Positions 1 to 39,648 of a stretch of 39,648 nt of DNA are shown here, in pieces. How positions within the stretch are numbered: position 1 is the stretch's first letter; the number at the start of each line of letters is the position of its first letter. Both the position numbers and the translations under genes were made by a program. This DNA is from Halanaerobium sp. MA284_MarDTE_T2. GTDB lineage: Bacteria > Bacillota > Halanaerobiia > Halanaerobiales > Halanaerobiaceae. The stretch is taken from assembly GCF_003337245.1 (NCBI RefSeq), contig NZ_QPJE01000020.1, forward strand, positions 1-39,648. The letters run 5' to 3'. The notes under the pieces were generated by a model. It saw only the letters and a program-made list of their open reading frames with translations. It was not told where the DNA came from and did no database searches.

Positions 1-155
1 TAATTTCAATATTAGTAGTCCCATTTTTTCTAATAAACTTATTACTACGATAAGAATTTTGAGTATCCTTTTTAGATTTAAACTGGGGAAAATCACCCTT
101 TCTATTTTTTTAGATACAGCATCTACATGGAGTCTCTGCTGTATAATTTTGTGTA
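1..155 (-). pseudogene. TnpB (IS200/IS605-type) transposase remnant, runs off the left edge
   Basis: Reading the minus strand, positions about 109 down to 1 translate to a segment beginning RKGDFPQFKSKKDTQNSYRS, which has the GFPxFKSKK...QSY pattern found in the N-terminal third of TnpB proteins. Just upstream (about 155-110) a different frame gives QQRLHVDAVSKKIER, which fits the helix that precedes that motif in TnpB. The two pieces are joined only by a frameshift near 110-115, and no start codon or ribosome site is visible before them. I therefore call it a decayed, 5'-truncated copy. The rest of the protein would lie to the left of the window. Family assignment is by motif recognition only. 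Confidence 0.6.
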
Positions 156-241
156 ATTACTATTATTATAAAGGAAAAGGACTCATATTTCTATGTTTTT
201 AGAGAAAAATCTTAATAAAAAATACAAAACACACCTAATTA

Positions 242-250
242 TGATATAAT
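242..250 (+). promoter_or_regulatory. Extended -10 promoter for the Asp/Glu racemase gene
   Basis: TGA followed by TATAAT (TATAAT at 245-250) forms an extended -10 element 23 bp upstream of the start codon. No good -35 hexamer is present, as is usual for extended -10 promoters. The message would have a very short leader carrying only the GGGAGG ribosome site. Confidence 0.5.
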
Positions 251-272
251 AATTAACGAGGGAGGAAAAATT

Positions 273-1001
273 ATGCTTTATAAAGCTAATAAAAATCAGA
301 TGAATTATGGTGAAGCTGTTGGAATTTTGCTTCTGGATTATGCTGCACCTTTTATACCTGGAGATGTTGGTAATGCCAGCACCTTTGACTATCCGGTTAG
401 ATATAAACTTGTAAAAGGAGTGAACTTTAAACAGCTGCTGGAAAAAGATAAAAGTGGTCTGGAAGTCATAATTAAAGCAGCAAAGGAACTGGAACGGGAT
501 GGTGTAAGGGCAATAACAGCTGACTGTGGTTTTTTTGCTCTTTTTCAGAAAGAGATAGCAGAAGCGGTTGATATACCGGTGTTTTTATCAAGCCTGCTCC
601 AGATTCCATTTATTTCTTCTATACTTGATAAAAACAGCAAAGTAGGAGTAATAAGTGCAGAGTCCAGCAAGCTGGATGATGATTTTCTTAAGGCAGTAAA
701 TGCTGATCCTGATGATATTGTATTAAAAGGTATGGAAGATAAAGAATCTTTTCGAAAAACAGTTATTGAGGAATGTGGAGAACTTGACTCAGAGCAGATG
801 GAAAAAGAGGCGGTAGAAGCTGCTGAAGAACTGGTAAGAGAAAACCCTGAAGTAAAAGCAGTGCTATTGGAATGCAGTATGCTGCCACCATATGCGAAAG
901 CTATTCAGGATAAGGTAAAGCTGCCGGTATTTGATTTTATTACAATGATAGATTATGTATTCAGTGCTTTAGTGAAAAAGAAATATGATGGGTTTATGTA
1001 G
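273..1001 (+). CDS. Aspartate/glutamate racemase family protein
   Basis: This 242-residue cytosolic protein belongs to the Asp/Glu/hydantoin racemase superfamily, whose members use two cysteines from two pseudosymmetric halves to move a proton at an alpha carbon, or related chemistry. Cys85 in ITADCGFF and Cys201 in LLECSMLPPYA occupy the expected catalytic positions, and the length fits the family. The substrate cannot be read from sequence; Asp/Glu, hydantoin and maleate-type activities all occur here. A strong GGGAGG site sits 8 bases before the ATG. It stands alone between an extended -10 promoter and a terminator at 1148-1176. The D-amino-acid-type PLP enzyme at 4466 and the carbamoylase-family hydrolase at 35087 are compatible with D-amino-acid or hydantoin metabolism, but neither is operon-linked to it. 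Confidence 0.85.
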   Translation: MLYKANKNQMNYGEAVGILLLDYAAPFIPGDVGNASTFDYPVRYKLVKGVNFKQLLEKDKSGLEVIIKAAKELERDGVRAITADCGFFALFQKEIAEAVDIPVFLSSLLQIPFISSILDKNSKVGVISAESSKLDDDFLKAVNADPDDIVLKGMEDKESFRKTVIEECGELDSEQMEKEAVEAAEELVRENPEVKAVLLECSMLPPYAKAIQDKVKLPVFDFITMIDYVFSALVKKKYDGFM

Positions 1002-1147
1002 TTAAAAATATTGAAAGCAGTAATTGAAAGCAGTATAAATTCTGTAAGATAAGTTTTTGCGGAAAAAGTAACATGAGATTGCTGTTAAAAAGTAAAATAA
1101 TTTTACATTAAATAAAAAATAAAATTATTAAGAGTACGCATATATAT

Positions 1148-1176
1148 AAAACACCTTTCATATGAGAGGTGTTTTT
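1148..1176 (+). terminator. Rho-independent terminator after the racemase-family gene
   Basis: AAAACACCT pairs with AGGTGTTTT around a short ATAT loop, with extra TC/GA pairing inside the stem, and the right arm runs into a T-rich tract. It lies about 150 bp after the stop codon and before the SNF2 gene. Confidence 0.8.
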
Positions 1177-1183
1177 CTCTTCC

Positions 1184-1192
1184 TGGTATGAT
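1184..1192 (+). promoter_or_regulatory. Possible extended -10 promoter for the SNF2 gene
   Basis: TGG followed by TATGAT (1187-1192) lies immediately after the terminator and 44 bp before the next start codon. The -35 region overlaps the terminator tail and is not recognisable, so this is tentative. Confidence 0.3.
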
Positions 1193-1236
1193 AAAATAAA
1201 CATAAGTGCAAATTTATATAAGCAGGAGATGTAAAA

Positions 1237-4200
1237 ATGATAGATGAAAATATTATCAGAGAATTGGTGCCTGACAGTATTTACAGAAGAGGATTAAAAT
1301 ACTATCATCAGGGTTATATTAAAAGATATTTTCCAAAGGTCACGGGAGAAAACGAATTTCAGATAAATGCTCAGGTAAGTGGAACTAGAGACTATGAAGT
1401 TGAACTTTATCTGGAGTTTTATGGAGATAAGTATTACATTGATGGTGTCTGCAGCTGTCCTTATGACTGGGGAGAATACTGCAAGCACGAGATAGCGGTT
1501 TTATATAAGTTTTTTAGTGAAGATTATAATAAGCTGCGGCAGCAGAACTCTATAAACTACAACTATCAAAAGCTGATAGAGCTGACTGAACGATTTAATC
1601 CGGATAAAAAACCGAAACTTGAATACAGATTAAAGGGAGTTCTGGACCAGAGTTTGAGCAACTTTAAACTTATCATAATATCTGATCAAATTTCCGATTC
1701 TGAAATGAATGATATTATAGAAGCTTTAAATGGAGACCTTGTTTTTCTTTTTAAGGAAAATATATTTGAGAGGAATTTTACTGATAAAGAACTGCAGATG
1801 GTAGAAAAACTCAGCAGCCTGGATAAAACAAAGGGGAGAGAAAAACACTCACTGCTTTTAACTAAAAATGAGGATAATTTTGAATTTCTACTTAAACTTA
1901 TTGAAAATTACAGTGTAGTTATGGATGAAATAAAACAGCAGGCTGAAAGTGGCAAAACACTTTATCCGAAACTTAAGCTGACAGGTGATATAGAAAAAAT
2001 AAAACTAATGACAGTAGATCCTGGTTATCCTATTTACAGTAATCAGGAAGAAAATCTATTCTGGTCTGTGATAGAAAATAAAGTGCATCCGGTTGATCTT
2101 TCAGGATATAATGAACTTGATAAAAACATTGATATTCCTGAAAAAAGAAGAGGGGAATTTCTTTTTGAAATGCTGCCTGTGCTGCAGAAAAATACACCTC
2201 TTGAAATAAAGGGGAACCTTACAAAATATCAATTGATAAAGGAAGAACCGGATGTCAGTATAAAGCTTGATTACAGTGAAGAGAAGATTTTATGTGATAT
2301 AAAAGTTAACTTTTCTGGTGAAGATTACTGTAATACTGAACTTTTAGGTCTTGATATGGAAAAAAATAATTATATTCAGTCAGAAGAAGATCCATATACC
2401 TGGTATACAAAAGACATCCGAGAGTTTTCTAAAATAATTCGATTTTTAGAAGATTATAATTTTACTGTAAGACCAGATCGGTTTATTTTGAAAAATGAAT
2501 CTGATATCCAAAATTTTATAACCGATGGACTTCCACATATACCGGAAGAATGGGAGGTTAAGACCACTGACTCATTTGATGAAATAGAAATTAAAAATAT
2601 AGAACTTGAGCCGATTATAGAATTTTCTGATGGGGAAGGGATAAACTGGTTTGATTTCAAAATAAGCTATAATCTTGGAGGTAAAACTTACAGCAGGCAG
2701 GAACTTAAAAAAATGATTTCTTACAATAGAACAGGAGAAGCATATGTAAAGATAGATAAAAAATACTTTGTTATTAATATGGGAGAAAAAGAAAAGAGTA
2801 TTGACCACATATTGGATCATTCTGAAAAATCTTCAGATGGGGAATACCGCAGCCGCTACCACAATCTGCTTTATTACAGAAATATGCTGCAGAAATCCGG
2901 AATAAAATTTGAAGGCAGCAGAGTTTTCAATGAACTGGATAAGGAAATTGGCAGCAGTAAAGCAGTTAAAAAAAAGGAAATTCCATCAGAAGTTAAAGAT
3001 ATACTGAGAGATTATCAAAAAGAAGGATTTTACTGGCTTAATTTTCTCCAGAAGTTCAATTTTGGTGGAATACTTGCAGATGATATGGGTTTAGGTAAAA
3101 CACTGCAGATGCTGACATTAATTAAAAGTGTATCTCCTCAGCAGCCGGTACTGGTAGTATGCCCCAGAACTTTAATCTATAACTGGAAAGAGGAATCAGA
3201 TAAATTTTTTGATAATCTAGAAACACTTGTATATTACGGAACACCAGATGAAAGAGATGATATGAGGAATTCTTTTTCTGAGTATGAGCTAATAATCTCT
3301 TCATATTCAGTTATCAGCAGGGATATCAAGAAGATTAATCAGGAGAAGCTGAAGTTTTCTCTGGCCATACTTGATGAAGCACAGCATATAAAAAATCACA
3401 GGACAAAAAGGGCGAAATCGGTAAAGAATATAAAGGCTGATACAAAACTGGCTCTTACAGGAACACCGCTGGAAAATTCTGCTGCCGAACTGTGGTCTAT
3501 ATTTGATTATCTGATGCCGGGTTATCTGGGGAATTACAGCTATTTTAATAAAAATTTTTATACACCGATATCTAAAAATAATGACCAGCAGAAAATGAAA
3601 GAATTAAAAGAACGGGTAGCTCCTTTTATACTGCGCCGACGTAAAGAAGAAGTTCTGGCAGAACTGCCGGAAAAAATTATAAATATTCAGCCTGTAAATA
3701 TGACACAGCTGCAGGAAGACAGTTATCAGATGGTTCTGGATGAAGTGAAAAATAATTTGAAAGTGACTGTTGAAGAAAGAGGTTTTGAACGCTCTCATAT
3801 CAATGTGCTGACAGCTCTGACAAAGCTAAGGCAGATATGCAACCATCCCTCTTTAGTGCTGGGAAATGAAGGTTTAAAACACAATTCCGGTAAGCTGGAC
3901 ACCCTGGAGGAACTTGTAAATGATGCAGTAAGTGGTGGGCATAAAGTTATAGTTTTTAGCCAGTTTGTTAAAATGCTAAAATTGATAGAAGAACACTTTG
4001 AAAAAAATTATATCAATTATGAATATCTAGATGGTAGTACGAGAAATAGGATGGAAAGAGTGAATAATTTTAATAATAATGAGAATATAGATGCTTTTCT
4101 TATAAGCTTAAAAGCAGGAGGTATTGGCCTTAATTTGACTTCTGCTGATATAGTAATACATGTTGATCCCTGGTGGAATCCAATGGTAGAAAGGCAGGCT

Positions 4201-4392
4201 TCGGATCGGGCCCACAGAATTGGACAGGAAAATAGAGTTATAGTATATAAACTTATAACAAAAGGTACAGTGGAAGAAAAGATGCTTAAACTGCAGCAGA
4301 AAAAACAGGATTTATTTGATAATATAATTGAGAACAATGTCAATCCAATCAGTGCAATAACCTGGGAAGATATTCAGGAACTTCTCAGTTAA
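1237..4392 (+). CDS. SWIM zinc-finger SNF2-family helicase/ATPase
   Basis: This 1051-residue protein is a bacterial SNF2-family DNA translocase. The N-terminus carries a SWIM zinc finger (Cys72, Cys74, Cys82, His84 in CSC-x7-CKH). A long middle region of about 450 residues has no motif I recognise. The C-terminal third is a complete SNF2 motor: GGILADDMGLGKT with the Walker A lysine near residue 621, DEAQH near 713, ALTGTPLEN, then lobe 2 with GGIGLNLTSAD and the RAHRIGQ arginine motif. Such proteins remodel DNA-protein complexes, probably in transcription recycling or DNA repair; the exact role is unknown. A GCAGGAGATG ribosome site precedes the ATG. The gene appears monocistronic and its codon use matches its flanks. 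Confidence 0.93.
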   Translation: MIDENIIRELVPDSIYRRGLKYYHQGYIKRYFPKVTGENEFQINAQVSGTRDYEVELYLEFYGDKYYIDGVCSCPYDWGEYCKHEIAVLYKFFSEDYNKLRQQNSINYNYQKLIELTERFNPDKKPKLEYRLKGVLDQSLSNFKLIIISDQISDSEMNDIIEALNGDLVFLFKENIFERNFTDKELQMVEKLSSLDKTKGREKHSLLLTKNEDNFEFLLKLIENYSVVMDEIKQQAESGKTLYPKLKLTGDIEKIKLMTVDPGYPIYSNQEENLFWSVIENKVHPVDLSGYNELDKNIDIPEKRRGEFLFEMLPVLQKNTPLEIKGNLTKYQLIKEEPDVSIKLDYSEEKILCDIKVNFSGEDYCNTELLGLDMEKNNYIQSEEDPYTWYTKDIREFSKIIRFLEDYNFTVRPDRFILKNESDIQNFITDGLPHIPEEWEVKTTDSFDEIEIKNIELEPIIEFSDGEGINWFDFKISYNLGGKTYSRQELKKMISYNRTGEAYVKIDKKYFVINMGEKEKSIDHILDHSEKSSDGEYRSRYHNLLYYRNMLQKSGIKFEGSRVFNELDKEIGSSKAVKKKEIPSEVKDILRDYQKEGFYWLNFLQKFNFGGILADDMGLGKTLQMLTLIKSVSPQQPVLVVCPRTLIYNWKEESDKFFDNLETLVYYGTPDERDDMRNSFSEYELIISSYSVISRDIKKINQEKLKFSLAILDEAQHIKNHRTKRAKSVKNIKADTKLALTGTPLENSAAELWSIFDYLMPGYLGNYSYFNKNFYTPISKNNDQQKMKELKERVAPFILRRRKEEVLAELPEKIINIQPVNMTQLQEDSYQMVLDEVKNNLKVTVEERGFERSHINVLTALTKLRQICNHPSLVLGNEGLKHNSGKLDTLEELVNDAVSGGHKVIVFSQFVKMLKLIEEHFEKNYINYEYLDGSTRNRMERVNNFNNNENIDAFLISLKAGGIGLNLTSADIVIHVDPWWNPMVERQASDRAHRIGQENRVIVYKLITKGTVEEKMLKLQQKKQDLFDNIIENNVNPISAITWEDIQELLS

Positions 4393-4465
4393 AATAAAAT
4401 GTAAATAAGGGACTTCTGACAGTGCAAAAAACGCACAGTATAAATAAATCTAAGGATGTGTAAAT

Positions 4466-5584
4466 ATGGTAAAAAGAGAATTTTCAACTCCATCTTTTTT
4501 TGTTGATTTGGATATACTTGATATGAATATTGAATCTATGGCAGAGATGTGTAAAAAAAATAATAAAGAACTTTGGCCAATGGTAAAAACACATAAAAGT
4601 ATGCAGATTGCACAAATGCAGGCTAAAAAAGGTACAGCTGGATTTCTGGCTGGGACTGTACTTGAAGCAGAAAAACTGGTGGAGGCAGGGTTTGACAGTA
4701 TTGCACTGGCCTATCCTGTTGTTGATGAAAAGAATATTTCAAGAATTATTGAACTTCTTAAAAAGGCGGATATCATTCTGGCTTTTGATGGGGAAAATGC
4801 TGCCGAAAAGTTTGACAGACTTCTGGCAGAAGAAAAAATAAAAGCAGAATATCTTATAATAATTGATTCTGGTTTACACAGGCTGGGAGTAAAATCGGAA
4901 AAATCAGCTGAACTGGCAGAAAAATTAAAGAAATATGACAACCTTATACTGAAGGGAATATGCACTCATCCCGGTCAGGTTTATGGAGCTGCAAATATGG
5001 CAGAAGTAAAAAAAGCTGCTGCTGAAGAGGTGGAAGCGGTAGAAGCGGCTGTAAGAAATTTAGAAGAAAATGGTTTTAATATTGAAATGGCAGCAACAGG
5101 AAGTACTCCCACGGCGAACTTTGCTGCTGAATCTGATGTTATTACAGTTTTGAGGCCGGGCAACTATGTGTTTTATGATAATATGCAGGCAGCTGTCGGG
5201 GTTGTGCCGCTGGAAAGGTGTTCATTAACAGTTATGGCATCAATTATTTCTCAGCCTGCTGATGATCTGTTTATTCTAAATGCAGGGAGCAAATGTCTGG
5301 GTCTGGATAAGGGTGCACATGGTAATTCAAATATTAAAGGCTATGGTGTTGTAAAAGACCATCCAGAATTATTAATTACTGGTTTATCAGAAGAAGTTGC
5401 TAAAGTTAAAATTGAAGATAAAACTGAGCTGAAAGTTGGAGATAAGGTAGAGATTATCCCCAATCACTCCTGTTCTGCTGCTAATATGACAGATTATCTT
5501 CTGGGCTGCAGAAAAGATGAGATAGATGAAATTATTTATATAGATGCAAGAGGTGGAAGCAGGAAACCTCCAGAGATTAGTTAA
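4466..5584 (+). CDS. D-threonine aldolase / D-serine dehydratase-like PLP enzyme
   Basis: This 372-residue protein has the alanine-racemase-type TIM barrel at the N-terminus and a D-serine-dehydratase-like C-terminal domain. Lys41 in MVKTHKS is the expected PLP-binding lysine. His334 and Cys336 in IPNHSCSAAN match the His-x-Cys metal site of the family. Known members cleave D-threonine to glycine and acetaldehyde or dehydrate D-serine or D-threo-3-hydroxyaspartate. Which reaction applies here cannot be decided. AAGGATG lies upstream of the ATG. It follows the SNF2 gene by 73 bp without an obvious terminator and precedes a transporter gene by 116 bp, so co-expression with the transporter is possible. 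Confidence 0.88.
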   Translation: MVKREFSTPSFFVDLDILDMNIESMAEMCKKNNKELWPMVKTHKSMQIAQMQAKKGTAGFLAGTVLEAEKLVEAGFDSIALAYPVVDEKNISRIIELLKKADIILAFDGENAAEKFDRLLAEEKIKAEYLIIIDSGLHRLGVKSEKSAELAEKLKKYDNLILKGICTHPGQVYGAANMAEVKKAAAEEVEAVEAAVRNLEENGFNIEMAATGSTPTANFAAESDVITVLRPGNYVFYDNMQAAVGVVPLERCSLTVMASIISQPADDLFILNAGSKCLGLDKGAHGNSNIKGYGVVKDHPELLITGLSEEVAKVKIEDKTELKVGDKVEIIPNHSCSAANMTDYLLGCRKDEIDEIIYIDARGGSRKPPEIS

Positions 5585-5700
5585 TAATTTGTCGTTAAGT
5601 AAGCTGAAATTTTAATTCTATGATTGTCAATAAGCCTACCAATTCAAGAGCAAAGATTGGATATAAAGATTTTAGCAAATAATATTTCTGGAGGTGCAGT

Positions 5701-6897
5701 TTGCTTAAACATAAAAGAAAATTAGGATTAATAATCGGAATAGTGACTGCAGTAATTATAGCAAATGGTAATTTTGATGGACTATCAGCTGAAGGCCAGC
5801 TCTGTCTTGCTTTTAGCCTGATGACAGTAATATTTTGGGCCACAAATGTTGCCCATCCTGGTTATACTTCTGGTCTTTACCTTATATTACTGGTGATTTT
5901 TAATGTTGCACCTGCAGAAAATGTGTTTTCCCTCTGGAGTTCTTCTGTAATCTATCTGGTAATGGGAGCATATCTGATAGCAGGTTCAGTAGAATCTTCC
6001 GGACTTGGAGAGAGAATTGCATATAATTATCTGCTAAGATTTGTTAGTTCATATAAAAGTATAATTGTTTCTATATTTGTTTTAACATTCATTTTAAGCC
6101 TGCTGATACCACATCCCTGGCCCAGGGCATTTCTTATTATGTCAGTTATGGCAAAGATAATTAAAAGTGCAAACTTAAATGACAGTGATTCAGCTAAAAT
6201 AGGATTAACAGTTTTTGCAGCATCTGTGCCAATATCGATGATTTTCCTTACTGGAGATAGTACAATTAACATTATGGCAGTTGAATTTTCGGGTATGGAA
6301 TTAAGCTGGTTTGGCTGGCTTTACAATATGGGTATACCTGCCGCTTTAGCCAGTATATTAACATTTTTTCTAATTATAAATCTTTTTAAAACGGAAGGAA
6401 AGATCAGTTTTGATAGAGAGGAAATCAGAAAAAAACTTCGTGGTATGGGTGCAGTAACTCCTTTGGAGAAGAAAACAATTTTGTGGATCTCTATTGCAAT
6501 AATATTCTGGATGACAGACTCTATCCATGGAATTGAATTAGGCTGGGTAACACTTGCTGTTGCAATGCTGATGAGTTTTCCTATTATTGGAGGAGTTCTT
6601 AAATCCGACGACTGGAAACAGGTGCCAGTACATGTGCTGATCTTTTTAACAGCTGCTGTATCAATAGGTAGAATTGGTGGCCTTACAGGGATGAATGCCT
6701 GGATCTCATCTGCTGTTTTACCGGAAACAGTACCAGCTAATTTATTTCTGCTTGCCTTTATGATAGCCGTTGTCTCGATATTATTACATATGGTACTGGG
6801 CAGTGTTATAGCAGTTATGGGAATTGCAATACCTGCCTTTTTAGTTTTTGCTGAAGGGTCAGGTTTAAATCCACTTGTACCTGCTTTACTGGTTTAA
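5701..6897 (+). CDS. DASS/SLC13-type anion permease, C-terminally short
   Basis: This 398-residue hydrophobic protein with about ten membrane segments resembles the divalent anion:sodium symporter family (SLC13), which imports di- and tricarboxylates or sulfate. The start is TTG, five bases after GGAGGT; no better start exists. The chain stops at NPLVPALLV, where family members of roughly 450-480 residues normally continue through further membrane segments. It therefore looks C-terminally truncated and may not be functional. A hairpin terminator follows directly. Both its beginning and its end are duplicated at 20876-21094. The usual SNT-type motif is not clear; FLTGDSTINIM may be the equivalent. 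Family assignment is moderately sure and substrate is unknown. Confidence 0.72.
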   Translation: MLKHKRKLGLIIGIVTAVIIANGNFDGLSAEGQLCLAFSLMTVIFWATNVAHPGYTSGLYLILLVIFNVAPAENVFSLWSSSVIYLVMGAYLIAGSVESSGLGERIAYNYLLRFVSSYKSIIVSIFVLTFILSLLIPHPWPRAFLIMSVMAKIIKSANLNDSDSAKIGLTVFAASVPISMIFLTGDSTINIMAVEFSGMELSWFGWLYNMGIPAALASILTFFLIINLFKTEGKISFDREEIRKKLRGMGAVTPLEKKTILWISIAIIFWMTDSIHGIELGWVTLAVAMLMSFPIIGGVLKSDDWKQVPVHVLIFLTAAVSIGRIGGLTGMNAWISSAVLPETVPANLFLLAFMIAVVSILLHMVLGSVIAVMGIAIPAFLVFAEGSGLNPLVPALLV

Positions 6898-6911
6898 TAT
6901 AAAGATATTTA

Positions 6912-6941
6912 ATCCTGCTGGAATTTTCTGGCAGGATATTT
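6912..6941 (+). terminator. Hairpin terminator after the DASS gene
   Basis: ATCCTGC (6912-6918) pairs with GCAGGAT (6931-6937), followed by ATTTATTT. The same hairpin recurs at 21048-21073 in repeat copy B. The T tract is imperfect. Confidence 0.65.
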
Positions 6942-6986
6942 ATTTAAAGAAATATTCTGCACATCTGGGTATGTGGTTGCGATATT

Positions 6987-7196
6987 CTATCGAAGCCATA
7001 CATCCAGATTTTTTTTGAAATCTTTTTCATTATAGAATTCAAGATATGTAAACTTCTTGCCATGAAATATTTCAGATTTTAGTGTACCGAAGAAACCTTC
7101 CAAAAGCTCATTATCAATACATTCATATTTTTTATATCTTATATAACAATTGTATATTTGCTCGATAAGTTCCGATACCTTTTTGATAGATAGCAA
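6987..7196 (-). pseudogene. IS3-family transposase (OrfB) remnant
   Basis: The minus-strand reading frame of 69 residues contains CIDNELLEGFFGTLKSEIFHGKKF. This matches the C-terminal part of the IS3-family DDE transposase around its catalytic glutamate (usual form DNAxxESFFGTLKSE). The rest of the roughly 280-residue integrase domain is missing on both sides, no ribosome site is present, and the ending does not match the usual YN...SP tail. It begins within 30 bp of the end of direct-repeat copy A, so it marks the left boundary of the AT-rich cluster that follows. Confidence 0.72.
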
Positions 7197-7255
7197 TGTT
7201 TTAATTTCAAATTATTTACTATACGTGGGTTTTCTGTCCATAAAAAATATTTCCA

Positions 7256-7292
7256 AGTAGAAAGTCTGTTTGAATTAATTAGACTTTCTACT
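7256..7292. repeat. 12-bp perfect inverted repeat
   Basis: AGTAGAAAGTCT (7256-7267) is the reverse complement of AGACTTTCTACT (7281-7292), with a 13-base loop. A second small palindrome, TACTTC-G-GAAGTA, overlaps its right edge. It could be the end of the old insertion sequence, a terminator without a T tract, or a regulator site. Confidence 0.7.
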
Positions 7293-7360
7293 TCGGAAGT
7301 ATCATATTAATTTGACCAACATGATTTTGTTATTATTATATATATTGTGATATTTTCTTT

Positions 7361-7400
7361 TTATAAATTAAATTTTTATATATGAAAATTTAATTTATAA
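7361..7400. repeat. 16-bp perfect AT-only inverted repeat upstream of iclR-type gene
   Basis: TTATAAATTAAATTTT (7361-7376) and AAAATTTAATTTATAA (7385-7400) are exact reverse complements around an 8-base loop. It sits 212 bp ahead of the IclR start. It could form a cruciform, act as a bidirectional terminator, or be a binding site for the regulator. The sequence alone does not decide. Confidence 0.75.
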
Positions 7401-7612
7401 AAAAATAATTAAAAATCATCTTTTAATAAAACAGATTAAGTCCTAAATACTCTATATTAATCACTATATCATTATTTTAAAGATTTTTTTATATATTTAA
7501 AGGAATAATTTTGATTATAGAGAACTATATTAATAAGTAATAAAAAAAGTAATATTAAAATTAAAATTTTAAATATAAAATGCTAATTTTATTTAGGAGA
7601 TGATATATATAT

Positions 7613-8410
7613 ATGAATAAAGAAGAAAGATATTTAAATCAGTCAGTAATTAATTCTTTTAAAATAATTGAATGCTTTAATGAAAATAATGATGAATTTA
7701 CTCCTCAGGAATTGAGTAATTTGTTAAATGAAAATTCAAGTTCAATTTGGAGATTAATAAGAACTTTAGAATCAATTGGTTATTTAATTCAAACTGAGAA
7801 TAATAAATATAAATTAGGATATAAATTACTTAATGGTGTAAGATCAATCTTAAACACTTCTGAAATTAGAAAAGTTGCATATCCTTATTTAGAAGAGCTA
7901 TCTAAAGACACCAATTTTAATGTTATACTTTCTGTTCTAGATAAAAATAGAGCTGTATATCTAATTAGAATACCAAGTCCACAGATTCCAGATTCTTACT
8001 TTCATGTTGGACGAAAAGTTCCGTTATATGCAACTGCCTCTGGAAAAATATTGTTAGCATATCAACCTGAAAATAAAAGAAAAGCGTTAATAGAAAAATT
8101 TGAATTTAAAAAATTTACCAATAATACCATAGTAAATAAAAACAAATTATATGAGCATTTAGAAATGGTGAGAGAAAATGGTTTTGCTCAGGATAATGAA
8201 GAATTTATTTTTAATACAAATTGTTTAGCAGTTCCGATTCGGGATAGCACCTTGGAAGTTGTAGGAAGTATAAGCATATCAACAAGAAAATTATATAATA
8301 AAGGAGGGGTTGATCTTAAAAGCCATTTTCATGAAATATCAGAAAAAGCAATTATAATATCAAATGGATTAGGAGCAAGTCTTTATAATCCGCTTGGAAA
8401 TGATGCATAA
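7613..8410 (+). CDS. IclR-family transcriptional regulator
   Basis: This 265-residue protein has an N-terminal winged helix-turn-helix (roughly residues 10-70, with LSNLLNENSSSIWRLIRTLESIGYL) and a C-terminal IclR ligand domain that includes GRKVPLYATASGKILLAY and a conserved Cys in NTNCLAVPI. IclR proteins sense small organic acids and control adjacent catabolic operons. It is the first gene of the sucCD-kor-LarA-tct cluster and lies 17 bp before sucC, so it probably controls that cluster. AGGAG is 13 bases before the ATG, an unusually long spacing; no alternative in-frame start is better. Codon use is strongly AT-biased, like the genes that follow. Confidence 0.92.
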   Translation: MNKEERYLNQSVINSFKIIECFNENNDEFTPQELSNLLNENSSSIWRLIRTLESIGYLIQTENNKYKLGYKLLNGVRSILNTSEIRKVAYPYLEELSKDTNFNVILSVLDKNRAVYLIRIPSPQIPDSYFHVGRKVPLYATASGKILLAYQPENKRKALIEKFEFKKFTNNTIVNKNKLYEHLEMVRENGFAQDNEEFIFNTNCLAVPIRDSTLEVVGSISISTRKLYNKGGVDLKSHFHEISEKAIIISNGLGASLYNPLGNDA

Positions 8411-8427
8411 AAGGAGGTTATAAATGA

Positions 8428-9576
8428 ATGAGATTATATGAATATGAAGCAAAAAAAATATTTTATTCTAATGAAATAAAAATTCCAAAAAGTAAAATGG
8501 TTTATTCGTCTAAAGATGCAAAAAAAGCTGTTCAAGAGATTGGGTTTCCTGTAGTTGTTAAATCGCAAACACTAATTGGGGGGCGTGGAAAAGCAGGTGG
8601 AATAAAAATTGTTGATGAAATTAAAGATTTAGAGAAAACTGTTGAAGAAATATTGCAATTAGAAATAAAAGGATATAAGGCTAACGGGGTTTTAATCGAA
8701 GAAAAACTTAATATTAAACAAGAATTGTACTGTGGAATAACAATAGATAGAACATTGGGAAAAGCAGTTATTATGATTAGCTCAGAGGGTGGTATTGATA
8801 TTGAAACTGTGGCTAATAAGGACCCAGATAAAATAATGAAATTTATGATTGACCCTACAGAAGAAAAATTTTCTTATGAATTCATAGAATTTGTTAAAAA
8901 ATTAGATTTTTCTGGAAAATTGTTGCTGAAAATTAGTAATGTAGTGAAAAAATTGTTTGAAATTTTTAATAATTATGACTGTAAGATTGCTGAAATTAAC
9001 CCAATTGTAATTACAGACCAGAATGATGTCATATGTGCGGATGCTGTTCTGGAAATAGATGATTCTGCATTATTTAGACATCCAAATTTTAAAAAAAGAA
9101 AATTAAATAGTATGAATGAAAGAGAAAAACACTTTAATAAAAAGGGAGCTACATATGTTAGATTAGATGGTAATATTGGACTCATTTGTAGCGGCGCAGG
9201 ATTGGGAATGGCTACGATGGATTTAATAAATAATTATGAGAATATGTCACCTGCAAATTTTTTGGAAACAGGGGGCGGTATAACAGAAGATCTTGTTTTT
9301 GATTGTATGGAATTAATAATAGAAATACCTGATATTAAAGGTATATTATTAAATTTGTATGGCGGTATTAATCCCATTCATGAAGGTGCAAAAGGAGTAG
9401 CTCGAGCAATAAAAAAACATAATTTAAAAATTCCAATAGTTGCTAAAGCACTTGGTAATCGCCAGGAAGAAACATGGAAGATTCTTGAAAAATCAGGAGT
9501 TGTAGTTGTTAAAAACTTTGAAACTAGAAAAGCTGTTGAAACTTTAGCAAAAATTTTAGAAGGTGAAAGTGTATGA
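8428..9576 (+). CDS. sucC: Succinyl-CoA synthetase (ADP-forming), beta subunit
   Basis: This 382-residue ATP-grasp protein is the beta subunit of succinate-CoA ligase, which couples thioester cleavage to ATP or GTP synthesis. GGRGKAGGIKIV marks the nucleotide-binding region, and NPIHEGAKGVARAI the C-terminal ligase-CoA domain. Length matches the family (about 388). The start is the second of two overlapping ATGs: the one at 8424 runs into a stop after five codons, and AAGGAGG lies upstream. It overlaps sucD by 4 bp (ATGA). Malate-CoA ligase (MtkA) is a close relative, so another C4/C5 acid cannot be excluded. Its place beside a 2-oxoacid oxidoreductase supports succinyl-CoA. Confidence 0.9.
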   Translation: MRLYEYEAKKIFYSNEIKIPKSKMVYSSKDAKKAVQEIGFPVVVKSQTLIGGRGKAGGIKIVDEIKDLEKTVEEILQLEIKGYKANGVLIEEKLNIKQELYCGITIDRTLGKAVIMISSEGGIDIETVANKDPDKIMKFMIDPTEEKFSYEFIEFVKKLDFSGKLLLKISNVVKKLFEIFNNYDCKIAEINPIVITDQNDVICADAVLEIDDSALFRHPNFKKRKLNSMNEREKHFNKKGATYVRLDGNIGLICSGAGLGMATMDLINNYENMSPANFLETGGGITEDLVFDCMELIIEIPDIKGILLNLYGGINPIHEGAKGVARAIKKHNLKIPIVAKALGNRQEETWKILEKSGVVVVKNFETRKAVETLAKILEGESV

Positions 9577-10442
9577 GTATACTTGTAAATAAAAATACTA
9601 AAGTATTAGTACAGGGAATAACAGGTAAAATAGGAAGGGCTCAAACAAAATATATGTTGGATGCAGGTACCAACATTGTTGCAGGTGTAACTCCGGGAAA
9701 AGAAGGAACTAAAGTATACGGAATACCTGTATATGATACAGTTAAGGAAGCTAAAGAAAATCATGATATTGATGCTTCAGTATTATTTGTTCCAGCTTCC
9801 ATAGCAAGGGAATGTGTTATAGAAGCGGCAAAAAATAAAATTAAATTAATAACTTTAATAACTGAGCATACGCCTGTTCATGATGTAATGGAAATGAAAT
9901 CGTATATTGATAAATCTGATTCGCTTTTGATTGGACCTACAACACCAGGAATCATATCTCCAGGAGAATGTAAAATTGGAATATTACCAACAAATATGTT
10001 TACTCCTGGATCAGTAGGAGTTATTTCAAGAAGTGGTACATTATCATATGAGGTGTCCGCAATATTGAGTGATAATAATATTGGGCAAAGTACTGTTGTT
10101 GGTATGGGAGCCGACCTTGTTGCAGGTACTAATTTAATAGATATTTTAAAATTATTTAATTCAGATAAAAATACAAAATTAGTTGTATTGATAGGGGAAG
10201 TTGGTGGCAGTCAGGAAGAAGATGCTGCTGAATATATTAAAAACGAAATGAATAAACCTGTTGTAGCATATATTGCTGGCGGATCTGCACCTGATGGGAA
10301 GAGAATGGGACATGCAGGAGCAATAGTAGAAGGTGGAAAAGGGAGTGCCGAAAGCAAGATTTCGCATTTAACAAGTAGTGGAGTTAAAGTAGTATCATTT
10401 TTATTTGAAATTCCAGAAGTAGTAAAAAAATTACTGCAATAA
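9573..10442 (+). CDS. sucD: Succinyl-CoA synthetase, alpha subunit
   Basis: This 289-residue alpha subunit binds CoA through an N-terminal Rossmann domain (GITGKIGRAQTKYMLDAG) and carries the phosphorylated histidine, His247 in MGHAGAIVEGGKG, equivalent to His246 of the E. coli protein. Together with SucC it forms the ligase that turns succinyl-CoA into succinate with ATP formation. The 4-bp overlap with sucC implies translational coupling. A 42-bp gap with an AAGAAAGGGTG site separates it from korD. Confidence 0.93.
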   Translation: MSILVNKNTKVLVQGITGKIGRAQTKYMLDAGTNIVAGVTPGKEGTKVYGIPVYDTVKEAKENHDIDASVLFVPASIARECVIEAAKNKIKLITLITEHTPVHDVMEMKSYIDKSDSLLIGPTTPGIISPGECKIGILPTNMFTPGSVGVISRSGTLSYEVSAILSDNNIGQSTVVGMGADLVAGTNLIDILKLFNSDKNTKLVVLIGEVGGSQEEDAAEYIKNEMNKPVVAYIAGGSAPDGKRMGHAGAIVEGGKGSAESKISHLTSSGVKVVSFLFEIPEVVKKLLQ

Positions 10443-10484
10443 TTTTTTCAATATTCACAAATTTAAGAAAGGGTGAAATAATAG

Positions 10485-10703
10485 ATGATATATATTAAAA
10501 AAGATATGTGTAAAGGATGTGGACTTTGTATTGAGTTCTGTCCTGTAAACATATTAAAATTTTCAGAAGATTTAAACGAAAAGGGTGTTTATCCACCTGA
10601 AGTTACGGATATAAATAAATGTATCGAATGTGAAAACTGTATGATTTACTGTCCTGATTTCGCTATATTTTTAGAGAAAGGTGGTGTAAAAAATGAAAAA
10701 TAA
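10485..10703 (+). CDS. korD: 2-oxoacid:ferredoxin oxidoreductase, ferredoxin-like delta subunit
   Basis: This 72-residue protein has two CxxCxxCxxxCP motifs (CKGCGLCIEFCP and CIECENCMIYCP) and so should bind two [4Fe-4S] clusters. It is the electron-transfer subunit of the KorDABC complex, passing electrons from the thiamine centre to ferredoxin. Gene order D-A-B-C matches 2-oxoglutarate oxidoreductases of many anaerobes. Its end overlaps korA by 11 bp. Confidence 0.9.
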   Translation: MIYIKKDMCKGCGLCIEFCPVNILKFSEDLNEKGVYPPEVTDINKCIECENCMIYCPDFAIFLEKGGVKNEK

Positions 10704-11832
10704 TAAAACTGATTTTATTCAAGGTAATATTGCATGTGTTGAAGGAGCAATAGTAGCAGGATGTAAATTTTTTGCAGGTTATCCAATAACACCAGCTTCA
10801 GAAATAGCTGAACATATGTCAGAAAGAATGTTTCAGGTGAATGGTACTTTTATTCAAACCGAAGATGAATTATCTTCCATTGCAGCAGTCGTTGGATCTT
10901 CTTGGGCAGGTGCTAAAGCTATGACAGCTACCTCTGGTCCGGGAATAAGTTTGATGCAAGAAAACATTGGGCTGGCCATTGCAACTGAAACTCCACTGGT
11001 TATTGTTGATGTTCAAAGAGGAGGACCGTCAACTGGTAGTCCAAGTATTAGTTTGCAGGGAGATACCATTCAAGTTAAATATGGTTCTCAGGGTGAATAT
11101 CAAGTTATTTCAATAGCACCATCATCACCTCAAGAGATGTTTGACTATACAATTTGGGCATTTAATATTGCTGAAAAATTTCGAACTCCAGTATTTGTTA
11201 TGGCAGATGTTATGGTTGGTCATATGCGAGAACAGGTAGAATACCCGGAGGATTATAACGAATTAGAGATTTTTGATAGAAAGATATTAGATGATCCAGA
11301 TTCAACAGAAGGAAGATTTTTAAGTACAGAAGTAGCTCCGATGCCGATTTTTGGTAATGGATTTAAGGCTAATGTAACTGGATCTACTCACGATGAATTT
11401 GGATGGAGAAATGTTTCTGATCCGAAGGTTATGGATAATTTTATTAAAAAATTAACAAATAAAATACTGAATAATAAAAGTGAGATAATTAGAACTGAGA
11501 AAGAATATATGGAAGATGCGGAAGTAGTGTTGTTATCTTATGGCAGTGTTTCTAGAGCTGCTCTAGAAACAGTACATACAGCACGAGAAAAAGAAATAAA
11601 AGTAGGATCATATAGACTTGTTACTGTTTGGCCTTTTCCAGAAAAAGAAATATCTAAAATGTCAGAAAATGTTGAAAAAATAATTGTTTTAGAAAATAAT
11701 TTGGGACAAATTTATCCTTATGTTCGTTCTGCTGTAGACGGAAAGGCAGAGGTGGAATTATTGTCTCCATCTGTATTAGGGGAATTTTTTGAACCAAATT
11801 ATATTTTAAACAAAATAAAGGAGGCAAAATAA
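10693..11832 (+). CDS. korA: 2-oxoacid (2-oxoglutarate-type):ferredoxin oxidoreductase, alpha subunit
   Basis: This 379-residue alpha subunit shows the pyrimidine-binding domain (ITPASEIAEHM, QTEDELSSIAAVVGSSWAGA, TATSGPGISLMQE) and a C-terminal transketolase-like domain II. The complex decarboxylates a 2-oxoacid to its acyl-CoA and reduces ferredoxin. The neighbouring sucCD point to 2-oxoglutarate, giving succinyl-CoA, although branched-chain 2-oxoacid enzymes have similar subunits. The ATG overlaps korD by 11 bp and is preceded by AAAGGTGG. The stop overlaps the korB start by 1 bp. Confidence 0.9.
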   Translation: MKNNKTDFIQGNIACVEGAIVAGCKFFAGYPITPASEIAEHMSERMFQVNGTFIQTEDELSSIAAVVGSSWAGAKAMTATSGPGISLMQENIGLAIATETPLVIVDVQRGGPSTGSPSISLQGDTIQVKYGSQGEYQVISIAPSSPQEMFDYTIWAFNIAEKFRTPVFVMADVMVGHMREQVEYPEDYNELEIFDRKILDDPDSTEGRFLSTEVAPMPIFGNGFKANVTGSTHDEFGWRNVSDPKVMDNFIKKLTNKILNNKSEIIRTEKEYMEDAEVVLLSYGSVSRAALETVHTAREKEIKVGSYRLVTVWPFPEKEISKMSENVEKIIVLENNLGQIYPYVRSAVDGKAEVELLSPSVLGEFFEPNYILNKIKEAK

Positions 11833-12668
11833 TGCTTAAAGATATAGAACACCCTTTACAAAAATATATTCGTCCTGGAACTAATTATACAACATGTCCA
11901 GGATGTGGTAATGGAATTTTGGCGCAAAGTACTTTAAGAGCAATAAAAAATCTAGAATTAGATTTTGATAATATAGTGTTTGTTTCTGGTATAGGTTGTG
12001 CTGGATGGATTCCCAGTCCTTCATTTAATACAGATGTGCTTCATGTTACTCATGGAAGAGCAATTGCCTATGCAACTGGCGTAAAATTAACAAATCCTAA
12101 ATTGAAAGTTGTTGTTTTTAGTGGTGATGGTGATCTCTCTGCAATAGGTGGTAATCATTTTATTCATGCTGCCAGGCGCAATATTGATCTAACTGTTATA
12201 TGTGTCAATAATAGAATATATGGAATGACAAGTGGACAGGCTGCACCTACAACACCAAAAAATAGTAAAACTACTACAACACCTTATGGAAATATGGAAA
12301 ATACTTTTGATTTAAGTGATCTGGCGAAAAGTGCGGGAGCAACTTTTGTAGCACGATGGACAACTTACCATGCGCGTCAATTGACAAAATCAATTGCTAA
12401 GGCTATAGATAAAAAAGGGTTTTCTTTTATAGAAGCTATATCCCAATGTCCAGTACACTATGGAAAAGTGATTGGAATGAGAAATGATGCCCCTTCAATG
12501 ATGAAAGAATTTAAAAGTAAATCTATACATATAAATAAAATAGATTCATTAAGTAATGAATCTTCAGATGACAAAATCATTGTAGGAGAATTGGTCAATG
12601 AGAATGAAAAAGCTGAGCTGACAGATTTAATGCAAAGTTTACGCACGGAGGTGGGTACAGATGGCTAA
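11832..12668 (+). CDS. korB: 2-oxoacid (2-oxoglutarate-type):ferredoxin oxidoreductase, beta subunit
   Basis: This 278-residue subunit binds thiamine diphosphate. TTCPGCGNGI near residue 20 and the GDGD...NN thiamine motif (GDGDLSAIGGNHF through CVNNRIYGMTSGQ) are intact. Length and motifs match KorB/PorB proteins. GGAGG precedes the ATG, and the end overlaps korC by 8 bp. Confidence 0.92.
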   Translation: MLKDIEHPLQKYIRPGTNYTTCPGCGNGILAQSTLRAIKNLELDFDNIVFVSGIGCAGWIPSPSFNTDVLHVTHGRAIAYATGVKLTNPKLKVVVFSGDGDLSAIGGNHFIHAARRNIDLTVICVNNRIYGMTSGQAAPTTPKNSKTTTTPYGNMENTFDLSDLAKSAGATFVARWTTYHARQLTKSIAKAIDKKGFSFIEAISQCPVHYGKVIGMRNDAPSMMKEFKSKSIHINKIDSLSNESSDDKIIVGELVNENEKAELTDLMQSLRTEVGTDG

Positions 12669-13197
12669 CATTAATATTAGAATAGCTGGAATAGGTGGCC
12701 AGGGAGTAGTATTATCAGGAATCATATTAGGAAGAACTGCTTCTGTATATGAGGGTAAAAATGCTGTTCAGACCCAATCATATGGATCAAGTGCTAGAGG
12801 AGGAGATGTTTGTTCAGAAATAATTATTTCTAATAAAAAAATTATATATCCTCAAGTACTAAAATCTGACATATTAATAGCTCTTTCTCAAAAAGCGGTT
12901 GATAAATATAGAGATCAAATATTAGAGGGAGGCACATTAATAGTGGATAAAGATTTAACAAAATTAGAATTTGAAACAGAAAAATTTAAAGTTTATGGTG
13001 AATCTTTTAATAAAACTGCTATTGATGAGTTTAATAATAAAACAGTGGCAAATATGATTATGTTAGGCTATCTTGTCAAAAAAACTGAAATAGTTGATGT
13101 AGAATTATTAAAAAAAAGCATATTGGAATCAGTTCCAGTAGAAACAAAAGAAATTAATATTAAAGCTTTAAATAAAGGAATGCTGCTTGCGCAATAA
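12661..13197 (+). CDS. korC: 2-oxoacid (2-oxoglutarate-type):ferredoxin oxidoreductase, gamma subunit
   Basis: This 178-residue gamma subunit begins with the typical GIGGQGVVLSGIILG motif and contains the SYGSSARGGDVCSEIIIS segment. It completes a full four-subunit complex, so the enzyme should be functional. The coding sequence overlaps korB by 8 bp. The next gene most likely starts 25 bp after its stop. Confidence 0.92.
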   Translation: MANINIRIAGIGGQGVVLSGIILGRTASVYEGKNAVQTQSYGSSARGGDVCSEIIISNKKIIYPQVLKSDILIALSQKAVDKYRDQILEGGTLIVDKDLTKLEFETEKFKVYGESFNKTAIDEFNNKTVANMIMLGYLVKKTEIVDVELLKKSILESVPVETKEINIKALNKGMLLAQ

Positions 13198-13222
13198 AAT
13201 AATAGAGAAAGGAGTTATACTG

Positions 13223-14482
13223 ATGAAAAAAATAAAAATGAGGAAAATTACGCAGTCATTTAATAATGAGTTTATTGATGATATTCCTGCTGAAATTAGA
13301 AAAGAATTTGAAAAAATCAATTTTGATAAAATAATAAAACCAGGTATGAAAATTTGTATAACTGTAGGCAGTCGAGGAATTGATAATATTAAGTCTATTA
13401 TAAAGAGTGTTATTCAGGAAGTAAAAAAAAGAAAAGGAGTACCGTTTATTACTCCTTCAATGGGGTCACATGGTGGTGCTTATGCAGAAGGCCAACTGGC
13501 TATATTAGCCAAATATGGTATAACAGAAAAAGAAATGGGAGTACCAATAGAAGCAACTATGGATGTAATAAAATTAGGAGAGATTGAAAATGGACTGCCA
13601 GTATATTTTGATAAAATAGCATATGAATCTGATGGGATTATTGCAGTTAATAGAGTTAAAGTTCATACTGGATTTAAATCAGAAATTGAAAGTGGGTTAC
13701 ATAAAATATTGGCAGTAGGATTGGGTAATCATAAAGGAGCAAAATTAGTTCACTCATTGGGAGTAGATGGACTTAGAAATTATATTGTAGAATTTGCAAA
13801 AGTAATTTTGAAAAAAGCACCTGTTGTATGTGGACTTGCAATTTTAGAAAATGCTTATGATAAAACATTTAAATTAAAGGCAGCCAGGCCAGAATCTTTC
13901 TGGGAAGTTGATACTGAACTATTGCAGGAATGCAAGAATCTTTTTCCCTCTCTTCCAGTTAAAGACATAGATCTTTTAATAATTAAGGAAATGGGTAAAA
14001 ATATTAGTGGAACTGGTATTGATACTAATATTATTGGTGGTATTATGGGACCGGTTGAAGAATTTAATCTTCCTCAAATAAAAAAAATCATGGTTTTAGA
14101 TTTAACACCGGAGACACAGGGGAATGCTATGGGAATTGGAATAGCAGATTTAATTACTGAGAAACTTTTTAATAAGATAAATTATAAATCAACCTATGCT
14201 AATGCTATTACCAGTACTTTTTTTGAAAGGGCAAGAATTCCTATGGTATTTAAAACAGAAAAAGAAGGAATTGAAGCAGCTCTTGAAGCTATTTGGAATC
14301 TACCAGGAGAAAAACCTAGAATTATAATTATGAAAAACACATTAGATTTAGAAAATTTATATGTTTCTGAAGTTATTTGGGATGAAATTAAAGAAAATAT
14401 AGAAATAAAATCAGAAAATGACTGGGAAAATATTAAATATGATCAAGAAGGAAATTTAGTAATGAAATATATTTTAAACTAA
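13223..14482 (+). CDS. LarA-like protein (nickel-pincer cofactor-dependent isomerase family)
   Basis: The 419-residue protein resembles the LarA superfamily, whose founding member racemises lactate using a nickel-pincer nucleotide bound to a lysine. Candidate equivalents of LarA active-site residues are Arg51 (GSRGI), His83 (SMGSHGG), His148 (KVHTGF), Lys161 (SGLHK, aligned with SGGRK of LarA) and His170 (GNHKGA). The aspartate before the arginine in LarA appears to be replaced. An ATG also exists at 13187, but AAAGGAG lies just ahead of the ATG at 13223, which I prefer. Genes for cofactor synthesis (larB, larC, larE) are not in the window. Position between korC and tctC suggests racemisation or epimerisation of the imported 2-hydroxyacid; the substrate is inferred. 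Confidence 0.75.
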   Translation: MKKIKMRKITQSFNNEFIDDIPAEIRKEFEKINFDKIIKPGMKICITVGSRGIDNIKSIIKSVIQEVKKRKGVPFITPSMGSHGGAYAEGQLAILAKYGITEKEMGVPIEATMDVIKLGEIENGLPVYFDKIAYESDGIIAVNRVKVHTGFKSEIESGLHKILAVGLGNHKGAKLVHSLGVDGLRNYIVEFAKVILKKAPVVCGLAILENAYDKTFKLKAARPESFWEVDTELLQECKNLFPSLPVKDIDLLIIKEMGKNISGTGIDTNIIGGIMGPVEEFNLPQIKKIMVLDLTPETQGNAMGIGIADLITEKLFNKINYKSTYANAITSTFFERARIPMVFKTEKEGIEAALEAIWNLPGEKPRIIIMKNTLDLENLYVSEVIWDEIKENIEIKSENDWENIKYDQEGNLVMKYILN

Positions 14483-14575
14483 GGGGGTGAAAAAGAAAAA
14501 ATAATGAACAGTAGGTAAAAATTATTTGTTTTGGTCGAGTTATTACTGACGCTAATAAAAAAGGAGGAGAATATT

Positions 14576-15559
14576 TTGAGAAGTAAAATATTAGTAGTTG
14601 CTTTAACATTAATGGTGGTAATATTCTTTGTGGGAGCAAATGTTTATGCAGCTGATTATCCTAATAAGGATATTAAGATAGTTTGTCCTTGGGATGCTGG
14701 TGGAGGAACAGATGCAATAAATAGACAGGTTGCTAAAATGGCAGAAGAACATTTACCAGTTTCAATGTATGTAGAAAATATTACCGGTGGAGTAAGCGGA
14801 ATAGGAGTTTATGAGGTAATGAGTTCAATACCAGATGGTTATACAATTGGTTCATTAACATATGACAGTATAATTACTGTACCGAGACAAAATCTAGTTC
14901 CTGGATATAGTTTAGATAAACTAGAATTGATTTGTCGTGTAACTCAGGAAGCAGATTCACTTATGGTAAGTGGAAAATCAAAATGGGAAAGTTTTGAAGA
15001 ATTTATTGAATCAGCGGAAAAAAATCCGGGTGAGTTAGTAATAGGTATTCAAGGAAAAGGTTCGAGAGTTCATCTGACTGCTTTAAGAATACAGGATTTA
15101 TTAGGAGTTGAATTCAATTTGATTTCTTACCCATCTGGAGCAGGAGCACAGAAAGAAGCAGTATTGTCTGGCGAAGTAGATGCAGTTATTACAAGTATGG
15201 GAGATTTTGCTCCTTTAATTCAATCAGGTCAGGTACGACCTTTAGTTTCCATGGGATCAGGAAGAAATCCACAATTTAATAATGTTCCAACTATGAATGA
15301 ACTTGGACATGAATTAGAAATGGGAAGTTTTGTAGTATTTGCAGCTCCAGAAGGAACACCAGAAGATAGAGTAAAGATTTTAGAGGAAGCAATTCACAAA
15401 GCACATCAGAGTGAAGAATTCCAGACCTGGTTAAAACAGATTGGTGTAGTATCAAGTTGGATGGGAAGAGATGAAATTACAGATTGGGCTAGCAATATGC
15501 AGGAAGAGTATTTCTCCATTATGGATGAGTTAGTTGAACAAGGAGTAATTGAACAATAG
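14576..15559 (+). CDS. tctC: Tripartite tricarboxylate transporter, periplasmic-type substrate-binding protein (TctC/Bug)
   Basis: The 327-residue protein starts at TTG 14576, eight bases after AAGGAGG. The longer frame from 14531 lacks a ribosome site. An N-terminal signal peptide is clear: a charged start, a hydrophobic run of about 18 residues and a likely cut after VYA before ADYPNKD. The mature part has the Bug-family WDAGGGTDAINR loop near the start and typical length. It binds a carboxylate outside the membrane and delivers it to TctAB. A strong 30-bp palindrome follows it, which could stabilise its mRNA and keep its level above the membrane subunits. Confidence 0.92.
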   Translation: MRSKILVVALTLMVVIFFVGANVYAADYPNKDIKIVCPWDAGGGTDAINRQVAKMAEEHLPVSMYVENITGGVSGIGVYEVMSSIPDGYTIGSLTYDSIITVPRQNLVPGYSLDKLELICRVTQEADSLMVSGKSKWESFEEFIESAEKNPGELVIGIQGKGSRVHLTALRIQDLLGVEFNLISYPSGAGAQKEAVLSGEVDAVITSMGDFAPLIQSGQVRPLVSMGSGRNPQFNNVPTMNELGHELEMGSFVVFAAPEGTPEDRVKILEEAIHKAHQSEEFQTWLKQIGVVSSWMGRDEITDWASNMQEEYFSIMDELVEQGVIEQ

Positions 15560-15589
15560 TATACACACAATAACTTCTAATTATGTATA

Positions 15590-15619
15590 CTCCCCACCTA
15601 TTATATAATAGGTGGGGAG
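15590..15619 (+). promoter_or_regulatory. Perfect 30-bp palindrome between tctC and tctB
   Basis: CTCCCCACCTATTAT (15590-15604) is followed directly by its exact reverse complement (15605-15619). There is no T tract after it, so a true rho-independent terminator is unlikely. A hairpin at this place often protects the upstream binding-protein message and lowers downstream expression. An AGGAGG site for tctB follows. Confidence 0.85.
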
Positions 15620-15641
15620 ATAAAGAAGAGGAGGAATTAGA

Positions 15642-16121
15642 TTGAACTTTAAAAAAATCATAAATGGAACAATATTAGTATCAATTATATTCTTTATAAT
15701 AATTACTGTTTTTTTATTTGAAGCTTTAGAAACTGCACCACCATTAGTAAATGGTAAAATCAGTCCAACTTTTTTTCCAATAATTGTTTTAAGTTTAATG
15801 TATTTTGCTGATATAGTTATTTTTATAAAGGGTTTTAAAGAAGAAAAAGGTTTTGATTTTGACTTATCAACTTTAAAACACCCAACATGGGTTGTAATTG
15901 TAAGTTTTATTTATATAAATATTTTTAAAGTGATTGGATTTAGTTTATCAACATTTTTGTACGCATTTAGTTTAATTATGATTTTTAATCCTAAAAAAGG
16001 CAAAATCAAAGCGGTGGTTGCTGCTTTAATGATAACCGGTACCGTTTATTTATTATTTGAAGTTATTTTTGGAGTTAGACTACCAACAGTACATTTGCCA
16101 AAAATTGGAGGGATATATTGA
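15642..16121 (+). CDS. tctB: Tripartite tricarboxylate transporter, small membrane subunit TctB
   Basis: This 159-residue protein has four hydrophobic segments, the length and layout of TctB. The start is TTG just after GAGGAGGAATT. Its N-terminus carries LETAPPLVNGKISPTFFP, a segment resembling the exposed loop of TctB proteins. It is the small membrane partner of TctA. The stop codon overlaps the tctA ATG (TGATG). Confidence 0.85.
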   Translation: MNFKKIINGTILVSIIFFIIITVFLFEALETAPPLVNGKISPTFFPIIVLSLMYFADIVIFIKGFKEEKGFDFDLSTLKHPTWVVIVSFIYINIFKVIGFSLSTFLYAFSLIMIFNPKKGKIKAVVAALMITGTVYLLFEVIFGVRLPTVHLPKIGGIY

Positions 16122-17653
16122 TGGACTATATAAGTGGGGTAATTCAAGGATTTTTTGTATTATTGAATCCGGTAATATTTATACATTTAGTTCTGGGATT
16201 TTTAATTGGTACTTTTTTTGGAGCAGTACCTGGACTTACTTCTTGTTTAGCAATTGCTTTGCTTTTACCTATAACATATAGCATGGACACTACTGCTGCA
16301 TTGGTTATGTGTATGTCTATATTTATGTCGGGAATTTATTCTGGTAGTATAACTGCTACAACGATAAACATTCCAGGTGCTCCGTCGGGAATGATGACAG
16401 CCATAGAAGGTTATCCTCTAATGAAGAAAGGTGAAGGTGCAAAGGCATTAGGACACGCAGCTTTTGCTTCGATGGTTGGAGGTGCTATTGGAAGTATTTT
16501 ATTAATAATATTTGTACCTGTAGCTGCTCAGGTATCTTTATTGATTAAAACTCCTGGAAAATTTTCTCTTATATTTTTTGCTCTAGTAGTTATAATATTG
16601 GCACAGAGAGGAAAATCGTTTTCTAAAGGAGCTTTGGCAACACTTTTCGGAATACTTATTGGTACAATAGGTATTGATTTGATGGAGCCCGTTGCTCGTC
16701 TTACATTTGGAGTTACCAAGTTAACAGGAGGAGTACAACTAATGCCTGTTATTATTGGTACTTTTGCTATAAGTGAACTGCTGCTTCAATCAGAAACTGG
16801 AGATAAAAAAATTGCAGAAATAGAAGATGAAAGTATAAAGATTTATAGAAAAGATTTTATCCCAACTTTTAAAGAAATACGCGAGATAGGTGTTTGGAAA
16901 TATTTAAAGAGTTCTTTAATAGGATTTTTTACTGGTGTTTTGCCCGGAGCCGGTGGCTCTATGGCTGCTTTTGTTTCGTATGCAGAAGCTATAAGATCAT
17001 CAAAACATCCTGAAAAATTTGGTGGAGAGAGTATTGAAGGTATTGCATGTGCAGAAGCAGCAAATAATGGAATGTGCGGTGGAGCACTTGTACCAATGCT
17101 AACATTTGGAATTCCGGGTGATGCCACCAGTGCTATAGTTTTAGGTGTTCTTATAATTAATGGATTAAATCCTGGTCCACAGCTTTTGGAAAATCAGTTT
17201 CATTTAATTGCTCCTATGTTTGCAGCTCTTTTTATAAGCGCCATTGTTCTTCTTCCACTAACATTATATATATTTGGACCATATTATATGAAGATAGTGT
17301 CTATTAATAAAGGTGTTTTATATTCAAGTATTGCTGCTATTTCTATGGTTGGCGGATATGTATCAACTTATTCTGTGTTTCAAATGGGATTAACACTTTT
17401 ATTTGGAGTTTTTGCATATTTTTTACGCAAAAATAATTATCCCACTGTATCATTTCTTTTAGGTTATATATTGGGTGGTATGATGGAAGAATTTTTCAGA
17501 AGAGCACTTAATTTGAGTCATGGGAATATAATGATATTTTTTACAGAATGGGATAGTATAATATTCTTAGTTTTAACAGTTATCTTTATGTATTTTCTTC
17601 TCTTTAAAAAGACACCTCTTGCTAGTGAAGAGGTTTCAGTTAGCAGTGATTAG
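16121..17653 (+). CDS. tctA: Tripartite tricarboxylate transporter, large permease TctA
   Basis: This 510-residue permease has about ten to twelve membrane segments and the family's duplicated glycine-rich motifs: GAVPGLTSCLAIALLLP near residue 30 and GVLPGAGGSMAAFVSYA near 275, plus GIPGDATSAIVLG. The ATG at 16121 follows GGAGGG. A TTG three bases earlier is a possible alternative. TctA carries out ion-coupled uptake of the carboxylate delivered by TctC. It is the last gene of the AT-rich cluster; 129 bp follow before the next operon. Confidence 0.94.
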   Translation: MDYISGVIQGFFVLLNPVIFIHLVLGFLIGTFFGAVPGLTSCLAIALLLPITYSMDTTAALVMCMSIFMSGIYSGSITATTINIPGAPSGMMTAIEGYPLMKKGEGAKALGHAAFASMVGGAIGSILLIIFVPVAAQVSLLIKTPGKFSLIFFALVVIILAQRGKSFSKGALATLFGILIGTIGIDLMEPVARLTFGVTKLTGGVQLMPVIIGTFAISELLLQSETGDKKIAEIEDESIKIYRKDFIPTFKEIREIGVWKYLKSSLIGFFTGVLPGAGGSMAAFVSYAEAIRSSKHPEKFGGESIEGIACAEAANNGMCGGALVPMLTFGIPGDATSAIVLGVLIINGLNPGPQLLENQFHLIAPMFAALFISAIVLLPLTLYIFGPYYMKIVSINKGVLYSSIAAISMVGGYVSTYSVFQMGLTLLFGVFAYFLRKNNYPTVSFLLGYILGGMMEEFFRRALNLSHGNIMIFFTEWDSIIFLVLTVIFMYFLLFKKTPLASEEVSVSSD

Positions 17654-17782
17654 ATATGGGAAATTTAATTTTATTGTTTACAATATTTTAATATATTGCC
17701 TTAAATATGAATAAATTTTTGGAATATTTTATAAAGAATTTAACTTTAATAAAACTCATAATGACGAATAGGAGGGCCAGTT

Positions 17783-19246
17783 TTGAAAAAACAAAACTAC
17801 GATATTGCAATAATAGGAGGTGGTGTAGTCGGCACTGCCATTGCCAGAGAACTCAGCAGATATAAAACTGATGTATTGCTGATTGAAAAAGAAAATGATG
17901 TTGGCCAGGGGGCAAGCAACAGCAACAGTGGAGTGGTTCATTCTGGTTTTACAGCACCAGTCGGATCACTTAAAGCAGATGTATGTATGTACGGCAACAG
18001 CCATTTTGAAGAAATCTGCAGTGAACTGGATGTTCCTTATGAAAAAACAGGTAAGCTGGTAGTAGCTGTTGAAGAAAAACAGATTGCTGAACTGTACAAT
18101 CTGCAGTACATAGGTAGAAAAAATGGAGCAGAACTGTATATAGTTGGTGAAGATTTTATAGAAGAAAAAGAACCGAATATATCCGGTAAAGCAGCTATGT
18201 ATTCTCCCAACAGTGCGATTACAAGCCCATATGAGCTTACAATAGCCTTTGCAGAGAACGCACACCAAAACGGTGTAGAGATCAGCCTGAATACAAAGGT
18301 TGTAGAAATAAGCAAAAAGAATTCCAAATTCTCTGTCAAAACAGACAGGGGAGAAATACTAACAGATTATGTTATCAATTCTGCCGGACTTTATTCAGAT
18401 GAAATTGCAGCTTTTTCCGGTGAAGATAGATATAAAATATATCCCTGTCGGGGTGAATATTATGTACTGGATAAAAATGCATCAGGACTTATGTCCAGAC
18501 TTGTCTATCCGGTACCACCAGAAAATGCTGGAGGTTTAGGAATACACCTTACCCCGACTGTAGAGGGAAATATTTTGATAGGACCAAGCAATGAGTATAT
18601 TGATAGTGTTGATAATGAAGCAACTACAAAAGAAGTAATGGATAAACTGATAAAAGAAGCAAGAGATTTTCTTCCTAAAATAACCAGAGATATGGTAATA
18701 AGAAGCTATTCCGGTATCAGAAGCAAAATTGTTCCACCAGAAGTTGGTGGGTTTACAGATTTTGTGATAGAAAAAAGTCCTAAATATGATAACTTTATTA
18801 ACCTGATTGGAATTGAATCACCGGGACTTACTTCTGCACCGGGTATTGCAAAATATGTTGTAGAGATGATAGATGAAATGGAAAAATTAAGAGAAGATAA
18901 AGATTTTAAGAAAACAAGAAAAGGAATAACCAAATTTTATGAACTTCCCGAAGAAAAACAGAAAGAGCTTGCTGAAGACAATCCAAATTACAGAGAAATA
19001 GTATGCAGGTGTGAAAATATAACCAAACAGGAAATAATAGATGCTTTAAATAATCCGCTTGGAGTACAGACACTCAAAGGAGTTAAATACAGAGCCAGAG
19101 CTACTATGGGAAGATGTCAGGGAGGCTACTGTATGGCCAGAATAATAAAGATCATGCAGGATGAATTTGATATGGATCTGGAAGAAATTAAGCTGGAAGG
19201 CAATAACTCCAATCTGTTTGCTGGACAGGCAAAGGGGTGGGGATAA
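17783..19246 (+). CDS. FAD oxidoreductase with C-terminal [2Fe-2S] BFD-like domain (GlpA/L-2-hydroxyglutarate oxidase-like)
   Basis: This 487-residue flavoprotein has an N-terminal FAD site (IAIIGGGVVGTAIARELS), a DAO-fold body, and a C-terminal BFD-like iron-sulfur domain with cysteines in CRCEN and GRCQGGYCMARI. The DAO body resembles anaerobic glycerol-3-phosphate dehydrogenase GlpA and L-2-hydroxyglutarate oxidase; IHLTPTVEGNILIGPSN and IESPGLTSAPGIA fit the latter type. Either substrate is possible. No glycerol kinase or glycerol facilitator lies nearby, while a 2-oxoglutarate-type oxidoreductase does. The start is TTG after AGGAGGG. Codon use is less AT-rich than in the preceding cluster. 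It overlaps neither neighbour but lies 1 bp from the next gene. Confidence 0.82.
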   Translation: MKKQNYDIAIIGGGVVGTAIARELSRYKTDVLLIEKENDVGQGASNSNSGVVHSGFTAPVGSLKADVCMYGNSHFEEICSELDVPYEKTGKLVVAVEEKQIAELYNLQYIGRKNGAELYIVGEDFIEEKEPNISGKAAMYSPNSAITSPYELTIAFAENAHQNGVEISLNTKVVEISKKNSKFSVKTDRGEILTDYVINSAGLYSDEIAAFSGEDRYKIYPCRGEYYVLDKNASGLMSRLVYPVPPENAGGLGIHLTPTVEGNILIGPSNEYIDSVDNEATTKEVMDKLIKEARDFLPKITRDMVIRSYSGIRSKIVPPEVGGFTDFVIEKSPKYDNFINLIGIESPGLTSAPGIAKYVVEMIDEMEKLREDKDFKKTRKGITKFYELPEEKQKELAEDNPNYREIVCRCENITKQEIIDALNNPLGVQTLKGVKYRARATMGRCQGGYCMARIIKIMQDEFDMDLEEIKLEGNNSNLFAGQAKGWG

Positions 19247-19247
19247 A

Positions 19248-20492
19248 ATGATGAAAAAAGAACTTGTAATCATAGGAGCAGGACCGGCAGGATTAGCAGC
19301 CGCACTTGCTGCATATGAGGATGGAATTGAAGATATATTAATTATTGAAAGAGAAGAGAGACCGGGTGGAATCTTAAATCAGTGTATTCACGATGGTTTT
19401 GGTCTGCACAAATTTAAGGAAGTGCTGACAGGACCTGAATATGCACACCGCTATATAGATAAAGTTAGAGAAAAAGAATTAGAAATTATGACAAATACTA
19501 TTGTAACAGAATTAACAGATGAAAAAGAATTAAAAGCATTTAACGAAAATGACGGTATTCTCCACATAAAAGCAGAAGCTGTAATTTTAGCAATGGGAAG
19601 TAGAGAAAGAACAGCTGGTGGAATAAGCCTGCCAGGTGACAGACCTTCAGGTATATATACAGCAGGACTGGCACAGAATCTAATGAATCTGCAGAATATA
19701 CAGGTTGGCAAGAAAATTGTTATTCTGGGTTCTGGCGACATAGGTTTAATTATGGCAAGAAGGCTGACACTGGAGGGTGCTGATGTTAAAGCAGTACTCG
19801 AGATTATGCCTTATTCAAATGGATTAAGGAGAAATATTAACCAGTGTCTTGTTGATTATAATATCCCCTTAAAACTAAGTCAGACTGTAATAGATGTTAA
19901 AGGTGAAGACAGACTTGAGTCAGTTACTGCAGCAGAGGTTGATGAATCATTTAATCCAATTGAAGGTACAGAATATGAAATAGAATGTGATACTTTAATT
20001 CTTTCTGTTGGACTTATTCCCGAAAATGAGCTTTCTAAAAAGGCAAATGTTCAATTAGATGACACAACAGGTGGAGCAGTGGTGAAAGATAACCTGGAAA
20101 CAAATGTTGACGGAATATTTTCCTGTGGAAATGTTCTTCATGTACATGATCTGGTGGACTTTGTTTCTGATGAAGCAGAAAAAGCTGGTAAAGCAGCAGC
20201 TGAATATATTAAAAAAGGCCACAAATTGAACAAAGATAATATTTTTGTGGAAGCCGGAAGTGGAATAGGATATGTAATACCACAGGTTATTTCTAAAGAA
20301 AAAGATCAGATATTTTCTATGCGGGTTAGAAAACCGGATAATGAGAAAACTATAAAAATTGCAGCCGATGGAAAAATTCTTCATGAAGAGAATTTTGAAA
20401 AAGTAAATCCATCGGAAATGATAAAGATAAAAGTCAGCAGTGAAAAATTTAAACCACTGGAAAAATCAACGATAAAGGTGGTGGCTGAATAA
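19248..20492 (+). CDS. FAD/NAD(P)-dependent oxidoreductase, partner of the upstream flavoprotein
   Basis: This 414-residue protein has a pyridine nucleotide-disulfide-reductase-type fold. The FAD motif is IIGAGPAGLAAALAAYEDG, RPGGILNQCIHDGFG follows, and a second Rossmann motif (VILGSGDIGLIMARRLTLEG) binds NAD(P)H. FSCGNVLHVHDLVDFVSDEA marks the late FAD contact. Such proteins occur beside GlpA-like flavoproteins and DUF1667 in anaerobes and probably move electrons from substrate oxidation to a cytosolic acceptor. A longer frame starts at 19161, but it overlaps the upstream gene; GGGGTGGGG before ATGATG at 19248 decides the start. The stop overlaps the DUF1667 ATG. Confidence 0.86.
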   Translation: MMKKELVIIGAGPAGLAAALAAYEDGIEDILIIEREERPGGILNQCIHDGFGLHKFKEVLTGPEYAHRYIDKVREKELEIMTNTIVTELTDEKELKAFNENDGILHIKAEAVILAMGSRERTAGGISLPGDRPSGIYTAGLAQNLMNLQNIQVGKKIVILGSGDIGLIMARRLTLEGADVKAVLEIMPYSNGLRRNINQCLVDYNIPLKLSQTVIDVKGEDRLESVTAAEVDESFNPIEGTEYEIECDTLILSVGLIPENELSKKANVQLDDTTGGAVVKDNLETNVDGIFSCGNVLHVHDLVDFVSDEAEKAGKAAAEYIKKGHKLNKDNIFVEAGSGIGYVIPQVISKEKDQIFSMRVRKPDNEKTIKIAADGKILHEENFEKVNPSEMIKIKVSSEKFKPLEKSTIKVVAE

Positions 20493-20863
20493 TGACAGAA
20501 GAAAAAGATATTTCCTGTATATTATGTCCAAATGGATGTGATATAAAAATAAAATACCTGGATGATGAGATAATAGAAATTGAAGGTGCACTGTGTCCAA
20601 AGGGTAATGATTATGCAAAACAGGAAATTAAAAATCCAATGCGGACACTGACTTCTTCAGTGATGGTTGAAGGCGGGGATACTTCTCTTGTAAGTGTAAA
20701 GACTGATAAACCAGTTCCATTAGAAAAAGTAATGGATATTATGGATGTAATTGATGACCTGAGAGTAAAAGCCCCTGTTTCAGTAGGAGATGTTATTTTA
20801 GATTCTCCTGCTGGATTAGACTGCAGTATTGTTGCTACAAGAGAAGTTAAAATAAATATATAG
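20492..20863 (+). CDS. DUF1667 protein, iron-sulfur-like partner of the flavoprotein pair
   Basis: The 123-residue protein begins with CILCPNGCDIKI and has a further CPKG at about residue 35. These four cysteines could hold a metal or Fe-S cluster. It matches DUF1667, a family encoded with GlpA/GlpB-like flavoproteins. Its biochemical role is not established; an electron-carrying or assembly role is inferred. The TAATG overlap with the upstream stop shows it is the third gene of the operon. Repeat copy B begins 12 bp after its stop. Confidence 0.85.
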   Translation: MTEEKDISCILCPNGCDIKIKYLDDEIIEIEGALCPKGNDYAKQEIKNPMRTLTSSVMVEGGDTSLVSVKTDKPVPLEKVMDIMDVIDDLRVKAPVSVGDVILDSPAGLDCSIVATREVKINI

Positions 20864-20898
20864 ATAATAATAATTAATAATATTTCTGGAGGTGCAGT

Positions 20899-21033
20899 TT
20901 GCTTAAACATAAAAGAAAATTAGGATTAATAATCGGAATAGTGACTGCAGTAATTATAGCAAATGGTAATTTTGATGGACTATCAGCTGAAGGGTCAGGT
21001 TTAAATCCACTTGTACCTGCTTTACTGGTTTAA
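20899..21033 (+). pseudogene. Residual 44-codon in-frame fusion of the DASS gene ends
   Basis: The deletion keeps the frame: TTG start, the first 31 codons ending GLSAEG, then SGLNPLVPALLV and the stop. The intact GGAGGT site remains in front. The product would be a tiny peptide with one hydrophobic segment. I see no reason to think it is functional, but it could be translated. Confidence 0.7.
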
Positions 21034-21047
21034 TATAAAGATATTTA

Positions 21048-21077
21048 ATCCTGCTGGAATTTTCTGGCAGGATATTT
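21048..21077 (+). terminator. Copied hairpin terminator before the car promoter
   Basis: This is the same ATCCTGC...GCAGGAT hairpin as at 6912-6937, carried along in copy B. Here it separates the flavoprotein operon from the carAB promoter. Confidence 0.55.
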
Positions 21078-21101
21078 ATTTAAAGAAATATTCTAATCTG
21101 C

Positions 21102-21130
21102 TTGACTTATGTATGATGCTATGATATTAT
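21102..21130 (+). promoter_or_regulatory. carAB promoter
   Basis: TTGACT (21102-21107) and TATTAT (21125-21130) are separated by 17 bp. It begins 8 bp after repeat copy B ends, and transcription would start just ahead of the first PyrR-type site, giving a leader of about 260 bases. Confidence 0.75.
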
Positions 21131-21157
21131 TGGTGAAAATAAATTGTTCTTTAAATT

Positions 21158-21226
21158 AGTCCAGAGAGGCTAGTAAGGAAAAATATAGACAAAATTCCCT
21201 TCTTACTTGCCGTAAGAAGATTTTTT
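21158..21226 (+). promoter_or_regulatory. PyrR-type attenuator 1
   Basis: The AGTCCAGAGAGGCT element (21158-21171) matches the consensus loop of PyrR-binding RNA. A terminator hairpin follows: CTTCTTAC (21199-21206) with GTAAGAAG (21212-21219), then a run of six T. In this known mechanism, uridine nucleotide-loaded PyrR stabilises the anti-antiterminator so that the terminator forms. No gene separates it from the second attenuator. pyrR itself is not in the window. Confidence 0.88.
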
Positions 21227-21270
21227 ATTTAAATTTTTATTTAAAACTTAATATTATTTCCCTTTAAATC

Positions 21271-21367
21271 AGTCCAGAGAGACTGAAAAGGAGATATTTA
21301 AGAGCAAGGTAATATTTCGCCCTGCCAATTTAACTTCTTATCAGTTTATCTGGTGAGGAGTTTTTTT
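21271..21367 (+). promoter_or_regulatory. PyrR-type attenuator 2
   Basis: The AGTCCAGAGAGACT element (21271-21284) is flanked by CAGT/ACTG pairing. The terminator is a 13-bp stem with some GU pairs (21332-21344 with 21350-21362) followed by seven T starting at 21361. It lies 32 bp before the carA start. The two attenuators in series should give tighter pyrimidine repression than one. Confidence 0.88.
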
Positions 21368-21398
21368 ATTTCTAAAATATTTTAGCAGGAGGCTGATA

Positions 21399-22472
21399 AT
21401 GAAGAAAGCTAGGCTTGTTTTAGAAGATGGCAGTATTTTTAAAGGCAGCATATTTGGAGCAGAAAATGAAGCAGCTGGTGAAGTGGTCTTTAATACCAGT
21501 ATGACAGGATATCAGGAAATATTAACCGATCCCTCATACAAAGGTGAGATAGTCTGTATGACATATCCGCTGATTGGAAATTATGGTATAAATAAAGACG
21601 ACTTTGAATCTTCAAGACCACATTTAAATGGGTTTATTGTCAGGGAGTTTGCTGAAAATCCTGAAAATTGGAGAAGTAGAGAAAAGTTAAATGATTATCT
21701 GGTTAATAACAATATAACAGCAATCAGCGGTATTGATACAAGAGCACTTACGAAAATACTTCGCAGCCGGGGAACAATGAGAGGAATTATAACGGCTGAA
21801 CAAGAAACGGAAAATAAGTTAATAGAGAAAGCTAAGAATGTTCTCGGTCTTTCTGGAAGAGATCTGGTTTCACTGGTCAGCAGCAAAGATGTGCAGAAAT
21901 ATGGCAGTAATAATAAATACAGAGTAGTATTAATCGACTGTGGAGCAAAAGATAATATTAAAAATTCACTTTTGAAGCGTGACTGTGAAGTTATAGTTGT
22001 ACCGGCAGATATGTCTGCTGCTGAAATATTAGCATACAGAGCAGATGGGGTAATGATTTCCAATGGGCCTGGTGATCCGGATGATGCAGATTATGCTGCA
22101 GAAACAATAAAAAAACTGCTTGGAAAGCTGCCGCTGTTTGGAATCTGTCTCGGCCATCAGCTTTTGGGAAAAGCCTGTGGGGCGAAAACCTTTAGATTGA
22201 AATTTGGACACCGTGGAGCAAATCATCCTGTTAAAGATTTCAAAACAAATAAAGTTTATATAACTTCTCAAAATCATGGATTTGCACTTGATGATAAATC
22301 ACTTTCAGAACTTGATTTAAATTTAACACATGTAAATGTTAATGACGGTACTGTTGAGGGTATTGAACACAAAAAGTATCCAGCTTTTTCGGTACAATAT
22401 CATCCGGAGGCTTCACCTGGCCCGGAAGATTCGCATTATTTATTTGATCAATTTATAGAAATGTTTGATTAA
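21399..22472 (+). CDS. carA: Carbamoyl-phosphate synthase, small (glutaminase) subunit
   Basis: This 357-residue subunit hydrolyses glutamine and passes ammonia to CarB for carbamoyl-phosphate, used in pyrimidine and arginine synthesis. The N-terminal CarA domain (FNTSMTGYQEILTDPSY) and the class-I amidotransferase domain are complete: nucleophile Cys250 in FGICLGHQLLG, then HRGANHPV and the QYHPEASPGP His/Glu end of the triad. AGCAGGAGG precedes the ATG. Two PyrR-type attenuators upstream show the copy is controlled by pyrimidines. carB follows after 31 bp. Confidence 0.97.
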   Translation: MKKARLVLEDGSIFKGSIFGAENEAAGEVVFNTSMTGYQEILTDPSYKGEIVCMTYPLIGNYGINKDDFESSRPHLNGFIVREFAENPENWRSREKLNDYLVNNNITAISGIDTRALTKILRSRGTMRGIITAEQETENKLIEKAKNVLGLSGRDLVSLVSSKDVQKYGSNNKYRVVLIDCGAKDNIKNSLLKRDCEVIVVPADMSAAEILAYRADGVMISNGPGDPDDADYAAETIKKLLGKLPLFGICLGHQLLGKACGAKTFRLKFGHRGANHPVKDFKTNKVYITSQNHGFALDDKSLSELDLNLTHVNVNDGTVEGIEHKKYPAFSVQYHPEASPGPEDSHYLFDQFIEMFD

Positions 22473-22503
22473 AGATAATAAAACAGCACAATAGGAGGAA
22501 AAT

Positions 22504-25500
22504 ATGCCGCTGAGAAAAGATATCAAAAAGGTAATGGTTATTGGTTCAGGTCCAATTATTATTGGTCAGGCAGCAGAATTTGATTATTCGGGAAGTCAGG
22601 CCTGTCGTGCTTTAAAAGAAGAGGGTATTGAAGTTGTACTCATAAATAGTAATCCAGCAACAATTATGACAGATGAAAACATGGCAGATCGAGTATATAT
22701 TGAACCTTTAACTCTGGAGAGTATTACAGAGATTATAAAAAAAGAAAAACCGGATGGGTTGATTCCAACTTTAGGTGGTCAGATTGCTTTAAATCTGGCA
22801 ATTAATCTGGCAGAAACAGGTATATTAGAAGAGTTAAATGTAGAGCTTTTGGGAACTCCGATTTCCACAATAGAAAAAGCAGAAGATAGGAATACCTTTA
22901 AAGAATTGATGAATCAGATTGGAGAACCAGTACTGGAAAGTAGAACCGCTGAAAATATTGAGCAGGCTGCTGAAACTGCAGCTCGAATTGGCTATCCTGT
23001 GATTGTTAGACCTGCCTATACAATGGGAGGAACAGGTGGTGGAGTAGCAGAGAATTTAGAAGAGTTAAAAGAAATTGCTGTACGGGGATTTAAACACAGT
23101 TTAATTGGACAAATTTTGATAGAAAAAAGTATTAAAGGCTGGAAAGAAATTGAATATGAAGTTATGCGGGATGCCGGTGATAACTGTATAGTTGTCTGTA
23201 ATATGGAGAATTTTGATCCGGTTGGAGTACATACCGGTGACAGTATAGTTGCTGCTCCCAGTCAGACTTTAACAGACAAAGAATATCAGATGTTTAGAAG
23301 TTCAGCCCTGAAAATAATAAAAGCTTTAGGAATTGAAGGTGGCTGTAATGTTCAGTATGCACTGGATCCAGAAAGCTTTCAGTATTATATAATAGAGGTT
23401 AATCCCAGAGTAAGCCGCTCCAGTGCACTTGCATCTAAAGCAACAGGATATCCAATTGCAAAAGTGTCGGCTAAGATTGCTTTGGGATACAGGCTGGATG
23501 AAATAAAGAATGCGGTGACAGGTGAAACTACAGCCTGCTTTGAGCCAGCCCTGGATTATGTGGTATTTAAGATTCCACGCTGGCCTTTTGATAAATTCCA
23601 TTATGCTGATCGAAAACTTGGAACTCAGATGAAGGCCACAGGTGAAGTTATGGCACTGGAAAGAAGTCTGGAAGCCTCTATGCTGAAGGCAGTCAGATCA
23701 ATGGAGATTGGCTGCAGTGGTCTTTATATAGAAGAAAGTAAAGATTTAAGTGATAAGGATATCAGAGAACTTCTCAAAAAAGCAGATGACAGCAGATTGT
23801 TTATTATAGCTGAAGCTATGCGCAGAGGTTGGACTGTAGAAGAAGTATTTCAGATAACTGAAATAAGCACATTTTTTCTTAATAAAATAAAAAATATAAT
23901 TGATATAGAAAAAGAGTTAAATAAAGTTAATAGTGAAGGACCTGACAGACAGCTGCTGAAAAAAGCAAAAGAAAAGGGTTTTTCGGATAGAGAGATCGGT
24001 ATTTTTACCGGGAATACAGAAGCGAAAATTAAAAACATTAGAGAAAAGTATAAACTAAAACCAGTTTACAAAATGGTTGACACATGTGCGGCAGAGTTTG
24101 AAGCAGAAACACCTTATTATTATTCATCTTACGAAGAATATAATGAAGCAGAAGCAGCTGCGGAGAAAAAAGTAATTGTTCTTGGTTCTGGGCCTATTCG
24201 AATTGGTCAGGGTATAGAATTTGATTACTGCAGTGTCCACTCGGCCTGGGCACTTGCTGAAGCTGGATACGAATCTATCATTGTAAATAACAATCCAGAA
24301 ACTGTAAGCACTGATTTTGATACTTCAGATAGATTATATTTTGAATCACTTACAAAAGAAGATATTATACACATTGTAGATAACGAAAAGCCAGAAGGGG
24401 TAATTGTCCAGTTTGGGGGTCAGACAGCAGTAAATTTGAGTAAAGATCTGGCAGATGAAGGGGTTAATATACTTGGCACACCAATAAATTCAATCGATCT
24501 GGCAGAAGATAGAGAACGATTTATTAAATTGTTAAAGAAAATCAATATTCCCGTTCCAGATGGCAGGATGGCACTGTCGCTGAATGAAGCAGAAAAAATT
24601 GCCAAAGAAATAGAATACCCGGTACTGGTTAGACCCTCTTATGTGCTCGGTGGGAGAGCTATGGAAGTTGTATATAATAAAAATGAATTAAAAGAATATA
24701 TGGCAAATGCAGTTAAAGTTTCTGCAGACCGGCCGGTATTAATTGATAAGTACTTAATAGGAAATGAAATTGAAGTTGATGCAGTCTCTGATGGTGAAAC
24801 GGTTATAATTCCAGGTATAATGGAACATATAGAAAAAGCTGGGGTTCACTCTGGAGATAGTATAGCTGTTTATCCTCCACAAAAACTTTCTGAAGAATTA
24901 AAAGAAAAGGTGTCCGAATATACCATCAAACTTGCAAAAGAATTAAAAATAAAAGGTGTATTAAATATTCAGTATGTTGTCAGCAATAATAAGGTATATG
25001 TAATAGAAGTTAATCCTCGCTCAAGCAGAACAATTCCCTATTTGAGCAAAGTTACTGGTGTACCAATGATAGAGCTTGCCACAAAAGCTATTCTGGGCCA
25101 TAAATTAAAAAATATGGGCTGGAACAGTGGAATTATTCCTGAAAAACCCCATACAGCTGTAAAAGTTCCGGTCTTTTCGTTTTCCAAACTTGCCAGGGTT
25201 GACACCAATTTAGGTCCAGAGATGAAATCCACGGGAGAAGTTTTGGGACTGGCAGAAGATTATGAGACAGCATTATATAAAGGTTTAACAGCAGCAGGAA
25301 TAGAAATTCCTCAAAAAGGAAAAATACTTGCCACAATTGCAGATAGTGATAAAAAAGAATCTTTAAATTATATTAAAGAATTTGTTGAACTTGGATTTGC
25401 GGTAGCTGCAACTGAAGGAACAGCAGCTGTGCTTAAAGAAGAAGGTATTAAAGTTGAAGATATCAAGAAGATATCTGAGGGATCACCGAACTCTGTTGAA

Positions 25501-25713
25501 AAAATATTTGCCGATGAAATAGACCTGGTAATAAATACGATGACAAAGGGGAAAATACCGGAAAGAGATGGATTTAAAATCAGGCGGGCGGCAGCAGAAA
25601 TGGGAATTCCATGTCTTACATCACTGGATACTGCAGCAGCAATGCTTAGAGTATTAAAGACTATCAATTCAGAAGAAAAGATTGAGTACAGAGCACTACA
25701 GGATTATAATTAA
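22504..25713 (+). CDS. carB: Carbamoyl-phosphate synthase, large subunit
   Basis: This 1069-residue subunit contains the usual two homologous halves, each with an ATP-grasp domain. The first opens with [21 protein letters not shown] and the second, near residue 560, with [20 protein letters not shown]. The oligomerisation region lies between them, and the C-terminal MGS-type regulatory domain follows residue about 930 ([16 protein letters not shown]). The length is that of full CarB. AGGAGG precedes the ATG. No clear terminator was found in the 128 bp before the convergent EamA gene. Confidence 0.97.
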
Positions 25714-25804
25714 AGCAAAATAAATTTTTATAATTATGAATAAAATCCTCTGTTAAATAATATTCCTAATGCTGAATAATATTTTTATCTTCAATATAAT
25801 TTAA

Positions 25805-25844
25805 AAAATGTAACTTTATAATTAAAAATGTAACTTTATAATTA
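25805..25844. repeat. Two tandem 20-bp units at the end of the EamA gene
   Basis: AAAATGTAACTTTATAATTA is present twice in a row (25805-25824 and 25825-25844). The second unit overlaps the last codon and stop of the minus-strand EamA gene. It is probably a small slippage duplication. Confidence 0.85.
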
Positions 25845-26738
25845 AATATGAAAATATCTCTTCAAACTATCTTTATTAATAAAAATAATCATAAAACCCA
25901 ATAACAGCAGGAAAAGCCCCAGTCCTGTCAGCAGGTTTAATTTTTCTTTGAGAAGAAACACTCCCAGCAGAGTTGCTGTAAGAGGCTCTGCAATTGTTAA
26001 AGTAACACTTGTTTCTGCAGAAGAATATTCCAGTCCTTTTGTATAAAGGAAAAAAGGCAGAGATGCTGTTATTAATCCAAGGAATAAAACGATTGGCAGA
26101 CCACTGCTGCTGTAAGCCCAGCTGAAGTCAAATATAAAAAATAGGGGCAGGTAAAGCAGTGAAGCAGTCAGAAAAATATAGCTGATAGATGTTAAAGGGC
26201 TATTATTGCCTGACTGTTTTTTATTAAAAAGTGAAAACAGTGAATATGATAAACCTGCTCCTAGAGCGAGTAAAATTCCACTGAGATTAATATTAATTTC
26301 ACTATTTGAAAAAAGAAGCAGACAGCCAATAATTGAAAGCAGTGTAGCAGCAAACCATTTTTTTTCTGGAGTTTTTTTAACAAATATTAGTTTAATAAGC
26401 CCTGCAAATACAGGTGCACTTGTTATGCTGACAGCTGTGCCTACAGCCACTCCGGATTTTTTTACAGCAAAAAAGAAAAAAGGCTGATAGAAGGCAAGAG
26501 ATAGACCAGCCAGAAGGATATTTTTCCTGGATGAAAGAACTGTAAAATTGCTGCTGTTTTTATTTAAAAAATTTATTATTATAAAAAAGAAAGTTCCAGC
26601 TGTAATGCGCATTATACCGACAGAAAAGGGTGAAGTGTCAAGTGGTGCAAAATAAAGGACAGTGCCGGTTGTTCCCCATAAAATAGCTGCTGATAATATG
26701 TATAAATAGCTTTTATGTTCTTTTGACATAGATATCAT
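25842..26738 (-). CDS. EamA/DMT-family transporter
   Basis: This 298-residue integral membrane protein has ten hydrophobic segments arranged as two EamA repeats. The first includes AAILWGTTGTVLYF and the second begins with GILLALGAGLSYSLFSLFNK. Such proteins commonly export metabolites or amino acids; the substrate is unknown. AGGAAGG precedes two in-frame ATGs (26738 and 26729); either could be used. A perfect consensus promoter lies at 26803-26831. It is convergent with carB, and the 260-bp palindromic repeat begins just behind its promoter. Confidence 0.88.
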   Translation of the reverse strand: MISMSKEHKSYLYILSAAILWGTTGTVLYFAPLDTSPFSVGIMRITAGTFFFIIINFLNKNSSNFTVLSSRKNILLAGLSLAFYQPFFFFAVKKSGVAVGTAVSITSAPVFAGLIKLIFVKKTPEKKWFAATLLSIIGCLLLFSNSEININLSGILLALGAGLSYSLFSLFNKKQSGNNSPLTSISYIFLTASLLYLPLFFIFDFSWAYSSSGLPIVLFLGLITASLPFFLYTKGLEYSSAETSVTLTIAEPLTATLLGVFLLKEKLNLLTGLGLFLLLLGFMIIFINKDSLKRYFHI

Positions 26739-26802
26739 TACCTTCCTGAAGCAGTAAAATATATTATTTAAGAAAGTTTTTTGTCAGCAATCATTTTCAT
26801 TT

Positions 26803-26831
26803 ATTATATAGTCAGAGATTTTCTTTGTCAA
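26803..26831 (-). promoter_or_regulatory. Perfect consensus vegetative promoter for the EamA gene
   Basis: On the minus strand TTGACA (26831-26826) and TATAAT (26808-26803) are separated by exactly 17 bp. It lies 65 bp ahead of the start codon, and its upstream edge is 6 bp from the palindromic repeat copy 1. Confidence 0.85.
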
Positions 26832-26837
26832 TTAAAT

Positions 26838-27097
26838 AGACTTTCCCCATTTTTTATATACTGCTGCAAAAAGGGGAGATGCAGGAATATTGAAATTTTT
26901 AGTCAATGAATCTTAACGAAATGAAGGAAGAAATAGGGTTGAACTGCAGGATGGAGTGAGCTAATCATGAGTCAGGAGGACTCATTGATTAGTGTGCCCT
27001 ATTTCACACCCGAATTGAGTCTTAGATAAATCTAAAAATTTCGTTGATGACTAAAGCCCCCTTTTTGCAGCTTGAAAATAAATTTTGGGGAAACTCC
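26838..27097. repeat. Palindromic repeat element, full copy 1 (about 260 bp)
   Basis: This copy is nearly identical to 33461-33719; differences seen are the first base, one C in a C run and one C/T. The ends are imperfect inverted repeats: (A/G)GACTTTCCCC at the left against GGGGAAACTCC at the right, followed inward by GCTGCAAAAAGGGG against CCCCCTTTTTGCAGC. Inner complementary blocks include GAAATTTTTAG/CTAAAAATTTC, AAATAGGG/CCCTATTT and an apical hairpin (CTAATCA...TGATTAG around TGAGTC/GACTCA). There is no open frame of note. It resembles a MITE or a gene for a structured RNA. Confidence 0.9.
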
Positions 27098-27170
27098 TTA
27101 ACATTAACAGCAGTTCTATCCAGATTGATTTTAGAGTTATGTTTTTATATGTCGGAAGTAGAAAAAAGTA

Positions 27171-27201
27171 TAAAAAAAGAAAAGCCCTCTTATTAAGAGG
27201 G
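27171..27201 (-). terminator. Terminator for the CoA-disulfide-reductase-like gene
   Basis: CCCTCTTA (27185-27192) pairs with TAAGAGGG (27194-27201). Read on the minus strand, the hairpin is followed by CTTTTCTTTTTTT, a good T tract. It lies 43 bp past the stop codon. Confidence 0.85.
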
Positions 27202-27243
27202 TATAAAGATTCAAACTGGATATTTATATATAATAATAAATTT

Positions 27244-28596
27244 TTACTTTTCTATTTCCTGTACAGCCATCTGTACAGGATCCCATGGACTGCTAAGAGG
27301 TGGGGTATAACTTAAATCTAATTGATTAAAATCATTTGTTTTCATTTTATTGAAGATAGCTGCTGCAAAAATATCAATCCTTTTTGCAATTTCTGCATTT
27401 TTATTTCCCATTATCTGTGCACCCAATATCCTTCTGCTATCAGAATCAATGATAACTTCAGTATACATTTTATATACAGGTGGATAATAAACTTTATGAT
27501 CCCAGCTTTCTAGTAATTTAGTTTTTACATTAAATCCATTTTTTACTGCTTCTTCCTCACTTAAACCTGTTCTTGCTATTACAAGATCAAATAACTTGAT
27601 TGATTGGGTACCAATAACACCTGCAAATTCTTTATCCAGACCGCAAATATTGTCTCCAATAATCCTTCCATGTTTATGTGCTACTGTTCCAAGTGCATAA
27701 TAAGTATATTTATCTGTAATATTGTTTAAAGTTTCTGCACAATCTCCTCCAGCATAAATATCTTCAATACTGGTCTGCATTTTTCTGTTAACTTTGTAAG
27801 CTCCTTTAATTCCTCTTTTTAATCCTATATCTTTTCCCAGCTTAGTATTTGCCTCTGTTCCAACTGAAGCAGCAATGGTATCAACCTTTTCTTTCAGGCT
27901 GTTATTTCCAGTGACAATTAATTTGTCCCCTTCTTTTTCTATTTTTTTAACAGCTGTAGATGTAATAACTTTTACACCATTTTTTTCTAACTCATTTTTA
28001 ACCATATCTCTAAAATTTCTATTAACTGTTGTAAGTACATTATCAAAAAATTCAACAATAGTTACATTTAATCCTCTTTTAACCAAAGCTTCTGCCATCT
28101 CAAGTCCAACATAACCACCACCAATTATTAAAGCATCTTTTACTTTATTAGATTCCAGATATCTATTAAAATTAATAGCATCTTCCATCCACCTCATAAA
28201 AAAGACCCCCGGAAGACCCAGGCCTTCAATCTTTGGAATTATATTTTTACCACCAGTACCTAAAACAAGTTTATTATAAAATATTTTCTTTCTATTATCT
28301 TTTTTATCTTTTTCTTTTATTAAAATATATTTTTCCTGGTGGTTAATATTTGTAACTTCTGTATTCAGCAAAAGTTCAATTCCTTTATTTCTTATATCGT
28401 CCTCTTTCCTATGTGCCAGATTCTGCCAGCATTTAACTTCTCCACTAATATAAAAGGGTATTCCGCAAATGCTAAAATTGGGGAAATTATTGTTTGTTAT
28501 GACAAGTGGCTTTATGTTTTTATTGAGTTCTCTAATTCTTAAAGCAGTACTAATTCCCAGATCACTACCACCGATAATAACTACTTCTTTTTCCAT
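27244..28596 (-). CDS. CoA-disulfide reductase / NADH oxidase-like flavoprotein
   Basis: This 450-residue protein belongs to the single-cysteine branch of the disulfide reductase family. The FAD motif VVIIGGSDLGISTALRI is at the N-terminus, Cys44 in FSICGIPFY is the redox cysteine, and DALIIGGGYVGLEMAEAL is the NAD(P)H site. IYAGGDCAET is the second FAD contact, and the C-terminal dimerisation domain ends with the typical LSYTPPLSSPWDP. Family members reduce CoA disulfide or persulfides, or oxidise NADH with oxygen. A role in oxygen or thiol stress defence is likely. AAGGAGATG precedes the ATG. Codon use is AT-rich. Confidence 0.88.
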   Translation of the reverse strand: MEKEVVIIGGSDLGISTALRIRELNKNIKPLVITNNNFPNFSICGIPFYISGEVKCWQNLAHRKEDDIRNKGIELLLNTEVTNINHQEKYILIKEKDKKDNRKKIFYNKLVLGTGGKNIIPKIEGLGLPGVFFMRWMEDAINFNRYLESNKVKDALIIGGGYVGLEMAEALVKRGLNVTIVEFFDNVLTTVNRNFRDMVKNELEKNGVKVITSTAVKKIEKEGDKLIVTGNNSLKEKVDTIAASVGTEANTKLGKDIGLKRGIKGAYKVNRKMQTSIEDIYAGGDCAETLNNITDKYTYYALGTVAHKHGRIIGDNICGLDKEFAGVIGTQSIKLFDLVIARTGLSEEEAVKNGFNVKTKLLESWDHKVYYPPVYKMYTEVIIDSDSRRILGAQIMGNKNAEIAKRIDIFAAAIFNKMKTNDFNQLDLSYTPPLSSPWDPVQMAVQEIEK

Positions 28597-28663
28597 TTTT
28601 TCATCTCCTTAGATTACTATTTTAAAATTATTTGCATGTAATTTACCTTATTAATATATCTTT

Positions 28664-28672
28664 ATTATATCA
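28664..28672 (-). promoter_or_regulatory. Extended -10 promoter for the CoA-disulfide-reductase-like gene
   Basis: On the minus strand TGA-TATAAT occupies 28672-28664, about 68 bp before the start codon. There is no good -35 hexamer, as is normal for extended -10 promoters. Confidence 0.55.
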
Positions 28673-28864
28673 CGACAGCAACAGCTTAAAATATTCTTAA
28701 AGTTAATTTTATGTTAAAAAACTCCTGTATTAAGTGTCAAACTACTAAAAGAAATTGGAAGCAAAGATTTGGTCTGAGAAGTACAAACCGTCTAAAAGTC
28801 ACAATCCTGTCTGTGAATGAGTTTACAGCATAAAACAAAGTTTTGTCGAATTTTGTTTAAACTA

Positions 28865-28893
28865 TTGATATAATCGGTTTAGAATAGTATAAT
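28865..28893 (+). promoter_or_regulatory. Promoter about 400 bp upstream of nhaC
   Basis: TTGATA (28865-28870) and TATAAT (28888-28893) have 17-bp spacing. Transcription from here would give a leader of roughly 400 bases before nhaC, room for attenuation or another RNA control. Confidence 0.65.
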
Positions 28894-28984
28894 TTTAAAT
28901 AATGAAAGATTAATTTCTAAATTAAATAAACTTAAAAAACTATTTTTACAAGTTAGATTATATTTTAATAAACTTTGAGAGCCC

Positions 28985-29018
28985 TGGGCTGAGAATTTTC
29001 TTGGCCCAAATTTTATTT
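28985..29018 (+). terminator. Terminator-like hairpin in the nhaC leader
   Basis: TGGGCTGAGAA pairs with TTCTTGGCCCA (28985-28995 with 28998-29008, two GU pairs), followed by AAATTTTATTT. The T tract is interrupted, so it could be a weak terminator or an attenuator. Confidence 0.5.
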
Positions 29019-29058
29019 ATATAATTTTTAAAGCTCTTTTTATTTCTCGATTACCCAA

Positions 29059-29079
29059 AATGATACAGACTGTATCATT
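29059..29079. promoter_or_regulatory. Perfect 21-bp operator-like palindrome
   Basis: TGATACAG and CTGTATCA flank a central A at 29069, and two more A/T pairs extend the symmetry on each side. This is the form of a homodimeric repressor site. It lies about 220 bp before nhaC and 39 bp before the short ORF. No regulator gene is adjacent. Confidence 0.65.
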
Positions 29080-29117
29080 AAAGTCAAGTACTATTTCTTT
29101 TGGGAGGAGAAGAGTTG

Positions 29118-29174
29118 ATGTTCAAGTTTTACTATGCAAAAAGAAGAGATTATAAATTCACCTGCTGTTGCTAG
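29118..29174 (+). CDS. Possible 18-residue leader peptide ending in three cysteines
   Basis: GGGAGGAGAAGAGTTG precedes an ATG that opens an 18-codon frame, MFKFYYAKRRDYKFTCCC, then TAG. The ribosome site is as strong as that of real genes here, and the last three sense codons are all cysteine (TGC TGT TGC). It could be a cysteine-responsive leader peptide or a chance or decayed frame. It lies 123 bp before nhaC, and I see no classic attenuator hairpin after it. Confidence 0.35.
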   Translation: MFKFYYAKRRDYKFTCCC

Positions 29175-29297
29175 ATTGTGATTTAATTATAATAAAAGCA
29201 ATAGAAGTTAATAATATTACTAAAAATATATGAGGAACTAAAAATAAATAAAGATAAAAATGATTCTCAAAAATAAACTAACTTAGGAGAGATAAGA

Positions 29298-30728
29298 ATG
29301 GACTATGGAATCTGGAGCATTTTACCCCCACTAATTGCAATTATTCTTGCTGTGGCAACGAAACAGGTATTTATTTCACTGTTTTTGGGTATTTTTTCAG
29401 GAGAGATGATTATTCACGAATGGCAGTTTTTTATATCACTTAATGCTTCTTTAAATGAGATTGTAGGTGTTTTTGCTGAAGAATGGATAACTAAAACAAT
29501 TATTTTTTCATTTCTGGTTGGCGGCTTAATAACTGTAATATCTGCTTCTGGTGGAGTTAGAGGTTTTATTGAATATCTTACTGAAAAGAAAAATTTGGTT
29601 AAAAATAAAAAAGGGGCCCTTCTTTTGGCTTATGTGATAGGACTTGTGATTTTTATAGAGTCTTCTATTACCATTCTGGTTTCTGGTACTGTAGCCAGAC
29701 CGCTGACAGATAGGTTTAATGTCTCGAGAGAAAAGCTTGCCTATGTTTGTGATTCAACTTCTGCTCCTGTTTGTGCCCTTATACCACTTAATGGCTGGGG
29801 AGCTATGCTGATGGGAGTTATTGGTGTACAGGTTTCTAAAGGTTTTATAGAAGGAAATCCTGCTGGTATTTTAGTAAAGTCAATTCCATTTCAGTTTTAT
29901 AGTTTTTTTGCTATTCTGGCAGTTGCTTATTACATATTTACAGAAAAAGATTGGGGTCCAATGGCTGTGGCAGAAAATAGAGCTAGAGAGACCGGAAAAG
30001 TTCTTCGTGATGGAGCAACACCTATGGTTTCTGAAGAAGCAACATCTACTCCTCCTAAAAAAGGTGCAGAAAACAATATGTGGAATATGATTTTGCCTAT
30101 GATTGTTTTAATTGTTATGATGCCGATCAGTCTTTATATTACAGGTAATGGAAATATTCTTAAGGGATCTGGCTCTACCTCTGTTTTTTGGGCAGTACTT
30201 GCTTCGATTAGTTTTGCTGGATTTTTATACATTGTTAAAGGTATTATGAATTTAAAAGAATATATAGATTATGTTTATCAGGGAATAGGCGCTATTGTTC
30301 CTGTTGCTATTTTGCTTATTTCGGCTTTTGCAATAGGAAATGTAATAGGCCAACTGGAGACAGGTCAGTATATGGCAAGTTTAGTTGAAGGCAGAATTAG
30401 TGGCGGCTTTGGTCCTGCAATATTATTTATACTTTCTGCACTTATGGCTTTTTCTACTGGTACAAGCTGGGGAACATTTGGTATTATGATTCCAATTGGT
30501 ATTCAAATGGCAGTTGCAATGGGGGCTCCTTTGTATCCAACTATTGGGGCAGTTATATCTGGAGGAATTATGGGAGACCACTGCTCGCCTATTTCTGATA
30601 CAACAATTATGGCTTCTATGGCTTCTGCTTCAGACCATATTGACCATGTTAATACTCAGCTTCCGTATGCTCTTTTAAATGGTGTATTAGCCCTTATACT
30701 TTATTTAACAGTCGGTTTTATAATGTAA
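29298..30728 (+). CDS. nhaC: Na+/H+ antiporter, NhaC family
   Basis: This 476-residue membrane protein has about eleven to twelve hydrophobic segments. Signature stretches include FIESSITILVSGTVARPL near residue 115, STSAPVCALIPLNGWGA, and the late SGGIMGDHCSPISDTTIMASMASASDHIDHV, with acidic and histidine residues typical of NhaC ion sites. NhaC members exchange sodium for protons, and some move amino acids or organic acids. AGGAGAG precedes the ATG. A 66-bp piece of the palindromic repeat begins at the base directly after its stop codon, and a terminator follows at 30913. Confidence 0.9.
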   Translation: MDYGIWSILPPLIAIILAVATKQVFISLFLGIFSGEMIIHEWQFFISLNASLNEIVGVFAEEWITKTIIFSFLVGGLITVISASGGVRGFIEYLTEKKNLVKNKKGALLLAYVIGLVIFIESSITILVSGTVARPLTDRFNVSREKLAYVCDSTSAPVCALIPLNGWGAMLMGVIGVQVSKGFIEGNPAGILVKSIPFQFYSFFAILAVAYYIFTEKDWGPMAVAENRARETGKVLRDGATPMVSEEATSTPPKKGAENNMWNMILPMIVLIVMMPISLYITGNGNILKGSGSTSVFWAVLASISFAGFLYIVKGIMNLKEYIDYVYQGIGAIVPVAILLISAFAIGNVIGQLETGQYMASLVEGRISGGFGPAILFILSALMAFSTGTSWGTFGIMIPIGIQMAVAMGAPLYPTIGAVISGGIMGDHCSPISDTTIMASMASASDHIDHVNTQLPYALLNGVLALILYLTVGFIM

Positions 30729-30794
30729 CTAAAAATTTCGTTGATGACTAAAGCCCCCTTTTTGCAGCTTGAAAATAAATTTTGGGGAAACTCC
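30729..30794 (+). repeat. Palindromic repeat element, partial copy (right arm only)
   Basis: These 66 bases match the right end of the full copies (27032-27097 in copy 1), from CTAAAAATTTCG to GGGGAAACTCC, with the C run of copy 1. The left arm and the core are absent, so the arm cannot fold on itself as in the full copies. The match starts exactly one base after the nhaC stop codon. Confidence 0.9.
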
Positions 30795-30912
30795 TAAAAA
30801 AGGTAATGTTTGACATGGACGAATCTATTGTAGGTTCAGAACTTGGTTTTTTCCCTATCCAATTACATAAGCTGGAAAGATTATCGGATAAATATGATGT
30901 GAATCTTTATAT

Positions 30913-30951
30913 AAATCCTGTCGAGAAATTGCAGGATTTTTGTATTTTTTT
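30913..30951 (+). terminator. Terminator downstream of nhaC
   Basis: AAATCCTG (30913-30920) pairs with CAGGATTT (30932-30939), followed by TTGTATTTTTTT. It lies about 185 bp after the nhaC stop, beyond the repeat fragment. Confidence 0.75.
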
Positions 30952-31027
30952 ACTAAAGAAGGAGGAGTTTAGCATCTGATTGAAGAATATTATTTACTAT
31001 CAATAACTTTATTGGGAGGGGATAGTT

Positions 31028-31396
31028 ATGTTTTGTCCTGAATGTGGAGAAGAGATAGGGGAAAATCATAAGTTCTGTGGAAGCTGTGGTCACAAATTAG
31101 TGGAAGATGAACATCAGCTGACAGTTAGTACAAAGGTTGATGAAGAAGCAAACAGGTTAAATCAAGATAAGTATTCACCGAAAAGCAGTTCATCTAACTG
31201 GAATTGGCCGGCTTTTTTATTTGGGCCATTCTGGTATTTATATAAAGGTATGGTCAAGAAGGCAGTTTTGATTTTTATAATCGGCAGTGTTACAGCTTAT
31301 GTAATTCCAGGAATTGGAGCACTTGCAGTCTGGCTTTATTGTGGTTTTAAGGGGAATGATGATCTGGAAAAACACCTTGCTAAAAAATATAACTAA
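31028..31396 (+). CDS. Zinc-ribbon protein with DUF2628-type membrane domain
   Basis: The 122-residue protein starts with a zinc ribbon (Cys3, Cys6, Cys17, Cys20 in CPEC and CGSC). After a polar linker it has NWNWPAFLFGPFWYLYKGM, the hallmark of DUF2628, and two hydrophobic segments. The domain's function is unknown. GGGAGGGG precedes the ATG. It is the first of three consecutive genes whose products all have zinc ribbons, 70 bp before the M48 peptidase gene. Confidence 0.85.
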   Translation: MFCPECGEEIGENHKFCGSCGHKLVEDEHQLTVSTKVDEEANRLNQDKYSPKSSSSNWNWPAFLFGPFWYLYKGMVKKAVLIFIIGSVTAYVIPGIGALAVWLYCGFKGNDDLEKHLAKKYN

Positions 31397-31466
31397 TGAG
31401 TATAAGTTATTATGTGATTTTTTTTAATTTATAATAATGATGTTTTAATTTTTTATATAAAAAGGA

Positions 31467-32450
31467 ATGATAACTATCAAAAAAGACATTAAAGGGTTAA
31501 GAGCTGAAGAATACGAACATCCGCTGGATAGAAAAGCTCTTGAGAAACTAAAAAACACACCGGGACTGGAAACACTTGTCCGCAAATTTAATAAATACAG
31601 TATGGATAAAATTCTGAAGGTGAGCCACACAGGCAGTAATGTAAGAATTACCGAAAAAATGTTTCCTGAACTTTATAAATTATTCCAGGAGTCATGTCAG
31701 CGTCTTGATATGGATTATCATCCTGATTTATATATTATTCAGGAACCTAAAATTAATGCATTTGCGGCAGGTGTGGAAGAACCAATAGTAGTAATAACAA
31801 GTGGAGCCTATGATTTACTCGATAGAGATGAATTAATATTTATACTCGGTCATGAGCTTGGACATGTAAAAAGTGAGCATGTGCTATATCATCAGATGGC
31901 TTCATATTTGCCCTATATTGGTAATATAATCGGATCTGCCACATTAGGACTAGGCAGTCTAATTTCAACAAGTTTAGAGCTGGCACTTTTAAACTGGAAG
32001 AGAAAGTCTGAGTTCACATCTGATAGGGCCGGCTTGCTCTGCTGTCAGAATTTTACCAGTGTTATAACATCACTGATGAAAATGGGTGGAGCTCCTCCAG
32101 AAGTTTTTGATCGACTTGATCATAATGCTTTTCTCCAGCAGGCAAGAGAATTTGAAGGTTTTGATGAAGATAATTTTGATAAATTTGCTAAGATTTTTAG
32201 TGTAATGTTTGCAACACATCCGTGGACAGTAATGAGGGCAGCAGAAATAGAGAACTGGTATAATTATGGAAGATATGGTGACATATTGGTCAGAAAAATA
32301 GAATCAGGAGGAACACCCTTTGAAGAGCCGCTTTATTTAGAAGGAGATAATGATCAGCTTAATTTCTGCACCAAATGTGGGAGCAGAATTAATAAAGATA
32401 TGAAATTTTGTACTAAATGTGGTAGTGAAATTGTTAGAGGTGGAAAATGA
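31467..32450 (+). CDS. M48-family zinc metalloprotease with C-terminal zinc ribbon
   Basis: This 327-residue protein has the M48 catalytic motif HELGH (His129, Glu130, His133) and the third zinc ligand Glu182 in SEFTSDRAG, with a hydrophobic pair between them (about residues 145-175). The C-terminus adds a second zinc site in FCTKCGSRI and FCTKCGSEI. M48 proteases such as HtpX and YggG relatives remove damaged or misfolded proteins at membranes. AAAGGA lies only two bases before the ATG, so the true start is uncertain; an ATC a few codons later has better spacing. It overlaps the next gene by 4 bp. Confidence 0.9.
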   Translation: MITIKKDIKGLRAEEYEHPLDRKALEKLKNTPGLETLVRKFNKYSMDKILKVSHTGSNVRITEKMFPELYKLFQESCQRLDMDYHPDLYIIQEPKINAFAAGVEEPIVVITSGAYDLLDRDELIFILGHELGHVKSEHVLYHQMASYLPYIGNIIGSATLGLGSLISTSLELALLNWKRKSEFTSDRAGLLCCQNFTSVITSLMKMGGAPPEVFDRLDHNAFLQQAREFEGFDEDNFDKFAKIFSVMFATHPWTVMRAAEIENWYNYGRYGDILVRKIESGGTPFEEPLYLEGDNDQLNFCTKCGSRINKDMKFCTKCGSEIVRGGK

Positions 32451-33310
32451 TGGCAGATAAAAATTTTTGTACCAATTGTGGCAATACATTAAACAGTGAT
32501 GATATTTTTTGTGGAAGATGTGGTCAGCCAGTTGATGAAGAAGGAAATCAAACTGAAACAAACAGTATTAATAAAACAGTAGTATCTAATAATATAGATG
32601 AAGAAAGATACAAACGTGTAAAATCTGATAGATTAAAATTTCCCAAAAAAGTGGGATACTTAATTACAGGCATAATTTCTTTTATAATACTATTTTTTGT
32701 AATTGGTTCTGCTTATATTCTGGCAGATAATGGTACCATCTATAGATCTAATTTTTTTGTTTTTCTGATCAGCAGATATAGTTTCTTTTATATATCAGCA
32801 GGTGTTTCTTTATTTGTAATATCTTTTTTTCATCTGAAGCTCAATATGCAAATTTTTTTAAAAGAAAGGATGAGTTTTAAGGATTTTTTATTGAAAAAAT
32901 ATGGTTTGTTTTCAAATCTGCAGAATTATGCAAAAACATACTTTATATTTTATCTGATAAGTGCATTTTTGTTTGCAGCATTTATGCTGGTATTATTGAC
33001 CATTCCAGGAACTGTAACACCTTTAATTTTGATGATTTTACTGGCAGCAGCATTTTTTTATTTCAACAGCCGTTTTGTTTTTTCGTTGCTTTTGGTGCTG
33101 GATCAGAACAAAAATACCAGCAGTTCTTTCCGAAAAAGCTATAAACTTACAGAAGGGAAAATAGTAGATTATGCTGGAATAATTATCGCTATTTTTATAA
33201 TAAATTATTTTGCAGCTAAAACTTATATGCTTGGATATATTATTACTTTTCCGCTTTCTTTTTATCTTCTGACAAAAGTATATTATGATTTAAAAGAATC
33301 AAAATCTTAA
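32447..33310 (+). CDS. Zinc-ribbon membrane protein of unknown function
   Basis: This 287-residue protein starts with a zinc ribbon (CTNCGNTL and CGRCGQPV, about residues 8-26). A polar linker of about 40 residues follows, then five to six membrane segments from residue about 68 on. I do not recognise a family for the membrane part, although the general form resembles other zinc-ribbon integral membrane proteins. The ATGA overlap with the protease gene indicates translational coupling and a shared task. A terminator follows 16 bp after the stop codon. Confidence 0.75.
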   Translation: MMADKNFCTNCGNTLNSDDIFCGRCGQPVDEEGNQTETNSINKTVVSNNIDEERYKRVKSDRLKFPKKVGYLITGIISFIILFFVIGSAYILADNGTIYRSNFFVFLISRYSFFYISAGVSLFVISFFHLKLNMQIFLKERMSFKDFLLKKYGLFSNLQNYAKTYFIFYLISAFLFAAFMLVLLTIPGTVTPLILMILLAAAFFYFNSRFVFSLLLVLDQNKNTSSSFRKSYKLTEGKIVDYAGIIIAIFIINYFAAKTYMLGYIITFPLSFYLLTKVYYDLKESKS

Positions 33311-33326
33311 TTTGAAATTATTTAAA

Positions 33327-33357
33327 ATTCTGCTGGATTAATTCCGCAGGATTTTTT
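33327..33357 (+). terminator. Terminator of the zinc-ribbon operon
   Basis: ATTCTGCTGGA pairs with TTCCGCAGGAT, allowing mismatches and GU, around TTAA, followed by six T. Confidence 0.78.
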
Positions 33358-33447
33358 GCTTGCTTAATTTATTAAAAAATGGGTAAAAAATAGTTAAAAC
33401 AGGAAAATTATATTAAATTGTTTTTGATAATAACAGCAAACAAATTA

Positions 33448-33733
33448 TTAATTTATAACTGGACTTTCCCCATTTTTTATATACTGCTGCAAAAAGGGGA
33501 GATGCAGGAATATTGAAATTTTTAGTCAATGAATCTTAACGAAATGAAGGAAGAAATAGGGTTGAACTGCAGGATGGAGTGAGCTAATCATGAGTCAGGA
33601 GGACTCATTGATTAGTGTGCCCTATTTCACACCCGAATTGAGTTTTAGATAAATCTAAAAATTTCGTTGATGACTAAAGCCCCTTTTTGCAGCTTGAAAA
33701 TAAATTTTGGGGAAACTCCTGTTAATTTATAAC
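33448..33733. repeat. 12-bp direct repeats flanking palindromic repeat copy 2
   Basis: TTAATTTATAAC occurs at 33448-33459 and again at 33722-33733. It frames the element with one base (T) on the left and two bases (TG) on the right outside the matching inverted ends. This is what a target-site duplication would look like, although the sequence is AT-rich. Confidence 0.7.
33461..33719. repeat. Palindromic repeat element, full copy 2 (259 bp)
   Basis: This is a same-orientation, near-identical copy of 26838-27097. The left end is GGACTTTCCCC and the right end GGGGAAACTCC. All inner complementary blocks of copy 1 are conserved. It sits between the terminator of the zinc-ribbon operon and the promoter of the GltS-like gene. 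Confidence 0.92.
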
Positions 33734-33735
33734 AA

Positions 33736-33764
33736 TTGTAAGTAGATAAATCTTTTGTTATAAT
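33736..33764 (+). promoter_or_regulatory. Promoter for the GltS-like/M20 operon
   Basis: TTGTAA (33736-33741) and TATAAT (33759-33764) are 17 bp apart. The start codon follows 40 bp later. The promoter begins just past the repeat's flanking duplication. Confidence 0.6.
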
Positions 33765-33803
33765 AAAAAACAAAACTAAAATTTAGTAGGTAGGAGGAAT
33801 AAG

Positions 33804-34985
33804 ATGAATTTTAATGTAATTCAAGCATTTAGTATTGTTTTGTTGATTCTGGCAGTTGGAGAGTTTGTGTCAATGAAGACAAAAGCAATGATTCCCTCTG
33901 TTTTTGTCTCAGCAGTATTATTTTTAATTGGTTTCTGGACAATTTTGCCTGGTGATGTGGTGGCACAGAGTTCATTTGCACAGCCGGTTGTTTATTTATC
34001 AATGTATCTTCTTTTAACTCATATGGGTACTCTAATGAGTTTAAAAGAACTTCTGGCCCAGTGGAAGACAGTTGTAATAGCCCTAGGTGGTATAGCAGGA
34101 ATTATTGCCCTTACTTTAACTATAGGTAATTTTCTATTTGGCTGGGAAAAAGTTGTTGCAGCAACTCCACCACTTACCGGAGGTGTGGTTGCCTCTATTT
34201 TGATGTCTACAGCGGCAGCAGAAAAAGGTCTTACTTCAACTGCTGTTTTAGCAACGGCAATGTATGTTATGCAGGGATTTTTTGGTTATCCCATTACAGC
34301 TTATCTGCTCAAAAAAGAAGCAAATCGACTTGCAGATAAAGTAAGAAGGGGAGAGGTTGAAGTTGAAGAGGAAAACAAGGAATCATTGAAGGAAGAAAAG
34401 AGCAAATTTAGAATTATCCCTCCTCTTCCAGAAAAATATCAGACTACATATATTATTTTAGTTAAACTTGGTATTGTGGCCGCTCTGGCAGTAGCAGCAG
34501 CCCCAGTTCTTCACCTTAATGAATTTGTTGTCTGCATGTTATTTGGAGTTATTGGAAGAGAGATTGGATTTTTAGAAGAGCAGGCTTTAGTCAAAGCTGG
34601 TTCTTTTGGGTTTTTAATGACTGTATTGATGGCCTTTATATTTGCCGGTCTTTCTGATGCGACACCTTCAATGCTGACAGAAATTTCAGTTCCCCTATTT
34701 GGAATAATAATATTGGGTATTTCCGGTATGGCTCTGATGTCAATGATAATTGGTAAAGCTTTTGGTTATACAAAAGAAATGGCTATTTCTATTGCAATGA
34801 CAGCCTTATATGGTTTTCCACCAAACTATATTTTAACAGTAGAATCATCCAGAGCAGCTACAGAAAATGATGAGGAATATCAGTATGCAGTAGATGAGAT
34901 GCTTCCCAAGATGCTGGTTGGCGGATTTACCACAGTTACAATTGCATCTGTAATTATTGCTGGTTTCTTTGTCAAACTGCTGTAA
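33804..34985 (+). CDS. GltS-like integral membrane transporter
   Basis: The 393-residue protein has about eleven hydrophobic segments with one polar loop near residues 170-210 rich in Lys and Glu. Glycine-rich patches such as PPLTGGVVASILMS recall sodium:glutamate symporters of the GltS type, but the match is by general form and I would not assign a substrate. Three hydrolases for N-substituted amino acids follow on the same strand, the first 102 bp away. This suggests it imports the substrates or moves the product amino acids. TAGGAGG precedes the ATG. Confidence 0.65.
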   Translation: MNFNVIQAFSIVLLILAVGEFVSMKTKAMIPSVFVSAVLFLIGFWTILPGDVVAQSSFAQPVVYLSMYLLLTHMGTLMSLKELLAQWKTVVIALGGIAGIIALTLTIGNFLFGWEKVVAATPPLTGGVVASILMSTAAAEKGLTSTAVLATAMYVMQGFFGYPITAYLLKKEANRLADKVRRGEVEVEEENKESLKEEKSKFRIIPPLPEKYQTTYIILVKLGIVAALAVAAAPVLHLNEFVVCMLFGVIGREIGFLEEQALVKAGSFGFLMTVLMAFIFAGLSDATPSMLTEISVPLFGIIILGISGMALMSMIIGKAFGYTKEMAISIAMTALYGFPPNYILTVESSRAATENDEEYQYAVDEMLPKMLVGGFTTVTIASVIIAGFFVKLL

Positions 34986-35086
34986 ATTTCTGATGTATTA
35001 ATTTAATAAAAGTAATTATAAGTTTAAAGTGTTGATATATAACAGTTTGAGTAAATAATTGTTTTAAGAAAGGAGAAAAAGCATAA

Positions 35087-36325
35087 ATGTTAACAAATCT
35101 GGAAAGAATTATAAATGATATTGAGACACTCAGTCAGTTTAATTCTACTCCTGGAAAAGGGCTCACCCGATTTTCTTTAACAAAAGCTGACCGAGGAGCT
35201 AGAGATTATTTAAAAGGTGAGCTGAAAAAAATTGGCTTAAAAGTGTATGAAGATCCTGCTGGCAGTATTGTCGGCAGACGAGAAGGGACAGACAAAGAAG
35301 CACCTGTAGTTATGATAGGTTCTCACTTTGATTCGGTAAAAAATGGTGGTAATTTTGATGGCCCAGCTGGTGTGGTAATGGCACTTGAAATTATGAGGGT
35401 TCTTGAAGAGAATAATGTAAAAACAAAACACCCTGTAGAATTTATAGCTATGATAGAAGAAGAAGGAGGCAGATTTGGTTCAGGAGTTTTTGGAAGTCGG
35501 GCTATGGCCGGCAGAGTAAGTTATGAAGACCTGCTAAATAATAAAGATGCTGATGGAATAACAATGGCTGAGGCATTTGAAGAATTTGGATTTAATCCAG
35601 AAGAGATAGAAAAAGCAAAAAGAGATCCCGAAAAACTTAAAGCCTTTATTGAACTACATATAGAACAGGGGCCGGTTTTAGAAAAAGAAGGAAAAGATGT
35701 TGGACTGGTAAGTTTCATTGTGGGAATCAATCAGATTCGAGTTAAGGTAAAAGGAAGACCTGATCATGCAGGAACAACTCCTATGGATATGCGTAAAGAT
35801 GCTCTTTCTTCTGCCTCAGAGGTGATTGCTCAGATCAAAGATTTTGCAGTTAAAGCAGGCAGTGGTACAGTTGCTACAGTTGGAACATTAAATATAAAAC
35901 CAGGTGCAGCAAATATAGTTCCCGAAGAAGCTTTGTTTTCAGTTGATATAAGGTCCAAAAAACTGGACTGTATAAAAGAAGTTCGTGCTAAAATTGATAG
36001 TGCACTTTCAGAAATCAAAAGAAAATATGGTGTAGAATATTATGTTGAAGATATGCTTATGGTTGAACCAGTTGAACTTTCAAAAGAAATATTAGATATT
36101 TTTAAAGAAGTATCTGAAGATAAAGGTCTTGCATATAAAGAAATGATCAGTGGAGCAGGGCATGATGCTATGATTATGGCCGGTCTGACAGATGTTGGCC
36201 TGGTATTTGTTCCCAGTAAAGATGGAAGAAGTCACTGTCCTGAAGAGTGGACAGATTATGAAGATTTACAAAAAGGTATAGAACTTATTTATCATACGGT
36301 TCTGAAGGTGGGAGATAAAAAATGA
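35087..36325 (+). CDS. M20-type Zn hydrolase, hydantoinase/carbamoylase family
   Basis: This 412-residue enzyme matches N-carbamoyl-L-amino-acid hydrolase and allantoate amidohydrolase proteins. Metal and catalytic positions are visible: His80 in GSHFDS, Asp91 in NFDGPAGV, the EEEGGRF glutamates at 124-126, His in ELHIEQGP and His in GRSHCPEEW. GRPDHAGTTPM lies in the dimerisation domain. It should cleave an N-carbamoyl or ureido group to free an amino acid. AGAAAGGAG precedes the ATG. It overlaps the next gene by 4 bp (ATGA). Confidence 0.9.
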   Translation: MLTNLERIINDIETLSQFNSTPGKGLTRFSLTKADRGARDYLKGELKKIGLKVYEDPAGSIVGRREGTDKEAPVVMIGSHFDSVKNGGNFDGPAGVVMALEIMRVLEENNVKTKHPVEFIAMIEEEGGRFGSGVFGSRAMAGRVSYEDLLNNKDADGITMAEAFEEFGFNPEEIEKAKRDPEKLKAFIELHIEQGPVLEKEGKDVGLVSFIVGINQIRVKVKGRPDHAGTTPMDMRKDALSSASEVIAQIKDFAVKAGSGTVATVGTLNIKPGAANIVPEEALFSVDIRSKKLDCIKEVRAKIDSALSEIKRKYGVEYYVEDMLMVEPVELSKEILDIFKEVSEDKGLAYKEMISGAGHDAMIMAGLTDVGLVFVPSKDGRSHCPEEWTDYEDLQKGIELIYHTVLKVGDKK

Positions 36326-37515
36326 GTAATGTAAAAAGTCTTGCAGAAAAATATCATCAATATAATGTTTCGATGAGAAGAGAATTCCATATGCATCCAG
36401 AACCGAGCATGAAAGAAGAAAGAACCTGTCAGAGGATTATTGAAGAGTTAAAAAAAATCGGATTAGAAGCGAAAAAAATGGCAGGAACAGGAGTAATATG
36501 TGAAATAAAAGGTAATAAAGGTACAGGGCAGGGTAAAAAAGTTGCTTTGAGAGCAGATATGGATGCATTAGAACTTGAGGAAGCAAATGACATAGAATAT
36601 AAATCTCAGAATGAAGGCTTAATGCATGGATGTGGTCATGATGGACATTCAGCCAGCCTTTTGACTGCGGCAAAAATTTTGAATGACCTTAAAGAAGAAT
36701 TTACAGGAACTGTAAAATTAATTTTCCAGCCAGGTGAGGAAATAGCTGCCGGGGCAAAGAAAATGGTAAAAGAAGGTGCTGTCAGGGATGTAGATGGTAT
36801 ATTTGGTCTGCATATCTGGAATGATCTAGAAAGTGGAAAAATATCGGTGGAAGCTGGCCCAAGGATGGCGTCTGTTAATCAGTTTATTATTCGCATAAAA
36901 GGAAAAGGTGGTCATGGTTCAATGCCGCATCAGGGTGTTGACCCTATAATGGCAGGTGCAGCAGCAGTCATGAATTTACAGACTATTGTCAGCCGTGAAC
37001 TAAGCCCTATGGAGCCCTCTGTACTCAGTGTAGATATTTTTAATTCCGGTTCAAAAGGTAATATTCTTCCCGAAAAATCATATCTGGAAGGAACAACCAG
37101 ATGCTTCAGCAAAGAGATTAATCAGAAATTTGAAGATATAATAAGAAGAGTTGTTAAAGAAACTGCAGAAAGTTACCGCGCCAGTGCAGAACTTGAATAC
37201 AGAAAATTAACTTTACCTACAATTAATGATGAGAAAATGTCAGAAATAGGAGAAAAAGCGGCTGTAAAAATTTTAGGAAAAGATTCAGCTGTAAAATTGG
37301 ATAAAACAACTGGTGGAGAAGATTTTTCATTTTTTGCAGCTGAAGTTCCTGCAGCTTTTGCTTTTGTAGGATCCAGAAATGAGGAAAAGGGAATTAGCTC
37401 TCCACATCATCACCCAGAATTTAATATAGATGAAGATTCTCTAAAAATAGCTGCTGGATTATATGCACAATTTGCTTTGGATTTTTTAAATAATGGGGGG
37501 CAGAATAATGGTTAA
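36322..37515 (+). CDS. M20D-family amidohydrolase (first of two paralogs)
   Basis: This 397-residue dinuclear-metal hydrolase is of the IAA-amino-acid hydrolase/N-acyl-amino-acid amidohydrolase type. It shows RREFHMHPEPS at the N-terminus, LRADMDALEL, the MHGCGHDGHSA metal motif, FQPGEEIAAGAKKMV, and HGSMPHQGVDP in the lid domain. It removes an acyl or aryl group from an N-acylated amino acid. Translationally coupled to the carbamoylase-family gene, and closely similar to the next gene, so the pair arose by tandem duplication. Confidence 0.9.
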   Translation: MSNVKSLAEKYHQYNVSMRREFHMHPEPSMKEERTCQRIIEELKKIGLEAKKMAGTGVICEIKGNKGTGQGKKVALRADMDALELEEANDIEYKSQNEGLMHGCGHDGHSASLLTAAKILNDLKEEFTGTVKLIFQPGEEIAAGAKKMVKEGAVRDVDGIFGLHIWNDLESGKISVEAGPRMASVNQFIIRIKGKGGHGSMPHQGVDPIMAGAAAVMNLQTIVSRELSPMEPSVLSVDIFNSGSKGNILPEKSYLEGTTRCFSKEINQKFEDIIRRVVKETAESYRASAELEYRKLTLPTINDEKMSEIGEKAAVKILGKDSAVKLDKTTGGEDFSFFAAEVPAAFAFVGSRNEEKGISSPHHHPEFNIDEDSLKIAAGLYAQFALDFLNNGGQNNG

Positions 37516-38677
37516 ATACAAAGAAATATTAGAAAAACAGGAGGATTATGTTCTTAATTTGAGAAGAGAGTTCCATATGTATCCAGAAAAGAGCTGGGAA
37601 GAAGAAAAAACTTCCAGAAGAATAAAAGAAGAATTAGAAAAAATGGGTATTGAATATGAAGAATATGCTGAAACGGGAGTTGCTGCTTTTATTGCAGGCG
37701 GCAAAAGTGGGAAAACAGTTGCCCTGCGTGCAGATATGGATGCTTTAGAAATAAAGGAAGAAAATGATGTGGAATATAAATCAAAAAATGAAGGCATAAT
37801 GCATGCATGTGGTCATGATGGTCATACTGCAATGCTTCTTGGTGCAGCAAGAGCTCTGTCAGAAATAAAAGAAGAATTAACGGGAAATGTAAAACTTATT
37901 TTTCAGCCTGCTGAAGAGATGGTGCAGGGAGCTGCTAAAATGGTTGAAGAAGGAGTTTTAAAAGATGTGGATGGAATTATGGGTATTCACCTCTGGGCCA
38001 ATCTTCCTACAGGAACTATTAATATTCAGGCAGGTCCCAGAATGGCATCCGGAGATTATGTATATATAGATTTTATCGGGAAAGGTGGTCATGGATCGAT
38101 GCCCCACCAGGGAATTGATCCAATAGTTATTGCTTCCTCATTTATTTTGGACTCACAGGCAATTTTGAGTAGAGAAATCAATCCTTTAGACCCGGTAGTA
38201 TTTACTCTTGGCAAAATGAAATCTGGCAGCAGATTTAATGTAATTCCCGAAAAAGCATCAGTAGAAGGTACTTTGAGGTGTTTTAGAGAAGAGACAAGAA
38301 AACAGGCCGGTGAAGCAATTAGAAGATATGCAGAAAAAACAGCCAGAAGTTATAGGGGGCAGGCTGATGTTAACATAGAAAAAGGAACCCCACCAACAAT
38401 AAATGATAGGAAATGTACTGAAATTGGCCGTTCGGCTGCCAAAAAAGTTGTTTCAGAAGCAGAATTAGTTGATATGGATAAAACGACCGGCAGTGAAGAT
38501 ATGGCATATTATTTAAGAGAAGTTCCTGGTGTTATAGCTTTTGTTGGGGCAGGTTTTGAAGATGAAGAAAAAAATTATCCTCATCATAATGCCAGGTTTA
38601 ATATTAATGAGGAAAGTCTTAAAATAGGGACAGGTCTTTATTTTAATTTTGTGCTGGAATTTCTGGAAAAATATTAA
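37508..38677 (+). CDS. M20D-family amidohydrolase (second of two paralogs)
   Basis: This 389-residue protein has the same motif series as its neighbour: RREFHMYPEKS, LRADMDALEI, MHACGHDGHTA, FQPAEEMVQGAAKMV and HGSMPHQGIDP. An ATG also exists at 37493, but GGGGGG seven bases before the ATG at 37508 favours the latter, giving an 8-bp overlap with the previous gene. Divergence between the paralogs suggests different acyl or amino-acid preference. A long hairpin follows at 38772. Confidence 0.9.
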   Translation: MVKYKEILEKQEDYVLNLRREFHMYPEKSWEEEKTSRRIKEELEKMGIEYEEYAETGVAAFIAGGKSGKTVALRADMDALEIKEENDVEYKSKNEGIMHACGHDGHTAMLLGAARALSEIKEELTGNVKLIFQPAEEMVQGAAKMVEEGVLKDVDGIMGIHLWANLPTGTINIQAGPRMASGDYVYIDFIGKGGHGSMPHQGIDPIVIASSFILDSQAILSREINPLDPVVFTLGKMKSGSRFNVIPEKASVEGTLRCFREETRKQAGEAIRRYAEKTARSYRGQADVNIEKGTPPTINDRKCTEIGRSAAKKVVSEAELVDMDKTTGSEDMAYYLREVPGVIAFVGAGFEDEEKNYPHHNARFNINEESLKIGTGLYFNFVLEFLEKY

Positions 38678-38771
38678 ATTCTGTGATCTTCTGCTGCCGC
38701 TTTTAGAAATTAAAGCAGACTATTACAGAAATGAACTGCCCAGTACTGAACGGTATGCTGTGTGGTGATGT

Positions 38772-38810
38772 GAGAGGTAGGGAAATAAACTAATTATTTC
38801 CCTACCTCTC
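38772..38810. terminator. Bidirectional hairpin between the amidohydrolase and SEC-C genes
   Basis: GAGAGGTAGGGAAATA (38772-38787) pairs perfectly with TATTTCCCTACCTCTC (38795-38810) around a 7-base loop. It lies between convergent genes. The flanks have only short T tracts, so it may act as a terminator for both strands or as an mRNA end stabiliser. Confidence 0.7.
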
Positions 38811-38923
38811 AATTTTGATGTACTAAAATATAATAATTGTATTAAAATCAATTCAAACAAATAAATTTAAACAAAATAGCAGAGAAGCGATATTTTTGCT
38901 TATGCTCTCACCTGTTTTCTGCT

Positions 38924-39554
38924 TTATCTTCCACAGCATTTTTTATATTTTTTACCACTGCCGCAGGGGCAGGGATCATTACGCCCCACTTTTTCCTCGG
39001 CTCTGATAATTGTCCCATCACTGTTGCGGAAATATTCGTCAGTTTCATCTGCAGTTTTAAAGTTTTCTCCTGCAGACTGATTAAAAAGATCGGAAAAGAT
39101 GTTATTCTTTCTGGCATCTTTTTGTTTTTTTAGATTATCCTGATAAATTTTAAGCCTTTCTCTTTTTTTACCATGGATTGTACCCAGAATAATTAGAGTC
39201 TCTAATAAATATTCAGGCATATTTTGAATCTTTTCACCTGCCAGATAATCATAGCCAATCTTACTGCCAATTTCCTGCAGAGTCAAAACAAACATTTCAT
39301 GAAAATCAAGAATTCCATTTTCCCAGTATTCTATTGTTTTTTCCGCTGCCTGATCGGTAGCAAACTGCTCTAAACCACTGCTGACAAAAATATGGGTAGT
39401 TGAGTCACCGGCTTCCAATCCTTCTATTAAAGTTTCAAAAGAATAGCCATCAATCTTTTCTAAGGCTTTGACTGCATCCCCACAGATAATATCTCCCTTG
39501 CTTCTTTTGATTTTTTCAGCATTTCTTGATAATTATTATCCTCTAAAACTACTA
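38924..39554 (-). pseudogene. SEC-C-motif protein gene, 5'-truncated by an IS605-type end and frameshifted
   Basis: The minus-strand frame ends in [20 protein letters not shown], the SEC-C zinc motif. A TTG at 39418 could open a 164-residue protein, but homologous-looking coding continues upstream: from 39479 down the same frame reads [21 protein letters not shown] piece reading [20 protein letters not shown] from 39554 to about 39483 is in another frame. The two join at a run of four C on the plus strand (39478-39481); one more base there would restore the frame. Coding stops being recognisable exactly at the IS605-type right end. The gene's function is unknown; SEC-C motifs bind zinc and partner proteins. 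Confidence 0.65.
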
Positions 39555-39648
39555 TTGACGCTCCTCGGGGCAAGCCCACGAGGATTCCTTATTCATAGAA
39601 CCTAGCCTTTTTACAGTTAATCTCACAAATCTTTCTTTTGTAGCAGAT
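39552..39648 (-). CDS. C-terminal end of a TnpB-type protein (partial)
   Basis: The minus strand has an open frame of 31 codons from the window edge to TAG at 39552-39554. It includes RLTVKRLGSMNKESS, which resembles the end of IS605-family TnpB proteins (usually an ...SMKQE-like tail). It passes through the hairpin of the element's right end, as often seen in these elements. Only the tail is in the window, so the call rests mainly on the hairpin and context. Confidence 0.5.
   Translation of the reverse strand, partial: SATKERFVRLTVKRLGSMNKESSWACPEERQ
39555..39583 (-). mobile_element. Right end of an IS200/IS605-type element (subterminal hairpin plus TCAA)
   Basis: On the minus strand GAATCCTCG leads into a hairpin (CCTCG-T-GGGC-TT-GCCC-CGAGG, 39583-39563) and then GAGCGTCAA. 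The imperfect hairpin followed by a short TCAA cleavage motif (39558-39555) is the layout of the right ends recognised by TnpA of IS605-like elements. No TnpA gene is in the window. The 3' end of a guide-type RNA for TnpB would also come from here. Confidence 0.65.

Follow-up and report, generated by a model that had tools for sequence, protein, structure and literature searches.

The window analysed here is a whole stretch of 39,648 nucleotides from Halanaerobium sp. MA284_MarDTE_T2, in which two complete PyrR attenuators stand one after the other before the carbamoyl-phosphate synthase genes carA and carB, as the sequence-only reading had proposed. Each attenuator has a binding loop, an antiterminator strand and an intrinsic terminator, and the car leader is by its anatomy a complete double attenuator. 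The features are:

21048 to 21073, forward strand: terminator-like hairpin where the upstream gene cluster gives way to the car leader (11 pairs, weak U-run)
21102 to 21130, forward strand: promoter-like site P1, TTGACT-17-TATTAT, with TG before the -10
21144 to 21229, forward strand: PyrR attenuator unit 1, a compact unit of the pyrR-leader type (RF00515 45.2 bits, under the cut-off)
21147 to 21180, forward strand: binding loop 1 (lower stem 21147-21152/21175-21180, upper stem 21156-21161/21168-21173, loop CAGAGA)
21168 to 21178, forward strand: antiterminator strand 1, GGCUAGUAAGG, partner 21199-21211 (from prefix folds)
21199 to 21226, forward strand: intrinsic terminator 1 (8-bp stem 21199-21219, six U 21221-21226)
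21257 to 21369, forward strand: PyrR attenuator unit 2, an extended unit of the carA/uraA type that includes a middle hairpin (RF00515 58.4 bits)
21261 to 21291, forward strand: binding loop 2 (lower stem 21261-21265/21287-21291, upper stem 21269-21274/21281-21286)
21283 to 21293, forward strand: antiterminator strand 2, CUGAAAAGGAG, partner 21334-21344 (from prefix folds)
21332 to 21367, forward strand: intrinsic terminator 2 (13-bp stem 21332-21362, seven U 21361-21367)
21399 to 22472, forward strand: carA, carbamoyl-phosphate synthase small subunit (Pfam, NCBIfam)
22504 to 25713, forward strand: carB, carbamoyl-phosphate synthase large subunit (Pfam, NCBIfam)

Upstream of the leader, at 14531-20863, lie genes for TctC and TctA transporter proteins and two FAD-dependent oxidoreductases, and a DUF1667 gene.

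The Rfam model RF00515 matches the car leader at 21144-21229 (unit 1, E 6.3e-5 in 701 bases) and at 21257-21369 (unit 2); the curated cut-off of 54 bits places unit 2 above it and unit 1 below. In the 2.47-Mb genome as a whole, four matches stand out as credible, with E values of 1.8e-7, 3.2e-7, 3.7e-7 and 5.4e-5, the last being car unit 1, and the next best match has an E value of 0.10. The binding-loop sequences, AGTCCAGAGAGGCT at 21158-21171 and AGTCCAGAGAGACT at 21271-21284, lie exactly where the sequence-only reading had put them; its span of 21158-21367 placed the loops correctly and began at the first loop instead of at the start of unit 1 at 21144. The two-loop pattern is found a single time in the window and never in 100 shuffles. 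The loop starts are 113 bases apart and 27 bases separate the units. An interval free of genes had been described here, and a forward-strand scan for ORFs of at least 80 amino acids between the units indeed came up empty; the arrangement of a promoter before and carAB after both units also holds, with P1 as the promoter-like site. A match of the PyrG leader model RF02371 over the car units (23.9 bits, cut-off 65) was dismissed as chance, as were other weak Rfam matches.

PyrR binding loops follow the consensus ARUCCNGNGAGGYU on a two-part stem. The loop of unit 1 fits it exactly and has the commonest form (24/54) among the distinct Halanaerobiales units collected, a set made up of fetched loci that fit the loop pattern, many of them from close relatives. 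In unit 2 an A replaces the first G of GGYU and the U-A pair is kept; loops of this AGACT type are a natural minority (6/54, the window's own included), and the variant is found in both loops of three C. difficile loci. The two loop forms of the window may differ in their affinity for PyrR, as the sequence-only reading suggested. Both stems form in each unit.

Growing transcripts were folded in two-base steps, either free or with the loop locked as PyrR would hold it (prefix folds). In free RNA the terminator arm pairs upstream at 3' ends 21212-21216 in unit 1 and 21352-21356 in unit 2, and with the loop locked it does not. The two folds are mutually exclusive: the partner of antiterminator strand 1, 21199-21211, is the 5' arm and loop of terminator 1. 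RNA folding had been suggested as a check on whether one unit might be unable to form its antiterminator; both can. The control units before pyrR and uraA in the same genome switch like the car units, the antiterminator being favoured over 9 two-base steps in the uraA unit as against 3 in each car unit. Full-length minimum-energy folds without PyrR prefer loop plus terminator in both car units and both controls; readthrough must therefore depend on timing (kinetic antitermination). The antiterminator energies of the two car units are moderately better than those of shuffles (p 0.032 and 0.01), in a test that is weak per unit across the collection (11/49 units at p <= 0.01), and when antiterminator arms were swapped, 7/48 and 10/48 foreign arms were at least as good, in a test with a moderate outcome across the collection (own arm within the best quarter for 24/49 units). 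When the whole car leader is folded, 10.6 of 79.8 expected pairs join one unit's stretch to the other's, and the car units are therefore imperfectly insulated.

PyrR itself is encoded in the genome (NCBIfam NF003549, 266 bits against a cut-off of 138), and the other two credible units flank its gene on contig 7. The order there is unit-pyrR-unit-uraA-pyrB-pyrC-pyrF-pyrK-pyrD-pyrE, where uraA and pyrK are named from the best NCBIfam equivalog, each below that model's own cut-off. Alignment within the genome pairs car unit 1 with the pyrR unit (score 52.5) and car unit 2 with the uraA unit (44.0), the remaining four pairs scoring 27.5-29.5. Among the 53 other collected units, car unit 1 has only pyrR-leader units for its six nearest neighbours, and car unit 2 only uraA or carA units for its six. 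With unit 1 of the pyrR type (A) and unit 2 of the carA/uraA type (B), carAB therefore has an A-then-B series, as does uraA-pyrBCFKDE.

The similarity to pyrR leaders extends upstream of unit 1. When the 74 bases before it were compared with 26 relatives' upstream regions, the six best all preceded pyrR (scores 20-28.5), while the genome's own pyrR promoter scored 18 against the P1 region, a weak result reached by 25/1000 shuffles. The 12-mer CTGCTTGACTTA (21098-21109) has just two copies in the genome, one before carA unit 1 and one before pyrR; the chance expectation of such a recurrence is estimated at about 0.3. By these resemblances, the car leader combines a pyrR-type promoter and attenuator with an attenuator of the carA/uraA type behind them. 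That unit 1 is a recent copy of the genome's own pyrR leader was considered and rejected: the two core units are much alike, but the DNA upstream of unit 1 matches the pyrR promoters of relatives better than the genome's own, and an older event is therefore more likely.

PyrR is encoded in 33 of 38 Halanaerobiales genomes, and the 5 without a pyrR match are also without a PyrR unit; 29 of the 33 have at least one unit, and in the other 4 none was found. Counting matches at E <= 0.01, 29/38 genomes have a PyrR match and 4 of these 29 carry stacks, five pairs in all: before carA in the window's genome (G000), before pyrB in G013 and G020, and before both pyrB and argC in G021. Twenty of the 38 genomes have a carA match, and in 14 of these a unit lies directly before carA (within about 150 bases). 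Among those 14, only the window's genome has two; 13 relatives have a single unit by coordinates, and one loop was seen in each of five such leaders read by eye. The case of G011 is ambiguous because its contig ends. The argC stack of G021 (L059 5931-5739, minus strand) is followed on the same strand by argB, argD and carA, and would place arginine genes under pyrimidine control. Unit 1 of the G013 pyrB leader (L055, about 10465-10448, minus strand; Rfam 43.7 bits) has the loop GGTACTGAGAGACC, unlike the usual TCCAGAGAG core, and in the same leader, at about 10330-10294 on the minus strand, the 3' arm of the second loop holds the Shine-Dalgarno site, after an ordinary attenuator. Another Halanaerobiales locus, L060, has a match to the selenocysteine insertion element SECIS_4 at 271-308 (Rfam, 56.6 bits, cut-off 38).

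We consider it likely that the carAB leader is a serial double PyrR attenuator of A-then-B origin that would multiply repression. One polymerase starting at P1 would read two PyrR-dependent transcription attenuators in series. When UMP is plentiful, PyrR-UMP would bind each car unit and keep its loop closed and its antiterminator strand occupied, and the terminator behind would form; when UMP is scarce, the antiterminator strand would pair with the 5' arm of the terminator and the polymerase would pass. A transcript must escape both terminators, and readthrough would therefore be roughly (1-t1)(1-t2), with the repression by the two units multiplying if they act independently. The leader may have arisen when a pyrR-type promoter and compact attenuator were placed before a carA/uraA-type attenuator, and control by the series shared with uraA-pyrBCFKDE would match carbamoyl phosphate supply to its use.

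If a second promoter lay between the units, unit 2 would serve a transcript of its own and most carAB mRNA would meet one switch. A promoter-like TTTAAA-18-TATTAT does occur at 21228-21257 (9/12), but promoter-like matches are found at chance level (33 against 27.8 +/- 4.8 in shuffles of 7.5 kb). By the usual spacing such a transcript would begin at about 21264. This position falls within the 5' arm of binding loop 2 (21261-21265), and the transcript would therefore be without most of the lower stem. Other stacks also leave scant room for a promoter, the argC pair being directly abutting (L059 5835-5931 and 5739-5834, minus strand), and we think an internal promoter very improbable. The idea that unit 1 is a weak or decaying remnant, with regulation by unit 2, draws on its Rfam score below the cut-off (45.2 against 54) and on a terminator of only 8 pairs, 3 of them G-C. 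Possible decay is also seen in two Terrisporobacter loci (L089, L092), where unit 1 retains the loop and lower stem and a scripted search found no terminator. Unit 1 of the window, however, has the commonest loop form, with both stems and the antiterminator intact, and in prefix folds it behaves as a switch, as does the pyrR unit of its own genome; we regard its decay as unlikely.

The history of the leader allows a different account, in which a promoter-unit-pyrR-unit segment was copied and then lost pyrR, with carAB now behind what is left. The function would be as in the serial double attenuator described above, and the history alone would differ. The A-then-B order equals that of the units flanking pyrR, and in one relative (G004, contig 4) carAB and the pyrR operon lie together, about 5 kb apart; here carAB is on another contig. 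On the other hand, the 27 bases between the units hold no visible remnant of pyrR, and unit 2 fits carA units about as well as uraA units. Such a scar is a real possibility, if not the origin that we favour.

In the Bacillus subtilis pyr operon, each of the attenuators BL1-BL3 is parted from the next by a gene. The car leader resembles that system in its PyrR loops, antiterminators and terminators, but places two attenuators one directly after the other, ahead of a single operon. Tandem T-boxes and riboswitches likewise have two copies per leader, and are proposed to sharpen or deepen control. Tandem glycine riboswitches share one expression platform; in the car leader the sensor is a protein-nucleotide complex, and each copy has its own terminator. 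Published passages describe the B. subtilis PyrR as activated by UMP, with binding loops that disrupt the antiterminator so that the terminator forms, and with three loops on one mRNA (PMC4403831, PMC4347634). A duplicated T-box is mentioned, and PyrR listed beside other RNA elements, in a passage of PMC4342826; 211 pyrR sites are counted in PMC3766115, where the passage on tandem arrangements concerns two-copy glycine riboswitches. Among the papers listed from the open-licence literature none is on directly stacked PyrR elements, and the passages describe no such stack, an absence that is weak evidence. Reported effects of PyrR are modest: about 2-fold for one pneumococcal element (PMC10942264), and a 6.3-fold rise of the pyr transcript, mid-operon, on deletion of pyrR in B. 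subtilis (PMC4403831). Stacking would be a simple means of making control deeper or steeper with the regulator already present, and it points to PyrR units as portable modules.

The search for other stacked cases that the sequence-only reading called for was carried out as an exact-pattern scan of one genome per species in 84,980 species. It matched 106 stretches, 80 of which became loci; 39 of the 80 (hence at least 39 among the 106 stretches) were judged by eye to be real stacks, except that the leaders of L124, L131, L137 and L144 were classed from scripted analysis alone. The statement that such attenuators normally stand one before each gene was too strong, because stacks recur in other genomes. 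Forty loci were rejected by eye as unlike PyrR units, with GC-rich sequence, repeats, or neither lower stems nor terminators. L150 (Paenibacillus) was rejected by eye too, its second 'loop' being the 3' arm of the terminator. A script that required both terminators and both lower stems accepted 29 of 58 loop pairs, the window and L058-L060 included, by a cruder criterion that counts some Shine-Dalgarno hairpins as terminators. PyrR was present in all eight genomes checked among the scan loci.

Thirteen of the 39 stacks are attenuator-attenuator pairs as in the window: one before pyrB, the argC pair of G021, and 11 (three of them C. difficile) in what we take to be the family Peptostreptococcaceae. 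carA was confirmed downstream in 9 of these 11; in the 8 whose leader sequence extended far enough, a gene that we read as a putative pyrF stands before carA. Three stacks are incomplete (L089, L092, L143). In the other 23 the second unit looks translational, covering or sequestering the Shine-Dalgarno site.

In 19 of these 23, the second unit appears to hide the Shine-Dalgarno site by way of a competing strand. uraA was confirmed downstream in 17, while L109 is truncated and L081 stands before a putative membrane-protein gene. The 17 uraA-leader hybrids (Clostridium/Tissierellia) are L077, L085, L093, L105, L107, L108, L118, L119, L121, L123, L126, L131, L134, L135, L145, L148 and L151; their unit 1 is a transcription attenuator, and the 3' arm of their unit 2 loop seems to compete for the anti-Shine-Dalgarno strand. 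In the other 4 the Shine-Dalgarno site lies in the 3' arm of the second loop itself, after an ordinary attenuator (L098 and L132, both Tepidibacter pyrB; L073 and L112, both Neobacillus). The pyrR gene of Mycobacterium smegmatis is under translational repression by a PyrR loop over the ribosome-binding site, a single element with no upstream attenuator. The second unit of some stacks resembles it, whereas unit 2 of the window is of the terminator type.

We lean slightly towards the view that PyrR stacking is a widespread two-stage device that evolved repeatedly, by which the same PyrR-UMP signal acts twice on one transcript. It would exist in two designs: two attenuators, as here, or an attenuator with a PyrR switch on the ribosome-binding site behind it. 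On this view the car stack came from shuffling of promoter-attenuator modules between pyr operons. The uraA-leader hybrids are possibly a two-level PyrR switch, of transcription and translation. If so, one RNA-binding protein would use two copies of the same loop to control transcription and translation of one message.

The effect of PyrR on the second unit was modelled by locking the second loop in 23 loci, 22 of which had a recognisable start codon; these are computed folds and no evidence of function. With the lock, the Shine-Dalgarno site was computed to be less open in 22/22, a drop that is expected almost by construction in the four loci with the site in the loop arm itself. The decrease ranged from large (0.75 to 0.20, 0.70 to 0.17) to negligible (0.30 to 0.28, 0.37 to 0.35, 0.23 to 0.20), and in 16 of the 18 other translation-type loci the site was already less than half open without the lock.
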